A DNA stretch of 52,666 nt from a virus. Positions within the stretch are counted from its first letter, which is position 1. Every line of letters begins with the position of its first letter. The notes under the pieces are model-generated. The model made no database searches. It worked only from the letters and a program-made list of their open reading frames with translations, and was not told the origin of the DNA. The stretch is taken from IMG/VR virus record IMGVR_UViG_3300027821_000001, positions 1 to 52,666 of that record; one strand, given 5' to 3'. Made by a program: the position numbers and the translations under genes. Positions 1 to 52,666 of this stretch are shown here, one piece after another.

Positions 1-99
1 TCAATTGAGATGCTCGATTGGGCCGACATCATCAATGTTGATTTGATTGTGCGCCCCTATGAGTGGACTGTTAATCAGAAGAGCGGAGTCAAAGCATAT
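1..99. repeat. 99-base terminal identity with 52568-52666
   Basis: The first 99 bases match the last 99 bases of the window exactly and in the same orientation. The reading frame of the gene at the right edge runs through the join without a break. This is what a circularly closed assembly looks like when one k-mer of overlap is left at the ends. True terminal repeats or cos ends are less likely, because the repeat falls inside a coding sequence and has a typical assembler k-mer length. The unit genome is therefore about 52,567 bp. Confidence 0.95.
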
Positions 100-171
100 C
101 TGCAGAGCATTTACGTCACGATTGAGGAAGATGCTTTGGAGATGAAGTACAATGAGCTAAATCAAGCATGA
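1..171 (+). CDS. Probable ssDNA-binding protein, 3' part (continues from 52271)
   Basis: The open frame enters from the left edge and stops at TGA 169-171. Joined across the circle with 52271-52567 it gives a protein of about 155 residues. This C-terminal part reads MLDWADIINVDLIVRPYEW, followed by VKAYLQSIYVTI. That pattern (strand, then a Tyr-Glu-Trp, then a GVKAYL strand) is typical of phage OB-fold ssDNA-binding proteins found next to replication genes. The replication polymerase lies two genes upstream, which supports a role in coating single strands during replication or recombination. The assignment is by pattern only. Confidence 0.55.
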   Translation, partial: SIEMLDWADIINVDLIVRPYEWTVNQKSGVKAYLQSIYVTIEEDALEMKYNELNQA

Positions 172-257
172 CGGAAATTATCGTCACGGCTGTGATAGTT
201 CTGATCAGTGTTCTTATTGGATATGCCCTTGGCATAACACGCAATCGAAACGAATAG
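168..257 (+). CDS. Small single-span membrane protein, 29 aa
   Basis: The ATG overlaps the stop of the upstream SSB-like gene (ATGA), a sign of translational coupling. The 29-residue product starts MTEIIVTAVIVLISVLIGYA and ends in a basic/polar tail (TRNRNE), so a single N-terminal membrane helix is predicted with the tail in the cytoplasm. It has no recognisable family. Several other micro-membrane proteins of similar design occur in this genome (2279, 24319, 41134, 42714). It could contribute to host takeover or lysis, but nothing here shows that. Confidence 0.55.
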   Translation: MTEIIVTAVIVLISVLIGYALGITRNRNE

Positions 258-264
258 GACTATC

Positions 265-582
265 TTGGAAAATACTAGCCTTACCACCAAGTATGTGCGA
301 AAGCCACTATTCGTGGATGCTGTTCAGGTTACTGAGCAAAACTTTGCTGATATTGCCCGCTGGTGCTTTGGTGAAATTGGTAACATCGATGAGTCGCCAG
401 TCGATAAGTCAGCTGATATTCAGCCAACGAAACAGTATATCCATGTACGAGTTCACAATCCCAAGAACCCGAGGCAAACTAAGGCGTTTGTGGGAGATTG
501 GATTCTCTACACCGAACGAGGCTACAAGGTCTACACAACTAAGGCCTTTCAAGCTAATTTCGATCTAGTAGAGCAGAACTGA
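265..582 (+). CDS. Conserved actinophage protein, 105 aa
   Basis: The gene starts at TTG 265, eight bases after the preceding stop, and has only a weak AGGA-like site upstream. The product has the layout K-P-L-F-V-D-A-V-Q-V-T near residues 13-23, a WCFGEI block near 33-38, and a C-terminal FVGDWILY block. This pattern recurs in small proteins of many actinophages, where the function is unknown. It sits in the early cluster right after the replication genes. There are no catalytic residues or membrane segments to suggest an activity. Confidence 0.75.
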   Translation: MENTSLTTKYVRKPLFVDAVQVTEQNFADIARWCFGEIGNIDESPVDKSADIQPTKQYIHVRVHNPKNPRQTKAFVGDWILYTERGYKVYTTKAFQANFDLVEQN

Positions 583-618
583 TCAGAAGATTATTCTCGG
601 AATAAGGGAGGCTGCACA

Positions 619-801
619 ATGATCACCGAGAAGGTCTCTTTTGTGAAGGCTTGTCAGGATTTCTTCATGAGGGAGCCGTTCGGCAGGAAGATCGAGATCC
701 CCGAGTTCAAGGCGCTGACCACGGAGGATAAGACCGAGCTGCGTGAGATGCTGATCGCGGAGGGTTACGATGTTCGTGAGTTCGGCGAGGTGGCTGCTTA
801 A
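619..801 (+). CDS. Conserved small phage protein, 60 aa
   Basis: ATG 619 follows a good ribosome site (AAGGGAGG at 604-611). The 60-residue product is charged and predicted helical, with the segment FKALTTEDKTELREML near the centre. It has no membrane segment. Its codons are more G+C-rich than those of its neighbours, which could reflect a different history or higher expression. Similar short proteins occur in other actinophages without known function. A structured RNA segment with two kissing hairpins follows the stop codon directly. Confidence 0.7.
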   Translation: MITEKVSFVKACQDFFMREPFGRKIEIPEFKALTTEDKTELREMLIAEGYDVREFGEVAA

Positions 802-838
802 GCCAAGTCAGGTCCTGAGTGTGAACTCATGTTCTGCG

Positions 839-909
839 ACCCTGTTGCCGCCCTCTCCCCCGCAGGGTAGTGCCTGTTTCTTCGGTAGGGGAGTACGAAG
901 AAGATACAG
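839..909 (+). promoter_or_regulatory. Two hairpins with complementary loops (kissing-loop RNA element)
   Basis: In the 138-base gap 802-939, hairpin 1 pairs ACCCTG 839-844 with CAGGGT 863-868. Hairpin 2 pairs CTGT 874-877 plus TTCTTCG 878-884 with CGAAGAA 896-902 and ACAG 906-909. The two loops contain CTCCCC (855-860) and GGGGAG (888-893), a perfect six-base complement, so a kissing or pseudoknotted fold is possible. The ribosome site of the Rpf-like gene lies about 20 bases downstream (GGAGG 931-935). The element may be a cis-regulatory leader or a processed small RNA; no known riboswitch class was recognised. Confidence 0.5.
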
Positions 910-939
910 ACAGCTTAGGATCTTCCGTTAGGAGGATTT

Positions 940-1260
940 TTGACAGTAGTACTGACAGCGTTGTCTCTTATACTAATCTCGCCACAACATTATGATCATC
1001 GCTGGAGAACAGTTCGACCGTACAACGCCAAGTTAGAACGTATGGCCTATTGCGAATGGGGTTATAGTAAACCTCATTGGTTTGGTAATACGAGAAATGG
1101 ATTTTACGGTGGATTGCAGTTTACACTGTCAACATGGAAGTCGGTAGGTGGACGTAGTTATCCGCATCGAAATAGTGAGTTAGAACAAAAGTATCGAGCA
1201 GTAATACTTATTAAGAAAAATCATGGATATGGCGATTGGCCTATATGTGGGAGTGCCTAA
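940..1260 (+). CDS. Rpf-like transglycosylase (muralytic protein), 106 aa
   Basis: The start is TTG 940, with GGAGG four bases before it. Residues 5-14 are a hydrophobic stretch that may act as a secretion or membrane signal. From residue 38 the protein matches the resuscitation-promoting-factor fold: CEWG (Cys38, catalytic Glu39), then NGFYGGLQFTLSTW, and a C-terminal GYGDWPICG (Cys103). In the Rpf family the Glu cleaves peptidoglycan and the two Cys residues form a disulphide. Rpf domains are characteristic of Actinobacteria, so this gene points to the host group. Its place among early small genes, far from the CHAP lysin at 20117, is unusual. It could act in lysis, in entry, or in altering a dormant host. 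Confidence 0.8.
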   Translation: MTVVLTALSLILISPQHYDHRWRTVRPYNAKLERMAYCEWGYSKPHWFGNTRNGFYGGLQFTLSTWKSVGGRSYPHRNSELEQKYRAVILIKKNHGYGDWPICGSA

Positions 1261-1509
1261 ATGTCTGAGACTCATGAAGTTGAAACAATATGGAAAGAAG
1301 CTGGCGCAACGCTATATGATGCCTATGCAAAAGCTGCCGCAAATTTTATCGAGCATTGTGATGATCTCTTAGAAATGTTCAAATTTCTCGATGATGATAA
1401 GAGTCCTGACGACAAAGTTATGCATGAGTTGCGAGCGGTAAGAAGTCGGATCAATTCAAAGGTAACCGAATTCCAAAGTCAAGCCGAGAAATTGAGAGCA
1501 TCAGAATGA
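1261..1509 (+). CDS. Hypothetical helical protein, 82 aa
   Basis: The ATG follows the TAA of the Rpf-like gene with no gap, so the two are probably co-translated. The 82-residue product is acidic and mostly helical, with heptad-like hydrophobic spacing in the first half (YDAYAKAAANFIEHCDDLLE) and a second helix near residues 55-80. It has no membrane segment or motif I recognise. The tight spacing places it in the early operon 940-3561. Confidence 0.65.
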   Translation: MSETHEVETIWKEAGATLYDAYAKAAANFIEHCDDLLEMFKFLDDDKSPDDKVMHELRAVRSRINSKVTEFQSQAEKLRASE

Positions 1510-1694
1510 TCTATATGATTTCAGATGAGTATCCTTTGACTAATTTTCGCGGTCTGCAAGTCGACGTGATCGATTTCAAGGACAGCTTTTGTCATATTGT
1601 GCTAATCGACCCAAAACTGTCAAGTAGCGGCGCTCCGATTACTGATTTCTGGCTCAACGCAGATTTCGTGAAAACCCTAGCGGTGGGAGGATGA
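1506..1694 (+). CDS. Hypothetical protein, 62 aa
   Basis: ATG 1506 overlaps the previous stop (ATGA). The short product (MIYMISDEYPLTNF at the N terminus, DFWLNADFV near residue 50) looks like a small beta-rich domain. No family was recognised. It belongs to the same tightly packed operon; the next gene starts two bases after its stop. Confidence 0.6.
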   Translation: MIYMISDEYPLTNFRGLQVDVIDFKDSFCHIVLIDPKLSSSGAPITDFWLNADFVKTLAVGG

Positions 1695-1695
1695 T

Positions 1696-1908
1696 TTGGC
1701 CGAACCCAAACTCGAGATTGAACAACGACTCGATCGAATCGAGTTGGCTATTGGTACGATGGCACAATGGTTGGTCCAGGCTCAAACAGGCTTTGGGGCT
1801 CAGGACGCAGAAGGAATCGAGAGAATTCTCCGGGGGGAACAAGGAGCAAAAGGATCCGGAGCAGAAGATGCCGAGCCAGCAGAACCCGGACCAGAAACCA
1901 GCCCTTGA
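1696..1908 (+). CDS. Hypothetical coiled-coil protein, 70 aa
   Basis: The start is TTG 1696, with GGGAGGATGA upstream at 1686-1694. The first 50 residues (EIEQRLDRIELAIGTMAQWL) form an amphipathic helix of a kind often seen in actinophage proteins. The C-terminal tail is Glu/Pro/Gly-rich. A second frame from ATG 1691 is also open, but its N-terminal translation has low-complexity, non-protein-like composition. I therefore read two overlapping genes here, with the next one starting at 1868. Confidence 0.55.
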   Translation: MAEPKLEIEQRLDRIELAIGTMAQWLVQAQTGFGAQDAEGIERILRGEQGAKGSGAEDAEPAEPGPETSP

Positions 1909-2098
1909 ATGGACTTGTCATGTTTGTGGCAAGCTGCGTCCGGACGATAAGATCAGCGTTTACAGTCGAGTAAGTACGCGTTTTGGTGTGGAGTTGACTG
2001 AGAACGTTCGTTACTGCAACGACAATCCGGATTGCGTCGAGAAAGCAAAAACATTCACTTTTCTGACCGAGGCGGATGAAGACAGTGTCAATAGTTAA
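1868..2098 (+). CDS. Zinc-ribbon-like protein, 76 aa (paralogue of 2615)
   Basis: ATG 1868 lies within the end of the previous gene, with GGAG about seven bases upstream. The core reads LEWTCHVCGKLRPDDKISVY (Cys-x2-Cys), followed by VRYCNDNPDCVE (Cys-x5-Cys). These four cysteines could bind one zinc ion. The protein at 2615-2824 has the same core with conserved YCNDNPDC, so the pair arose by duplication. Small zinc ribbons in phages often bind DNA, RNA or host polymerase, but no function can be assigned. The longer frame from 1691 adds 59 residues of improbable sequence. Confidence 0.6.
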   Translation: MPSQQNPDQKPALEWTCHVCGKLRPDDKISVYSRVSTRFGVELTENVRYCNDNPDCVEKAKTFTFLTEADEDSVNS

Positions 2099-2282
2099 AG
2101 TCATTCTTCCAGCTGGACCTCATGAACGTTGGGGAAAAGGTGGAACCGATGGAATGATTGGGCAAGATTTTACTGCCAAGCACGAGGATACTCCAATCGG
2201 CACGGGTAAGGTTATTGATGCAAAGGTAATTGATGACGGTAGAGCTTTAGAGATAACAGTTGACTGGCCGGAGGAATTATGA
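2076..2282 (+). CDS. Hypothetical protein, 68 aa
   Basis: ATG 2076 overlaps the end of the zinc-ribbon gene by 23 bases. The product begins MKTVSIVKVILPAG and ends LEITVDWPEEL. It looks like a small beta-sandwich or barrel, with central G-K-V-I-D-A-K-V-I-D-D-G-R hairpins. It has no membrane segment and no recognised family. The overlaps on both sides suggest translational coupling in the early operon. Confidence 0.55.
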   Translation: MKTVSIVKVILPAGPHERWGKGGTDGMIGQDFTAKHEDTPIGTGKVIDAKVIDDGRALEITVDWPEEL

Positions 2283-2389
2283 CTTGGCAATGGGTAGTAC
2301 TAATTCTAGGAATAGTTCTCTTGGTCGTTATTCTCTTTTCTTTTGTTGCCTGGACAAGCATGAAAAGCTCGCAAAGAGACACATCATGA
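2279..2389 (+). CDS. Micro-membrane protein MTWQWVV type, copy 1, 36 aa
   Basis: ATG 2279 follows GGAGGAATT. The 36-residue product begins MTWQWVVLILGIVLLVVILF, a single membrane span, and ends in a short hydrophilic tail. Its stop overlaps the ATG of the next gene (2386), whose first seven codons encode the same MTWQWVV. The two are tandem paralogues whose first 20 bases are identical. The function is unknown. Short one-span proteins like this may be holin-like or may interact with host membrane complexes. Confidence 0.6.
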   Translation: MTWQWVVLILGIVLLVVILFSFVAWTSMKSSQRDTS

Positions 2390-2628
2390 CTTGGCAATGG
2401 GTAGTGTTGATTATCGGCATTGTCGCAATCCTCAGTCTCTTATTGGGCTATGTTACTTGGGCCAATATGCGCTTGAAAATGTTTGAATTAACTCCACACA
2501 CAGTTCCAGATCTATTTAAATCTAAAGCGCGAGTGCCCGGCGACGAAGATACGATTGTTGCAGCCGAAACACTGAAACCGGTCTGGCCAGGAGATTTCAC
2601 AGGAGAAGAAGAAGATGCCGCCCCTTGA
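2386..2628 (+). CDS. Membrane protein MTWQWVV type, copy 2, 80 aa
   Basis: The start ATG 2386 overlaps the stop of copy 1. Residues 1-27 are a membrane span close to that of copy 1 (MTWQWVVLIIGIV). The remaining 53 residues form an acidic cytoplasmic or periplasmic domain ending in FTGEEEDAAP. An upstream in-frame TTG at 2260 would add 42 residues without a ribosome site, so the paralogy decides the start. The function is unknown. Confidence 0.6.
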   Translation: MTWQWVVLIIGIVAILSLLLGYVTWANMRLKMFELTPHTVPDLFKSKARVPGDEDTIVAAETLKPVWPGDFTGEEEDAAP

Positions 2629-2824
2629 GTGGGTGTGTGCTGTTTGCGAGAAAGCGCGTCCTGAAGACAAAATTAATATTTATCGGCACATACTTACGCA
2701 CGATATTGTGGATACAACCGAAGAAATTCGTTACTGTAACGATAACCCAGACTGTATTGAGCAAGTAAAAACATCAACTGCTATTGAAAAAGTAGCTTCT
2801 AAAACATCAACTCCTATTTGGTGA
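2615..2824 (+). CDS. Zinc-ribbon-like protein, 69 aa (paralogue of 1868)
   Basis: ATG 2615 lies inside the end of the preceding gene, after GGAGAAGAAGA. The product has LEWVCAVCEKARPEDKI (Cys-x2-Cys) and IRYCNDNPDCIE (Cys-x5-Cys), aligning over most of its length with the 1868 protein. The C-terminal tail is Thr/Lys-rich and differs between the copies. Duplicated single-zinc domains around two membrane paralogues suggest that the whole block 1868-2824 expanded by tandem duplication. No function is assigned. Confidence 0.65.
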   Translation: MPPLEWVCAVCEKARPEDKINIYRHILTHDIVDTTEEIRYCNDNPDCIEQVKTSTAIEKVASKTSTPIW

Positions 2825-2828
2825 AAAT

Positions 2829-3068
2829 ATGCTCGTAGATTACTTCTACTCGATGGGAGTAGAATATTTATTGGAACGATGGCGTACTAACTGGGCTAAA
2901 CCCAAACCGAGTGTAAGGGTGACCGAGATGCCAGTTCGTAAAGTAAAGGGTGGCTACCAGTACGGTAGCAGCGGTAAGGTGTATCGAGGTAAGGGCGCCA
3001 AGTCAAGAGCGGGAAAACAGGGACGAGCTATTCAGGCGAGTAAGCGCGCCCGAGGTCAGAAAAACTAG
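2829..3068 (+). CDS. Basic small phage protein (KVKGGYQYGSSGKVY type), 79 aa
   Basis: The frame is open from ATG 2829. The C-terminal 47 residues from ATG 2928 (MPVRKVKGGYQYGSSGKVY) match a common actinophage micro-protein pattern. They are very basic, which suggests nucleic-acid binding. The N-terminal 33 residues (YFYSMGVEYLLERW) may be a fused helix, or the true start may be 2928, which has AAGGGTGAC upstream. I list the longer form because the frame is unbroken and starts four bases after the previous stop. Confidence 0.6.
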   Translation: MLVDYFYSMGVEYLLERWRTNWAKPKPSVRVTEMPVRKVKGGYQYGSSGKVYRGKGAKSRAGKQGRAIQASKRARGQKN

Positions 3069-3299
3069 ATGGTTAGTGAAGAAAATGTTAATCACCCGTC
3101 GCATTATGGCGGTGATATAACTTACGAACCGATCAAGTTCATCGAATATTGGAATTTTGGATTCCATCTTGGTAATGCAATTAAGTATCTGGTTCGATTT
3201 CAAACTGATAAAAAAGGAACTGATCGGCTCGAAGATCTGAAAAAAGCTGCTTGGTATATTAACCGTAAAATTGAGCAACTTGAACAAGAAGAAGAATAG
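3069..3299 (+). CDS. DUF3310 family protein, 76 aa
   Basis: The ATG follows the previous TAG directly. The product shows the DUF3310 pattern: NHPSHYGG near residues 8-15, YEPIKFIEYWNFGFHLGNAIKY, then RLEDLKKAAWYINRKIE at the C terminus. This family is widespread in phages as a small helical protein, often annotated as nucleotide-kinase-like, but its activity is not established. The conserved His-Tyr near the N terminus and the HLGNA helix are intact, and the length is typical. Confidence 0.85.
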   Translation: MVSEENVNHPSHYGGDITYEPIKFIEYWNFGFHLGNAIKYLVRFQTDKKGTDRLEDLKKAAWYINRKIEQLEQEEE

Positions 3300-3350
3300 C
3301 CCCCGCGGGACGTTTTTGATCTTCTGAGAGCGAGACGTTGCCAAGGGGGC
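3299..3350 (+). promoter_or_regulatory. GC-rich hairpin between genes
   Basis: GCCCCC 3299-3304 can pair with GGGGGC 3345-3350, closing a 40-base loop. The hairpin starts in the DUF3310 stop codon and ends about 20 bases before the next ATG. No U-tract follows, so it is not a standard terminator. It could stabilise or process the message. Confidence 0.35.
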
Positions 3351-3369
3351 ATATGGGAGAGGAAAAATA

Positions 3370-3561
3370 ATGCCTGACAAATTTGTACTCCAGCACGATC
3401 GTTCGGGTACTATTCATCAGTTGAAACCAGGCGGTAAAACGACTTACTGTGGAAATGGCAACAACGGTGAAGCAGGCTATACCCGTAAACGACTTAGTAA
3501 AGCGAATGCTCATCCACAGGCGCATCATTGTAATACTCTAGCGTGTAGAGCAAATCGGTAA
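3370..3561 (+). CDS. Hypothetical Cys/His-containing protein, 63 aa
   Basis: ATG 3370 follows GGGAGAGGAA. The product carries TTYCGNGNNGEAGY in the middle and AHHCNTLACRANR at the end. Three cysteines and two adjacent histidines could form a small metal site. The N terminus (FVLQHDRSGTIHQLKPGG) is polar. No family was recognised. A strongly structured RNA segment follows the stop. Confidence 0.6.
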   Translation: MPDKFVLQHDRSGTIHQLKPGGKTTYCGNGNNGEAGYTRKRLSKANAHPQAHHCNTLACRANR

Positions 3562-3563
3562 TA

Positions 3564-3688
3564 AGAACTCCCCAGACGGAAGTCAGGAACCATGGATAAC
3601 CTGGCGAACTGGGGTTCTCCGTAGGGCCAGATACGGAGACGGGTTGGCGACGCACCTGGCCAAAGCCTAGGTTTTGGTGAAGCGTCGC
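3564..3688 (+). ncRNA. Structured RNA with kissing-loop/pseudoknot
   Basis: This gap between two genes is rich in complementary segments. CCCCAG 3570-3575 pairs with CTGGGG 3609-3614, extended by AGAA/TTCT. CTCCGTA 3617-3623 pairs with TACGGAG 3632-3638. GCGACGC 3647-3653 pairs with GCGTCGC 3682-3688. The loop of the second stem holds GGCCAG (3625-3630), complementary to CTGGCC (3656-3661) in the loop of the third, giving a six-pair kissing interaction. The 3' arm overlaps the TCGCA box of the promoter at 3685. I read it as a compact structured RNA or a 3'-end element of the upstream operon. No known family was recognised. Confidence 0.6.
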
Positions 3689-3709
3689 ATAATTTTCATC
3701 TCCTATAAT
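3685..3709 (+). promoter_or_regulatory. Phage promoter, TCGCA-N14-TATAAT class
   Basis: TCGCA 3685-3689 and TATAAT 3704-3709 are separated by 14 bases, followed by GAAACC. The same arrangement recurs at eight other places in this genome. The gene at 3730 starts 20 bases downstream. Confidence 0.8.
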
Positions 3710-3729
3710 GAAACCTAATAGGAGAAATT

Positions 3730-3939
3730 ATGTTGAATTCAGAGGCAGAAGCGATGCGAGATGAGCTCGTACGTTATACCGCTGAGCTTGACCAGATTCA
3801 ATCCAGTATCGATGAAGGTCGTCTGCTCTATGCAGATGATCCGATTTGTGTCAAGGAATTGGATCTGACTCAAGCTAATGTGGATCACGTTCGTCGCGAA
3901 ATCCGCATTGCTCGACTCTGTATCAAAGAACTTTCCTAG
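3730..3939 (+). CDS. Hypothetical coiled-coil protein, 69 aa
   Basis: ATG 3730 follows AGGAGAAATT and the promoter at 3685-3709, so this is the first gene of a separate transcript. The product is almost entirely helical and charged (EAEAMRDELVRYTAELDQIQ, then NVDHVRREIRIARLCIKEL), consistent with a two-helix coiled coil. No family was recognised. A strong terminator hairpin begins nine bases after the stop, so it can be expressed alone. Confidence 0.7.
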   Translation: MLNSEAEAMRDELVRYTAELDQIQSSIDEGRLLYADDPICVKELDLTQANVDHVRREIRIARLCIKELS

Positions 3940-3947
3940 CAAGGCAA

Positions 3948-3980
3948 AAATCAGAGTTCTTCACGGACTTTGATTTTTTT
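3948..3980 (+). terminator. Intrinsic terminator
   Basis: AAATCAGAGT 3948-3957 pairs with ACTTTGATTT 3967-3976 (one G-U pair, nine-base loop), followed by a run of T to 3980. It ends the 3730 transcript. The next gene at 4002 and the large RNA after it would need readthrough or an unseen promoter. Confidence 0.8.
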
Positions 3981-4001
3981 ATTTCGAAAGGAGGGTAGCG
4001 A

Positions 4002-4190
4002 ATGGAGGAGCGTCAAATCTTCTTCAAGAAGCAGACGCTTGGAAAGTGGCGGAGATCCGACGGCGAAAGCAAGAAGCTTGTCAATGAAGAATCGATGTTC
4101 CGAGAGATTCGCAAGCTGATTAATGACGGCTGGAATGTACAGTCTCATGGCGTTACTCTCCTGCGTGCGATCACTTTGACTAAGCGATAA
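4002..4190 (+). CDS. Hypothetical basic protein, 62 aa
   Basis: ATG 4002 follows AAAGGAGGG at 3987-3995, a strong ribosome site. The product is basic (FFKKQTLGKWRRSDGESKKL) with a helix near residues 28-45 and a small beta end (VTLLRAITLTKR). No family was recognised. Its stop codon is immediately followed by the first stem of the 840-nt structured RNA, so the gene may be its 5' neighbour on one transcript. Confidence 0.6.
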   Translation: MEERQIFFKKQTLGKWRRSDGESKKLVNEESMFREIRKLINDGWNVQSHGVTLLRAITLTKR

Positions 4191-5035
4191 AGACCCTCCG
4201 TGGGGCACCCGCGGAGATAGGACAGAGTTCCGCTTCTCTCATGCTGGGATGCTGGGATCACGGCTCTGTCTGGGCTCTAGTAGCGGGAGGTCTGATCAAC
4301 CGAGGCGAGGCTAGAGTGTTAGCGGTACGATACCAAATGGAACCCGCCTAAACGATGCACGGTATTACGCGGCTGACATAAGTTTCAAAAGTTCGGAGGG
4401 GCAGCGGTAGCGCCGTACCTGGGTAGCACCCAGGAGGCCACTTATCTTCTAAGCTATAAGCTTCGGTTTGGAAATAAGTGGTCGGCCCCCCGATCACAGA
4501 CTGAGGGCCTCACTGCGGCGGGGCCTTCAGTCAAATTTCCAAACTACTAAGTCGGAAACAACGTTGAGGAGACAGTCCAGTGGTGTGGATAAGGAGTAGC
4601 TACCTTATTCGTATCCGCGGGATGTGAGGTGGCTCGAAAAGGACTATACTGGTTGTAGCTTGCGGCCAGTTAGTCGTGAAGGCGGGACTCGGCAAACGCG
4701 TTGTGCAAGCAGCGTTAGTAGCAGCCGAATTAAAGATACCCGAGCAATGGGGAAATCCCTGAGCGGAGGTATTGGGCTAGTTTTACAAACTAGTACAGCG
4801 GTGATCCGGTAGGATAGAGAAGGCTCTGAAGAATTGATTGCTATTATACAATGGCAGTGAGCTCTTCGGTCGGGAGTTGCCACAACACTTCCTCTCACAG
4901 TCTCTTCAACGTTGTTTCTGACTTAGATTGAATCTCCGAGGTACGCCCACTCTGCGCCACAGGTGGGTTGAACCCCTCGGAGCTAGGGCAAGAGGCATTT
5001 GGGCCGCCGCAACGATGTCTCTTGCCCGCTTTTCC
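4191..5035 (+). ncRNA. Giant structured non-coding RNA, about 840 nt (GOLLD/ROOL-like class)
   Basis: No convincing gene lies in this stretch, but it is dense in long helices. AGACC-TCC 4191-4199 pairs with GGAGGTCT 4286-4293, and GACAGAG 4221-4227 with CTCTGTC 4264-4270. CCACTTAT 4438-4445 pairs with ATAAGTGG 4474-4481, while its loop (4466-4473) pairs with 4537-4544, making a pseudoknot. GACTGAGGGCC 4499-4509 pairs with 4522-4532. A perfect 23-pair helix (two G-U) joins 4551-4573 to 4900-4922 and encloses 326 nt with more hairpins: 4589-4608 with a self-complementary TAGCTA loop, and CTAGTTT/AAACTAG 4777-4793. CTCCGAGG 4934-4941 pairs with 4975-4982, and a terminator ends at about 5033. Size, ornate folding and phage setting resemble the GOLLD and ROOL RNAs. 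Family membership is unproven. Confidence 0.75.
4986..5033 (+). terminator. Terminator-like hairpin at the end of the large RNA
   Basis: GGGCAAGAG 4986-4994 pairs perfectly with CTCTTGCCC 5019-5027, followed by GCTTTT. The nine-pair stem carries a 24-base GC-rich loop that may itself fold. The next promoter begins ten bases later (5043), so the large RNA is bounded on its 3' side. Confidence 0.65.
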
Positions 5036-5042
5036 ACAGAAT

Positions 5043-5067
5043 TCGCATTAATTACACGTATCATAAT
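5043..5067 (+). promoter_or_regulatory. Phage promoter, TCGCA-N14-CATAAT
   Basis: TCGCA 5043-5047, a 14-base spacer containing ATTACACGTA, and CATAAT 5062-5067, followed by AGATAC. It is one base off the TATAAT consensus of the set. It drives the 40-residue gene at 5091. Confidence 0.7.
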
Positions 5068-5090
5068 AGATACTACTACGAAAGGAAATT

Positions 5091-5213
5091 ATGCGATTTC
5101 TTGGAACCCATGAGGAGGAAGTTGTGCAGGCGTTGGCCATTGTTGGCGCTTACATCGTTATCCGCAACGGCCTCTCGCTGGTTACAAGTCTTCGACGTTC
5201 ACTGTCGAAGTAG
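5091..5213 (+). CDS. Small membrane-associated protein, 40 aa
   Basis: ATG 5091 follows GAAAGGAAATT and its own promoter. The 40-residue product reads MRFLGTHEEEVVQALAIVGA, then YIVIRNGLSLVTSLRRSLSK. It has one short hydrophobic helix (residues 12-31) between an acidic N terminus and a basic C terminus. No family was recognised. A perfect terminator follows within 10 bases, so the gene is a self-contained expression cassette like those in 40550-45121. Confidence 0.6.
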   Translation: MRFLGTHEEEVVQALAIVGAYIVIRNGLSLVTSLRRSLSK

Positions 5214-5220
5214 CTAAAGA

Positions 5221-5254
5221 AAGGAGAGTCTTAACAAAGACTTTCCTTTTTTCT
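5221..5254 (+). terminator. Intrinsic terminator
   Basis: AAGGAGAGTCTT 5221-5232 pairs with AAGACTTTCCTT 5237-5248 (12 pairs, one G-U, loop AACA) and runs into a T-rich tract. It closes the 5091 cassette. A lone TCGCA box (5257) follows, with no TATAAT at the expected place. Confidence 0.9.
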
Positions 5255-5306
5255 TTTCGCAGAAGTAACTGGTCCTTTCTTTTTTTCAAAAGTGAAAGGC
5301 TAATAC

Positions 5307-5504
5307 ATGCTTTATAGAACAGTCGAAACAAATGAGCGGGTTAGTGTAGACGCTGAACTAACTACTCGCTTTCGTTGGCGAGCAAATCGACTATGTCGAC
5401 AACTGAATGCCCAACGAGAAGTTGATTTCTATCGATTCGAAGTTCATCCTGTGGGTGACAAATGGGAAGTTGTAGCGATGCAAAACAGAGCCGAGCCAAT
5501 ATGA
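5307..5504 (+). CDS. Hypothetical protein, 65 aa
   Basis: ATG 5307 lies after GAAAGGCTAATAC. The product has a basic helical middle (FRWRANRLCRQLNAQREVDF) and a beta C terminus (FEVHPVGDKWEVVAMQNR). Its stop overlaps the next ATG (ATGA). No family was recognised. The gene starts the run 5307-7634 that leads to the helicase. Confidence 0.65.
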   Translation: MLYRTVETNERVSVDAELTTRFRWRANRLCRQLNAQREVDFYRFEVHPVGDKWEVVAMQNRAEPI

Positions 5505-5857
5505 GTGAAATGAAAATGGATGACGATCGTTTTAAAGCCGCCCTCGATCTGATGCGTCGAGCAGGAGCTAAGCAAGTTCAGATTCGTTACTCAGATGATG
5601 AACAACCTGTGGTTTGGTTTGTGGTAGCTTGCTATCTTAATGGTAAAGCCGAAGTAGATGCCAGTCTTGATCCAGTCAGAGCTGCGCTACGCTTGTGCGA
5701 ACGTTTGGTTGATGGAGGAATCTGTGCACATTGTAATCGACCAGCGGGCTTAGAACCAGATCAGATTGAAACTATGCCATTAAACGATTTGATTTGCTGG
5801 TATCTGTATGACCCCGAACTGAAGACCTTTCGACGAGGTTGTGAGGGAGATACTTAG
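5501..5857 (+). CDS. Conserved actinophage protein with CxxC, 118 aa
   Basis: I choose ATG 5501, which overlaps the preceding stop, over an upstream frame from 5462. The product has an N-terminal helix (DDRFKAALDLMRRAGAK), a beta hairpin with two tryptophan/valine strands, and GGICAHCNRPAG near residues 73-84. It ends with LICWYLYDPELKTFRRGCEG. This pattern occurs in many actinophage genomes as a protein of unknown function. The Cys-x2-Cys with the later Cys may bind zinc. Confidence 0.7.
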   Translation: MSEMKMDDDRFKAALDLMRRAGAKQVQIRYSDDEQPVVWFVVACYLNGKAEVDASLDPVRAALRLCERLVDGGICAHCNRPAGLEPDQIETMPLNDLICWYLYDPELKTFRRGCEGDT

Positions 5858-6121
5858 ATGGCTGACGAACCACTTAATCCAGAAGAATTACGCGCAGAAA
5901 TTCTCAGCCTGCTTGCTCGTGCGGTCCCGTTTGGGGAACGTGATGAAGAGGACGAAGAAACTCCAGATTCAGGAGTGCCAACCGCGGTGCTGGTTGTAGT
6001 TGAATGGCAAGCTTCGGACGGACAGCGATGGATGTCACAGATGGGGATGCTCGGCAATGGTCAAGAAGCTCCCCGCTGGACAAGAGAGATGTTGGCTCGA
6101 GAAGTGAGCCATTGGGACTAA
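5858..6121 (+). CDS. Hypothetical acidic protein, 87 aa
   Basis: The ATG follows the previous TAG directly. The N-terminal helix (NPEELRAEILSLLARAVPFG) is followed by an acidic linker (DEEDEETPDSG). A beta-rich core follows (TAVLVVVEWQASDGQRWMS), then a terminal helix ending REVSHWD. Many actinophages encode a similar small protein beside the CxxC protein upstream; no function is known. Confidence 0.65.
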   Translation: MADEPLNPEELRAEILSLLARAVPFGERDEEDEETPDSGVPTAVLVVVEWQASDGQRWMSQMGMLGNGQEAPRWTREMLAREVSHWD

Positions 6122-6142
6122 TAGAATTGAGGGAGATAATTA

Positions 6143-6343
6143 ATGGATAAGATCGTATTCGAATACGAACTGCTTCCCGAATCGCAAGTGCGCAATCATA
6201 TTCGTAATTGTGAGGGTCGGCATGTCCAGCAAGTAATCTTCAGCACCTTTATGGACACGTTGACCCAGATCTGCTTCACCTGTCTAAAAGTACGTAGCAG
6301 TATCGAATGGGAAGGCGCCGTATCACGCAAAGTGTTCAATTAA
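6143..6343 (+). CDS. Hypothetical CxxC protein, 66 aa
   Basis: ATG 6143 follows GAGGGAGATAATTA. The product has a beta/alpha N-terminal half and QICFTCLKVRSSIEW near residues 45-60. It carries three cysteines, of which two form a Cys-x2-Cys pair. Its terminal TAA overlaps the next ATG by one base (6343). No family was recognised. Confidence 0.6.
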   Translation: MDKIVFEYELLPESQVRNHIRNCEGRHVQQVIFSTFMDTLTQICFTCLKVRSSIEWEGAVSRKVFN

Positions 6344-6456
6344 TGGAGAACCAACAAACACAATGCGCATGCACGAAATGTTCAGAAAGGGTTTCTAAAG
6401 ATGATTGGACATATCCGTATTGTCCGCGGTGTTTTGCTAATCCTAAATGTAAATGA
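6343..6456 (+). CDS. Micro zinc-ribbon protein, 37 aa
   Basis: ATG 6343 overlaps the last base of the upstream stop codon, and its own stop overlaps the helicase ATG. The 37-residue product has [10 protein letters not shown] at the start and [12 protein letters not shown] at the end. That gives six cysteines, which can be paired as two Cys-x2-Cys knuckles of a zinc ribbon. Its coupling to the helicase gene suggests a nucleic-acid-related role, by inference only. Confidence 0.6.
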
Positions 6457-7634
6457 GTATGGAACTTAAGCCCCATCAGAGATCTGCACTCGACCAGCTC
6501 GCTAATGGCAAAATTCTCTGGGGCGGGGTTGGCTCAGGTAAGTCACAAGTAGCAGCAACTTACTACATCGAGGAAGAGCGACCACGAGATGTGTATGTGA
6601 TCACTACCGCCAAGAAACGTGACACGCTCGATTGGGAAGGTGAGTTTGCTCCTCACGGAATCGGTAAAACACGAGATGCAACTGTCTCTGGTTTGCTGAC
6701 CGTCGATAGTTGGAACAACATCCATAAGTACACTGAAGTTAGCGGTGCTTTCTTTATTTTCGACGAACAAAGATTGGTTGGATCTGGAACCTGGGTAAAG
6801 TCGTTTCTGAAGATTGCCCGCCAGAATCGCTGGATTCTGCTCTCTGCAACTCCGGGGGATACTTGGCTCGACTATATCCCGGTCTTCATCGCCAACGGTT
6901 TCTACAAGAATCGGACCGAATTCAAGCGCGAACACGTGGTCTACAAGCCGTTCAGCAAGTTTCCTAAGGTTGAGCGCTATCTGAACACCGGTCGTCTAAA
7001 TAGATATCGCAATCAGATCTTGGTGCCGATGGCTTACACCAAGCTGACTACCCGCCATTCACGCACGATTCCAGTCGACCATAATGAGGAACTGTTTCAA
7101 AGCGTATTGAAGAATCGCTGGAACATTTTCCTGAATCGGCCGATCCGTGATATCAGCGAAACTTTTGCTGTTTTACGGCGAATTGTGAATAGTGATCCCA
7201 GTCGGGTCAAAGCCGTGAGAGAGCTTCTAAGCACGCATCCTAAGCTGGTAGTGTTCTATAACTTTAACTATGAGTTAGAGCGTCTACGGGCTTTAGAGGA
7301 CGTTACAGCGGTAGCTGAGTGGAATGGACACAAGCACGAAGAGATCCCTGAGGGTAATAACTGGGTTTATCTAGTTCAGTACGTAGCGGGCTCAGAAGGC
7401 TGGAATTGCATCGAGACCGATACGATCGTTTTCTACTCATTGACCTATTCGTACAAGAACTGGGAACAAGCACATGGTAGAATTGATCGACTGAATACAC
7501 CATTCCTGGATCTCTACTACTATACTTTAAAAAGTAAGAACGCGGTCGACACTGCAATCTGGCGGAGTCTGAAAGCAAAACAGAATTTCAATGTCGCCAA
7601 ATTTCCGATCGAAACACTGAAAAATATGAGTTGA
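6453..7634 (+). CDS. SF2 (SNF2/DEAD-like) helicase, 393 aa
   Basis: The N terminus has the Q-like element KPHQ and a Walker A GGVGSGKS (residues 24-31). Walker B is FFIFDEQ (Asp104-Glu105-Gln106), motif III is SATP (131-134), and the C-terminal lobe carries QAHGRIDR (339-346) as motif VI. An EGWN motif precedes it. The layout fits compact phage SF2 DNA-dependent ATPases that unwind or remodel DNA in replication or recombination. It is slightly short for the family but both RecA-like lobes are complete. It stands directly before the iteron array at 7651-7955 and may act there. Confidence 0.85.
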
Positions 7635-7650
7635 AAGTCATAAAACAGCG

Positions 7651-7955
7651 TTGCCAAGATTTTTGCCAAGATTTTTAAATTATAGGAAAAGCCGCATTTT
7701 GCAGGGATTTTGTGCAATTTTGCTTGCCAAGAAAACACGTCCAAAAAGTCCCCTAGGGAATGTCATATAGTATCTAATTTTCTATACCCACGCGCGACCC
7801 CAAAGATAATATATATAATACCTAATAATAGATATTAACTAGAGAATCTATAGAGAGTTCTTCCTCAAAAAATCTTGGCAAGGAAAATAGGGCTCAAACC
7901 CGCATGAACAAAGGGATTGCACTACTTCAAGAAATCTTGGCAAAAATCTTGGCAA
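7651..7955. repeat. Symmetric iteron array, candidate replication origin or operator
   Basis: The 12-mer TTGCCAAGATTT occurs twice in tandem at 7651-7662 and 7663-7674, and as a partial copy (TTGCCAAG) at 7724-7731. Its reverse complement AAATCTTGGCAA occurs at 7870-7881 and twice in tandem at 7932-7943 and 7944-7955. The pair-single-single-pair layout is symmetric about position 7803. At the centre lie a short GC patch (CGCGCGACCCC) and a very A+T-rich segment (7802-7855). The palindrome CCCTAGGG is at 7751-7758. This is the arrangement of an origin with initiator-binding iterons and an unwinding element, or of a looping operator. No gene fits the stretch 7635-7965. Confidence 0.7.
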
Positions 7956-7965
7956 AGGAAGGAGG

Positions 7966-8103
7966 TTGTTCATCAAGACTACTCACAAGTTAAAGGTGTT
8001 GAGAGATCCCCAAGGCTACGCAGCTTTCCCAAGTGCTTTTAAACGGGTGGAGAAAGAAGGTTATGGAAAACTGGATGTCAATAGAAAATTTCCCCGGATA
8101 TAG
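7966..8103 (+). CDS. Possible small ORF upstream of the HNH gene, 45 aa
   Basis: An open frame from TTG 7966 encodes a basic 45-residue product (HKLKVLRDPQGYAAFPSAFK) and overlaps the next gene by 41 bases. AAAGGA lies upstream, but within the last iteron, and the spacing is poor. No family was recognised, and it may be chance. Confidence 0.25.
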   Translation: MFIKTTHKLKVLRDPQGYAAFPSAFKRVEKEGYGKLDVNRKFPRI

Positions 8104-8557
8104 CGTAAGCGACCGTGGAAGGATCCGCACTGACAAGTCTGGCAGAATCTTGGTGCTCTCCGAGAATCAATTTGGTCTATTACAAGTAGGAATGATGCGA
8201 GATGGAGTCCAACACCACAGATCGGTCCCACTCCTGGTGGCTAAGGCTTTTATTCCTGAGCCTGTTGGTCCTTTTGATACTCCCATTAATCTTGATGGTG
8301 ATCGACATAATAATAGTATTGAGAACCTAGTTTGGCGACCACGTTGGTTTGCGATCAAATACAACCAGCAGTTTCGTTATCCATATGAAATGCCGATTCT
8401 AACACCAATCGAAGATTTGAAAACTGGCGAAATAAGTGAAAATTCAACTGAGTGTGCAAAAAGATACGGTTTGCTCGAGCAAGACCTAGTACTTTCAATT
8501 CTAAATCGCACTTATGTATGGCCTACATATCAAGAATTTGGTATCGTACGAGATTAG
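8063..8557 (+). CDS. NUMOD4/HNH homing-type endonuclease, 164 aa
   Basis: From ATG 8063 the N-terminal domain shows the NUMOD4 pattern (W-x-S-I-E-N-F-P-G-Y-S-V-S-D-R-G-R-I-R). A compact HNH-like core follows, INLDGDRHNNSIENLVW near residues 79-95, in which His and Asn occupy the metal-site positions. The C-terminal helix-turn-helix-like part (SENSTECAKRYGLLEQD) resembles a DNA-recognition module. Such genes are typically mobile, free-standing nucleases. Its position immediately after the iteron array fits insertion next to an origin. A GTG at 8033 would add ten residues but lacks a ribosome site. Confidence 0.8.
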   Translation: MENWMSIENFPGYSVSDRGRIRTDKSGRILVLSENQFGLLQVGMMRDGVQHHRSVPLLVAKAFIPEPVGPFDTPINLDGDRHNNSIENLVWRPRWFAIKYNQQFRYPYEMPILTPIEDLKTGEISENSTECAKRYGLLEQDLVLSILNRTYVWPTYQEFGIVRD

Positions 8558-8565
8558 ATATTAGT

Positions 8566-8590
8566 TAGCGCCTAATTCGCGTAGTATAAT
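8566..8590 (+). promoter_or_regulatory. Phage promoter, degenerate TAGCG-N14-TATAAT
   Basis: TATAAT 8585-8590 is preceded at 14 bases by TAGCG (8566-8570) instead of TCGCA and is followed by AGAAGG. It is the weakest match in the set for the upstream box, but the spacing and downstream purines agree. It drives the secreted collagen-like gene at 8642. Confidence 0.6.
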
Positions 8591-8594
8591 AGAA

Positions 8595-8621
8595 GGGATA
8601 GAACATCCCATTTATTTTTTC
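8595..8621 (+). terminator. Leader hairpin with U-tract (attenuator-like)
   Basis: GGGAT 8595-8599 pairs with ATCCC 8605-8609 and is followed by ATTTATTTTTT. It lies between the promoter and the 8642 gene, so it would act as an attenuator or as the end of a very short RNA. The stem is only five pairs. Confidence 0.5.
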
Positions 8622-8641
8622 TGCGAAGGAGGCACTAAATT

Positions 8642-9217
8642 GTGAAACTTCTCATTATCATAGCAACTGTACTAGCAATTTCGGCTAGTGTAGCGTTAGC
8701 AGGCAGTTCTAATCAGAACCTTAGACGACCGGGATCAGTGATTCTAATTGGTAGCGGCAAAAGAGTTGGTCCGGTTTGTGCCGATTATGGTAAATGGAAT
8801 CCCGTTACTGGTCGAGGACAGGGATTAATGCACTTCATGATGCAGCCGCAGAAGTGTCATGCGGGACAGCAGCGGCTTTATTGGAGTCGTCGCGGTTTGC
8901 GTGGAGTTAGAGGTCCTCGTGGGATCAGAGGTCCTATTGGCCCCGCCGGTCCACAGGGTCCACCAGGTGGAGCAACTGGCGCACAGGGTCCTCGGGGACC
9001 AGCCGGTCCAAAAGGTGCAACCGGTGCTCAGGGCCCAACGGGTCCGGCAGGAATTAATGGTACAGGATTGGGAGACTCACTCTTCTATCTGTGCATTAAT
9101 GACAAGGGCACTCCGGTTAAATTTGGTGGATACGTAGATGGCACTCCCGACTGCGATCCTGGTCATGACGGAATTATTCTGAAAGTCGTATTTCAGGGAC
9201 CACCTATATCTGGATAG
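8642..9217 (+). CDS. Secreted collagen-like protein with signal peptide, 191 aa
   Basis: GTG 8642 follows AAGGAGG at 8627-8633. Residues 1-20 form a classical signal peptide (hydrophobic core [18 protein letters not shown], cleavage near Ala-Gly). A middle region of about 20 Gly-x-y triplets (residues 82-143, [20 protein letters not shown] and on) would form a collagen-like triple helix. The C-terminal domain has a Cys pair ([12 protein letters not shown], then [11 protein letters not shown]). Collagen triplets are common in phage tail fibres, but an N-terminal signal peptide is not, so this protein is probably exported by the infected cell. It has its own promoter and leader hairpin. A shorter relative is at 19794. 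Confidence 0.75.
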
Positions 9218-9228
9218 GAGGTGCCACT

Positions 9229-9546
9229 GTGACTGAAGCTCAATATCAAGCCAAGTTAATCAAGAAACTTAAGACTATGTTTCCGGGATGTGTGATTCTA
9301 AAAAATGATCCGGCGCATCAACAAGGAGTTCCAGATCTCGTTGTTCTTTGGCATAAGCATTGGGCTTCGCTAGAAGTTAAACTTTTTTCAATGTCTAATA
9401 GACAACCCAATCAAGATTATTACATTGATACTATGAACGAGATGTCGTTCGCCGCATATATTTATCCGGAGAATGAAGAGGAGGTTCTGAATGCGCTTCA
9501 ACAGGCATTTGAATCTCCAAGGCGAGCACGCGTTTCTCAGTCCTAG
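9229..9546 (+). CDS. VRR-NUC type nuclease, 105 aa
   Basis: GTG 9229 follows TAGGAGGTG. The product has the PD-(D/E)xK core of stand-alone VRR-NUC proteins: an N-terminal helix (EAQYQAKLIKKLK), GVPDLVVLW (Asp near residue 40) and ASLEVKL (Glu-x-Lys near residues 49-51). Such nucleases act on branched or recombining DNA and are common beside phage replication genes. Its end overlaps the next nuclease gene by 56 bases. The length is typical for the family. Confidence 0.85.
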   Translation: MTEAQYQAKLIKKLKTMFPGCVILKNDPAHQQGVPDLVVLWHKHWASLEVKLFSMSNRQPNQDYYIDTMNEMSFAAYIYPENEEEVLNALQQAFESPRRARVSQS

Positions 9547-10048
9547 TCAATATCATTGGATCCACTATACACCGGATCGATTGATTGAACGTTGGACTTC
9601 AGCTCAAGCCGGAGCATATGGTGTCGCGCAGCATGATTATGCTCAGAGAGAAATTCAAGCTGGTCGAGTTTCGGATCTCGTCGGAACTGTGGGTATGTAT
9701 ATTAACGACGCGATTCAACATAGAATGACCTGCGAACAAGTTCTATTTTACTCTGAGAATTGTTTTGGTACTGCAGATACAATCTCCTTTCGATACAATA
9801 CTCTTCGAATTCATGATCTAAAAACTGGCGTGTATCCAGGCTCAGTACATCAACTCGAAGTTTACGCAGCTTTGTTTTGTCTTGAATACGATAAGAATCC
9901 ATTCGAGATTAAAATTGAACTTCGAATCTATCAAGATGATGAAGTTTCGGTCTATGATGCTGACCCAGAGGATATTATGTTTATCATGGAAAGAATTCAA
10001 GAATTCGATAAAGTAATCAATCATCGAAGACTAGAGGAGGAGTCGTGA
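9491..10048 (+). CDS. Cas4/RecB-like PD-(D/E)xK nuclease, 185 aa
   Basis: ATG 9491 follows GAAGAGGAGG. The motifs run in RecB-nuclease order: a Glu in the N-terminal helix region, FGTADTISF (Asp near residue 97), LRIHDLKTG (Asp-x-Lys near residues 108-110) and HQLEVYAAL as the QxxxY signature. Cas4-like cysteines for an iron-sulphur cluster are not clearly present. The enzyme probably resects or processes DNA ends in recombination or packaging. It is coupled to the VRR-NUC gene and to the RNA-polymerase-like gene (four-base overlap). Confidence 0.8.
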   Translation: MRFNRHLNLQGEHAFLSPSQYHWIHYTPDRLIERWTSAQAGAYGVAQHDYAQREIQAGRVSDLVGTVGMYINDAIQHRMTCEQVLFYSENCFGTADTISFRYNTLRIHDLKTGVYPGSVHQLEVYAALFCLEYDKNPFEIKIELRIYQDDEVSVYDADPEDIMFIMERIQEFDKVINHRRLEEES

Positions 10049-12786
10049 TTCGTACTCATGAGGATCATCTTGCGCATTACGGTATCCTCCGACGTTCCGG
10101 CCGTTATCCTTGGGGATCTGGTGGTACTCAAAATAAGCGCAATCGAGACTTTCTCGATATGGCGGCTAATTTAAAAAAGCAAGGGATGACTGAAAAACAA
10201 ATTGCCGATGGTATGGGTATTACGATTAAAGAACTTCGTGGTGCTCGAACAGTTGCTCTTGCTCAGCAGCGACAAACGAATATTCTTACTGCGCAGCGTC
10301 TGAAAGATAAGGGTTGGTCTAATACCGCAATTGGTGAACGTATGGGTCATCCCGAATCGACAATTCGTGGTTGGCTTTCTCCAGGTGCAAAAGATAAGGC
10401 GAGTGCACTCGAGACCACAGCCAATATGCTCAAGGAGCAAGTCGATAAGAAGAAGTATGTTGATGTAGGTAAAGGTGTTGAACATCAACTAGGCATTACT
10501 AATTCTCGACTCAATAATGCGCTTGCTGTTTTGAAGGAACAAGGATACCCCGTTCATACCATTTATGTTGAGCAAGTTAACATTCGTGGTAAGTTTACAC
10601 CGATGCAGGTATTGGCTCGACCAGGCACTAAGCTTTCTGAAGTCCAGCAAAACAGAAGAGAAATTCAACAGATTCAAGAACAGTCGATCGATCATGGTCG
10701 AAGTTACTTTAGTCCTCAGGCTCCTCTTTCCGTTGGTTCTAGACGAATCGGTGTTGTTTACGGTAAAGAAGGTGCTAAGGCAGATGGCATGATTTATGTT
10801 CGTCCTGGTGTACCCGATCTTGCTATTGGAAACAATCGTTACGGTCAAGTTCGAATCTTGGTTGATGGTACACACTACTTGAAAGGCATGGCGGTTTATA
10901 AGGAGGATCTTCCTCCGGGCAAGGATCTGATCTTTAATACAAAGGCTGCTGATACCGGACGTAAAAAAGATGCTATGAAACCAATCTCTGAAGATCCGGA
11001 TCTTCCGTTTGGTTCTATCATTCGACAAGTACATGATCCAAAAACGGGTAATGTTACCTCGGCTATGAATCTAGTTGGCAGTCCAACTAAAGAAGGATCT
11101 GGAGAAGAAGGTCAATGGGATACTTGGTCTCGAAATCTTTCGTCCCAGTTTCTGTCTAAGCAAAGTCCAGCTCTAGCAAAGCAGCAACTTGATCTAACTT
11201 ACGATCGGCGCAAAAGAGAATTCGATGAAATCAATGCGCTCACAAATCCAACAGTTCGGAAAGATTTGCTTGAGAAATTTGCAGATCAAACCGATGCTGC
11301 AGCTGTACATCTTAAGTCTGCCGCTTTGCCGCGACAAGCAACTAAAGTTCTAATTCCCGTTCCATCCATGAAACCAACTGAAATTTATGCCCCCACCTTC
11401 AAAGATGGCGACCGTGTTGTTTTGGTTCGTTATCCTCATGGTGGAACATTTGAAATTCCTCAACTGACAGTGAATAATCGCAATCGTGAAGCACGCAAGC
11501 TAATCGGAACTGGTGCTGATAGTACGAGACACGATGCTGTTGGTATTCATCATAAGGTTGCACAACGTTTGTCTGGTGCAGACTTCGATGGTGATACGGT
11601 GCTTATCATTCCTAACAAGAGTGGAAAGATTGAAAGTACCGCTGCTCTAGAAGGATTGAAGGGCTTCGATCCGATGACCTATAAACTACCCAAAGATTCT
11701 CCCATTCCTCGTATTACTAATGCTCGCAAACAAAATGAGATGGGTAAAATCTCCAATCTAATTACGGACATGACTCTTCAAGGAGCGGATACAGATAAAC
11801 TCTCTCGTGCGATTAGACACTCCATGGTTGTTATTGATTCGGAAAAACATGGGCTTGATTTTGCTCAGTCAGAGAAAGATCATGGTATTCTTGATTTGAA
11901 AGAAGAGTATCAAGGTTCGAAGCGAGCAGGTGCTCAGACCATAATCAGTAGGAAAAAATCGCCCATTCGCATAGAAGAGAGAAGACTTAGGTCTGCAGCA
12001 AGAGGTGGACCGATTGATCCTGTCACAGGCAAGAAAGTTTTCGAACCAACTGGACGTACGTTTCCAGAACGTAAACGTGTAAAGGATCCTAAGACAGGAA
12101 AGATGGTCACCGTTAAAACTGGAGTACAGATTAAAAGGAAAGAAGAACATCGAAAGCTGGCTGTAGTTGATGACGCGTTCGATGTCATTCCGAAAGAACG
12201 TACTCCTACCTCTATGGAAGTACTCTATGCAACTCACTCTAATAAACTAAAAGCTTTGGCTAATGAAGCTAGGAAAGAAACAGTAACGATTAAAGGTACC
12301 CCCTATTCTAAGTCAGCCAAGAAGGTATACGAAACCGAAGTGGCTTCAATTAATGCTAAACTTAACCGGGCCGAGAAGAATGCCCCCTACGAAAGACAGG
12401 CCCACCTGTTAGCAAACGCCAATGTCTCCCAGAAGAAACAGGTTAACCCACAGATCGAGGCTGCTGAAGAGAAGAAGATTCGACAACAGGAGTTGAATAC
12501 AGCAAGAGTTAGAACAGGTGCAAAGAAGTATAAGATCGATCTTACTCAAGAGGAGTGGAATGCTATTCAAGCTGGTGCAATCACTCCCTCTAAACTGGAA
12601 AGAGTTCTGAACAATAGTGATAGCGATACCGTTAAGGTATTGGCTATGCCCAAGCATACACCAACAATGACAAGCAGTAAGGTACGTCGTGCTCAGGCTA
12701 TGTTGAACTCTGGGTACACACAGGCTGAGGTAGCTGATGCATTAGGTGTAGGCTTGACCACACTCAAGGTAAGTCTTACTGAGTGA
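10045..12786 (+). CDS. Two-barrel RNA polymerase-like protein (YonO type), 913 aa
   Basis: GTG 10045 follows AGGAGGAG. The key signature is GADFDGDTVLIIP (Asp513, Asp515, Asp517), the metal-binding loop of multisubunit RNA polymerase beta' and of single-chain YonO-like enzymes. Upstream, VVLVRYPHGG (Arg462, His465) matches the conserved segment before that loop, and downstream SMVVIDSEKHGLDF (593-606) is typical of phage relatives. Residues 36-110 hold two helix-turn-helix repeats and the C terminus a third (TQAEVADALGVGLTTLKVSL). The N terminus (HYGILRRSGRYPWGSG, 11-26) resembles the HHGxxGMKWGVRR tag of capsid-associated phage proteins, including the one at 22115. It may transcribe phage genes, possibly from within the virion. 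Enzyme activity is inferred. Confidence 0.75.
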   Translation: MIRTHEDHLAHYGILRRSGRYPWGSGGTQNKRNRDFLDMAANLKKQGMTEKQIADGMGITIKELRGARTVALAQQRQTNILTAQRLKDKGWSNTAIGERMGHPESTIRGWLSPGAKDKASALETTANMLKEQVDKKKYVDVGKGVEHQLGITNSRLNNALAVLKEQGYPVHTIYVEQVNIRGKFTPMQVLARPGTKLSEVQQNRREIQQIQEQSIDHGRSYFSPQAPLSVGSRRIGVVYGKEGAKADGMIYVRPGVPDLAIGNNRYGQVRILVDGTHYLKGMAVYKEDLPPGKDLIFNTKAADTGRKKDAMKPISEDPDLPFGSIIRQVHDPKTGNVTSAMNLVGSPTKEGSGEEGQWDTWSRNLSSQFLSKQSPALAKQQLDLTYDRRKREFDEINALTNPTVRKDLLEKFADQTDAAAVHLKSAALPRQATKVLIPVPSMKPTEIYAPTFKDGDRVVLVRYPHGGTFEIPQLTVNNRNREARKLIGTGADSTRHDAVGIHHKVAQRLSGADFDGDTVLIIPNKSGKIESTAALEGLKGFDPMTYKLPKDSPIPRITNARKQNEMGKISNLITDMTLQGADTDKLSRAIRHSMVVIDSEKHGLDFAQSEKDHGILDLKEEYQGSKRAGAQTIISRKKSPIRIEERRLRSAARGGPIDPVTGKKVFEPTGRTFPERKRVKDPKTGKMVTVKTGVQIKRKEEHRKLAVVDDAFDVIPKERTPTSMEVLYATHSNKLKALANEARKETVTIKGTPYSKSAKKVYETEVASINAKLNRAEKNAPYERQAHLLANANVSQKKQVNPQIEAAEEKKIRQQELNTARVRTGAKKYKIDLTQEEWNAIQAGAITPSKLERVLNNSDSDTVKVLAMPKHTPTMTSSKVRRAQAMLNSGYTQAEVADALGVGLTTLKVSLTE

Positions 12787-12793
12787 GGTGAAC

Positions 12794-13063
12794 ATGACAG
12801 TTGAGTACATGTTAACTACAGTTGACAATCCGTTTGATCCATTCACTAGGTTTGATGAATGGTTAGAGTATGATATGAGTATGGGTTATAATACCTCCGC
12901 CTTCTTAGACAGGGTAGCTATTGTGTCTAATGATTTGTCTGAACCTGACCAAGCACTTGCTATCCAAAATGCTATTGATGAAATTGTTTCGGAGAACGTA
13001 TTAGGAATGTGGAGAAAGGTTTCAAGAAATTCCGTAAAAGAATTAGAAGTCTACGATGTATAG
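12794..13063 (+). CDS. Conserved phage protein, 89 aa
   Basis: I choose ATG 12794, preceded by GAGGTG, over GTG 12788. The product has FDPFTRFDEWLEYD, then AFLDRVAIVSNDLSEPDQ, then IDEIVSENVLGMWRKV. This pattern is widespread in phages of Gram-positive bacteria near structural or replication genes, without known function. The predicted fold is helical and acidic. It overlaps no neighbour and sits just after the polymerase-like gene. Confidence 0.7.
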   Translation: MTVEYMLTTVDNPFDPFTRFDEWLEYDMSMGYNTSAFLDRVAIVSNDLSEPDQALAIQNAIDEIVSENVLGMWRKVSRNSVKELEVYDV

Positions 13064-13071
13064 GAGAAGAG

Positions 13072-13239
13072 GTGATCATTCTGTCTCAACGACGACGACT
13101 TGAGCGTCGAGCGTTAGCTACAATTGCAGGAACACCAACTAAGTCCAGCAGCGATGAGGCAAAGTTAATGGCAAGAGTTGCTAACGATGCGCTTCAAGGA
13201 AAAAATTTTAGAACTAATTGGGGGAGAAAATTTTTTTAG
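13072..13239 (+). CDS. Hypothetical basic protein, 55 aa
   Basis: GTG 13072 has AGGAG at 13062-13066. A longer frame from ATG 13009 would overlap the previous gene and has no ribosome site. The product is strongly basic (ILSQRRRLERRALATIAG, then KNFRTNWGRKFF). It may be a nucleic-acid-binding or small structural protein. Its stop codon begins the GC-rich hairpin region 13238-13397. Confidence 0.5.
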   Translation: MIILSQRRRLERRALATIAGTPTKSSSDEAKLMARVANDALQGKNFRTNWGRKFF

Positions 13240-13397
13240 GGGGGAGGGGTAAAAATTTTACACCCCCCTCTAGCATCGCCCGGCTTCCAAAAATTTCCCC
13301 GGGGGATATTTTGGCAGAAAGTCTTTTAATCTGGCGGTTAAAACTAGGTCGAAACTAATTCGAAAAGAGTCCGAACACTCGACGAAGCGAGACAAGC
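13238..13397. other. Hairpin/palindrome region, candidate cos or packaging site
   Basis: This 158-base gap separates the replication block from the morphogenesis genes. AGGGGGG 13238-13244 pairs with CCCCCCT 13263-13269 around TAAAA/TTTTA. A near-palindrome of 28 bases runs from 13287 to 13314, centred on CCCCGGGGG and flanked by CCAAAA and TTTTGG. The small-terminase-like and HNH genes follow within 1 kb, which is where cos sites of HK97-type phages are usually found. A transcription terminator is the main alternative, but no U-tract follows the stems on the + strand. Confidence 0.4.
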
Positions 13398-13877
13398 ATG
13401 GATGAAAGTACCGAGAGAGTGTTTGAAACCCGTAGTAATCCCGATGGAACTATTGTGTTTAGAAGATCTGATGGTACCACAATTTGGGAAGGCGGCTCAG
13501 GTGATTCGGGAGGGTCTGATCGTCCAGTTCTGCAAGAATTAGTCAAGTATAATTATAGCACAGTTGTGAATCCGCCGCCAAATACAGGTCAAGTTCGTAC
13601 TAACGCTGGCGCTAACCCAGTCGATCAGATTAATACGATCTACGTCCATCGGATGGATGCTGATAACAGAGATGTTAAGTTCTTGCTAATGCAGCAGGGC
13701 AAAGCTGGTAGAATCTTGTTTGTACAGGATACTCAAAACTCAGATAGCAATGCTTTGTTTACCTTGCTTTCGGATCCAGTTGATAATCACGATTATCTTG
13801 TGCTTAATGTTGAATTACTGAGCGTTAGCGGAGTTCCACTAGCAGGATCTGGAATTCTACTTGGCTTGATGATTTAA
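13398..13877 (+). CDS. Probable virion protein (tail or baseplate associated), 159 aa
   Basis: The product starts with beta-rich repeats (NPDGTIVFRRSDGTTIWEGG) and a Gly/Ser linker. Its C-terminal domain reads TGQVRTNAGANPVDQINTIY, then HRMDADNRDVKFLL, ending in beta strands. That C-terminal pattern is common at the ends of phage tail fibre or baseplate proteins. No catalytic motif is present. It is the first gene of the morphogenesis operon. The assignment is from pattern only. Confidence 0.55.
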   Translation: MDESTERVFETRSNPDGTIVFRRSDGTTIWEGGSGDSGGSDRPVLQELVKYNYSTVVNPPPNTGQVRTNAGANPVDQINTIYVHRMDADNRDVKFLLMQQGKAGRILFVQDTQNSDSNALFTLLSDPVDNHDYLVLNVELLSVSGVPLAGSGILLGLMI

Positions 13878-13892
13878 ACGAGAGGAGGTCGT

Positions 13893-14264
13893 GTGCCAGC
13901 AAGGAGAAGAAGATCAGAGCCTGAACAGCAAATTCCTCGTCGACCCGCGACCACTCCCGAAGGTCGTGAAGATCAACTCGTGTCGCAAGCGATCGATCTT
14001 GCCGAGCAGCAAATTCGCGATGGCACAGCTTCCTCGCAGGTGATCACTCATTTTTTGAAGCTGGGTTCAACTCGCGAACAGCTGGAGCAGGAACGACTCG
14101 AGCATGAAAATGAATTGACGCGAGTCAAGATCGAAGCGATCGAATCTCAGAAGCGTGTGGAAGAACTATACCTGGAAGCTCTTACAGCAATGCGCACATA
14201 TGCAGGATCTGAGCCAAGATCGGATGAAGATGATCAAGACCAGAACGTACTCAGAGCTGTCTAA
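13893..14264 (+). CDS. Small terminase-like protein, 123 aa
   Basis: GTG 13893 follows GAGAGGAGG. The product begins with Arg-rich sequence and RRPATTPEGREDQLVSQAID, followed by a long helix with EQIRDGTASSQVITHFLKLG and REQLEQERLEHENELTRVK. The acidic tail is disordered. This pattern is widely found just upstream of HNH or large terminase genes and fits a small terminase or packaging accessory protein that binds DNA through its N-terminal helices. It overlaps the HNH gene by 41 bases. The large terminase itself is 8 kb downstream, which is unusual. Confidence 0.55.
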   Translation: MPARRRRSEPEQQIPRRPATTPEGREDQLVSQAIDLAEQQIRDGTASSQVITHFLKLGSTREQLEQERLEHENELTRVKIEAIESQKRVEELYLEALTAMRTYAGSEPRSDEDDQDQNVLRAV

Positions 14265-14643
14265 ACTAGAAACGTTCGACGAGCGATACGAGTATCTAAA
14301 GTTGGGTGGAGTTACCGGAAGTATTACTTTTGGCTTCGATCGTTGGATTAATCAACGTTTTTACAAATCGCCTGAGTGGGAAACTACTCGAGATCACGTT
14401 ATTATCCGAGATCATGGCTGTGATTTAGGAGTTCCTGGTTACGAGATTTTCGCACAACTTATTGTGCATCATATGAACCCAATTTCGTTGAATAATCTTT
14501 TACACGGAGACCAGGCCATTATTGATCCAGAGTTCCTAATAACTACATCTTTGCGTACACATAACGCTATTCACTATGGTAATTTCAATCTTCTACCTCG
14601 AGATCCTGTAGAAAGACAACGAGGTGATACTACGCTTTGGTGA
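14224..14643 (+). CDS. HNH endonuclease, 139 aa
   Basis: The best start is ATG 14224 (or 14230), within the end of the preceding gene. The core shows VIIRDHGCDLG, then LIVHHMNPIS (His-His) and, 40 residues later, LRTHNAIHYG. This is the His-Asn-His order of phage HNH nucleases. Members encoded beside terminase genes in HK97-type phages assist cos cleavage. A compact 139 residues is typical. It fits the suggestion that the region 13238-13397 is the packaging site. Confidence 0.8.
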   Translation: MKMIKTRTYSELSKLETFDERYEYLKLGGVTGSITFGFDRWINQRFYKSPEWETTRDHVIIRDHGCDLGVPGYEIFAQLIVHHMNPISLNNLLHGDQAIIDPEFLITTSLRTHNAIHYGNFNLLPRDPVERQRGDTTLW

Positions 14644-14653
14644 AAGGAGGAAT

Positions 14654-15034
14654 ATGCCTGCTGGAAAAATTAATCTCTCACCTCAAGTGCTGGATCTTAC
14701 GCTATATGCCGGAGATGATGCTGAATTTCGCTTGATTTGCAAAGATCCTGATGGCGAGCCGGTGGATATTTCCGGTGGGGTAGAGGCTCAAGTACGACTA
14801 GATCGTTCACAGGGAAGTACAGTTTTAGCTGAATTTGACTCTGATTTAACCGATGCTTTTAACGGAATTGTGATGCTTTCGTTGACTGGTGAACAAACAG
14901 CAGCATTAATTACCGATGATACCGGTAAATTTACTGGTGTTTGGGACGTACAGTGGACATCGGTTGATGCAGAAGTACGTACGCTCTGTCAAGGCAAAGT
15001 GGAGTGTTGGATCGATGTCACCCGACCTGTGTGA
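14654..15034 (+). CDS. Baseplate or minor tail protein, Ig-like N-terminal domain, 126 aa
   Basis: ATG 14654 follows AAAGGAGG. The product reads VLDLTLYAGDDAEFRLICKD, then EPVDISGGVEAQVRLDRS. This is the beta-sandwich pattern of BppU-like and related N-terminal domains of upper baseplate or minor tail proteins. The end (VWDVQWTSVDAEVRTLCQGK) completes the sandwich. It overlaps the next collagen-like gene by 20 bases. It probably anchors a receptor-binding assembly. Confidence 0.6.
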   Translation: MPAGKINLSPQVLDLTLYAGDDAEFRLICKDPDGEPVDISGGVEAQVRLDRSQGSTVLAEFDSDLTDAFNGIVMLSLTGEQTAALITDDTGKFTGVWDVQWTSVDAEVRTLCQGKVECWIDVTRPV

Positions 15035-15464
15035 ACTAAACGTAACGGTTTCAACCGCAGAAATTGAGCTTCAAGTTGAGGCAGTTCCAGATATTAAGGT
15101 AGATTTTGCATCGTTCGATACAAGTTTGACTGTCGATTCGGCTCCTGATGTTGTTGTAGTAGCTGCGGGTGGTATAGGTCCTGAGGGTCCTAAAGGTCCA
15201 CCGGGACCAGAAGGAGCATCGGGTCCGGTAGGTCCTCCAGGTCCTCCGGGGCCTGTGGGTCCGGCGGATGACCAAACATACATTTTTACTCAGGTAGCAC
15301 TTCTTGATCAATGGGTTATTACACATAATCTTGGTCGTTATCCATCAGTAACTGTTATTGATACTGGTGGTACTGAGATACTTCCAGATGTACATTATAT
15401 TGATGATAAGGAAATACATCTTTCTTTTTTCAATCCGACCTCCGGGAAGGCGTATCTTAACTAA
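15015..15464 (+). CDS. Collagen-like tail tip/adhesin protein, 149 aa
   Basis: ATG 15015 lies inside the end of the previous gene. Residues 1-50 are a beta domain. Residues 53-78 are collagen triplets (GPEGPKGPPGPEGASGPVGP). The C-terminal 65 residues read QWVITHNLGRYPSVTVIDTG, ending with FFNPTSGKAYLN. This domain recurs at the tips of phage tail fibres, where it forms trimers and touches the host. The protein is a likely receptor-binding or fibre component. Confidence 0.75.
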   Translation: MSPDLCELNVTVSTAEIELQVEAVPDIKVDFASFDTSLTVDSAPDVVVVAAGGIGPEGPKGPPGPEGASGPVGPPGPPGPVGPADDQTYIFTQVALLDQWVITHNLGRYPSVTVIDTGGTEILPDVHYIDDKEIHLSFFNPTSGKAYLN

Positions 15465-15472
15465 GGAGATTG

Positions 15473-16798
15473 ATGCCAACTCTAGCAGCACCACTTGATT
15501 TGGCTAAGCTAGAGGCTCGCAATCTTCGCGCGCATCAGCTTGGCTCCGCTCCCGGGTCTCCGGTCACGGGACAACTTTATTACAATACGGCAGACAATAC
15601 GCTTTACTGGTGGGATGGAACGGCGTGGGTGTCTGCTCGAGGTGGAGTTTCATCTGTACCCGACGCAAGTCCAAGTGTGAAAGGTATTGTTCAATTAGCT
15701 GGCGATCTTGCCGGTACCGCCGCGTCTCCACAGATTGCAGCCGGTGCTGTTACCGATGCTGAAGTAGCAGCGGCAAATAAAGATGGCGCGGCTGCAACGC
15801 CTTCGATGCGAACACTTGGAATGGGTTCGCAGCAGGCGATGAATGGTGGTAATTCGCTATATTTGATTGGATCGAATAATCCATCTGCTGGTCCGATTCC
15901 CATGTCGAGTCAAAGACTTGTGAGTGTTGCGGATCCGACTTCAGCTCAGGACGCAGCTACGAAGAATTATGTAGATAATCTAATTCAAGGCGCAGCTTGG
16001 AAGCAACCGGTACGATGTGTTGCAACTACTAATGTTGGTGCTGGTAGCGCGCCTGGTGGTCCGCAGACAATCGATGGCGTAACGACAGGTAATAACGATC
16101 GTGTCTTGTTAACAGCCCAAACTAATCCACAGTACAACGGGATTTATAGTACTAACACCGGTAGTACTTGGAGTCGAGTGGCTGATGCTAACCAAGCGGC
16201 CGAGCTCTTGAATGCCGCGGTATTTGTTGAGGAAGGTACTTCATATTCGGATACAGCTTGGACTTGTACTACCAATGCACCGATTACAGTTGATACAACT
16301 CCACTGACTTGGGTAGCATTTACCGGCGTAGCAGATTTTAATGCTGGTGCTGGTCTGACCAAATCTGGTAATACTGTTGATGTCGGCGCTGGCGCAGGCA
16401 TTACCGTTAATCCCGATTCAATTCAAGTTGCTAATAACGGGATTACTAATGCGATGATTGCAGACGGCGCAGTTGACTTAGCAAGTGCGGATGTAACTAA
16501 TGCATTACCACTTGCTAAGGGTGGTACGGGACAGACAACAGCTAAGGCTGCACGCGAGACAGGCATGGGTGCTGCTGGTTATTATAATAATGGCGCAGTT
16601 CATGCCGCTGGGACACAGATTGTTATTCTTCAGTCAACACATGGTCTTCGAGCCACTCGATGTTTGCTCGTACAAGTTCAGGATGCGGGTGGGAACGTTC
16701 TTCTCGCGGATGTTACGGTACAGCTTAGCGGCGATGTTTATGTTAATTTTGGTGTAAGCCAAGCCGCCAACTCAATTCTAGTAACCATTATTGGCTGA
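15473..16798 (+). CDS. Tail fibre protein, 441 aa
   Basis: ATG 15473 follows AAGGAG. The N-terminal module (GQLYYNTADNTLYWWDGTAW, residues 33-52) is a repeated fibre attachment block also found in the next gene. The middle has a KNYVDNL element typical of long tail fibre shafts, then beta-helical Thr/Asn/Gly-rich repeats. The C-terminal 70 residues (HGLRATRCLLVQVQDAGGNV) form a probable trimeric knob. Low charge and high Ala/Gly/Thr content are typical of fibres. The stop overlaps the next ATG. Confidence 0.75.
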   Translation: MPTLAAPLDLAKLEARNLRAHQLGSAPGSPVTGQLYYNTADNTLYWWDGTAWVSARGGVSSVPDASPSVKGIVQLAGDLAGTAASPQIAAGAVTDAEVAAANKDGAAATPSMRTLGMGSQQAMNGGNSLYLIGSNNPSAGPIPMSSQRLVSVADPTSAQDAATKNYVDNLIQGAAWKQPVRCVATTNVGAGSAPGGPQTIDGVTTGNNDRVLLTAQTNPQYNGIYSTNTGSTWSRVADANQAAELLNAAVFVEEGTSYSDTAWTCTTNAPITVDTTPLTWVAFTGVADFNAGAGLTKSGNTVDVGAGAGITVNPDSIQVANNGITNAMIADGAVDLASADVTNALPLAKGGTGQTTAKAARETGMGAAGYYNNGAVHAAGTQIVILQSTHGLRATRCLLVQVQDAGGNVLLADVTVQLSGDVYVNFGVSQAANSILVTIIG

Positions 16799-18528
16799 TG
16801 ACTACCTTTATTGGCAGTCTAGTAGTTCCGCGCCAATCAGCACCACCTTCGTCGCCTATGACGGGACAACTTTACTACGATATCGATGATAATAAACTTT
16901 ATTGGTGGAATGGCACAATCTGGGTAGATGCTACCGGTACTGCGCCTGGTGCACCAACTATTTATGATAGTGATCAAATCGGTACGGTTAAAGTTTGGAC
17001 GGGTAGGACGATTCCAACCAATTGGCTGTTGGCAGCCGGACAAACGCTAAACGAGAATGCTGGTTATGTAGATTTGGCCAATTTTGCTGCTGCTGAGGTT
17101 GCGGCAGGAAATCCACTTTGGGGAATTACAGGCACTGCACCTAATCGAATTATTACACTTCCCGATTTTCGTCGTAAAATGTTGTACGGTTCAAGTACAC
17201 CAACCTCGGATTTAGGTATGAGTTATCAGAGTGGGGGCGCAGAAACACACACTCTTACTCTTGGTCAGCTCCCAAACCATCAACATGGTCCGGGAACGCT
17301 CTACACAGGTGGGCGTGATACGGCTCATACACATAGTGGTACAACTAGTCCCGCAGGTACCCATAATCATGGTCCATCTACTAGTGATAACTTTGGCACA
17401 ACTACGGGAGCCACAGCAGCGCTTGGTTCGGGTGGTACCTCTCGCTATATTGTCTCGAATTATGGCTGGACCGATTGGGAACCTGATCACCAACACGGTT
17501 TTTCAACTGGTTACGAATCTGCCGATCATGGTCATGCAGTTACTTCGGGTTTGACTGGAGCTGTTGGTAGTGGTAATGCAATTAATAATCTACCACCACA
17601 TATTTTGGTAGCATTCATTATCAAGGTTATGGGTGCAGCTATCAATTCAGGCGGAGTGCTTCAAGGAGCAACGGGCGCACCAGGCGCAAAAGGTGATCCC
17701 GGTCCTTGGCGTGGTGCTTGGTCAGCAGCGACAGCTTATGCCATAGGTGATTCGGTTAGTTATTACGATGGTACTGTTACGGCTAGCTATCGACGTAAAG
17801 TAGCGGGTACAACTGCCGGTAACCCGAAGACCGATACAACGAATTGGGAGATAATTGCTTCGGGTGGTTCGGTTGGAGCTCCGGGAGCAGTTACAGTCTA
17901 CGAACAGCCTGATCAGCCGAGTGATACTACAACTGGTGCGATCTGGGTTGATACCGATGATACGCCTGCAGCCTGGACTCCGCTCATTCCAGTTGTCACT
18001 TCTTTGCCGACTAGTCCATACGATGGGCAAGAAGTTTATTTATTGGCCGATGCTACTGGCGGTGTGATGTGGCATTTACGCTTTCGAGCAGCGAGTCCGA
18101 GTACGTTTAAGTGGGAGGCTATTAGCGGTCCATCTATTTCCGCGGCTGTTGTGACTGATCAATCGTTTGCTGCGAATGCAGGTTACAACGATCCCGCTAC
18201 ACCAGGTCCGTTAATCACCTTCCCGCGCGCAGGCGATTATGAGTACGAGGCTCAATGCGATATGTATGTTGCATCGCAGTCAGCAGCACTCACGGGTGTG
18301 CTTGGATTGACGCCTTCTTCGGGTACTTTCGATGCGAGTGGTGGTACAACAACCGATCCGCATACTGCGTATCTGGCTAACGGTGGTTTAGCTTCCTCGT
18401 TTCTTGCTGTGGGTGTGATTCGGGGTGTCGCCGCAGGCGGGACATTAAAGATGCAGTACCAGGCAAATAATGGTGTGCCGCATGTACGTTGGCGGATTAT
18501 CAAAGCGCGTCCGATTAGGGTGATCTAA
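16798..18528 (+). CDS. Tail collar/fibre protein with carbohydrate-binding module, 576 aa
   Basis: Four blocks are visible. Residues 20-43 repeat the GQLYYDIDDNKLYWWNGT attachment module of the 15473 protein. Residues 60-275 match the phage tail collar/microcystin-dependent-protein fold (GTVKVWTGRTIPTNWLLAAG, later TLGQLPNHQHGPG and PPHILVAFIIKV). A short collagen-like stretch then precedes WRGAWSAATAYAIGDSVSYY, a CBM5/12-like sugar-binding motif. The C-terminal beta domain ends at VRWRIIKARP. The multi-domain layout suggests an adhesin that binds host surface polysaccharide. Confidence 0.75.
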   Translation: MTTFIGSLVVPRQSAPPSSPMTGQLYYDIDDNKLYWWNGTIWVDATGTAPGAPTIYDSDQIGTVKVWTGRTIPTNWLLAAGQTLNENAGYVDLANFAAAEVAAGNPLWGITGTAPNRIITLPDFRRKMLYGSSTPTSDLGMSYQSGGAETHTLTLGQLPNHQHGPGTLYTGGRDTAHTHSGTTSPAGTHNHGPSTSDNFGTTTGATAALGSGGTSRYIVSNYGWTDWEPDHQHGFSTGYESADHGHAVTSGLTGAVGSGNAINNLPPHILVAFIIKVMGAAINSGGVLQGATGAPGAKGDPGPWRGAWSAATAYAIGDSVSYYDGTVTASYRRKVAGTTAGNPKTDTTNWEIIASGGSVGAPGAVTVYEQPDQPSDTTTGAIWVDTDDTPAAWTPLIPVVTSLPTSPYDGQEVYLLADATGGVMWHLRFRAASPSTFKWEAISGPSISAAVVTDQSFAANAGYNDPATPGPLITFPRAGDYEYEAQCDMYVASQSAALTGVLGLTPSSGTFDASGGTTTDPHTAYLANGGLASSFLAVGVIRGVAAGGTLKMQYQANNGVPHVRWRIIKARPIRVI

Positions 18529-19587
18529 ATGGTGCCAATTCCGAAAGCAATTCGAGTTCGTACAAGTTCAGGTTGGCAAGACATAGCGCTAGTTGGACCA
18601 GCAGGACCAGCGGGTGGACCACTTGATATGAAGCGGATTGCCGGTCAATATGAGAACTATAATGGTCCCATCACCTCAACTAGTCTCGTTAATCTTTACT
18701 GTGACAGCGCAGGTACAATTCCGTTGCGTCTGACCTTTACGCCACCTGTTGATGCTTGGTTGGATGCTACTCTTAATATGGGAATTGTCGAGAAATCTGA
18801 TGCCAACTATAATTATGGCTACGCGGTTATGCGATTGACACCTCCTGATGTGGATGGTGTTCAGGACGCGGATCATTATGTAATGCAGCACGCGTCAGTT
18901 AATATTTATGATCACCGCCATGTTCAACGAGTGTTTAAACTTGCGGCCGGGACAAGTTATATTCTAGATGGATTGTTTACGTGCAGCGCTGGTAGTTGGC
19001 GTTATCACGCGGGCAAGGCGATGCTCTATCTTGATGGACGTCTCTGGGCTCGCGGAGCAGCACTTGACCCAGCGAATCGTTGGTTTCAGGTACAGAATGT
19101 AGTCAACGCATCCTCAGTAAATTTCACTGGGCTTGATGGTGCAACAGATCAAGCCTATGAACTTTTTGGACAGTTTCGTTGGCAGTCGGTTGGTCCTGAT
19201 AATCACATTTATCTACGCTTTAATGGAGATGCCGGAGCTGGTGGCCGTTATGTCTGGGTATCGGCGGGGGCGTATTATGATTTAGGACCAGTCCAAGGCG
19301 CAAATGATGGTACGAACACTCCAAGTGGGATTGGGTTGATCCGTTCGAATTGGAATAATGATGGTTACTGTATAATTCGTGGGATTATCACAGCCCAGGC
19401 TGGAGGTATAAATGTTCAAGAATATATGGGTCAGGCATTTTTCCGCGCTGACGCTGCCGGGCCGTATATTTCTGTGAAGAACTATGGTGGACAGTATTAT
19501 TCGGGAAATGCGAATCTGACTTCGCTCTCAATTAACCCGTTGGCTGGAAATGTGACCGGTCGCTTTGCGCTGAGGAGGTTGTATTGA
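18529..19587 (+). CDS. Minor tail/receptor-binding protein, 352 aa
   Basis: The ATG follows the previous stop directly. The N terminus carries SGWQDIALVGPAGPAGGP, a short collagen-like linker. The rest is a long beta-rich adhesin without charged helices (for example RVFKLAAGTSYILDGLFTCS and GGRYVWVSAGAYYDLG). A C-terminal RFALRRLY strand ends the protein. Position and composition suggest a fibre or receptor-binding subunit; no enzymatic motif is visible. Confidence 0.65.
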   Translation: MVPIPKAIRVRTSSGWQDIALVGPAGPAGGPLDMKRIAGQYENYNGPITSTSLVNLYCDSAGTIPLRLTFTPPVDAWLDATLNMGIVEKSDANYNYGYAVMRLTPPDVDGVQDADHYVMQHASVNIYDHRHVQRVFKLAAGTSYILDGLFTCSAGSWRYHAGKAMLYLDGRLWARGAALDPANRWFQVQNVVNASSVNFTGLDGATDQAYELFGQFRWQSVGPDNHIYLRFNGDAGAGGRYVWVSAGAYYDLGPVQGANDGTNTPSGIGLIRSNWNNDGYCIIRGIITAQAGGINVQEYMGQAFFRADAAGPYISVKNYGGQYYSGNANLTSLSINPLAGNVTGRFALRRLY

Positions 19588-19794
19588 TTGATCATAGGAG
19601 AGTACGATCCGGCTAATGTAGATAGTATTATAAATACATTGGCAGCATTCTTATCGGGGTTTGGTAGTGTGATTACTGCCTATCTCGGTATTCGATTTGA
19701 GCGAAATCGTAGTCGACAGGAATGTGAAGAAAAAATTAAAGCATTTAGAGAAGGTATGAAACTTGGGCGAACAACCGAGGAGCGTAAAAAGTGA
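19588..19794 (+). CDS. Small membrane protein, possible holin-like, 68 aa
   Basis: TTG 19588 follows GAGGAGG at a spacing of about nine bases. One hydrophobic segment (IINTLAAFLSGFGSVITAYLG, residues 14-34) is followed by a strongly charged, helical C terminus (FERNRSRQECEEKIKAF). It stands between fibre genes and the CHAP endolysin at 20117. Holin or lysis-accessory function is therefore plausible, but a single span with a long charged tail is not decisive. Confidence 0.45.
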   Translation: MIIGEYDPANVDSIINTLAAFLSGFGSVITAYLGIRFERNRSRQECEEKIKAFREGMKLGRTTEERKK

Positions 19795-20120
19795 TGAAAA
19801 CGATTGCATTTATAATCGTAACAATATCACTGGCCGCTGCCTCTGGGTTTTTTGTAGCTTCGGCTATTCAAGGCGCTCCAACTCAAGCAGTTAAAACGGT
19901 TACTGTTACTCTCAAAAATGGAGCAACTGGTCCAACTGGAGAAAAAGGAGTAAAAGGCGAACCTGGAGCAGCAGGGCCAGCAGGACCAGCGGGAGCTCGA
20001 GGACCAACGGGAACAGGAGGAGCACTTACTTGTCCGACTGGATTTGAGGTTGGTGAAGTAGTAATTAATCATCCCGGTGGTCAAGTCACTATCTATGGAT
20101 GTATCAAGGAGGGCCAATGA
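19794..20120 (+). CDS. Secreted/anchored collagen-like protein, 108 aa
   Basis: ATG 19794 overlaps the previous stop. An N-terminal signal or anchor (KTIAFIIVTISLAAASGFFV) is followed by about 12 Gly-x-y triplets (GPTGEKGVKGEPGAAGPAGP, residues 45-76). A small C-terminal domain with two cysteines follows (LTCPTGFEVGE, then IYGCIKEGQ). It repeats the architecture of the larger 8642 protein. It is co-translated with the membrane protein before it and the endolysin after it. An exported collagen-like protein in a lysis module is uncommon. Confidence 0.65.
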   Translation: MKTIAFIIVTISLAAASGFFVASAIQGAPTQAVKTVTVTLKNGATGPTGEKGVKGEPGAAGPAGPAGARGPTGTGGALTCPTGFEVGEVVINHPGGQVTIYGCIKEGQ

Positions 20121-21109
20121 GCGCACTCCCATGGGAAATCGGTCCTGGACCAAGACCTCATAATAATTCGCGTTTGACTCGCACTCTCTATGCGCCTGAT
20201 AATCCTGATCAACCGACGCAGTCGGATGGCAAAGATGTACAGGCATTAAAGCGGATGGTGAGTCGGGCGGGTTACTGGGATTGGCAAGATTTTGATCGTA
20301 CTTACACCAATGCGTTTGCTCATGGTGCGACAGGACCAACAGGTTCGGGTCCTGGGGTGGATGGATTACGCAAATCAATTGGGATTGGCGACGGCTCAGG
20401 GACGTTGAATGAGCGCGTTTACCATGCCTTACTATATGCTAGAGTACCGGCAAAAGATTGGCGCGGCAATGCGATGTCACATTCGGGCGAATGGATTTGT
20501 GACCAAAAATCGCAGGAACTTTTGACCGCTTACCAGCAGGCATGGAACGAGGATCATCCGGACCCTAAGCCGCCACCTGAGCCAAGTGAGCCAAGTGGTG
20601 ATCGGCGACAGGTGGCCATGGATCATTTGTACGGACGGCTTGGATACACCGAGTCACCAGCGAACTCGAATTGTGATGAGCGCAAAGATGGTATTAGAAC
20701 AGCACAGATGCACACCGCTGGTGGAGGTACTTGGTTGTTGTATCAGCCTTGGTGTGGTTGTTGGTGTTACTACGCACTTGAGGCAGCTGGAGTAAACGGT
20801 ATCGACTCACATATGGCCTCGGTCGCACAGATTGAGGACAATGCCAAACGTAGAGCTAAATGTTACGTCGGTTGGACAGCCGATAGCGCACGCGCGCGCA
20901 AGGGTGATCTAGCTGTGATTGGCGGTTATGGTATGCATGTTGAGACGGTACGTGGAAAAGTTCAGGCGGACGGGGGCTTACCGACCTATGGCGGTAATAC
21001 ATCGTCAGGTAGTTCGGGCTCACAAGCAAACGGAGGAGGAGCCTATGCTCGTGTTCGCTATCCGGGGGAGGTGAGAGGCATTGCGCTTGTTCGATATCCC
21101 GGAGAGTGA
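20117..21109 (+). CDS. CHAP-domain endolysin, 330 aa
   Basis: ATG 20117 follows GGAGGGCC. The N-terminal 130 residues resemble the peptidoglycan-associated N-terminal part of some actinophage lysins (DGKDVQALKRMVSRAGYWDW, LYARVPAKDWRGNAMS). The C-terminal domain from about residue 175 has WCGCWCYYALEAAG with the nucleophile Cys, ARKGDLAVIGGYGMHVETV with the active His, and a terminal Gly/Ser linker. This order is the CHAP amidase/peptidase fold. It cuts host peptidoglycan for lysis. Together with the Rpf-like protein at 940 the phage has two muralytic activities. Confidence 0.8.
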   Translation: MSALPWEIGPGPRPHNNSRLTRTLYAPDNPDQPTQSDGKDVQALKRMVSRAGYWDWQDFDRTYTNAFAHGATGPTGSGPGVDGLRKSIGIGDGSGTLNERVYHALLYARVPAKDWRGNAMSHSGEWICDQKSQELLTAYQQAWNEDHPDPKPPPEPSEPSGDRRQVAMDHLYGRLGYTESPANSNCDERKDGIRTAQMHTAGGGTWLLYQPWCGCWCYYALEAAGVNGIDSHMASVAQIEDNAKRRAKCYVGWTADSARARKGDLAVIGGYGMHVETVRGKVQADGGLPTYGGNTSSGSSGSQANGGGAYARVRYPGEVRGIALVRYPGE

Positions 21110-21248
21110 TACTGATTTTCGTGGTGAACCCGAGACAGTTGATGTCTGGGATCAGCAAGGTGAAGTAGATTGGAGTAAAGAGCCGCTCTCAGATGATAAT
21201 TTATCGGATAAAGTAAAGGGTTTTCTTAACGTATCGAAAGGGGAATAA
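21081..21248 (+). CDS. Hypothetical acidic protein, 55 aa
   Basis: A frame from TTG 21081, with GGGAGG upstream at 21065-21070 inside the lysin gene, encodes an acidic 55-residue product (DIPESDTDFRGEPETVDVWD, then SDKVKGFLNVSKGE). It overlaps the lysin end by 29 bases. No family was recognised. It fills the gap before the next gene with good spacing, so I regard it as probably real. Confidence 0.5.
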   Translation: MRLFDIPESDTDFRGEPETVDVWDQQGEVDWSKEPLSDDNLSDKVKGFLNVSKGE

Positions 21249-21250
21249 GT

Positions 21251-21496
21251 ATGGAAACACAGCATGAGCAGCCAGTAGAGCCGGGTCAGCCTGAGCCCGA
21301 GCCGAAGGCACCAGATCAACCGGTAGAGCCGGGACAGCCCGAGCCAGCTCCAGTTCCAGAGCCGGGACAGCCTGAGCCACAGCCCGGACAGCCCGAGCCA
21401 GCTCCAGAGCCGGGACAGCCCGAGCCTTCTCCTGCTGTTCCAGCTCCAGATACGTCTCCTCCCGAGGAGCAGGGGGATGGAAACGGCGAGGGATAA
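21251..21496 (+). CDS. Pro/Glu repeat protein, 81 aa
   Basis: ATG 21251 follows AAAGGGG. The product is built of PGQPEP repeats (EPGQPEPEPKAPDQPVEPGQ and on) and ends EEQGDGNGEG. It is disordered and acidic, with no folded domain. Such extended Pro/Glu arms are known as spacers in cell-wall and virion surface proteins, but on its own its role is open. The repeat DNA may recombine. Confidence 0.6.
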   Translation: METQHEQPVEPGQPEPEPKAPDQPVEPGQPEPAPVPEPGQPEPQPGQPEPAPEPGQPEPSPAVPAPDTSPPEEQGDGNGEG

Positions 21497-21525
21497 TTCA
21501 AAAGAAAGTAAAGCGGGTGAAGTAG

Positions 21526-21933
21526 ATGATTATGAGTATTCTTACTAGTACTAAAAAGGTATTGGGGATTGACGAAAATTATACCGTATTTGACGAAGAT
21601 ATCATCATGCATATTAACACTGCCTTCTCTACTCTTACCCAGCTAGGGGTTGGCCCACCTGAAGGTTACATGATTGATGATGTAGCCGATGAGTGGGATG
21701 ATTTTATTGTCAACGATGCTCAGTATAATTCAGTTAAATCGTACGTTTTTCTCCGTGTTCGACAGCTGTTTGATCCTCCGACGACATCATATCTGATTGC
21801 TGCGTTTGATAGACAAATTCAGGAGCTCGAGTGGCGTTTGAATGTGCATCGAGAAGAAACGGCGTGGGTTGATCCAGATCCACCAAGATACCCGGAAGGT
21901 CCGTATGGCGAAGATCTTAGAAGGGTGGGGTGA
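21526..21933 (+). CDS. Head-to-tail connector/adaptor, 135 aa
   Basis: ATG 21526 precedes the conserved start SILTSTKKVLGIDENYTVFD. The middle contains INTAFSTLTQLGVGPPEG, and the end RVRQLFDPPTTSYLIAAF then QIQELEWRLNVHREE. This matches the helical head-tail adaptor family (gp6/YqbG-like) of siphoviruses. It binds the portal ring. It is displaced from portal and capsid genes here by the terminase and small genes. The C terminus has a Pro-rich tail. Confidence 0.75.
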   Translation: MIMSILTSTKKVLGIDENYTVFDEDIIMHINTAFSTLTQLGVGPPEGYMIDDVADEWDDFIVNDAQYNSVKSYVFLRVRQLFDPPTTSYLIAAFDRQIQELEWRLNVHREETAWVDPDPPRYPEGPYGEDLRRVG

Positions 21934-22106
21934 TGGAAAGAGAAGATCCTCTGGAAGAGAGAAAACGACAGGATAAGGAGAAAGCTGAGGATAATCGAGC
22001 ACGACAGAAGCGTCAGGGAGTAATTTCGGAAGAAGGAGCAGAAGAAGAAGCTGCACCGGAAGCTGCACCTGCACCGGAAGCTAAGACTGCAGCTCCGCCA
22101 AGCTAG
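21933..22106 (+). CDS. Hypothetical charged protein, 57 aa
   Basis: ATG 21933 overlaps the adaptor stop. The product has a charged helix (DPLEERKRQDKEKAEDNRAR) and an Ala/Pro/Glu-rich tail ending AAPPS. It is disordered or coiled coil. No family was recognised. It sits between connector and the HHGVRGMKWG protein, so it may be a small structural or scaffolding accessory. Confidence 0.55.
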   Translation: MEREDPLEERKRQDKEKAEDNRARQKRQGVISEEGAEEEAAPEAAPAPEAKTAAPPS

Positions 22107-22114
22107 GGGGCAAA

Positions 22115-22564
22115 ATGTCCCTAAAAATTGTAGAAAGTATTCTCGAGCATCACGGTGTTAGGGGAATGAAGTGGGGTGTTCGTCGAAAAGCTACAGTTGG
22201 ACCACAGGAAGTTATTGTTCGAGACTCAAGAGTTCCAGGTAGCAAGAGACTTGCGACTTCTGGTGGTTCCGGACACCCCGCACATTCCGATGCTGTTCGC
22301 GCCCGTACACTTGGGCAAGTTAGTAAGAAAAGTGGAGTTAAATCGCTTTCTAATCAACAGCTACAGGATTATACGAAGCGATTACAGTTGGAACAGCATG
22401 CTAATCGACTTCGATATAATGATGCAAGCCCACCTAAGAAATTTGTTATGAGTTTGCTTGGACAAACAGGCAAGAATTCAGCTCAACAGGCAGCAAATGA
22501 AGTTGCCTCGCAGCAGGTTAAAAAGCATTTGCTTAAAGCGGGTGTATTGGCTGCTGCAGCATAG
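22115..22564 (+). CDS. HHGVRGMKWGVRR-motif virion-associated protein, 149 aa
   Basis: Residues 11-24 are EHHGVRGMKWGVRR, a motif shared by many otherwise unrelated proteins of phages infecting Gram-positive bacteria, often near capsid or portal genes. The remainder is basic with helices (LSNQQLQDYTKRLQLEQHAN) and ends AGVLAAAA. The motif is thought to direct or tag proteins for the virion, although the mechanism is not established. The RNA-polymerase-like protein at 10045 carries a related N-terminal motif. Confidence 0.65.
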   Translation: MSLKIVESILEHHGVRGMKWGVRRKATVGPQEVIVRDSRVPGSKRLATSGGSGHPAHSDAVRARTLGQVSKKSGVKSLSNQQLQDYTKRLQLEQHANRLRYNDASPPKKFVMSLLGQTGKNSAQQAANEVASQQVKKHLLKAGVLAAAA

Positions 22565-22576
22565 AAAGGAGGTTAG

Positions 22577-24322
22577 GTGGGCCTATCTAATATTGCTGTG
22601 CCGATTTATTATGGACAATTTCGCGAAGCAGTTGTTAAAGGTGAAGTTCCTGTTAATCGTGAAATTTCTATGGAAATGAATCGGATTGATGCGCTCATTG
22701 CTAACCCAAATATTTACTACGATGATGAGGCTGTGGAAGGATTTATCCGTTATTGTGAAGGAGAATTAACTTTAACGGATGGATCTGATTTACATTTGCT
22801 TGATTCGTTTAAACTTTGGTCTGAACAAATTTTTGGCTGGTATTATTTCGTTGAGCGTAGTGTTTATGTTCCAACGAAAGAAAATCATGGTGGACATTAT
22901 GAGAAACGTTTAATTAAAAAACGCCTAACACTTAAACAATATCTAATAGTTGCACGTGGTGCAGCTAAATCTATGTATGCATCAGTCATTCAAAGTTATT
23001 TTCTTAACGTCGATACTTCAACCACGCATCAGGTTACTACAGCACCAACGATGAAACAGGCAGACGAAGTCATGTCTCCGTTTCGTACTGCCATTACGCG
23101 CGCACGCGGACCATTGTTTAAATTCTTAACTGAAGGATCACTTCAGAATACAACTGGTTCTCGAGCTAATCGAGTTAAATTAGCTGCAACCAAGAAAGGG
23201 ATTGAGAACTTTCTGACTGGATCGTTACTCGAAGTTCGCCCAATGGCAATCAATAAGCTGCAAGGTCTTCGTCCGAAGATCTCTACGATCGATGAATGGT
23301 TGTCAGGTGATCTGCGAGAAGATGTAGTGGGTGCAGTTGAACAGGGAGCATCGAAGCTCGAGGATTATTTGATCGTTGCTATTAGTTCGGAAGGAACTGT
23401 TCGAGCTGGTTCAGGTGACACCATTAAGATGGAGTTGGCCGATATTCTTAAGGGTGAATACCTCGCACCACACGTTTCGATTTGGCATTATAAGTTAGAC
23501 GAAATTGAGGAAGTTGCCAATCCAGGAATGTGGATAAAAGCAAATCCGAATTTGGGAGCGACGGTTTCTTATGAAACGTATCAGCTTGATGTGGAGCGGG
23601 CTGAAAAGGCGCCTGCGTCCCGAAATGACATTCTTGCTAAGCGTTTCGGGATTCCAATGGAGGGTTATACGTATTTCTTCACCTATGAAGAGACCCTTCC
23701 TCATCCTCACCGAGAATTCTGGCAGTTGCCATGCGCCTTGGGGGCAGACTTATCCCAGGGCGACGACTTCTGTGCATTTACCTTCTTATTCCCATTGGGA
23801 CGTGAGAAGTACGGCATAAAAACACGTAGTTATATTACCGAACTTACGTTGATGAAACTTCCAGCAGCTATGCGCCAAAAATATGAAGAGTTCGTAAATG
23901 AAGGAAGTCTTCATGTAATGGCTGGAAGTATTCTTGACATGATGGAAGTCTATGAAGATCTCGATCATTTTATTCTAACTTCAGAATATGATGTTCGTGC
24001 TTTTGGATATGATCCATATAATGCTAAAGAATTCGTTGCTCGTTGGGAAGTGGAGAACGGACCGTTTGGTATTGTGAAAGTAATCCAAGGAGCTAAGACA
24101 GAATCGGTTCCTTTGGGCGAACTCAAGATTATGAGTGAAGAGCGATTGCTAATTTTCGATCAGGCGCTTATGTCATTTGCAATGGGTAACGCAATTACGT
24201 TGGAAGATACTAACGGAAATCGTAAGCTTTTGAAGAAGCGCCAAGATGAGAAGATTGATAATGTCGCTGCCCTTATGGACGCTTGGATTGCATACAAGCT
24301 AAATAAGGAGGCTTTTGAATGA
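22577..24322 (+). CDS. terL: Large terminase subunit (TerL), 581 aa
   Basis: GTG 22577 follows AAAGGAGG. The ATPase domain has VARGAAKSM (Lys131-Ser132) as Walker A, with Ala in place of the usual Gly, and STIDEW (Asp239-Glu240) as Walker B. The nuclease domain has GADLSQGDD (Asp391). The length and order fit HK97-type terminases, which pump and cut DNA. Its stop overlaps a micro-membrane ORF. Portal and capsid genes follow directly; the small terminase-like gene is 8 kb upstream. Confidence 0.9.
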   Translation: MGLSNIAVPIYYGQFREAVVKGEVPVNREISMEMNRIDALIANPNIYYDDEAVEGFIRYCEGELTLTDGSDLHLLDSFKLWSEQIFGWYYFVERSVYVPTKENHGGHYEKRLIKKRLTLKQYLIVARGAAKSMYASVIQSYFLNVDTSTTHQVTTAPTMKQADEVMSPFRTAITRARGPLFKFLTEGSLQNTTGSRANRVKLAATKKGIENFLTGSLLEVRPMAINKLQGLRPKISTIDEWLSGDLREDVVGAVEQGASKLEDYLIVAISSEGTVRAGSGDTIKMELADILKGEYLAPHVSIWHYKLDEIEEVANPGMWIKANPNLGATVSYETYQLDVERAEKAPASRNDILAKRFGIPMEGYTYFFTYEETLPHPHREFWQLPCALGADLSQGDDFCAFTFLFPLGREKYGIKTRSYITELTLMKLPAAMRQKYEEFVNEGSLHVMAGSILDMMEVYEDLDHFILTSEYDVRAFGYDPYNAKEFVARWEVENGPFGIVKVIQGAKTESVPLGELKIMSEERLLIFDQALMSFAMGNAITLEDTNGNRKLLKKRQDEKIDNVAALMDAWIAYKLNKEAFE

Positions 24323-24411
24323 ACGATAATAAAATGTGGGTTAATGTACCTGGATTGGCGATGATTGTAATTGCTGCTGTAGCTGTAATTGCGCTAATTC
24401 ATTTCTGGTAA
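24319..24411 (+). CDS. Micro-membrane protein, 30 aa
   Basis: ATG 24319 overlaps the TerL stop. The product reads NDNKMWVNVPGLAMIVIAAV, then AVIALIHFW, and is a single membrane helix. No family was recognised. It is placed between terminase and portal, where a 30-residue protein is unusual. A ribosome site AAGGAGG starts in its stop codon. Confidence 0.45.
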   Translation: MNDNKMWVNVPGLAMIVIAAVAVIALIHFW

Positions 24412-24449
24412 GGAGGTCTTTGAGTGAGTTTTGGGGAAGGAGGTGAGAT

Positions 24450-25763
24450 GTGTCGCGATTTGCCACGACGTTGAGGCATGCCTGGAATGTCTTCACTAAT
24501 CAAGCGCAGACAAGGAATCAAAGTAGTCCTTGGCCTGTTCAGCCCGGTTCTCGTATTGAATCTTATGGCGCCTCTTATGGATCAAGACCAGATCGCGTAA
24601 GACTTCGAATTCCCAACGAACGCTCAATGATCGCTTCGATTTATACACGTCTTAGTATTGATGTTGCTTCGGTTGATATGCGTCATATTAGAAATGACGA
24701 CCAAAATCGATATCTCGAAGACATTGATAGTGGTCTTAATAATTGTTTGACGGTTGAAGCCAATATTGATCAAGCTGCGCGCGCTTTTCGCCAAGATATT
24801 GCTATGACACTTTTTGATAGAGGCGTTGCAGCGCTTGTTCCGGTGGATACGTCAATTAGTCCAGAGCAATCTGCTGGTTATGAGATTTTAACGCTGCGTG
24901 TTGGTGATATTGTACAGTGGTATCCACAGCACGTACGAGTAAGTTTGTATAACGAAGCGATTGGAAAACGAGAAGAAATTACTTTGGAGAAATCTGCAGT
25001 AGCGATTGTTGAGAATCCTTTGTATGCAGTGATGAATGAACAAAATTCGACTCTTCAGCGTTTGCTTAATAAACTTAATTTGTTGGATGCGATTGATAAT
25101 CAGTCTGCTTCAGGAAAACTTGATCTGATTATTCAGCTTCCGTATGTAATTAAATCTGAAGCTCGTAGACAGGCAGCAGAACAACGTCGTACGGACATTG
25201 AGTTTCAGCTTAAAGGTAGCCAATACGGTATTGCTTATACAGATGCGACGGAAAAGATCACTCAGCTAAACCGTCCGGCCGAGAATAACCTCATGACCCA
25301 AGTCGAATACCTAACAGCCATGCTCTACGGCCAACTGGGTCTAACCGAAGACGTCATGAATGGTACGGCCGACGAAAAGGCTATGCTGAATTATTGGAAT
25401 CGTACAATTGAACCCGTCCTTACAGCTATTGTCGAATCTATGCGACGCACCTTCTTGACCAAAACTGCTCGGACTCAAAAGCAAACTGTTCAATTCTTTC
25501 GAGATCCATTTCGGTTGGTTCCGATTGGGAACATTGCTGAGATTGCCGACAAGTTTACTCGTAATGAAATTATAACGTCGAACGAAATGCGACAAGCGAT
25601 TGGGTTTCCTCCAAGCAAAGATCCAAAGGCTGATCAGTTGGTCAATAGCAATATGCCACAAGGAAGTAACGGAAGTGTTTCAGCAGAAGATCCAGTGATG
25701 GCTGAAGTGGCATCTGCTGTCAAGGATGCAAAAGTTAGGAGGAACATTCAAAATGGGAGCTGA
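24450..25763 (+). CDS. Portal protein, 437 aa
   Basis: GTG 24450 follows AAGGAGGTGAG. The N-terminal part (MIASIYTRLSIDVASVDMRH) and the middle (NSTLQRLLNKLNLLDAIDNQ, QYGIAYTDATEKITQLNRP) match HK97-type portals. LTEDVMNGTADEKAMLNYWN precedes the C-terminal clip and stem region. The end overlaps the protease-capsid gene by 11 bases. It forms the dodecameric DNA entry ring. The length is normal. Confidence 0.85.
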   Translation: MSRFATTLRHAWNVFTNQAQTRNQSSPWPVQPGSRIESYGASYGSRPDRVRLRIPNERSMIASIYTRLSIDVASVDMRHIRNDDQNRYLEDIDSGLNNCLTVEANIDQAARAFRQDIAMTLFDRGVAALVPVDTSISPEQSAGYEILTLRVGDIVQWYPQHVRVSLYNEAIGKREEITLEKSAVAIVENPLYAVMNEQNSTLQRLLNKLNLLDAIDNQSASGKLDLIIQLPYVIKSEARRQAAEQRRTDIEFQLKGSQYGIAYTDATEKITQLNRPAENNLMTQVEYLTAMLYGQLGLTEDVMNGTADEKAMLNYWNRTIEPVLTAIVESMRRTFLTKTARTQKQTVQFFRDPFRLVPIGNIAEIADKFTRNEIITSNEMRQAIGFPPSKDPKADQLVNSNMPQGSNGSVSAEDPVMAEVASAVKDAKVRRNIQNGS

Positions 25764-27807
25764 GGCTACGCCTGACTTTAGCGGCTACGCCACGAAGGCT
25801 GGTCTTAAGTGCTCTGATGGCCGGACGATTACTCCGGATGCCTTTAAGCATCAGGATAGTGAAACTGTTCCATTGGTCTGGCAGCATAATCACAACGAGC
25901 CCGCGAATGTTCTTGGATACGCAGTCCTCGAGCACCGCGACGACGGTGTTTATGCTTATGGGTACTTTAATGAAACCGACCAGGCACAGAACGCGAAGAC
26001 GCTGGTTCAGCACGGAGACATTAAGTCGTTGTCTATTTATGCTAATCAGCTGACCGAGAAGGCAAAGCAGGTTCTTCACGGATTTATTCGTGAACTGAGT
26101 CTAGTTCTATCGGGTGCTAATCCTGGTGCACTTATCGACAACATCACTTTGGCGCATGCCGATGGCGATATGGTTACGTTGGAAGATGAAGCGATTATTT
26201 ACACTGGTTTGGAACTTAATCATGCTGATGGATCCTCCTCGGATTCAACAGAAGAGGTTACCGAAGAGGCAAAGGAAGAGACGACCGAAGAAACAACTGA
26301 AGAGGTAACTCATTCTGTAGAAGATCCAACAGTCCAAGAAGTTTATGACTCCATGAATTCTGTGCAGAAGGAAGTTGTTCACTACATGGTTGGTACTGCG
26401 CTCGCCGAGCGTGCCGCCGAACTTAAACAGAGCTCAACTAATGATTCCGAATCAACAACCGATTCGGTCGAAGAGGAGTCTACTACAGACCTTGCCCATG
26501 ATGACAATAATGAAGAGGAAGGACGGCGAATGTCCCGCAACGTCTTCGAAGAGAGCGGAGGCAAAACGGAAGAAGAGCATGTTCTCAGTCATGACGCGAT
26601 CAAGAGCATTGTCGATGAAGCTCAGAGAACTGGATCGCTGAAAGAAGCCGTCGAGCACTATGCCATCAAGCACGGCATCGATAACATTGAGGTCCTCTTC
26701 CCGGATGCCAAGACTGTTACGGATTCTCCCGAGTTTGATAGTCGGAGAGTCGAGTGGGTTTCCAATGTTATGAACGGCACTAAACACTCGCCGTTCTCCC
26801 GCATTAAGTCGCTTGTCGCGGATATTACCTTTGATGAAGCTCGAGCACGCGGCTACATCAAGGGCAATTTCAAGAAAGAAGAGTGGTTTGCCGTTTCATC
26901 GCGCAGCACGACGCCGAGCACGGTCTACAAGAAGCAGAAGCTAGATCGTGACGACATCATCGATATCACCGATTTCGATATCGTGATGTGGCTCAAGGGT
27001 GAGATGCGGCTTATGCTCGACGAAGAGATCGCTCGTTCGATTCTTATCGGCGATGGTCGTGCAGTTGACGACGACGACAAGATTAAGGATCCTGCTGGCG
27101 CATCTGAGGGTGCGGGAATTCGTTCCATTCTCCACGATCACGACCTCTATGCATCGACGATCAACGTGGACGACTCTGCACCTCCGCCGGACGTGGTTGA
27201 TGCAGTTATTGGATCCATGCAGTACTACAAGGGCTCAGGTTCTCCGACATTCTACACGACGATTCAGGTTCTCACGTCGCTGTTGCTTGCCCGAGATACT
27301 CAGGGCCATCGTTTGTGGAAGACTCCAGACGAGCTTGCTTCCGAAATGGGAGTCTCAAACATCGTTACAGTTGAAGTCATGGAAAGCGAAGATGATCTTC
27401 TCGGTATTGTCGTAAACTTGAAGGATTACACGATTGGTGCCGATAAGGGCGGGGAAGTCAACTTCTTCGACGACTTTGACATCGACTACAACCAGTACAA
27501 GTATCTGTACGAGACTCGTATTTCTGGTGCTCTGACGAAGATTCGTTCGGCCCTGGTCATCAAGAGGGCTCCTAGTGGTACAGTTCTTGTTACGCCAGAG
27601 AAGCCTGACTTCGATGGAACAACTGTTGTTGTGAAGACGACGTCTGGTGTCGTGTACAAGAATAAGGCCACTGGTGCGACGCTTACCACGGCTGCACCTG
27701 TTGCTCTGGCTGAGGGTGACACACTCACAGTTCAGGCTGAGCCGACTGCAGGTAAGTACTTTGCCAACAATCAGGACGACGAGTGGACTTTCCAGAACAA
27801 GAACTAA
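25753..27807 (+). CDS. Prohead protease - scaffold - major capsid fusion, 684 aa
   Basis: ATG 25753 follows AGGAGG at 25737-25742. Residues 1-150 are a U35-type prohead protease: VPLVWQHNH (His45/His47), SLSIYAN (Ser92/Ser94) and ELSLVLSGANPGALI. Residues 150-260 are Glu/Thr-rich, like a scaffold. From Met260 (nt 26530, after GAGGAAGGACGG) the HK97-fold capsid follows: MSRNVFEESGG, then NIEVLFPDAK, TPFSRIKS-like and LDRDDIIDITDFDIVMWLK. The C-terminal 75 residues add an Ig-like domain (TTVVVKTTSGVVYKNKATGA). Both a full fusion and an internally started capsid protein can be made. Confidence 0.85.
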   Translation: MGAEATPDFSGYATKAGLKCSDGRTITPDAFKHQDSETVPLVWQHNHNEPANVLGYAVLEHRDDGVYAYGYFNETDQAQNAKTLVQHGDIKSLSIYANQLTEKAKQVLHGFIRELSLVLSGANPGALIDNITLAHADGDMVTLEDEAIIYTGLELNHADGSSSDSTEEVTEEAKEETTEETTEEVTHSVEDPTVQEVYDSMNSVQKEVVHYMVGTALAERAAELKQSSTNDSESTTDSVEEESTTDLAHDDNNEEEGRRMSRNVFEESGGKTEEEHVLSHDAIKSIVDEAQRTGSLKEAVEHYAIKHGIDNIEVLFPDAKTVTDSPEFDSRRVEWVSNVMNGTKHSPFSRIKSLVADITFDEARARGYIKGNFKKEEWFAVSSRSTTPSTVYKKQKLDRDDIIDITDFDIVMWLKGEMRLMLDEEIARSILIGDGRAVDDDDKIKDPAGASEGAGIRSILHDHDLYASTINVDDSAPPPDVVDAVIGSMQYYKGSGSPTFYTTIQVLTSLLLARDTQGHRLWKTPDELASEMGVSNIVTVEVMESEDDLLGIVVNLKDYTIGADKGGEVNFFDDFDIDYNQYKYLYETRISGALTKIRSALVIKRAPSGTVLVTPEKPDFDGTTVVVKTTSGVVYKNKATGATLTTAAPVALAEGDTLTVQAEPTAGKYFANNQDDEWTFQNKN

Positions 27808-27819
27808 GGTAGGTCTTCC

Positions 27820-28161
27820 ATGGCGAAGTTCTTTGGTCGTGTTGGTTACGGATTCACAGTAGAAAACGAGCCTGGCGTATGGGTCGATGAGATTATTGAG
27901 CATTCATATTACGGAGATGTTATTCGTAATACTCGCAATCTTCGCGAAGGCGAGCATCTCAATCAAGACCTAAGCGTACAGAATTCGATCAGTATTGTAG
28001 CCGATGCATATGCTAATGATCATTTCTTTGCCATTCGTTATGTAGAGTGGGCGGGGGCTTTGTGGACGGTTTCGAGCGTTGAAGTGCAGAGTCCCCGTCT
28101 TCTGCTGAGATTGGGGGAGGTGTACAATGGGCCGACGCCTGCAGTTACACCAACTCCTTGA
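27820..28161 (+). CDS. Head-tail connector protein, 113 aa
   Basis: ATG 27820 follows TAAGGTAGG. The product has FGRVGYGFTVENEPGVWVDE, then YYGDVIRNTRNLREGEHLNQ and IRYVEWAGALWTVSSVEVQS. This is the pattern of a small beta-barrel connector encoded after the capsid gene in many Gram-positive siphoviruses. It probably seals the portal or adaptor ring (stopper). The end overlaps the tail terminator gene. Confidence 0.75.
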   Translation: MAKFFGRVGYGFTVENEPGVWVDEIIEHSYYGDVIRNTRNLREGEHLNQDLSVQNSISIVADAYANDHFFAIRYVEWAGALWTVSSVEVQSPRLLLRLGEVYNGPTPAVTPTP

Positions 28162-28426
28162 AACGTTTACAGAAAATGTGTATTTTCAGCCACCAACTAA
28201 TATTCAGCTGAAATATCCTTGCATTATCTATAAACGAGACTTTGCGGACACTAAATTTGCGGATGACAAACCATACGATTTTGTATTGAGATATATGGTT
28301 ACGGTCATTGATCAGGATCCTGATAGTGAGATTCCAGGCAAAGTGGCTGCAATGCCAATGAGCTTATTTAATCGTTTTTATACAGCTGATAGCTTAAATC
28401 ACGATGTGTTTAATGTCTATTACTAA
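28127..28426 (+). CDS. Tail terminator/completion protein, 99 aa
   Basis: ATG 28127 lies inside the connector gene. The core is NVYFQPPTNIQLKYPCIIYK, then DKPYDFVLRYMVTVIDQDPD. A conserved TADSLNHDVFNVYY ends the protein. This fits tail terminator proteins of siphoviruses that cap the tail tube at the head end. The length is typical. Confidence 0.75.
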   Translation: MGRRLQLHQLLETFTENVYFQPPTNIQLKYPCIIYKRDFADTKFADDKPYDFVLRYMVTVIDQDPDSEIPGKVAAMPMSLFNRFYTADSLNHDVFNVYY

Positions 28427-28440
28427 AGGAAAGGAAGCAA

Positions 28441-29157
28441 ATGCCAGGGCCGTTGACATGGGACGAAGTTGGCGAGCGCCTGTATGAAGTTGGCGTAGAC
28501 CATGGCGTTCTATATATTCCAAACGCGACCGGCGTTTATGACAAAGGTTACGCTTGGAATGGACTCACAACTGTTACAGAATCACCCTCTGGAGCAGAAG
28601 CTAATCCACAGTATGCAGATAACATCAAGTATCTAAATCTTTACTCTGCCGAGGAGTTTGGCGGAACGATTGAAGCATTTACTTACCCGGATGAGTTTGC
28701 GCAGTGCGATGGTACAGTGGTTCCTGCGCCTGGTATTGCTGTTAGTCAGCAGGCTCGGAAGATGTTTGGTCTGTCCTACCGCTCCCGTGTCGGCAACGAC
28801 CTCGAGGGGACAGACTTTGGCTATAAGCTACATCTACTGTATGGTCTAACCGCTTCTCCGTCGGAGAAGGCCTATGCCACGATCAATGATTCGCCGGAAG
28901 CAATTGCATTTAGCTGGGATGTAACCTCTATTCCTGCTCCGGCTACCGACCTTAAACCAACTTCTCTAATCGTGATTGATTCGACCGCAGTAGATCCAGC
29001 TGATCTTACGGCACTCGAGACACTTCTGTATGGTGCCGCAGCTACTGAACCGAAGCTTCCAACTCCGGATGAAGTAATTGCGCTTTTTCCTAGCACCCTG
29101 ATGGTTGAAACGGCTGCTGCATCGGGGGCTGCAGAGGAAGAGCCGACTACTTATTGA
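28441..29157 (+). CDS. Major tail (tube) protein, copy 1, 238 aa
   Basis: ATG 28441 follows AAAGGAAAGG. The product has TWDEVGERLYEVGVDHGVLY at the start, YADNIKYLNLYSAEEFGGTI and FGLSYRSRVGNDLEGTDFGY in the middle, and LPTPDEVIALF near the end. This is the tube-protein pattern of many siphoviruses. A second, clearly homologous copy lies at 29729 beyond the assembly chaperone. The acidic Ala/Glu tail (GAAEEEPTTY) is unique to this copy. Confidence 0.85.
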   Translation: MPGPLTWDEVGERLYEVGVDHGVLYIPNATGVYDKGYAWNGLTTVTESPSGAEANPQYADNIKYLNLYSAEEFGGTIEAFTYPDEFAQCDGTVVPAPGIAVSQQARKMFGLSYRSRVGNDLEGTDFGYKLHLLYGLTASPSEKAYATINDSPEAIAFSWDVTSIPAPATDLKPTSLIVIDSTAVDPADLTALETLLYGAAATEPKLPTPDEVIALFPSTLMVETAAASGAAEEEPTTY

Positions 29158-29174
29158 TGAAAGGAGGTTAGAGA

Positions 29175-29717
29175 ATGCTCATGATTGTGGTTCCAGGTGT
29201 CGAAATGTTCGACGAGCAGTCACAAGAATTTATTACCATCGATGATGTGACTTTGGAGCTAGAGCATTCTCTAATCTCACTGTCAAAATGGGAGTCAATT
29301 TATGAAAAGCCGTTCTTGGGTAAGGACGATAAAACGTCTGAGGAAGTTCTTGGCTATGTAAGAGCGATGACATTGACTCCCAATGTTCCAGAGGAAGTTT
29401 TTCTCAAACTCTCCGAAAGTAATATTACTGCAATTAACGAATACATCGACGCTAAGATGACTGCAACGTGGTTCAACGAACCTCCAGGTGCTCCGAAGAG
29501 CCGAGATGTAATTACAGCTGAGCTAATTTATTACTGGATGGTTGAATTTAGGATTCCGTTCGAATGTGAGAACTGGCATCTTAATAGATTGTTTACTCTG
29601 ATTCGAGTTTGTAACATTAAACAATCGAAGCCACAGAAAATGAGTCGTTCTGAAATTGCAGCTCGCAATCGAGAACTTAATAGACAACGTAAAGCTCAGC
29701 TTGGTACTAAAGGGTAG
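29175..29717 (+). CDS. Tail assembly chaperone-like protein, 180 aa
   Basis: ATG 29175 follows AAAGGAGG. The product has [40 protein letters not shown] and [18 protein letters not shown], ending in a basic [20 protein letters not shown] tail. The pattern is common right after the major tail protein in phages of Gram-positive hosts, where chaperones help tape-measure folding. No programmed frameshift site was identified at its end. Confidence 0.65.
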
Positions 29718-29728
29718 AAGGAGGTGGC

Positions 29729-30535
29729 ATGACCCCTCTTGTTTGGGACGTAGTTGGTGAACGAGCTTACGAATTTGGTGTCGATCGTGGAGTTCTCTAT
29801 CTTCATGATGGCACAGTAGCAGTTTGGAACGGACTTACCAAGGTAGATGAGTCTTCTGATTCTGAATTAAAATCCTATTATCTTGATGGCGTTAAGTATT
29901 TGCAAAATTTGATTCCGGGGGATTTTTCGGGGAAACTTTCGGCATTCACTTATCCCGAAGAATTTGACAGAGTTAATGGCAATGAGACTGGCTTCTTAGG
30001 ATTAGCTTTTTATGATCAACCGGCAGAAAGTTTTAATTTATCATATAGAACACGTATTGGTAATGATATAGAGGGTGAAGAACTTGGTTATCACATTCAC
30101 ATTCTCTATAATGTAATGGCTGTTCCTGATAATCTTGGATTTGAAACTTCTAAAGATTCGGGAGCTCAACCAATTGAATTTAGTTGGACGTTAACTGGAA
30201 CGCCACCAAAAATGATAGCTGGATTTAGACCAACAATTCACATTTCTATTGATTCGACAAAATTAACTTCGGACCTTTTGCAGCAAGTGGAAGATGTGCT
30301 CTATGGAACAGATACAACAGCGCCAAGACTTCCATCAATCGACGAAATTGCTAAAGCTTTCGGATATTTGGGTTCGCTTATTATTGTTGATTATGAAACT
30401 GGTGTTTGGGCAGCTGTTGATGAAACAAATTCTTATATTACTATGATCGATGAGACTACTTTTCAGATCGACAATGCTGATGCTACTTACTTAGATGCGG
30501 TTACGTATGAAATTTCGACCACAGAGCCCAGCTAA
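29729..30535 (+). CDS. Major tail protein paralogue, copy 2, 268 aa
   Basis: ATG 29729 follows AGAAGGAGG. It aligns with copy 1 throughout: VWDVVGERAYEFGVDRGVLY, FNLSYRTRIGNDIEGEELGY and LPSIDEIAKAF. The C-terminal extension (residues 215-268) is a beta domain not present in copy 1. Two tube proteins could form a mixed tube, or one may be a special ring at an end. The gene lies after the chaperone, an unusual position. Confidence 0.8.
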   Translation: MTPLVWDVVGERAYEFGVDRGVLYLHDGTVAVWNGLTKVDESSDSELKSYYLDGVKYLQNLIPGDFSGKLSAFTYPEEFDRVNGNETGFLGLAFYDQPAESFNLSYRTRIGNDIEGEELGYHIHILYNVMAVPDNLGFETSKDSGAQPIEFSWTLTGTPPKMIAGFRPTIHISIDSTKLTSDLLQQVEDVLYGTDTTAPRLPSIDEIAKAFGYLGSLIIVDYETGVWAAVDETNSYITMIDETTFQIDNADATYLDAVTYEISTTEPS

Positions 30536-30544
30536 GGAGGTGAA

Positions 30545-31357
30545 ATGGCTACAGTTACTGGTCTTACTGCCGAACGAATGCTGGAAATTGAAGCGGCATC
30601 AGTTGTTGATGGTGATGTTGTTTCTGGCAATTTGATTCTTACCAAACACGATGGATCAACAATTAATGCTGGCGCCGTAATGGGTCCAACGGGTGCTACG
30701 GGACCGACAGGACCACCTGGTGCTACTCCAACTCCAGGCCAGATGATGATTCCAGGTGAGATCAAAATGTGGCCGAATAGTGTCCTACCTGAGTTGGCTC
30801 TATATGGGCTTTGGACTTGGGCTAATGGTGGTATATTTGACGTGGCAGCATATCCAAAAGCAAACTCGCATATTGATCCGGCGTGGAAAACTGCGATGGG
30901 TCTACCTGATCCTGGTGCTGGTAAGTTCCGAGTGCCTGATTTGCGTGGTCTCACCCCAGCTGGTCTTGATGCCATGCCTGTTGGTAGTGCGCGTGCTAAT
31001 CGTGTAGCTCGAGCTGTCGCAATTATCCTCGCAAAGAATACAGGCGAGGAGTATCATGTAGTTAGCGTTGGTGAGATGCCTTTCCATGGGCACGGTGGTT
31101 CTATTAGTCCTGCCGGAGCTCACTCGCATACTCCCGACATTAATAACGATTTCCTGACTGGTGCACGAGGAGGTGCAACTGCCGCGCTCGGTTCGGGTGG
31201 TACGGCTCGCTTCATTGCAAGTAACTCTCGATTCACCACGAATGGTGTTGGAGATCATGCTCACGGTCTGACAATTGATGGTGCTGGTGGCGGTGGTGGA
31301 CATGAGACCATGCAGCCTACAATCTTTGTTCCTTATATTGTGAAGTTGGACGATTAA
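30545..31357 (+). CDS. Tail collar-domain fibre protein, 270 aa
   Basis: ATG 30545 follows TAAGGAGG. The N-terminal 50 residues are a beta helix start. A short collagen run (MGPTGATGPTGPPGATP) follows, then the collar domain IPGEIKMWPNSVLPELALYG. The conserved FRVPDLRGLTPAGLD and the histidine-rich HGHGGSISPAGAHSHTP follow, and it ends in QPTIFVPYIVKLDD. It is a relative of the 16798 fibre, and probably a virion adhesin. Confidence 0.75.
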   Translation: MATVTGLTAERMLEIEAASVVDGDVVSGNLILTKHDGSTINAGAVMGPTGATGPTGPPGATPTPGQMMIPGEIKMWPNSVLPELALYGLWTWANGGIFDVAAYPKANSHIDPAWKTAMGLPDPGAGKFRVPDLRGLTPAGLDAMPVGSARANRVARAVAIILAKNTGEEYHVVSVGEMPFHGHGGSISPAGAHSHTPDINNDFLTGARGGATAALGSGGTARFIASNSRFTTNGVGDHAHGLTIDGAGGGGGHETMQPTIFVPYIVKLDD

Positions 31358-31358
31358 A

Positions 31359-32237
31359 ATGAGAATCGAACTCGCTGGGAGCTTAATCCGCCCCGAGCCG
31401 CTAGTAATCAAATTCATCGCTAATCAAAATTTTGATGTGCAGCAGTATATTGATCTCGGTTATACTCATTTCGATGTAATTTGCATTGGTGCTGGCGGAG
31501 GTCGAGGTGGAGGAGTTGATACCGCAAACAGCGGCACTCTAGTTGTTAATTACGGTGGAGCAGGAGGCGGCGGAGGATTTCATCGAGTTCGTGGTCTACT
31601 ATCGGCTCTACCAAGTCTATGTCCAGTGGTTGTTGGTGTTGCTGGTACTGCGGGAGTCGATCGTGTTAGTAACCCTGCGTCAACCACAGATGGAGGTGAC
31701 GGTGGATATTCTTCATTCAATAATCCCACTTGTCGAGCCTCAGGTGGTAAAGGCGGTAAGCGAGCTCAATCGAATTCTCTCACAGTTTCCACAGCGGCAA
31801 ATGGCGGTGATGGTGGAATAGGAAATCGCACTACTGCTGGTGGTGGAGGTACAGGAGGATTAGCTGGTACTCCGGCCGCATCTGGTTCTGGTACGACGGG
31901 TTTTCCTGGAGCCGATGGAACTTTTCTTTATGATCCTCTTTCTCAGTATGTTGGTAAAGGTGGAGGTGGTGGAGCGGGTGGTGTTGGTAAGTATGGAGAA
32001 ACTCCAGCCACTGCTCATAATTATGCAACTGCTAGTGGACGTGGTTCATGGAATCCTGGAGATATATCGGTTTATGGATCAGCAGATAGTCCAACAAATG
32101 ATCCAGCTACATCAGCACCACAAATTGTCCCTGGAAAAGCTGGTGGAGCTAAGGCAGCACCACTAAACGGTTTGCCATATTTGTTTGGTCGATCTAGCGA
32201 TCCCGGTACTGTAATTCTTCGCTTGACAGCAGAATAA
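31359..32237 (+). CDS. Glycine-rich tail adhesin, 292 aa
   Basis: ATG 31359 has no strong ribosome site but lies one base after the previous stop. The product has a small N-terminal domain (LVIKFIANQNFDVQQYIDLG), then long glycine-rich runs (GAGGGRGGG, GGAGGGGGFH, GGGGGAGGVGKYG). Such runs are typical of phage tip adhesins in which glycine loops present host-recognition surfaces. The C-terminal end (FGRSSDPGTVILRLTAE) is a beta strand pair. It is co-translated with the collar fibre. Confidence 0.7.
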   Translation: MRIELAGSLIRPEPLVIKFIANQNFDVQQYIDLGYTHFDVICIGAGGGRGGGVDTANSGTLVVNYGGAGGGGGFHRVRGLLSALPSLCPVVVGVAGTAGVDRVSNPASTTDGGDGGYSSFNNPTCRASGGKGGKRAQSNSLTVSTAANGGDGGIGNRTTAGGGGTGGLAGTPAASGSGTTGFPGADGTFLYDPLSQYVGKGGGGGAGGVGKYGETPATAHNYATASGRGSWNPGDISVYGSADSPTNDPATSAPQIVPGKAGGAKAAPLNGLPYLFGRSSDPGTVILRLTAE

Positions 32238-32620
32238 TGGCCGGTCTTATTAAGATTACACAAAAAGGTTCATTTAATAAGACTGAAACATGGCTGAGAA
32301 AAATGAAAGAGCAAGATCGACTAGCTATTCTAAATAAATACGGGTCTTTAGGTGTAAATGCTCTTTCAAATGCTACACCAATAGAATCTGGTTTAACTGC
32401 AGAATCATGGTTTTACACGATCGAACAACGACCAGGATATTACTCGATTCGTTGGCACAATAGTCATGTTGAAGATGGTATTCCAATCGCTGTCATTCTT
32501 CAATATGGTCACGGTACTGGAACCGGTGGTTACGTACAAGGTCGTGATTATATTATGCCAGCAATCCGACCGATCTTCGATCAGATAGTAGCCGAAGCCG
32601 AGAAAGCCTTAAGGGGGTGA
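32237..32620 (+). CDS. HK97 gp10-like neck/tail completion protein, 127 aa
   Basis: ATG 32237 overlaps the preceding stop (TAATG). The product has SFNKTETWLRKMKEQDRLAI, SNATPIESGLTAESWFYTIE and YGHGTGTGGYVQGRDYIMPA, matching gp10-like neck proteins of siphoviruses. Its usual place is between connector and tail terminator; here it is five genes later, beside the tape measure. This hints at rearrangement of the tail module. Confidence 0.7.
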   Translation: MAGLIKITQKGSFNKTETWLRKMKEQDRLAILNKYGSLGVNALSNATPIESGLTAESWFYTIEQRPGYYSIRWHNSHVEDGIPIAVILQYGHGTGTGGYVQGRDYIMPAIRPIFDQIVAEAEKALRG

Positions 32621-32624
32621 CCAA

Positions 32625-35600
32625 GTGGCATCCGTTGATGACAAAATTGTTGCGATTAGCTTTGAATCTACTAAATTCGAACAAGGCGTTAACAGCGCAG
32701 TCAGAGCACTCGATAAATTAAAGAAATCGCTTAATTTTCCTGAAGCGGGTAAGGGCTTGTCATCTATTAGTGACGCCTTTAAGAGACTGCAACTTGGTCG
32801 TGTAGGTCAAGCAGTTGATAATGTTAAGAACAAACTTTCGGCTCTTCGACTGGTTGGAATTGCGGTACTTTCGAATCTAGTAATTGAAGCTGTTCATGCT
32901 GGCGCAAGAATGATCAAAGCCTTAACGCTTGATCCAATCATGCAGGGCTATCATGAGTATGAGACTAAGCTAACTGCAATTCAGACGATTTTGTCTAATA
33001 CTCACGCTGCTGGCGTTAAGTTGAAGGATGTTACCAAAGCGCTTAATGAGCTGAATACATATGCTGACAAAACGATTTACAATTTCTCCGAAATGACTCG
33101 AAATGTTGGTACCTTTACGGCTGCTGGTGTAGATCTGACGACAGCGGTGGCTTCAATCAAGGGTATCGCAAACCTAGCTGCAGTGTCGGGCTCAAATGCA
33201 GAGCAAGCATCAACGGCAATGTATCAGCTTTCGCAGGCGATCTCAGCAGGAACAGTCAAGTTGCAGGATTGGAACTCAGTGGTCAACGCTGGTATGGGCG
33301 GTACACTATTTCAGCGTGCTCTAACACAAACTGCTGAGCATATGGGTACGCTGAAAAAGGGTGCTGTTACGCTCACCGGCGCAATGAAGAATGTTACGAT
33401 TAACGGAGAATCTTTCCGACAATCGCTTGCCTCAGCTGGACCAGGAAAGAAGTCTTGGCTGACGTCGGATGTCTTGACGAGTACGCTTAAGCAGCTTTCG
33501 GGCGATATGACTGATAACCAGTTGAAAGCCGAAGGCTATACCGATGCTCAAATCAAGCTGATCCAGACTCAAGCTAAGATGGCTGTACAGGCTGCAACCC
33601 AGGTTAAGACTCTCTCGCAGCTACTCGATACGACCAAGGAAGCAATTGGTTCGGGTTGGGCCCAGACCTGGGAGCTGATCTTTGGTAACTTCGGCGAAGC
33701 CCGAACATTGTTCACAGGTCTATCCAATGCGATCAACGGTTTCGTCAGTGCCAATGCAGCCGCCCGTAACAAAGTACTAAGCGATTGGAAAGCTCTCGGT
33801 GGTCGGACCGTTTTGATTTCCGCCCTGAAGCAGGCTTTCCATGATTTGGCCGCAGTGGTTAAACCGATTAAGGATGCTTTCCGAGACATCTTCCCGGCCA
33901 AGACGGGCAAAGATCTTTACAACATGACCTTGCAGTTTAAACGATTTACTGAAATGTTGATGCCAAGTCCGGCAACAGTTGAGAATTTGAGACGCACTTT
34001 CCGCGGATTGTTTGCGCTCCTGGACATTGGCAAGCAGATAGTCAGTGGTATCTTTATTGTCATGGGTAAGTTCTTCCAGGCCGTTGGTGTTGGGAGCGGA
34101 GGTTTTCTAGATCTTACTGGTAGTATTGGCGACTTTCTAGTTTCGGTCGATCAGGCTTTAAAGAAGGGTGATCGACTTCACAATTTCTTCGTCAAAATGG
34201 GAGACATTCTTGCTGTTCCGGTAAAAGCAATCGGCAAGTTGCGAGATGCTTTGCTAAGTTTGTTCTCCGGATTTTCCCCGGGGGCGTTTTCTGGACAACT
34301 TGATTCGGCGACCCAAGCAGTGACACCATTGCAAAAAGTGGTTGAAGCACTTACTACTGCTTGGGCAAATTTCCTCGACGGTTTTAGCAATACCGGTCAA
34401 GTCTTGCAGCCCGCAGTGGATGCAATCGTTACTGTGATTCAAGGCCTAGGTCCAGCCATTAACGCAGCTCTCTCAAACATGAATTTCGAAGCAATCCTGG
34501 CTGTTATTAGAACCGGTCTGTTCGGTGCTCTGGTTGTGATGTTCAGACAATTCCTGGGCAAGGGCAGTCTGGCTAAACAATTGGCTGGAGCTGGTGGCGG
34601 AATTCTTGGCAATATTGCTGGCTCATTCAAGGCACTCGAGGGCTCGATGGTAGCTCTCCAGCAGAACATCAAAGCAAAGACTCTGAAAGAAATTGCGATT
34701 GCTGTTGCATTGCTGTCGCTTTCGATTGTTGCCTTGTCCTTTGTTGATCCAAAGAAACTCAATGCTTCTTTAGTTGCAATTACATTTGCTTTTGCTCAGC
34801 TATTGGGTGCGATGGCGATTATGGATAAGATCGGCAAATCGGGCGGTTTCATCAAGATGCCGATTATTGCCGGATCGCTGATTCTTCTAGCTGGTGCGAT
34901 CGACATCCTTGCTATTGCAGTAATTGCGCTTAGTCGACTCAGTTGGGGAGAATTGGTAAAGGGTCTTGGCGCGGTTGGATTCTTGTTGGCTGGGATTGCG
35001 ATCGCGGTAAAACCATTGTCTTCAGGTTCAATCCAAATGGTTGCTGTTGGTGTTGGTCTTAATGCAATTGCGGTAGCCTTGAATATCTTGGCCTTCGCCG
35101 TAGCTAAGCTTGGCGGAATGGATACAGGTACACTTGCCAAAGGTTTGGGTGCCATTGCGATCGCCCTTACTGCCATTGGCCTAGCTGCAAAACTAATGCC
35201 TGCTAATATGCTGATTACGGGCGCTGGTTTGGTTGCCGTAGCTTTCGGTCTGCAGATTATTGCTAAGGTAGTGCAGAAGTTTGGTGGGATGGACTGGCGA
35301 ACAATTGGCAAAGGTATGATAGCTATTGGTGGAGCACTAGTAGTTATTGCCGGTGCAATGCAATTGATGCCAACGAATATGATTGTTACAGCAGCCGGTC
35401 TGTTAATTGTCTCGTTTGCGCTCGGGAAAATTGCTGCTGCAGTGCAGAGTATGGGCGGAATGTCAATCGGTGAAATCGCCAAAGGCTTGGGTACTCTAGC
35501 TGCCTCATTGGGAATCTTGGCAATTGCTTTGTACGCGATGTCAGGAGCAATCGGCGGTGCTGTTGCGCTAGGAGTAGCTGCAGCAGGATTGGCTTTGCTT

Positions 35601-38255
35601 GCTCCAGCCCTGGTCGTTCTAGGAAAGCAGTCATGGACCTCAATTATCAAAGGTTTGGTGGCTCTAGCAGCTGTATTCATCGTCATCGGCGCCGCCGCAG
35701 CTTTGCTTACACCCGCAATACCAGCCATGATCGGCCTAGGTGCCGCCCTAATACTGATTGGTGCTGGCTTGGCGTTGGCCGGTGCTGGAATTGCCCTGAT
35801 CGGGATCGGTCTTAGCGCAATTGTAGTTGCCGCTCCAACTGCAGTCGGAATTATTGTGCAGGCGTTTGTTCAGCTACAAGAAGGTATTATCAAGAACGCC
35901 AAACTCTTGATTCTAGGATTGTTGCAGATTGTCGAGCAAGTCGCAAAGGTGGCACCAAAGTTTGCCGATGCTCTGGTTAAGATTCTCGGCACTTTGATCG
36001 ATGCTCTGATTAAGCTTTCACCAAAAGTAGTGGAAGCAATGAATGCACTCTTGGATGCAGTGTTGGCGGTTATTAGTCAGAATCAGGGTAAGATTATTCA
36101 AGCCGGATTCAGTCTTATCCTAGCGCTGCTGCAAGGTATCAAACAGAACATCGGACAGATTGTTACCGCAGTAGTAAGTATCGTCGTCAAGTTCCTTCAG
36201 GCAATTGGTAATAATCTTAATCGAATTATTATTGCCGGAGGGCAACTACTTCTTTCCTTGATTAAGGGAATTGCTCGATATTACGCGATGCTTGCCACCG
36301 CTGGACTAACGATTATTGCCAAGTTTGTTGGTGCGATTGCCAATAATATTGGTAAGGTTGTTAGTGCGGGTCTTAATATTGTCGTTAAATTGGTGGGAGC
36401 AATTAGTAGGAATGTCGGCAAACTAGTTGCAGCTGGTTCGGACGCAGTTGTGAAATTTATCACTGGTGTCGGTAATGCTGGACCCCGGATCATTACTGCA
36501 GCTACCAACGCGATAATTAAATTCATTAATGCGCTGCAGAAGAATGCCAACAAGCTGGCTGCTGCTGGTGGTAGAGCAATCATCGCCTTCTTGAACGGTA
36601 TTGCTACTACTATCGATCAACAAGCACCTCAAATGAGAGCTGCTGGTATTAGAATTGGAGTAGCTCTTGTCGATGGTATGACCTTTGGTCTGGCTAGTAA
36701 AGCCGCCGGAGTGATCAAGAAGGCCGGAGATCTTGTCGGCAGCGTTAAGCGGAAGCTCGAAGTCTGGAAGAGTCCTCCGTTTGCTTACGGCGAGTTCCTT
36801 GGACAAAGCGTCGTGCTAGGTCTGGCTCAAGGACTATCGGATAATGCTGAGGCGGTTAATGTAGCTGGAGAGACAAGTCGAAGTGTTATCGACATGTTTA
36901 ACACGGTTTTCCAGACGGCATCTCCGTCCAAGGTTACGTATGCGATTGGTCGAGATGTGATCAATGGCTTTGCTCTTGGTTTGAAGAAGGGTACACAAGA
37001 CGATATTAAACAAGCTTTCGCTGATCTGAGACAAAACTTGCTTGGTCAAGCAGCAGATCTTCGCAAGCAGATCGCTGATGAAAAACAGAAGATTGCTGAA
37101 TTGAGGAAAGGCAAAGAAACTAAGGAAGAGACTGCTGAAATTAAAGCTTTGACTGCGGCTCTTAATCTACATAAACTCGAGTTGATCAAAGTAACCGAAG
37201 CACAGGGCGCGTTGAGTAAAGGTCAGCAGAAAAATAAAAAAGATTTGGTTGACTTGGCGAATCGATATGCTGCTCTTGGCGATAAGATTGAGTTGGTTAG
37301 AGGTGTAATTAAAGATTTCCAAGATCAGTATGCTGCCTTACCTCAGATTGAAACTGTGGATTCAGAAGGTCAGCCGCTTACGGGTGCTCAGCAATTGGAC
37401 ATCTATACCAAAGCTCTTACAAATCAAGTTGGAGCTGTTCAACAATACAACGCAACGCTTCAGCAACTTAGAGCGTTGGGTTTGGATGATAATACGTATA
37501 AAATGTTGTTGGCGCAGGGTACATCGGGCGAGGCTTTCGCGGAATCACTACTTGCTGGTGGTGCACCTGCGATTGCGAGTATTAACAAGCTCGATTCTCA
37601 ACTTGATACTGCAGCCGGAACACTTGGTGAAGATGCTGCGGCTAATTTGTACAACGCTGGTAAGAAGGCAGCTGAAGGTCTAATTGCTGGACTGTTGTCC
37701 GATCAAGAGGCTCTCAAGAAATCGATGACTACGCTTGTCAATACGATCGTTAATGCAATTAAGAAGAAACTGAAGATCAAATCACCATCAGAAGTATTTG
37801 CTGACATTGGTGCTTTGACGATGGAAGGTCTGGCGAAGGGTTTCTCTGACTCGACCAAGGTTGTAACCAAGGCTGTCGATCAGGCAGCTCAGGATGCATT
37901 AACGCAAATGCGGAAATCTATGAGCGATGTTTCCAATGTGGTACTCGAGCAGTTGAATCCAAATCCAGTCATTACTCCAATTCTTGATCTCACACAGGTT
38001 CAGGCTAGAAAAGCTGAACTAGATGCATTGACGAATGTGGTTCCGATTACGGCTGCGGTTTCGACAAACCAGGCCTCGGCTATTTCTGCAGGAACAGCAT
38101 CAGCTGAAGGCGATCAAACTACTGTAGCTCCTGGTGGAACTTCATTCAAATTTGAACAGAACAATTATTCTCCGGAGGCATTGTCAGATATCGAGATCTA
38201 TCGAAAGACAAAGAATCAACTTTCTTTGGTCAAGTCTGCACTTGCCATTACGTAA
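32625..38255 (+). CDS. Tape measure protein, 1876 aa
   Basis: GTG 32625 follows AAGGGGGTG. The start (DDKIVAISFESTKFEQGVNS) and the segment DVTKALNELNTYADKTIYNF are typical of tape measure N termini. Residues 690-1100 are alternating hydrophobic repeats of about 35 residues with KLGGMDTGTLAKGLGAIAIA-like units; they could insert into the host membrane. Residues 1150-1360 have repeated LVAAGS/LVGAISRN-type units. The C terminus has PSEVFADIGALTMEGLAKG. At the usual 0.15 nm per residue the tail would be about 280 nm. It is the longest gene. Confidence 0.9.
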   Translation: MASVDDKIVAISFESTKFEQGVNSAVRALDKLKKSLNFPEAGKGLSSISDAFKRLQLGRVGQAVDNVKNKLSALRLVGIAVLSNLVIEAVHAGARMIKALTLDPIMQGYHEYETKLTAIQTILSNTHAAGVKLKDVTKALNELNTYADKTIYNFSEMTRNVGTFTAAGVDLTTAVASIKGIANLAAVSGSNAEQASTAMYQLSQAISAGTVKLQDWNSVVNAGMGGTLFQRALTQTAEHMGTLKKGAVTLTGAMKNVTINGESFRQSLASAGPGKKSWLTSDVLTSTLKQLSGDMTDNQLKAEGYTDAQIKLIQTQAKMAVQAATQVKTLSQLLDTTKEAIGSGWAQTWELIFGNFGEARTLFTGLSNAINGFVSANAAARNKVLSDWKALGGRTVLISALKQAFHDLAAVVKPIKDAFRDIFPAKTGKDLYNMTLQFKRFTEMLMPSPATVENLRRTFRGLFALLDIGKQIVSGIFIVMGKFFQAVGVGSGGFLDLTGSIGDFLVSVDQALKKGDRLHNFFVKMGDILAVPVKAIGKLRDALLSLFSGFSPGAFSGQLDSATQAVTPLQKVVEALTTAWANFLDGFSNTGQVLQPAVDAIVTVIQGLGPAINAALSNMNFEAILAVIRTGLFGALVVMFRQFLGKGSLAKQLAGAGGGILGNIAGSFKALEGSMVALQQNIKAKTLKEIAIAVALLSLSIVALSFVDPKKLNASLVAITFAFAQLLGAMAIMDKIGKSGGFIKMPIIAGSLILLAGAIDILAIAVIALSRLSWGELVKGLGAVGFLLAGIAIAVKPLSSGSIQMVAVGVGLNAIAVALNILAFAVAKLGGMDTGTLAKGLGAIAIALTAIGLAAKLMPANMLITGAGLVAVAFGLQIIAKVVQKFGGMDWRTIGKGMIAIGGALVVIAGAMQLMPTNMIVTAAGLLIVSFALGKIAAAVQSMGGMSIGEIAKGLGTLAASLGILAIALYAMSGAIGGAVALGVAAAGLALLAPALVVLGKQSWTSIIKGLVALAAVFIVIGAAAALLTPAIPAMIGLGAALILIGAGLALAGAGIALIGIGLSAIVVAAPTAVGIIVQAFVQLQEGIIKNAKLLILGLLQIVEQVAKVAPKFADALVKILGTLIDALIKLSPKVVEAMNALLDAVLAVISQNQGKIIQAGFSLILALLQGIKQNIGQIVTAVVSIVVKFLQAIGNNLNRIIIAGGQLLLSLIKGIARYYAMLATAGLTIIAKFVGAIANNIGKVVSAGLNIVVKLVGAISRNVGKLVAAGSDAVVKFITGVGNAGPRIITAATNAIIKFINALQKNANKLAAAGGRAIIAFLNGIATTIDQQAPQMRAAGIRIGVALVDGMTFGLASKAAGVIKKAGDLVGSVKRKLEVWKSPPFAYGEFLGQSVVLGLAQGLSDNAEAVNVAGETSRSVIDMFNTVFQTASPSKVTYAIGRDVINGFALGLKKGTQDDIKQAFADLRQNLLGQAADLRKQIADEKQKIAELRKGKETKEETAEIKALTAALNLHKLELIKVTEAQGALSKGQQKNKKDLVDLANRYAALGDKIELVRGVIKDFQDQYAALPQIETVDSEGQPLTGAQQLDIYTKALTNQVGAVQQYNATLQQLRALGLDDNTYKMLLAQGTSGEAFAESLLAGGAPAIASINKLDSQLDTAAGTLGEDAAANLYNAGKKAAEGLIAGLLSDQEALKKSMTTLVNTIVNAIKKKLKIKSPSEVFADIGALTMEGLAKGFSDSTKVVTKAVDQAAQDALTQMRKSMSDVSNVVLEQLNPNPVITPILDLTQVQARKAELDALTNVVPITAAVSTNQASAISAGTASAEGDQTTVAPGGTSFKFEQNNYSPEALSDIEIYRKTKNQLSLVKSALAIT

Positions 38256-38264
38256 ACATTCTCG

Positions 38265-38282
38265 GGCCCTCTTCGGAGGGCC
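38265..38282 (+). promoter_or_regulatory. UUCG hairpin between tape measure and Dit
   Basis: GGCCCTC 38265-38271 pairs with GAGGGCC 38276-38282 around a TTCG tetraloop. The ribosome site (TAAGGAGG) follows directly and no U-tract is present. It could set relative translation or protect a processed end, rather than terminate. Confidence 0.6.
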
Positions 38283-38302
38283 TAAGGAGGTTCTGACTAG
38301 CC

Positions 38303-39148
38303 GTGTTGACTGAACTTAAGGCGTACAGTTCATGGCAATCAGCTCCTGTACTACCTTTGAGTGATGTTGGCTGGGCTGAGACGGACTTGATCCAAATTAG
38401 AAATATTGATGGATTAGATCCAGTCGCTGCCTCAGTCAATACTTCACCTTTTGGATCAGTTGATGGAGCATCTTACACAGGTAGTAACGTGCTGACTCGA
38501 AATATTGTACTTACCCTGCATCCAAATCCAGATTGGGATCTTTGGACATCTGAGAGTTTGCGTCGATTGCTTTATTCATATTTCATGCCTAAGCGACCAG
38601 TAAAATTGGTTTTTTATAGCGACGACATAGTTCCAGTGCAAATTTCGGGGATTGTTGAATCGGTTGAAGCTAATCCATTCAGCAAAGATCCGGAATTTCT
38701 AGTTTCAGTTATTTGTCCAGATCCATATTTTACCGCGCTCGAGCCGATTGTTGTTACAGGTCTGTCAGTACGTCCAGGAGGAGCGGTAACAACCGTTGAG
38801 TACAACGGAAGTATCGAAACCGGAATGGAAGTCGAGGTTTCATTTGCTTCTGGTTCTGTTCCCGCTTCGATTGGGATTCAAATCGGAAGTCCTGCAATTT
38901 CATATTTTGATGTAGCAGCTTCAGTAAATGCAGCCTTAATTTTTGAGATGTGTTCTAAGCCAATGAACAAATATGTGCAAAATGTTGATCTTAACACCGG
39001 CGTTATTACCAATCTACTATCCAAGGTAGTAAAAGAAGGTTCCACTTGGCCCAGTTTTCAACCGGGTGAGAATGAATTTTCAGTTATCACAAATGCTGGA
39101 GTACAAGATTGGGAGCTGACATATCTTGAACGATTCGGCGGTCTCTAA
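38303..39148 (+). CDS. Distal tail protein (Dit), 281 aa
   Basis: GTG 38303 lies 12 bases after AAGGAGG. The product has IRNIDGLDPVAASVNTSPFG at residues 31-50, then TGSNVLTRNIVLTLHPNPDW and LYSYFMPKRPVKLVFYSDD. The SPP1-type distal tail protein layout is visible: N-terminal belt domain and C-terminal galectin-like beta domain (VEVSFASGSVPASIGIQIGS). Dit joins the tail tube to the hub and fibres. Its stop overlaps the hub gene ATG. Confidence 0.8.
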   Translation: MLTELKAYSSWQSAPVLPLSDVGWAETDLIQIRNIDGLDPVAASVNTSPFGSVDGASYTGSNVLTRNIVLTLHPNPDWDLWTSESLRRLLYSYFMPKRPVKLVFYSDDIVPVQISGIVESVEANPFSKDPEFLVSVICPDPYFTALEPIVVTGLSVRPGGAVTTVEYNGSIETGMEVEVSFASGSVPASIGIQIGSPAISYFDVAASVNAALIFEMCSKPMNKYVQNVDLNTGVITNLLSKVVKEGSTWPSFQPGENEFSVITNAGVQDWELTYLERFGGL

Positions 39149-40290
39149 TGGAACTTTTCACTCTGAATCGCAAGTTTCTTAAACAAGATCTAATCGACGG
39201 ATTTAATTCAGCTATTTGGACTGAACGATATTATGGTGATAGTGAAGTTGAGCTAGTAGTTCCACTGTCAGATGAGATGGTTCAGACATTGCCAGAAGGT
39301 ATATTTGTTGGTCTGACTGGATCCGATGAAGTGATGATTATTGAAAGTGTAAGTACGGACAATAGTAATGGTACTCTAAAAGCTTCTGGAATTAGCATTC
39401 TAGCTTGGTTGAATAATCGCTTTATTCGAATATCACCCAAACACGACGAGAACACTTGGATGCTTACCGGCGGTGTGCCGGGTCAGTATTTATGGCTGAT
39501 AGTATATTACATGTGTTGTCAAGGAAGTCCATATTTGAATGGTACCTATGATATCGGTATTCCCAATCCACAACAACTGATAATTCCAGGCTTAGGTCTT
39601 AAGGCTTATGACGCCTCGGGCGATGTTGTTGATATTGCCGTTGATTACCGCGACCCAGTTTATGATGCTTTGCGGAAAATTGCAACTGCTTATCAAATTG
39701 GCATGAAAATTACACTAGACTCAGCCGATGATAATTCATATTTCCTTGGTTTTCGAAGTTACAAAGGGCTTGATCGTACTAGTGCTCAAAACGCAAATGT
39801 AATTGTTCGATTTTCTCCACAGATGGATTCTTTGACGAATATCAAAGAAGTGCGATCGATTGCTGCACTCAAAACCGTGGTATATACCTTCGCTTCGTCG
39901 CTAGATGATGCGGATAAACCACTAGCGACAGCTCCTGGTGAAGCTAGATTAACCGGAACACAATATACCGGATTTGATTTGCGCGCTCTAATGGTACTCG
40001 TAGATAGTATGCCTACGCACGATGTAATTGCAGGAAACGCACAAGTAATCAAAAATGCTTTGATAGCACAAGCTAATTTGAATCTCGCTAATAATAGGTT
40101 TATAGCTATTGTCGATGGCGAAATTGTTCCTGCGAATGAATTTCAGTATGGGGTTGATTATACTCTTGGTGATGTGGTTGAAGTACAAGGAAATAGCGGT
40201 ATAACTCAACGAGTTCGAGTTACCGAGTATATTCGTGCACAAGACGAGGCAGGAGAAAGAGCATATCCAACTGTGGTGGCCCTTGACTAG
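39148..40290 (+). CDS. Tail hub protein, ReqiPepy6 Gp37-like, 380 aa
   Basis: ATG 39148 overlaps the Dit stop. Features are FNSAIWTERYYGDSEVELVV near the N terminus, WLNNRFI, DPVYDALRKIATAYQIGMKI and a C-terminal GVDYTLGDVVEVQGNSGITQ. This matches the Gp37-like family named from Rhodococcus phage ReqiPepy6, a tail hub component of actinophages. It carries no obvious lysozyme motif. It is the last tail gene; membrane-protein genes follow. Confidence 0.8.
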   Translation: MELFTLNRKFLKQDLIDGFNSAIWTERYYGDSEVELVVPLSDEMVQTLPEGIFVGLTGSDEVMIIESVSTDNSNGTLKASGISILAWLNNRFIRISPKHDENTWMLTGGVPGQYLWLIVYYMCCQGSPYLNGTYDIGIPNPQQLIIPGLGLKAYDASGDVVDIAVDYRDPVYDALRKIATAYQIGMKITLDSADDNSYFLGFRSYKGLDRTSAQNANVIVRFSPQMDSLTNIKEVRSIAALKTVVYTFASSLDDADKPLATAPGEARLTGTQYTGFDLRALMVLVDSMPTHDVIAGNAQVIKNALIAQANLNLANNRFIAIVDGEIVPANEFQYGVDYTLGDVVEVQGNSGITQRVRVTEYIRAQDEAGERAYPTVVALD

Positions 40291-40304
40291 GAGGAAGCCG
40301 TGAG

Positions 40305-40559
40305 ATGAATATTTTTTATGGGCTGCTAATCTGGACTGGTGGCTTAATAATCGGTTTCCTGCTTAGAGTCTGGATAGGAAGAGTAACTGGCTATACAGGA
40401 ACTATTTTTGTTAGTAGAACGGAACAAAAGACTGTATATACGCTCGAGCTCGAAGAATACCCAGACGAGATCCGATTTAAAAAAGAAGTAGTTTTTAAAG
40501 TAGATGCTAGTAACTTCGATGAAGTCGATATTTCTGAAAAAAGCTCTAATCGCGAGTGA
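40305..40559 (+). CDS. Single-span membrane protein, 84 aa
   Basis: ATG 40305 lies after GGAGGAAGCCGTGAG. Residues 2-22 form a membrane helix (NIFYGLLIWTGGLIIGFLLR). The rest is a beta-rich domain (TGTIFVSRTEQKTVYTLELE) ending in an acidic tail. The pattern is seen in other actinophages as an unknown membrane protein. The promoter for the next gene overlaps its 3' end. Confidence 0.65.
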   Translation: MNIFYGLLIWTGGLIIGFLLRVWIGRVTGYTGTIFVSRTEQKTVYTLELEEYPDEIRFKKEVVFKVDASNFDEVDISEKSSNRE

Positions 40560-40574
40560 AACATTGCGTATAAT
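40550..40574 (+). promoter_or_regulatory. Phage promoter, TCGCG-N14-TATAAT
   Basis: TCGCG 40550-40554 and TATAAT 40569-40574, 14 bases apart, followed by GAGACT. The upstream box lies inside the end of the preceding gene. It drives the gene at 40597. Confidence 0.75.
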
Positions 40575-40596
40575 GAGACTCTATCGAAGGAGAACT

Positions 40597-40881
40597 ATGT
40601 TTTCTAGGTCGAATGCCGCAACTCTAATCGAACTCGCGTATAACAGAGCGATTCGTGAGTTGAGTGGTCATGAGATCGGCTCGGAAGAATACAAGACGAT
40701 TTTGGACAGAGCAGTCACATTGCAAAAGCTGATGGATGAAGAAAAGCCATCATCTGTAAGCAAGGACACTCTGGCCGTTATCGGTGCAAATCTGCTGGGC
40801 ATTCTCATGATCATCAAACACGAAAATATCAACGTCATTACGTCGAGAGCGATGAATTTGATCATGAAGCCAAGAGTGTAG
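40597..40881 (+). CDS. Conserved actinophage protein, 94 aa
   Basis: ATG 40597 follows GAAGGAGAACT; the longer frame from 40504 would overlap the preceding gene and the promoter. The product has IELAYNRAIRELSGHEIGSE near the start and TLAVIGANLLGILMIIKHEN, a hydrophobic helix, near the end. Families of this type are common in actinophages next to membrane proteins; the function is unknown. A strong terminator follows. Confidence 0.7.
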   Translation: MFSRSNAATLIELAYNRAIRELSGHEIGSEEYKTILDRAVTLQKLMDEEKPSSVSKDTLAVIGANLLGILMIIKHENINVITSRAMNLIMKPRV

Positions 40882-40906
40882 TTCCAAAGAAGAGATCAAG
40901 ATATGG

Positions 40907-40939
40907 AGGGCCGCAAACGCGGCCTTTCATATTTTTTTT
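40907..40939 (+). terminator. Intrinsic terminator
   Basis: GGCCGC 40909-40914 pairs with GCGGCC 40919-40924 (loop AAAC), followed by TTTCAT and a run of nine T. It ends the 40597 transcript and isolates the cassettes to its right. Confidence 0.9.
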
Positions 40940-40980
40940 TCGATCTAGAAAAAACCCCGGGGGAAGATTTCAATAAAAAG

Positions 40981-41005
40981 TCGCAGTTATTACATCGCGT
41001 ATAAT
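40981..41005 (+). promoter_or_regulatory. Phage promoter, TCGCA-N14-TATAAT
   Basis: TCGCA 40981-40985 and TATAAT 41000-41005 with spacer GTTATTACATCGCG, followed by AGAGAG. It starts a very short transcript that ends at the inverted repeat 41006-41080. Confidence 0.8.
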
Positions 41006-41080
41006 AGAGAGTAATCATGCCTCATATAACTGCAAAACAAAAGTGCGCAGTTGGACTGCAGGAACGGTTACTCTCTTTTT
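41006..41080 (+). terminator. Short leader/small RNA with terminator-like closing stem
   Basis: AGAGAGTAA 41006-41014 pairs with TTACTCTCT 41068-41076, and AACTGC 41028-41033 pairs with GCAGTT 41047-41052, followed by TTTTT. The first arm begins right after TATAAT, so the full stem forms only if transcription starts within about five bases of that box. A 23-codon frame (MPHITAKQKC...) also lies here without a good ribosome site. The U-tract runs into the next promoter's TCGCG. Confidence 0.55.
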
Positions 41081-41104
41081 CGCGATAATTACACGTTATA
41101 TAAT
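41080..41104 (+). promoter_or_regulatory. Phage promoter, TCGCG-N14-TATAAT
   Basis: TCGCG 41080-41084 and TATAAT 41099-41104 with spacer ATAATTACACGTTA, followed by GAAATG. It drives the micro-membrane protein at 41134. Confidence 0.8.
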
Positions 41105-41133
41105 GAAATGTAAATCTTTATCAAGGAGTAATT

Positions 41134-41256
41134 ATGAATTACGGATTCGGGAAATTTATCCTAGATTTGCTTCTGATCACCTTCACCGGTGGTCTTTGGC
41201 TAATCTGGATCTTTATTCGCGAAATGCGTAGACGTAGCATCATCGTTATAAAGTAA
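41134..41256 (+). CDS. Micro-membrane protein TGGLWLIWIF type, copy 1, 40 aa
   Basis: ATG 41134 follows CAAGGAGTAATT. The product has LLLITFTGGLWLIWIFIREM as a single membrane span and a basic C-terminal tail (RRRSIIVIK). The gene at 42714 encodes the same TGGLWLIWIF-x-REMR core, so the two are paralogues. Each has its own promoter and a terminator-like hairpin nearby. The function is unknown; the conserved Trp-rich span suggests binding to a specific membrane partner. Confidence 0.65.
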   Translation: MNYGFGKFILDLLLITFTGGLWLIWIFIREMRRRSIIVIK

Positions 41257-41269
41257 CCGCATTTCAAAG

Positions 41270-41297
41270 AGAAGGCCCCACATGGGCTTTCTTTTTT
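41270..41297 (+). terminator. Intrinsic terminator
   Basis: AGAAGGCCC 41270-41278 pairs with GGGCTTTCT 41284-41292 (one G-U pair, loop CACAT), followed by T-rich sequence to 41297. It closes the 41134 cassette; the next TCGCA box starts four bases later. Confidence 0.85.
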
Positions 41298-41300
41298 CAT

Positions 41301-41325
41301 TCGCAGAAAAAACATCCTATATAAT
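41301..41325 (+). promoter_or_regulatory. Phage promoter, TCGCA-N14-TATAAT
   Basis: TCGCA 41301-41305 and TATAAT 41320-41325 with spacer GAAAAAACATCCTA, followed by GAGATAGG. It precedes the leader hairpin at 41329 and the gene at 41390. Confidence 0.8.
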
Positions 41326-41328
41326 GAG

Positions 41329-41378
41329 ATAGGAAAATGCTTGTCGTTGAAGACAAGACCTATTTTTTTCTTTTTTCT
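41329..41378 (+). terminator. Leader hairpin with U-tract (attenuator-like)
   Basis: CTTGTC pairs with GACAAG around GTTGAA, flanked by ATAGG and CCTAT, and followed by a seven-T run and further Ts. It lies between the promoter at 41301 and the ATG at 41390. The arrangement would stop most transcripts before the gene unless antitermination occurs. Confidence 0.65.
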
Positions 41379-41389
41379 ATGAAAGGATT

Positions 41390-41521
41390 ATGATGGAACA
41401 GGGGGCAGTTGAAGAAGCGCGTCGTTTGCTGGGCGAAGCAGTTGAGAAAATTGCCCTAGCATTCCTCGCACTTGAGATGACTGAAACTGAGCTAGACGGA
41501 GCCGATGAGCAGGCGGCTTAG
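41390..41521 (+). CDS. Small helical acidic protein, 43 aa
   Basis: ATG 41390 follows GAAAGGATT. The 43-residue product (EQGAVEEARRLLGEAVEKIA, then LAFLALEMTETELDGADEQA) is a single amphipathic helix with an acidic tail. No family was recognised. Its stop is nine bases before the first helix of the 41530 structured RNA, so both may share one transcript started at 41301. Confidence 0.55.
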   Translation: MMEQGAVEEARRLLGEAVEKIALAFLALEMTETELDGADEQAA

Positions 41522-41529
41522 TTTTTTTT

Positions 41530-41920
41530 CTAACCCAGTGGGAGGCTACCTGATATTGAGGGGCGACAAAAGTTATAGGTCGTACAACCTATAGCCACAA
41601 AGCGTCCGCCTTGTACGGGGAAAGTGTCGCTAACGGGTAATTCCCGCAGAGCGGCCCAGGTAGTCTCCCAGTGGGTTAGTTAAGCGAACCGTTGGACAGT
41701 ACAGTCCCGGAAGACACGGCGGATAGGGTTCGATTCCCTATGTACAGCTTAAGTTGTCTAATTCACTCAGTCCTGATATTGAGGTTAGCTACACCAAGAC
41801 ATATCGGCTGAAATATAACAAGTGGCTAGTTGCAACGGCGGACAGTCCATTGGAAGGCAAACGTACTTAAAAGTCAGTGGAGTGTAAGTTGTACGTTGAA
41901 AAACTCCACCTGTCCGCTTT
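41530..41920 (+). ncRNA. Large structured non-coding RNA, about 390 nt, with T-arm-like hairpin
   Basis: A 23-base helix (one G-G mismatch, one G-U) joins 41530-41552 to 41657-41679. Inside, GCGACA 41563-41568 pairs with TGTCGC 41625-41630. A hairpin TATAGGT/ACCTATA has a CGTACA loop complementary to TGTACG at 41612-41617 (pseudoknot). Next come GGAC/GTCC, and TAGGG-TTCGATT-CCCTA (41724-41740), which has the exact form of a tRNA T-arm. In the 3' part AACGTAC 41860-41866 pairs with GTACGTT 41891-41897 and crosses GTGGAG 41877-41882/CTCCAC 41904-41909, enclosed by GCGGACAG 41838-41845/CTGTCCGC 41910-41917. The 13-mer CCTGATATTGAGG occurs twice (41549, 41772). No coding frame fits. It is not a complete tRNA or tmRNA. 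Confidence 0.7.
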
Positions 41921-41940
41921 TCCTCAAATTAAGGAGATAC

Positions 41941-42150
41941 ATGTTGTTCAAGAATCGGTCATTCCTAGTTAAGTCGATCAAAGATAGCGATGTACAGACG
42001 ACTTTCCCTAATACTCCACCATATATGTTGCCCGATTTTGATCACATGGCCAAAATCATCACCAAGAGTGTAAGTACGTGCATTGCTGTCTACGTTGGTG
42101 CCGACACTATTCGGCGAGTTGTTGTTTACGCAATCTCGGCTAAATATTAG
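41941..42150 (+). CDS. Small membrane-associated protein, 69 aa
   Basis: ATG 41941 follows ATTAAGGAGAT, right after the structured RNA; the longer frame from 41830 runs through that RNA and is rejected. The product has PPYMLPDFDHMAKIITKSVS, then a hydrophobic helix TCIAVYVGADTIRRVVVYAI. A similar small protein occurs in many actinophages without known function. Confidence 0.65.
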   Translation: MLFKNRSFLVKSIKDSDVQTTFPNTPPYMLPDFDHMAKIITKSVSTCIAVYVGADTIRRVVVYAISAKY

Positions 42151-42168
42151 AAAGGATTGGGGTGATAG

Positions 42169-42402
42169 ATGCTTGAAATTATTCTAGCTATCCTCGTTCT
42201 GTTGACCTGGTGGGGTTTCTTGTTCTTGCTGCGAAAAGGTCGTGCCACGACGCGCCGTGAGATTATCGTGGAGTTTACCGCGAACACAAAAGCAATGGTA
42301 GACGCCCTTACTCGTTGTCAGGCCTCAGCACAATCCGCAGCTGAGGCGATGCGTCGATTTAACAAGGCGTGGAAAGAAGCACAATCTGAACAGAGGCTTT
42401 AA
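42169..42402 (+). CDS. Membrane-anchored coiled-coil protein, 77 aa
   Basis: ATG 42169 lies after AAAGGATTGGGGTGAT. Residues 2-22 are a membrane helix (LEIILAILVLLTWWGFLFLL). A basic RKGRATTRR turn and a long helix follow (IVEFTANTKAMVDALTRCQA to FNKAWKEAQSEQ). The layout (short span, cytoplasmic coil) is like spanin or holin accessory proteins, but there is no lysis gene next to it. No family was recognised. Confidence 0.6.
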   Translation: MLEIILAILVLLTWWGFLFLLRKGRATTRREIIVEFTANTKAMVDALTRCQASAQSAAEAMRRFNKAWKEAQSEQRL

Positions 42403-42433
42403 TTTTTTGTAGAATTTATGAGGGGGAGCCGCC

Positions 42434-42613
42434 ATGAAATGCTTTTGGGCCCGCTGTCAGAACGAAGCGACAGAAACAATCAACGAGAGACCAGTTTGTG
42501 ATGATCCTATCTGCCAAGATTTGCTCAGACGAGGCTTTACCGATTTGCCTGTAACCAGAGGAAAACCGATCGTTCCAGTTTATATGTTTGACCCTTTCGA
42601 GACATCGCAATAA
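42434..42613 (+). CDS. Cys-rich small protein, 59 aa
   Basis: ATG 42434 follows GGGGGAGCCGCC. The product has CFWARCQNEATETINERPVC and DDPICQDLLRRGF: four cysteines as Cys-x4-Cys and Cys-x4-Cys, which could hold one zinc. The C terminus (GKPIVPVYMFDPFE) is polar. The promoter at 42605 overlaps its stop codon. No family was recognised. Confidence 0.6.
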   Translation: MKCFWARCQNEATETINERPVCDDPICQDLLRRGFTDLPVTRGKPIVPVYMFDPFETSQ

Positions 42614-42629
42614 AAACACATAGTATAAT
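42605..42629 (+). promoter_or_regulatory. Phage promoter, TCGCA-N14-TATAAT
   Basis: TCGCA 42605-42609 and TATAAT 42624-42629 with spacer ATAAAAACACATAG, followed by AGAAGG. It overlaps the end of the Cys-rich gene and serves the leader RNA 42630-42697. Confidence 0.8.
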
Positions 42630-42697
42630 AGAAGGTTAAGGCTCCAATAGAGCCGCCTCACTACTACGGTAGTGCGGTTCCTTCTTTTTTTATTTTT
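42630..42697 (+). terminator. Three-way-junction leader with U-tract (attenuator or small RNA)
   Basis: AGAAGG 42630-42635 pairs with CCTTCT 42680-42685 and encloses two hairpins: GGCTC/GAGCC (42640-42654) and CACTAC-TACG-GTAGTG (42659-42674). A long T tract follows. The fold would end a 60-nt RNA or attenuate the gene at 42714. Confidence 0.7.
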
Positions 42698-42713
42698 TCG
42701 TAAAGGAGGTGTG

Positions 42714-42863
42714 ATGTACGTGTATGTCGTGCAGCAGAAGCAATATGGCTTCTGGAGTTTTGTCGGCGACGTCTTTATGTTCTTTCTAACGGGCGGTCTC
42801 TGGCTGATCTGGATCTTCGTCCGTGAGATGCGCAAGTCTAGGTCGTCTGTTCCATATTGTTAG
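42714..42863 (+). CDS. Micro-membrane protein TGGLWLIWIF type, copy 2, 49 aa
   Basis: ATG 42714 follows AAAGGAGGTGTG. The N terminus adds YVYVVQQKQYGFWSFVGDVF, then the paralogous FFLTGGLWLIWIFVREMRK span shared with the 41134 protein. The C-terminal tail is basic and ends in Cys. The pair shows recent duplication of a promoter-attenuator-gene cassette. Confidence 0.65.
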   Translation: MYVYVVQQKQYGFWSFVGDVFMFFLTGGLWLIWIFVREMRKSRSSVPYC

Positions 42864-42870
42864 GTCGACC

Positions 42871-43038
42871 ATGCGAAGACGAAACTCAAAACTCTATCGC
42901 ATCCCTCTATATTTTCCGCCGGGTCTGACTCGAACTGTGTTTGTTAGAGGTACTACTCGTCGAGAAGCTGAAGCAAATGCGTTGCGGAAGTTCTCTGATG
43001 CAACTCGAGTAGATCGTTCAGCTCACCACCAAAATTGA
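42871..43038 (+). CDS. Small basic protein, 55 aa
   Basis: ATG 42871 has GGTCG upstream, a poor ribosome site, but lies seven bases after the previous stop. The product is basic with beta-strand character (KLYRIPLYFPPGLTRTVFVR, then RREAEANALRKF). A similar small domain with an Arg/Ala-rich helix is seen in various phages and resembles a short AP2/integrase-arm-like fold, though this is not certain. Confidence 0.5.
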   Translation: MRRRNSKLYRIPLYFPPGLTRTVFVRGTTRREAEANALRKFSDATRVDRSAHHQN

Positions 43039-43048
43039 AAGGCTGAAT

Positions 43049-43858
43049 ATGCTGATCGGATTTTCCAGTCTGGTTCACAAAGCAAAGTTCTTGTTGAATG
43101 AGAATTCCACCACGATCCTAACGGGGGTGGGTGTAACTGGTACAGTCGCAACTGCATATTTGACCGGTCGTGCCACATTCAAAGCTGCAAAGATTCTGCA
43201 GGATGTGGAAGCAGAAAGACGAGTCTTTACGGAAGAAACTCCAGCTAATGGGACTGTATTGGCGATTCCAGAGCCGAAAGCGTTGACGAAGATTCGTTTG
43301 GTTTGGCGGCTATATTTGCCACCGTTTGCTGTAGGTATTACGACGGTTACCAGTATTATCGCAGCTAATAAGATCGCCTCGAAGAAGATTGCTGCTTTGG
43401 CCGTGGCTTCGGGGATTTCCGAACGAGCTCTGCAAGAGTACAAGGCTAAGGTAGTGGAGAAGCTGGGCGAAAAGCAGGAACAAGCTGTTCGTGATGAGAT
43501 CGCTCAGGATCGGGTCGATAAGCAGCCGGTAGGTCGAGAAATAATTATTGCCGGTTCTGGTGAGGTTCTCTGTTATGACATGCTGACTGGGCGATATTTC
43601 ACAAGCACGGTCGAGAATATCAAGCGTGCTGAGAATAAGATCAATCACGATCTGAATAACTTTATGTCAGCTAGCGCAAGTGAGTTCTACGATGAGCTCG
43701 GGCTGCCACCGACGACGTACACGGACAATGTCGGTTGGAATGCGAACGAACACGTCAAAGTGAGGCTCTCGGCAACGTTGTCTTCTGATCAGCGACCATG
43801 CATGGCGATTGATTTCGAGAATCCCCCTTTCCCGGACTATGCACGGCACTATGATTGA
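43049..43858 (+). CDS. DUF6353-like membrane protein, copy 1, 269 aa
   Basis: ATG 43049 follows TTGAAAGGC. The N-terminal part has FLLNENSTTILTGVGVTGTV and ATAYLTGRATFKAAKIL, a membrane span followed by a helix. A second hydrophobic stretch is LYLPPFAVGITTVTSIIAAN. The soluble C-terminal domain starts near residue 165 and includes NAGLNDLNNFM-like helices and FYDELGLPPTTYTDNVGW. The 46053 gene encodes a longer relative. DUF6353 proteins are widespread in phages and of unknown role. Confidence 0.75.
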   Translation: MLIGFSSLVHKAKFLLNENSTTILTGVGVTGTVATAYLTGRATFKAAKILQDVEAERRVFTEETPANGTVLAIPEPKALTKIRLVWRLYLPPFAVGITTVTSIIAANKIASKKIAALAVASGISERALQEYKAKVVEKLGEKQEQAVRDEIAQDRVDKQPVGREIIIAGSGEVLCYDMLTGRYFTSTVENIKRAENKINHDLNNFMSASASEFYDELGLPPTTYTDNVGWNANEHVKVRLSATLSSDQRPCMAIDFENPPFPDYARHYD

Positions 43859-43932
43859 AGAGGATGGCCTCGAGGTTGCGATGGAGATCTCGAGCACTGT
43901 ACTGTGATTGCAGGTTTGGAAGGGATGCGGTA

Positions 43933-44133
43933 GTGAGCGAACCAACGCTCGAACAACTTGAGAATACTGCATTGGCACTAGGTCTTCCGATCTTGAGTGA
44001 AGGCTTGCGTCCACCATATTACGAAGAATCCTTGCGGAATCTTCATGCCATTGCTCAAAAAGCTCTAGATGGTGATGAAGAAGCTGCAAAAAAGCTCGTT
44101 ATGCTTCAAGGAATGTTCGGAAGAAAGGAATAA
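43933..44133 (+). CDS. Hypothetical protein, 66 aa
   Basis: GTG 43933 follows GGAAGGGATGCGG; the longer frame from 43855 begins with low-quality Arg/Ser-rich sequence. The product is helical: SEPTLEQLENTALALGLPIL and RNLHAIAQKALDGDEEAAKK, ending GMFGRKE. No family was recognised. It precedes the 44141 gene by seven bases. Confidence 0.55.
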   Translation: MSEPTLEQLENTALALGLPILSEGLRPPYYEESLRNLHAIAQKALDGDEEAAKKLVMLQGMFGRKE

Positions 44134-44140
44134 ATAAGGC

Positions 44141-44752
44141 GTGCTCAAAAAGACGATTACTTACGAGGATTTCAACGGCGAGACAGTTAGTGAAGATTTT
44201 TTCTTCCATCTGTCCAAAGCTGAGCTAGTTGAACTCGAGTTGAGTCATGAAGGCGGTCTGTCTGCAGCGTTAGAGCGAATTATTGCAGCTGAAGATGGTA
44301 AGAGCATTATTGCCGAATTTAAGAACATTATTTTGAGCTCGTATGGTGTACGTTCAGAAGATGGTCGACGTTTCGTCAAGAATCAAACGCTACGAGATGA
44401 ATTTGAATCAACCGAGGCTTATTCTACTTTGTTCATGGAATTGGTCACGGATACCGATGCTGCGGTTGTGTTTGTTAACAATGTCATTCCAGCAGGAATG
44501 GCTGAGGAAGCCGCTAAGCTAGCACAAATTACACAAACTGAGCAAACTGAACAAACCGAACCTAAGCCAGAGCTCGAAGCGGTTCCAGCTCCTGAGGTTC
44601 CAGCTCCTGAAGTTCCGGTTCCTACTCCGGAACCGACTGTTTTAGGTAGAGCCGATATAGCAAGAATGTCGAGAGAAGAACTTGCAACGCTTGGCGATCG
44701 TATCCAAGCTGGAGAAGTGGTTTTGGCACCAGACGTTGAGAGTCAAACTTAA
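44141..44752 (+). CDS. Conserved phage protein (tail chaperone-like pattern), 203 aa
   Basis: GTG 44141 has a weak AAGG site. The N-terminal 120 residues read LKKTITYEDFNGETVSEDFF, then KAELVELELSHEGGL, IIAAEDGKSIIAEFKNIIL and FESTEAYSTLFMELVTDTDA. This pattern is frequent in phages of Gram-positive bacteria and is sometimes annotated as a tail assembly chaperone, although it lies far from tail genes here. The C-terminal third is Pro/Glu/Val repeats (VPAPEVPAPEVPVPTPEP), ending in a small helical domain. Confidence 0.6.
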   Translation: MLKKTITYEDFNGETVSEDFFFHLSKAELVELELSHEGGLSAALERIIAAEDGKSIIAEFKNIILSSYGVRSEDGRRFVKNQTLRDEFESTEAYSTLFMELVTDTDAAVVFVNNVIPAGMAEEAAKLAQITQTEQTEQTEPKPELEAVPAPEVPAPEVPVPTPEPTVLGRADIARMSREELATLGDRIQAGEVVLAPDVESQT

Positions 44753-44766
44753 ATACCGGGGTATTT

Positions 44767-44791
44767 TCGCAGAGTAAACACGTACTATAAT
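44767..44791 (+). promoter_or_regulatory. Phage promoter, TCGCA-N14-TATAAT
   Basis: TCGCA 44767-44771 and TATAAT 44786-44791 with spacer GAGTAAACACGTAC, followed by GAAACC. A small hairpin (AATACC/GGTATT) just upstream ends the previous gene. It drives the 44818 gene. Confidence 0.8.
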
Positions 44792-44817
44792 GAAACCCCA
44801 CTACTTTAGGAGTATTC

Positions 44818-45081
44818 ATGTCGAACAACGCATTTGCGATTGTCAAGCTGTCTACTCAGTTGGTGGCTGGTTTGGGTGTGACGAAGATTGTCTCTGACAT
44901 CATTCAGAACAACACCAATGTCGAGACCACTGCGCAAGCAGTTAAGGTCTGGGTCGGAGGTGCTGCGCTGGCTGGTGTCATGGTCAAACAGTCTTCTGAT
45001 TACATCGAAGACCAGGCCACTCAGCTGAGAGATTGGCTCGCCAGTCGGAAAGCTGAGACGGCTGAAGAAGCCGCTAAGTAG
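44818..45081 (+). CDS. Small conserved membrane-associated protein, 87 aa
   Basis: ATG 44818 follows TTTAGGAGTATTC. The product has IVKLSTQLVAGLGVTKIVSD and KVWVGGAALAGVMVKQSSDY, two moderately hydrophobic helices, and an acidic tail. It resembles small proteins found beside DUF6353 genes in many actinophages. Its own promoter and terminator bound it, so it is expressed as an independent unit. Confidence 0.65.
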   Translation: MSNNAFAIVKLSTQLVAGLGVTKIVSDIIQNNTNVETTAQAVKVWVGGAALAGVMVKQSSDYIEDQATQLRDWLASRKAETAEEAAK

Positions 45082-45084
45082 TAC

Positions 45085-45120
45085 AAAGGGAAGAGTCCAA
45101 AACTTGGACTTTTCCTTTTT
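45085..45120 (+). terminator. Intrinsic terminator
   Basis: AAGAGTCCAA 45091-45100 pairs with TTGGACTTTT 45104-45113, extended by GG/CC (45089-45090/45114-45115), with an AAC loop and a T-rich tail. It ends the 44818 transcript. Confidence 0.9.
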
Positions 45121-45143
45121 CTTTTTCCAATTTAAGGACTTAC

Positions 45144-45788
45144 ATGGAGAGCTCGGAATTTCCGCCCAACAGTGATGCAAGTAAAAGAAGTGAGCCCGAT
45201 AAGCATATCGAACGTGTCACTTCGGGCGAAACTGTTCGACGAAAGAAATCTCTTCGTAAGAAATTCTCGGAAACGTTTATTGCCGGTGATGCTAAGACAG
45301 CATTTCGATATGCGGTGATGGATGTCGTACTTCCGATGGCAAGAGATATGGTTCTCGATGCCATTCAGGGTGGTTTGGAGAAACTGATTTATGGAGAATC
45401 TCGTCGTTATCGAGGATCACAGCCTCCATCGTCAGGTCCACTGGGTTACGTTAATTACAGTCGTTATTCGGGACCAATGGGAGCCAGTAGATCATCTTCG
45501 TATATGCCCGCACCGCAAAGAGTGATCAGTCGTCAAGCACGTGCTCGACACGATTTCGATGAAATTCTCTTGGATTCAAGAACTGAAGCCGAAGAAGTAA
45601 TCGACCGACTATTTGACCTGGTGAGTCGCTATGAATCAGCAACAGTTGCAGATCTTTACGAATTGGTCGGACTTGCCTCTAATCATACCGATCATAAGTG
45701 GGGTTGGACGGATATTCGCGGGGCCGGAGTTTCTAGAACTCGTGACGGTTACCTCTTGGATCTTCCAGAACCGCAACCAATTGGCTGA
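45144..45788 (+). CDS. Conserved actinophage protein, 214 aa
   Basis: ATG 45144 follows TAAGGACTTAC. Residues 25-90 are basic then helical (RVTSGETVRRKKSLRKKF, then YAVMDVVLPMARDMVLDAIQ). A Ser/Pro/Tyr-rich linker follows. The C-terminal domain reads RHDFDEILLDSRTEAEEVID, then LYELVGLASNHTDHKWGWTD and TRDGYLLDLPEP. This architecture recurs in actinophages next to DUF6353 proteins. No function is known. Confidence 0.75.
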   Translation: MESSEFPPNSDASKRSEPDKHIERVTSGETVRRKKSLRKKFSETFIAGDAKTAFRYAVMDVVLPMARDMVLDAIQGGLEKLIYGESRRYRGSQPPSSGPLGYVNYSRYSGPMGASRSSSYMPAPQRVISRQARARHDFDEILLDSRTEAEEVIDRLFDLVSRYESATVADLYELVGLASNHTDHKWGWTDIRGAGVSRTRDGYLLDLPEPQPIG

Positions 45789-45796
45789 GGTGGTGC

Positions 45797-46042
45797 GTGA
45801 ACGAAAACAGTATCCGCAGCTTCCTGAAAGAACGGTATCCGCATAGTACTACTTGGGCAAGAAGAGTAGATCGAATGTCTTATGAACAAGTAGTAGCAAT
45901 TTATCTGAGAATGCAAGGCGAAGAAGAACCAGTCAGAGTAGTTAAACGACCCGATGGTTCCTTGGGAGCTTCACGACCATATACTGGCGAAACGCCATAT
46001 TTCAAGGAAGAAGTATCACCCAAGCAATTGACGCTATTTTAA
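45797..46042 (+). CDS. Conserved small phage protein, 81 aa
   Basis: GTG 45797 follows GAGGTGGTGC. The product has IRSFLKERYPHSTTWARRVD and MSYEQVVAIYLRMQ, helical segments, then a basic/polar C terminus ending SPKQLTLF. Similar proteins occur in actinophages in the same gene order. The function is unknown. Confidence 0.65.
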   Translation: MNENSIRSFLKERYPHSTTWARRVDRMSYEQVVAIYLRMQGEEEPVRVVKRPDGSLGASRPYTGETPYFKEEVSPKQLTLF

Positions 46043-46052
46043 GGAGTTAAAG

Positions 46053-46979
46053 ATGAAGTTCGTTCCGGCAGCGATCGGCAGAATGGTCGGCCGTAACGCT
46101 TTGCTCGTTCAAAAAGCTTCTCCAGAAGTTCTACTTGGAGCGGGCATTGTCGGTATGGTGGGAAGTACGGTTCTAGCTTGTCGAGCAACTTTGAAGATGG
46201 ATGCGGTTTTGGATCAAGCACAGGCCAAGCTTAGTATTGCCAAAACGCTTCAGCACGACGACTATAGCGAAGTAGATCGTCGCAAAGACGTTACGCTTAT
46301 TCGTGCTCAAACTGGTATAAGAGTCGTCAAGCTATATGCTCCGGCGGTTATTTTGGGTGGAGTTTCGATTGCTGCCTTGACGCGCTCTCACAACATTCTG
46401 TCTCAACGTAACGCGGCTTTGACTGCAGCTTATGTTGCGCTCGAAAAAGGATTTAACCAGTATCGAGCTCGAGTAATCGAAAAGTACGGTGAGGAAGAAG
46501 ATCGCAATTTCCGTTACGGCACTCGAGAAGTGGAAATTGTAGATCCAGAGACAAATGAAACGAAGACGGTTACACGAGTCTCGCTTGATGATCCGTCGAT
46601 TTATGCTCGTTTCTTTGATCCTACTTCAACCAACTGGAGCAAAGAGCCCGAGTATAATTTGATCTTTCTCAAGTGTCAACAGAGTTATGCCAACGATCTA
46701 CTTCATTCTCGTGGTCATGTCTTTTTGAATGAGGTGTATGACATGATCGGAGTTCCTCGCTCAAAAGCTGGATCGGTGGTGGGTTGGCTTCTAACCCGAG
46801 ATGGTAGCACCGACAATTATGTTGACTTCGGTATCTTTGACGACGATTCAGATCGAGTTCGTGATTTTGTTAATGGCCATGAAGGAACGATTCTACTTGA
46901 CTTCAATGTTGATGGTGTGATCTACGATAAGATCGAATCTAAACATACGGAGGCACTTTCGTGGCAGCGGAGCAATTAA
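46053..46979 (+). CDS. DUF6353-family membrane protein, copy 2, 308 aa
   Basis: ATG 46053 follows TAAGGAGTTAAAG. The product has LLVQKASPEVLLGAGIVGMV and GSTVLACRATLKMDAVLDQA at the N terminus and a second hydrophobic stretch VKLYAPAVILGGVSIAALTR. A soluble C-terminal domain follows, with NDLLHSRGHVFLNEVYDMIG and SVVGWLLTRDGSTDNYVDFG. It aligns with the 43049 protein over its whole length. It probably sits in the host membrane; its role is unknown. Confidence 0.8.
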   Translation: MKFVPAAIGRMVGRNALLVQKASPEVLLGAGIVGMVGSTVLACRATLKMDAVLDQAQAKLSIAKTLQHDDYSEVDRRKDVTLIRAQTGIRVVKLYAPAVILGGVSIAALTRSHNILSQRNAALTAAYVALEKGFNQYRARVIEKYGEEEDRNFRYGTREVEIVDPETNETKTVTRVSLDDPSIYARFFDPTSTNWSKEPEYNLIFLKCQQSYANDLLHSRGHVFLNEVYDMIGVPRSKAGSVVGWLLTRDGSTDNYVDFGIFDDDSDRVRDFVNGHEGTILLDFNVDGVIYDKIESKHTEALSWQRSN

Positions 46980-47764
46980 CTGAACAGGTTCTAGAAGAGG
47001 TGGCGGAAGGTCTTGAAGGTGCTGCATCTCATTTTGAAGAAGCCGCCACAATTACTCGCAGAATAGATGCAAGAGGGGTGGGATTTATCCTTGGTGGTCT
47101 TGGCGCTGGACTTGCTATTGGTTTTTACATTGGTTATCGTATTAATCGAGAGAAGATTAGAGCAGAAGCATTCGCAACGAGCGAAGCTGAAGTAGAGAAG
47201 ATCAGAGAACTGTATCGAGAACAGGCAGACTCCGTTCGGATTGCTAAGGAAAAGCCTACTCTCGAAGAGGTAGTTGAAGAACGGGGATATCACGTAGAGG
47301 AAATAGACGTTCGACCTACACGACCGCCAGTTCCAGTTCGTGAACCATCGGAGCATCATTTCTCTCAACATCATCTGGCTAAACGAACTGCAGATGGTGA
47401 GAAGGATAAGAACGAAGGTTGGAATTATCCAGAGGAATTGGCCCAACGATCTCGAGAGCAGCCGTATATTATTCATCAGGACGAGTTCTTCATGAACGAA
47501 GATGAGTACGAAAAAGCAACACTCACCTATTACGCAGGTGACAACGTTCTTACTGATGAAGATGAGTTGCCGGTTGATGCTCCAGATGCAATGGTCGGTT
47601 TGGAAAATCTGACCCGATTTGGACACGGAACCGACGATCTTAACGTCTTGTTTGTTCGAAATGACGTCGTCGAAATGATGTATGAAATTTGTCGTACAGA
47701 GCTAACTTTTATTCCTGCAACAGAACAAGAGCATCTAGGACATGAAAATGGCGAGCCAGATTGA
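46961..47764 (+). CDS. Conserved actinophage membrane protein, 267 aa
   Basis: GTG 46961 lies inside the end of the DUF6353 gene, with GGAGG upstream. Residues 45-66 are a membrane span (GFILGGLGAGLAIGFYIGYR). A coiled coil follows (INREKIRAEAFATSEAEVEK), then a disordered part. The C-terminal domain has PYIIHQDEFFMNEDEYEKAT and TRFGHGTDDLNVLFVRNDVV. It is found with DUF6353 proteins in other actinophages. No enzymatic motif was recognised. Confidence 0.75.
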   Translation: MAAEQLTEQVLEEVAEGLEGAASHFEEAATITRRIDARGVGFILGGLGAGLAIGFYIGYRINREKIRAEAFATSEAEVEKIRELYREQADSVRIAKEKPTLEEVVEERGYHVEEIDVRPTRPPVPVREPSEHHFSQHHLAKRTADGEKDKNEGWNYPEELAQRSREQPYIIHQDEFFMNEDEYEKATLTYYAGDNVLTDEDELPVDAPDAMVGLENLTRFGHGTDDLNVLFVRNDVVEMMYEICRTELTFIPATEQEHLGHENGEPD

Positions 47765-48251
47765 GCGTGACTACTTCGAATGGCTAGTGTCACAAATTGA
47801 GATTCGGAGTAGAAATACGTACAACGACTTGTTCCAACGAATGCATGACACCGAGTTTGTCTGGACTATTCCGCACGATGACGATCGTCTAAACGATGGT
47901 CGAGATTTGCGGGTTGAGTTCTTGAATGGAACTCGTCATAAGTTCGAGTTTGGCGTTTCGATTCTCGAGGTGTTGATTGCTCTTAGTCGCAGAACTGCAT
48001 TCAATGCCGGTGGTGAAGCCAGACAATGGGCTTGGCATCTGATTGAAAATCTTCGTTTGAACAAAGCATCCGATCCATTTACAAACGGGAAAGCAAACAG
48101 GGTAGACGATATTCTGGAAGCTTTGATTTGGCGAACGTATGCGCCAGATGGAAGTGGGGGGTTCTTCCCTCTCAAATACCCCCAGGCCAATCAGACCAAG
48201 ATCGATATTTGGTTCCAGATGCAGGCCTACGTCAACGAGATTCACGATTAA
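47742..48251 (+). CDS. Conserved actinophage protein, 169 aa
   Basis: ATG 47742 (or 47748) overlaps the previous gene. The product has IERDYFEWLVSQIEIRSRNT, then FVWTIPHDDDRLNDGRDLRV, GVSILEVLIALSRRTAFNAG and GFFPLKYPQANQTKIDIWFQ. This order is conserved in many actinophage genomes, just before replication genes. The function is unknown. The replication polymerase gene begins 31 bases downstream. Confidence 0.75.
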   Translation: MKMASQIERDYFEWLVSQIEIRSRNTYNDLFQRMHDTEFVWTIPHDDDRLNDGRDLRVEFLNGTRHKFEFGVSILEVLIALSRRTAFNAGGEARQWAWHLIENLRLNKASDPFTNGKANRVDDILEALIWRTYAPDGSGGFFPLKYPQANQTKIDIWFQMQAYVNEIHD

Positions 48252-48281
48252 AAAATCCCAACCCTTGAGAAGGGGGGTTTG

Positions 48282-51200
48282 ATGGATTTTTATCAGATCC
48301 TCTCTAGAGAAACCAAGGATAAGGGTATGGAATTGTACCCGGACTTTATCGTCGGACGTTCTCAGGATCTGATGGTTCAAGGACGGACCTTTTATGCTAT
48401 TTGGGATGAAGAAAAAGGTCTTTGGTCTCGTGACGAGTATGATGTTCAGCGGTTGGTAGATGAAGATCTAGAAACCGAAGCTGATAGGTTGCGACAAAAG
48501 ACAGGAATAAACTACATAGTCAAATACATGCGCTCGTTTCAAAGTAACAGCTGGGCGCTATTTAGAAAATTCCTGGCGAATATCAGTGATAACAGCCGAC
48601 CTCTAGATGCTAAAGTTCTGTTTTCGAATTCGGAGGTAAAGAAAACAGACTACGCAAGTAGAACGCTGAGCTACGCCTTGGGAGAAGGTGATATTTCGGC
48701 GTGGGAGGAGCTCGTTGGAACGTTATACTCTGTAGAAGAACGAGCCAAAATCGAATGGGCTATCGGATCCATTGTGGCTGGCGATTCAAAGAAGATTCAA
48801 AAATTCTTTGTGTTCTATGGCCCAGCTGGATCCGGTAAGTCCACGATTTTAAATGTGTTGCATAAATTGTTTGAAGGCTATACTACTACTTTTGACGGCA
48901 AAGCGTTAGGGCGTGCCGACAGTTCATTCTCTACAGAAGCCTTCAAGCATAATCCCCTAGTGGCTATTCAACATGATGGTGATCTGTCCAAACTTGAGGA
49001 TAATACTCGGTTAAATTCAATCGTTTCTCACGAACAGATGATGATGAACGAGAAATACAAGCCGAGTTATACTGCACGAGCCGATGCATTGCTATTTATC
49101 GGTACAAACCAGCCTGTGAAAATCACGGATGCCAAATCGGGAATCATTCGTCGCTTGGTTGATATTCATCCGACAGGCGTAAAAATTCCGGTTAGGCATT
49201 ACAACACTTTGTTGAGTCAGATTGAGTTTGAATTAGGAGCGATCGCTTCTCATTGTCAGTTGGCATATTTAGCAATGGGTAAAAATTACTACAACAGTTA
49301 TCGCCCATTGGAAATGATGTTACAAACCGATGTCTTCTTCAACTTCATCGAATCATATTACGACGTCTTCAAGTCACAAAATTACACGACTTTGAAGCAG
49401 GCATACGGTTTGTACAAGGAATTCTGTTTGGAAAGTGGGATTGACCGTCCCTTGCCGCAATACAAAATCCGCGAAGAGCTTCGTGATTACTTTGACGATT
49501 TCAAAGATCGAGGCGAAGTGGATGGCGAAATGGTCCGCAGCTTATACCGCGGTTTCAATGCGGAGAAGTTCAAAGCGCCAATCGAAAGTGATGATGATTT
49601 GCCCGCGTTTTCATTGGTGATGGATGAGACAGAGTCACTCTTTGACGCCGAGTTTTCCGGACAACCGGCTCAGTTGGCGAACAAGGAGGAAGTCCCTTCT
49701 CAAAAATGGGTAAATGTCAAAACTAGACTTTCAGATATTGATACATCGAAATTACACTATGTCAGAGTACCCGAAAAACTGATCGTCATTGACTTCGATC
49801 TGAAGGCGACAGATGGACATAACCAACTTGAGCGTAATCTCGAAGCGGCTAGCCAATGGCCAGCAACTTATGCAGAGCTCAGCAAGTCGGGCACGGGTGT
49901 ACACCTTCATTACGAATATGGCGGAGATCCAACGGAGTTGGCCCTTGTATATTCCGAGGGAATTGAGGTTAAAGTGTTTACAGGAGATGCGTCATTACGA
50001 CGACGATTATCTCGCTGTAACGCAGTTCCAATCGCCTCGATAGATAGTGGACTTCCGCTTAAGCAGAAGAAGGAGAAGATGCTTAAGGCTAAGACTATTA
50101 CTAGTGAAAAAGGTCTTAGACAGCTAATCGAGCGAAATCTTCGGAAAGAAATTCATCCTGGAACTAAGCCTTCGGTTGATTTCATAGCCCATATTCTCGA
50201 GGAGGCCTATGAATCTGATTTGAAATACGATGTTACGGATCTACGGCCACGTATTTTAGCGTTTGCCAATAATAGTACTCATCAAGCCTCGACCTGCTTG
50301 AAGACTGTGCAAACGATGAAATTTCAATCCGAGCCAGAGTTAGGTCCGGACTCAACTGTACCAACGGATGATGAACGGATGGCTATATTTGACGTTGAGG
50401 TGTATCCAAATCTATTCGTTATCTGTTGGAAGTTTCGTGGCAGCGATACAGTCGTTAGGATGATCAATCCCACTCAGGCAGAAGTTGAGAACTTGACTAA
50501 ACTAAAACTGGTGGGTTTCTACAATCGTCGCTTCGATAATCATATTCTCTATGCGGCCGTGTTGGGTTATAGTATTAAGCAACTATATGACTTAGCTCAC
50601 AAGATAGTTGTCGATAACAACCGTAATGTGATGTTTGCTCAGGCATATAATCTCTCCTATGCTGACGTATGGGATTTCAGTTCAATTAAACAAAGCTTGA
50701 AGAAATTTGAGATTGATCTAGGTATTCATCATATGGAATTGGACTTGCCCTTGGATCAGCCGGTAGCTGAAGAGGATTGGCCCCGAGTGGTTGAATATTG
50801 TGTCAACGATGTTCGAGCAACTGAATCCGTGCTAGAAGATCGTTGGGAGGATTTCGTCGCTCGGCAAATCCTAGCTGAGCTCAGTGGTTTAACGGTTAAT
50901 GATACTACGCAAAGACATACAGCGAAGATCATATTTGGAGATGATAAAAATCCTCAACAATATTTTGTCTATACCGATCTTAGTGAACAATTTGCCGGTT
51001 ATACTTTCGATGCTGGAAAGAGTTGGTATCGTGGAGAAGACCCAGGGGAAGGTGGTTATGTCTACGCCGAACCTGGAATTTATGCTGACGTTGCTTTGCT
51101 TGACATCGCTTCGATGCATCCCACCACGATCGAAATTCTCAATCTTTTTGGTAAGTATACCGCAAAATTCAGTGAACTCAAATCAGCTCGATTGGCCATT

Positions 51201-52040
51201 AAACGAAGGGACTTCGGCACTGCTAGAAAAATGATAGATGGTCGTTTAGCCCCCTATCTCGAAAATGAAGATGGAGCAGACAAGCTGGCATTTGCCTTGA
51301 AAATTGTGATCAATAGTGTCTATGGATTAACCTCAGCTTCATTTCCTAATCCATTCAAAGACTATCGCAATAAAGATAATATTGTTGCCAAGCGTGGTGC
51401 TCTCTATATGATTGATTTGAAAAACGACCTCAAAGATGCTTTCTATTCCGTTGTCCATATTAAGACGGACTCAGTCAAGCTTCCCTATGCTCATTCCGCA
51501 GATACACATGTGATTGATTTCGTCAAAGAACATGGAGCTCGTTATGGCTACGAGTTTGAACACGAGATAACCTATGAAAAGATATGCCTTGTCAACGACG
51601 CAGTCTATATTGCTTATAAGGATGGTCAATGGACTGCTGTTGGTTCTCAGTTTCAACATCCATATATTTTTAAAACTCTGTTCTCTGGAGAAGCGCTTAC
51701 TTTTGACGACTTCTGCGAAAGTAAGAACGTGGTTCAGGGAACTATGTACCTAGATAGAGAGGAACACGACAAAGATGAAGAACTTTCTATTGAGAACATG
51801 CGTCACGTTGGCCGCTCTGGGCGGTTTGTACCTGTTCAAGAAGGAGGTGGCACCCTCTATCGCGTCAAAGATGAAAAGTATTACGCGGTAACAGGTACTA
51901 AAGGTCATCGCTGGATTGAGGCCGAAATTGCTCAATCGATGCCAGATCTGAAAATCGACGTGTCATATTTCGAGAAGCTCAAAGATGACGCAATAAAAAC
52001 AATCGAAAAGTTCGGTTCCTTCCAGGAGTTTGTCTCATGA
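48282..52040 (+). CDS. SF3 helicase - primase - family B DNA polymerase fusion, 1252 aa
   Basis: ATG 48282 follows GAGAAGGGGGG. One unbroken frame holds three machines. Residues 180-280 are an SF3 helicase: GPAGSGKST (180-188), Walker B AIQHDGD near 229, and LLFIGTNQP near 270. Residues 500-590 resemble an archaeo-eukaryotic primase: VIDFDLK (Asp504, Asp506) and SKSGTGVHLHY (534-544). Residues 700-1250 are family B polymerase: exonuclease Asp704/Glu706, Asp752, Asp843; motif A DIASMHP (Asp941); motif B KIVINSVYG (1007-1015); motif C IKTDS (1060-1064), where Lys1061 replaces the usual first Asp and the catalytic Asp1063 is kept. Helicase, primase and polymerase usually lie on separate genes. 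Confidence 0.85.
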   Translation: MDFYQILSRETKDKGMELYPDFIVGRSQDLMVQGRTFYAIWDEEKGLWSRDEYDVQRLVDEDLETEADRLRQKTGINYIVKYMRSFQSNSWALFRKFLANISDNSRPLDAKVLFSNSEVKKTDYASRTLSYALGEGDISAWEELVGTLYSVEERAKIEWAIGSIVAGDSKKIQKFFVFYGPAGSGKSTILNVLHKLFEGYTTTFDGKALGRADSSFSTEAFKHNPLVAIQHDGDLSKLEDNTRLNSIVSHEQMMMNEKYKPSYTARADALLFIGTNQPVKITDAKSGIIRRLVDIHPTGVKIPVRHYNTLLSQIEFELGAIASHCQLAYLAMGKNYYNSYRPLEMMLQTDVFFNFIESYYDVFKSQNYTTLKQAYGLYKEFCLESGIDRPLPQYKIREELRDYFDDFKDRGEVDGEMVRSLYRGFNAEKFKAPIESDDDLPAFSLVMDETESLFDAEFSGQPAQLANKEEVPSQKWVNVKTRLSDIDTSKLHYVRVPEKLIVIDFDLKATDGHNQLERNLEAASQWPATYAELSKSGTGVHLHYEYGGDPTELALVYSEGIEVKVFTGDASLRRRLSRCNAVPIASIDSGLPLKQKKEKMLKAKTITSEKGLRQLIERNLRKEIHPGTKPSVDFIAHILEEAYESDLKYDVTDLRPRILAFANNSTHQASTCLKTVQTMKFQSEPELGPDSTVPTDDERMAIFDVEVYPNLFVICWKFRGSDTVVRMINPTQAEVENLTKLKLVGFYNRRFDNHILYAAVLGYSIKQLYDLAHKIVVDNNRNVMFAQAYNLSYADVWDFSSIKQSLKKFEIDLGIHHMELDLPLDQPVAEEDWPRVVEYCVNDVRATESVLEDRWEDFVARQILAELSGLTVNDTTQRHTAKIIFGDDKNPQQYFVYTDLSEQFAGYTFDAGKSWYRGEDPGEGGYVYAEPGIYADVALLDIASMHPTTIEILNLFGKYTAKFSELKSARLAIKRRDFGTARKMIDGRLAPYLENEDGADKLAFALKIVINSVYGLTSASFPNPFKDYRNKDNIVAKRGALYMIDLKNDLKDAFYSVVHIKTDSVKLPYAHSADTHVIDFVKEHGARYGYEFEHEITYEKICLVNDAVYIAYKDGQWTAVGSQFQHPYIFKTLFSGEALTFDDFCESKNVVQGTMYLDREEHDKDEELSIENMRHVGRSGRFVPVQEGGGTLYRVKDEKYYAVTGTKGHRWIEAEIAQSMPDLKIDVSYFEKLKDDAIKTIEKFGSFQEFVS

Positions 52041-52267
52041 TGCAATTATTCTTAGTTGGTGGAACACACGAAGAGCGTTATTTGATCGCTCATCAACGTG
52101 GTATTGATCCTCAGACAATTCATCTAATTATTCACCCAGAAGATTTATACGGTTTTCGTGGAGGTGAATTACTTATTGGTGAAACCGGTTCCTATGATTT
52201 TCTCTATGACTCACTGCAAATTGCGCGTAGACAAAATATCAAAGTGCCCGCGTTTTGTGAGGAGTGA
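52037..52267 (+). CDS. Conserved small phage protein, 76 aa
   Basis: ATG 52037 overlaps the polymerase stop (ATGATG). The product reads LFLVGGTHEERYLIAHQRGI, then LLIGETGSYDFLYDSLQIAR. It looks like a small alpha/beta domain. It is coupled to the polymerase on one side and the ssDNA-binding-like gene on the other, so a replication role is likely by context. No family was recognised. Confidence 0.65.
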   Translation: MMQLFLVGGTHEERYLIAHQRGIDPQTIHLIIHPEDLYGFRGGELLIGETGSYDFLYDSLQIARRQNIKVPAFCEE

Positions 52268-52270
52268 TTG

Positions 52271-52666
52271 ATGCCACCAAATGATAACACCGTCTTGATG
52301 GAAGGTGTCCGGATTATCTTTCGAAATTTCTCGGGAAAGGAGGGCCAGTATAATCGAGAAGGAGATCGTAATTTCGCGGTTCTCCTAGACGAACAAGTTG
52401 CACAGACAATGGCCGAAGATAACTGGAACGTCAAATGGCTTCGTCCTCGTAGCGAAGAGGAAGAAGAAGCTCCGCAGGCATATCTGCCAGTTTCAGTTAA
52501 TTTCAAAGGCCGCCCGCCACGAATAGTGTTGATTACTTCCCGTGGCCGCACCAACCTTGATGAAGGTTCAATTGAGATGCTCGATTGGGCCGACATCATC
52601 AATGTTGATTTGATTGTGCGCCCCTATGAGTGGACTGTTAATCAGAAGAGCGGAGTCAAAGCATAT
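52271..52666 (+). CDS. Probable ssDNA-binding protein, 5' part (continues at 1-171)
   Basis: ATG 52271 follows GAGGAGTGATTG. The frame is open to the right edge; across the circle the product is about 155 residues. This part has VRIIFRNFSGKEGQYNREGD, an acidic SEEEEEAP loop, then YLPVSVNFKGRPPRIVLITS and LDEGSIEMLDWADIINVDLI. The beta-barrel rhythm with a flexible acidic loop is typical of phage OB-fold SSBs, and it follows the replication polymerase. Confidence 0.6.
   Translation, partial: MPPNDNTVLMEGVRIIFRNFSGKEGQYNREGDRNFAVLLDEQVAQTMAEDNWNVKWLRPRSEEEEEAPQAYLPVSVNFKGRPPRIVLITSRGRTNLDEGSIEMLDWADIINVDLIVRPYEWTVNQKSGVKAY
52568..52666. repeat. Right copy of the 99-base terminal identity
   Basis: Identical to bases 1-99; see the left copy. 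It lies inside the ssDNA-binding-like gene, so removing one copy restores a single continuous reading frame. Confidence 0.95.

Follow-up and report, generated by a model that had tools for sequence, protein, structure and literature searches.

The window, the whole stretch of DNA analysed here (52,666 nucleotides), is a 52.7-kb virus record with terminase, portal, head-protease and tail genes; the source phage also encodes a large DNA polymerase. The closest isolated relatives of its tail protein come from phages of Arthrobacter, Streptomyces, Microbacterium, Curtobacterium and Rhodococcus, all at less than 60% identity. The direct repeat GATTTGATTGTGCGCCCCTATG is found at both ends of the contig (window 1-60 and 52607-52666), which may therefore be complete or circularly permuted. 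A 913-aa protein encoded at window 10045-12786 matches PHROG 4291, whose label reads 'RNA-dependent RNA polymerase'. It may be a YonO-type RNA polymerase, a single-subunit enzyme encoded by the phage.

The RNA region under study lies on the plus strand, as do both of its neighbours, between a small ORF of 43 aa (41390-41521, read from the sequence), which ends 8 nt 5' of the helix P1 described below, and a conserved small ORF of 69 aa (41941-42150) with homologues in more than 10 related contigs. The nearest promoter-like site 5' of the RNA, ACATCCTATATAATGA at 41312-41327 on the same strand, is putative and was recognized by recurrence of its motif within the window. This motif, ACAYnnnnTATAATGA/TATAATAG, appears at 40561, 40992, 41091, 41312, 42616 and 44778, and TATAATGA-like promoters could be used by the candidate YonO-type polymerase. 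Immediately after several of the sites comes a hairpin, in which the 5' end of the transcript pairs with a strand that precedes a U-run; an RBS and a small ORF come next. The same promoter-hairpin-RBS-ORF layout was seen in the related contigs L040, L051, L024 and L239, and its recurrence suggests 5' leader RNAs or attenuators. A separate small RNA, GAGAGTAATC...GGTTACTCTC followed by a U-run, occupies 40992-41093 of the window and 4985-5090 of L040, where its closing helix has changed in sequence with pairing kept.

A preliminary description had treated positions 41530-41920 as a single large structured RNA. Its view of the region as structured was borne out, but that of one RNA was not: three modules with separate evolutionary histories lie side by side, and at least two of them were found apart in other phages.

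The first module is the core RNA (41530-41679, plus strand), which its inverted repeat, fold energy and covariance-model matches place in a new family. It is closed by helix P1, the near-perfect 23-base helix that had been noted earlier, in which 41530-41552 pairs with 41657-41679. P1 is 91% complementary over its 23 nt, and its score of 17 was never matched in 300 dinucleotide shuffles of the region (maximum 15, mean 8.8). The 150-nt core as a whole folds with z = -8.2, and none of 200 shuffles folded as well. The conserved element GATATTGAGG (41552-41561; TTATTGAGG-like across the family in alignments A3 and A5) stands 5' of helix P2 (41562-41566 with 41602-41606), whose two strands adjoin the conserved CAAAA (41567-41571) and ACAAA (41597-41601). 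Within P2 lies hairpin P3 (41572-41595), with loop L3, CGTACA, at 41581-41586; 3' of P2 lies hairpin P4 (41609-41620), with loop L4, TGTACG, at 41612-41617. The complementarity of L3 and L4 points to a kissing contact, and at full extent this crossing of the kissing-loop type reaches 7 bp (41581-41587 with 41611-41617, CGTACAA/TTGTACG), which agrees with the pseudoknotted core first described inside the closing helix. Hairpin P5 (41626-41631 with 41650-41655, and inner 41634-41637 with 41643-41646) comes from the predicted fold, its sequence not being conserved. Covariance models gave the window copy 57.7 and 63.9 bits, and by the second of these, R2, it belongs to the core family (63.9 bits, a kissing contact of 7 bp and a P1 of 23 nt).

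A blast search with the whole region returned no RNA homologue and recovered only the flanking promoter and ORF elements; it was blind to such homologues because the RNA sequence is not conserved outside short strands. The first relative, on contig L070, was instead reached through a 13-mer shared with the window. Its closing helix is long and unrelated in sequence, it shares the GATATTGAGGnnCGACAA strand, and its loop pair differs from that of the window and is again complementary. A motif scan then provided 20 copies for alignment A3, from which the covariance model R1 and its successor R2 were derived; alignment A5 is fitted to the model. Some of the homologues were found with patterns that covered P2 together with the ACAAA/CGCC strand. 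Since these patterns included P2, the support for P2 is partly selected; P1, P3, P4 and the kissing loops lay outside the patterns, and their covariation is unaffected by this selection.

With R1 and R2 we found further copies beyond the training set, most scoring 30-60 bits and on contigs of up to 267 kb. One of them, on G019 (47.8 bits), sits on a contig that had been fetched only by its tail gene. Together the two models placed about 40 copies on uncultivated environmental phage contigs; these number more than 30, and each carries one copy or two. A strict pattern matched 16 times in 84,980 genomes of bacteria and archaea, the best match having a model score of 23 bits, so that at this sensitivity the family looks restricted to phages. 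When 20 members were concatenated and compared by blast with 50,697 phage records, the only matches were chance ones (E of 2 or more), and the R models gave no credible match in ReqiPepy6, Pippin15, Camille, Gordon, Count, Scarif, Ingrid, T4, T5, KVP40 or phiKZ; a 15-bit match in Gordon looked like chance on reading. The family was thus absent from every isolated phage examined. Nor did open-licence papers, preprints aside, yield a description of this core RNA family.

The fold is shared across the family. In the alignment 86% of the P2-P4 cells are paired, against 63% after shuffling, and 140 cells hold changes on both sides of a pair, against 43 in the shuffles. When the structures were slid by 1-3 columns the pairing was lost, falling to 27-47% of cells. 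P2 is paired in 96% of cells, with three of its pairs changed on both sides across the family; every one of the six modelled P3 pairs has changed on both sides in some member, and P4 is 91% paired. L3 and L4 are complementary in almost every member, through 19 distinct sequence pairs such as CGTACA/TGTACG, CGTGGA/TCCACG, CTGCCA/TGGCAG, CGCAAC/GTTGCG and CTGAAC/GTTCAG. A loop forms on average 5.7 bp with its own partner and 4.1 bp with a swapped one, a value that 0 of 2000 permutations reached (uncorrected for kinship). In L059, L061 and L381, where the P3 loop has been lost, the complementary P4 loop is absent too. P1 ranges from about 8 to 32 nt and its sequence changes freely while pairing is kept, with a score of 13.8 for own strands against 8.0 for swapped ones (0 of 2000 permutations, again uncorrected for kinship). 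The unpaired strands that are conserved comprise a 5' element ending in AGG, CAAAA, ACAAA, NGCC and GGRAAnCG. In these alignments, therefore, P2, P3 and P4 are supported by covariation, and P1 is kept by pairing and not by sequence. Most likely, the family core is a compact arrangement of P2, P3, P4 and P5 that the L3/L4 kissing contact holds shut and the long P1 seals.

Directly 3' of the core, the second module is a tRNA-like domain of about 72 nt (41680-41752, plus strand). The preliminary description had pointed out a perfect T-arm, TAGGG-TTCGATT-CCCTA, which is indeed present at 41724-41740; its further statement that the rest of a tRNA is missing has to be corrected, as the T-arm belongs to this larger domain. 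An acceptor-like stem (41680-41685 with 41747-41752) encloses a helix (41689-41693 with 41718-41722), a hairpin (41694-41697 with 41704-41707) and the T-arm. A pseudoknot pairs the hairpin loop with the strand 3' of the T-arm (GTACA, 41699-41703, with TGTAC, 41741-41745); its homologues read GCACA/TGTGC, one pair being compensatory.

A T-arm scan turned up an almost identical element 66 nt 3' of another core copy, in L305; L352/L357 came from a pattern scan, so the domain occurs in two phage lineages besides that of the window (L305 4822-4892; L352 7263-7334, minus strand). The T-arm is identical in all three known distinct copies, while the acceptor-like stem takes three distinct sequences (TTAAGC/GCTTAA, GGTCC/GGACC and TGTCC/GGACA) and the inner helix reads CCGTT/GGCGG or CTCCG/CGGAG. 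The GGAC/GTCC hairpin is common to the copies, imperfectly so in L352 as aligned. In all, 8 pairs have changed on both sides, a count that comes from three sequences only, and the slid controls gave none. By energy the domain shows no signal by itself (z -1.0), nor does the third domain stand out, and the comparison with relatives therefore had to decide. The 3' end of the L305 domain is tRNA-like, GGACC-ACCA, but this CCA is confined to L305, being absent from the window and from L352.

The domain is rare, for model R3 found it in only 3 of 50 related records, all from the L305 and L352 lineages. Two R3 positives, G003 and G027, also carry the core. In L305, as in the window, the domain stands 3' of the core; in G003, on the other hand, about 11 kb separates it (7263-7334) from the core (18114-18201), so the two do not form an obligate pair. 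Two side observations concern the surroundings of such elements. An extra, similar hairpin, CGGGAGCGCGCAC...GC...CCAACnCGGGAA, directly precedes the tRNA-like domain on its 5' side in L305 (4770-4821) and L352 (7335-7385) and is absent from the window. L051 (10340-10490) and L368, which is ReqiPepy6 (1330-1450), have promoter-led small RNAs with a T-arm-like hairpin after AGACrCGAATGC, and in ReqiPepy6 a neighbouring promoter-like site precedes an annotated 'tRNA-OTHER'.

The putative third domain (41771-41935, plus strand) is defined by inverted repeats, on single-sequence evidence only. It opens near the second of two copies of the 13-mer CCTGATATTGAGG, which, as reported before, is present in both halves of the region (41549-41561 and 41772-41784). 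One helix joins 41786-41792 to 41822-41828. Another, 41838-41845 with 41910-41917, surrounds an H-type pseudoknot in which 41860-41866/41891-41897 crosses 41877-41883/41903-41909; the complementarity of these helices is exact, and the crossing-helix domain outlined earlier at 41838-41917 is present. Taken alone it is only mildly unusual, since 5 of 300 shuffles held a comparable pseudoknot; the fold of the whole domain has z = -0.2 and the pseudoknot hairpin alone z = -2.4. Blast found no homologue of the domain. The idea that the second 13-mer marks a second core copy was rejected because R1 does not find one there.

Within the window's phage group, every core copy in a locus that could be oriented by its tail gene lies on the gene strand. 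Among about 14 other phages, five have a tRNA or tmRNA gene no more than 150 nt from the core copy. On the same strand in each case, the core lies 22 nt before tRNA-Thr in L277, which has 13 tRNAs; 41 nt before tRNA-Met in L286; 64 nt after tRNA-Lys in L383; about 145 nt after the tmRNA in L253; and directly between tRNA-Met and tRNA-Glu in the 24-tRNA array of L381. The L381 copy is the shortest, 66 nt as modelled, and could be released by normal tRNA maturation alone. Most copies have neither a tRNA nor a tRNA-like domain beside them. Two look like stand-alone RNA genes from their flanking signals: L348 has a consensus-like TTGACA-n16-TACAAT 5' of the RNA, and in L119 a CTTTTT resembling an intrinsic terminator follows the 3' strand of P1. 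The tmRNA that adjoins the core copy in L253 (8107-8493), on a phage contig, encodes the tag ANKNKKVASPLNFRSEMAARMVA; L349 carries a tmRNA as well.

We compared the region with known RNA families. The core matched none of the 4227 models of Rfam 15, in the window or its relatives, at the gathering score or at a relaxed E-value. Neither the window nor the relatives gave an Rfam match to RNase P RNA, group I introns, known ribozymes, GOLLD or ROOL. ARAGORN called no tRNA in the window and Rfam gave no tRNA match there (RF00005) even at E 5; both were likewise negative for tmRNA (RF00023) in the window. As positive controls, ARAGORN/Rfam called the tRNAs in L286, L277 and L381, and the same Rfam search detected the L253 tmRNA. 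Group I introns, known ribozymes, tmRNA and RNase P were rejected for want of an Rfam match. The preliminary description had not read the RNA as a tRNA, tmRNA or RNase P, expecting ARAGORN to be negative and regarding a strong Rfam match, as to a group I intron, or a lack of compensatory changes in related phages, as evidence against a new phage RNA class. Its judgement has stood up: ARAGORN and Rfam were silent on the window, compensatory changes proved abundant in the relatives, and what it had guessed to be a new class is a structured RNA family with no Rfam match.

From these observations we infer processing, stability and a role in trans: with a probability of roughly 0.5, the core is a free, stable phage RNA that would be cut from a longer transcript by tRNA-processing enzymes and would act in trans. 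The region would be transcribed as a composite of the core module (41530-41679) and the tRNA-like module (41680-41752). The tRNA-like domain, or elsewhere a neighbouring true tRNA or tmRNA, would allow host tRNA-processing enzymes to act, and the core would be excised by RNase P first, with RNase III acting on P1; a 23-nt helix such as P1 would be an RNase III substrate. The released core would be a free, nuclease-resistant RNA. It may then bind a host or phage partner during infection, a step of which we are less confident than of the release. By analogy, processing punctuation is a role that would suit the T-arm module as well as the neighbouring tRNAs, and the putative exploitation of T-loop-recognising enzymes by the T-arm is plausible. 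RNase P substrates include the phage M3 RNA, the C4 RNA and the tRNA-like pseudoknots of plant viruses (PMC11143913), and this enzyme seems to require a T-loop-like element but to do without the D-loop (PMC4919913).

The RNA might alternatively control its own mRNA in cis, by hiding or exposing the RBS of the ORF at 41941 or by shielding the upstream ORF at its 3' end. The second CCTGATATTGAGG region (41771-41784) can pair with 41922-41935, overlapping that RBS and running into AAGGAG, as can the first CCTGATATTGAGG copy, less well, and copies in L119, L347, L349 and L019 stand just 5' of an ORF with an RBS. Judged by this pairing, the third domain may regulate the ORF at 41941. As an account of the RNA, however, cis control is unlikely, if a serious candidate: the downstream genes vary between phages, no ORF immediately follows the tRNA-array copies in L381 and L277, members from other contexts also conserve the GATATTGAGG-like element, and the third domain lacks homologues. 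A decoy that imitates a cellular target and so sequesters a factor of host defence or RNA decay (for instance an RNase or a nuclease that cuts tRNAs) would suit the phage location, the tRNA neighbourhood and the tRNA-like domain. No anticodon loop is evident in that domain, however, and no sequence match suggests a defence target, which leaves this explanation quite doubtful.

A self-cleaving or self-processing ribozyme would account for conserved unpaired strands at a junction with a kissing contact, in the manner of small phage ribozymes, with the CAAAA, ACAAA, CGCC and GGAAAGCG strands around P2 and P4 as its active site; the intergenic phage location, with up to two copies per contig, would also agree. 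We hold it to be very unlikely, because the RNA matches no Rfam ribozyme family, no position resembling a cleavage site was identified, and a long closed P1 is unusual where an end must be released. More improbable yet, in our estimate, is that the core handles tRNAs, gripping them, or its attached tRNA-like domain, in the way of RNase P and T-box RNAs. If it did, the core would steer the processing or use of phage tRNAs, and the tRNA-like domain would be its built-in ligand. Finally, a perfect T-arm without an ARAGORN or Rfam tRNA call might be the remnant of a decayed tRNA, with the rest folding by accident. Compensatory changes throughout both modules in other phages rule this out for practical purposes.

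A well-supported RNA family whose fold is shared by very different phages joins the short list of tRNA-associated phage RNAs. What is new is the family itself; that phages encode RNAs of unknown function next to tRNAs was known before. Minimal copies of less than 90 nt, some of them inside tRNA arrays, make processing and function testable with simple constructs. The T-arm module, for its part, would be a DNA-phage counterpart of the tRNA-like structures of plant viruses. In those structures and in the tRNA-like domain of tmRNA, as here, a T-arm and an acceptor-like stem are combined with a pseudoknot that replaces normal tRNA parts; the arrangement in the window differs, in that the pseudoknot joins a 5'-side hairpin loop to the strand that links the T-arm and the acceptor-like stem.

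Promoter-led small RNAs also occur in the related Rhodococcus phage ReqiPepy6 and in contig L051. The L051 small RNA has a T-arm, although R3 found no match in that record; ReqiPepy6 has an annotated tRNA, as well as a stem preceded by a similar AGACGCGAATGC strand, and no member of the core family. The nearest analogues of the new RNA are the T4 species 1 RNA, GOLLD and ROOL. T4 species 1 (rnaC) and species 2 (rnaD) are, like the RNA described here, small phage RNAs encoded with tRNA genes, and those of T4 are stable. Homology was not found: the best core-model score was 8.0 bits, over rnaC, and the whole T4 genome gave no match. The rnaC sequence AATATTGAGTAGCGTCAAC resembles the core's 5' strand, though not significantly. 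Species 1 ends in a perfect T-arm, CCGGGTTCGAATCCCGG, and is not annotated as a tRNA, which sets a precedent for T-arms on phage RNAs other than tRNAs; unlike the new family, T4 lacks the P2/P3/P4 core and the kissing loops. GOLLD and ROOL are likewise structured phage or prophage RNAs of unknown function, often near tRNA islands, and GOLLD linkers sometimes carry tRNAs (PMC12286853). They differ from the present family, which showed no Rfam match to them, in being much larger (many GOLLD RNAs exceed 800 nt) and in forming cages.
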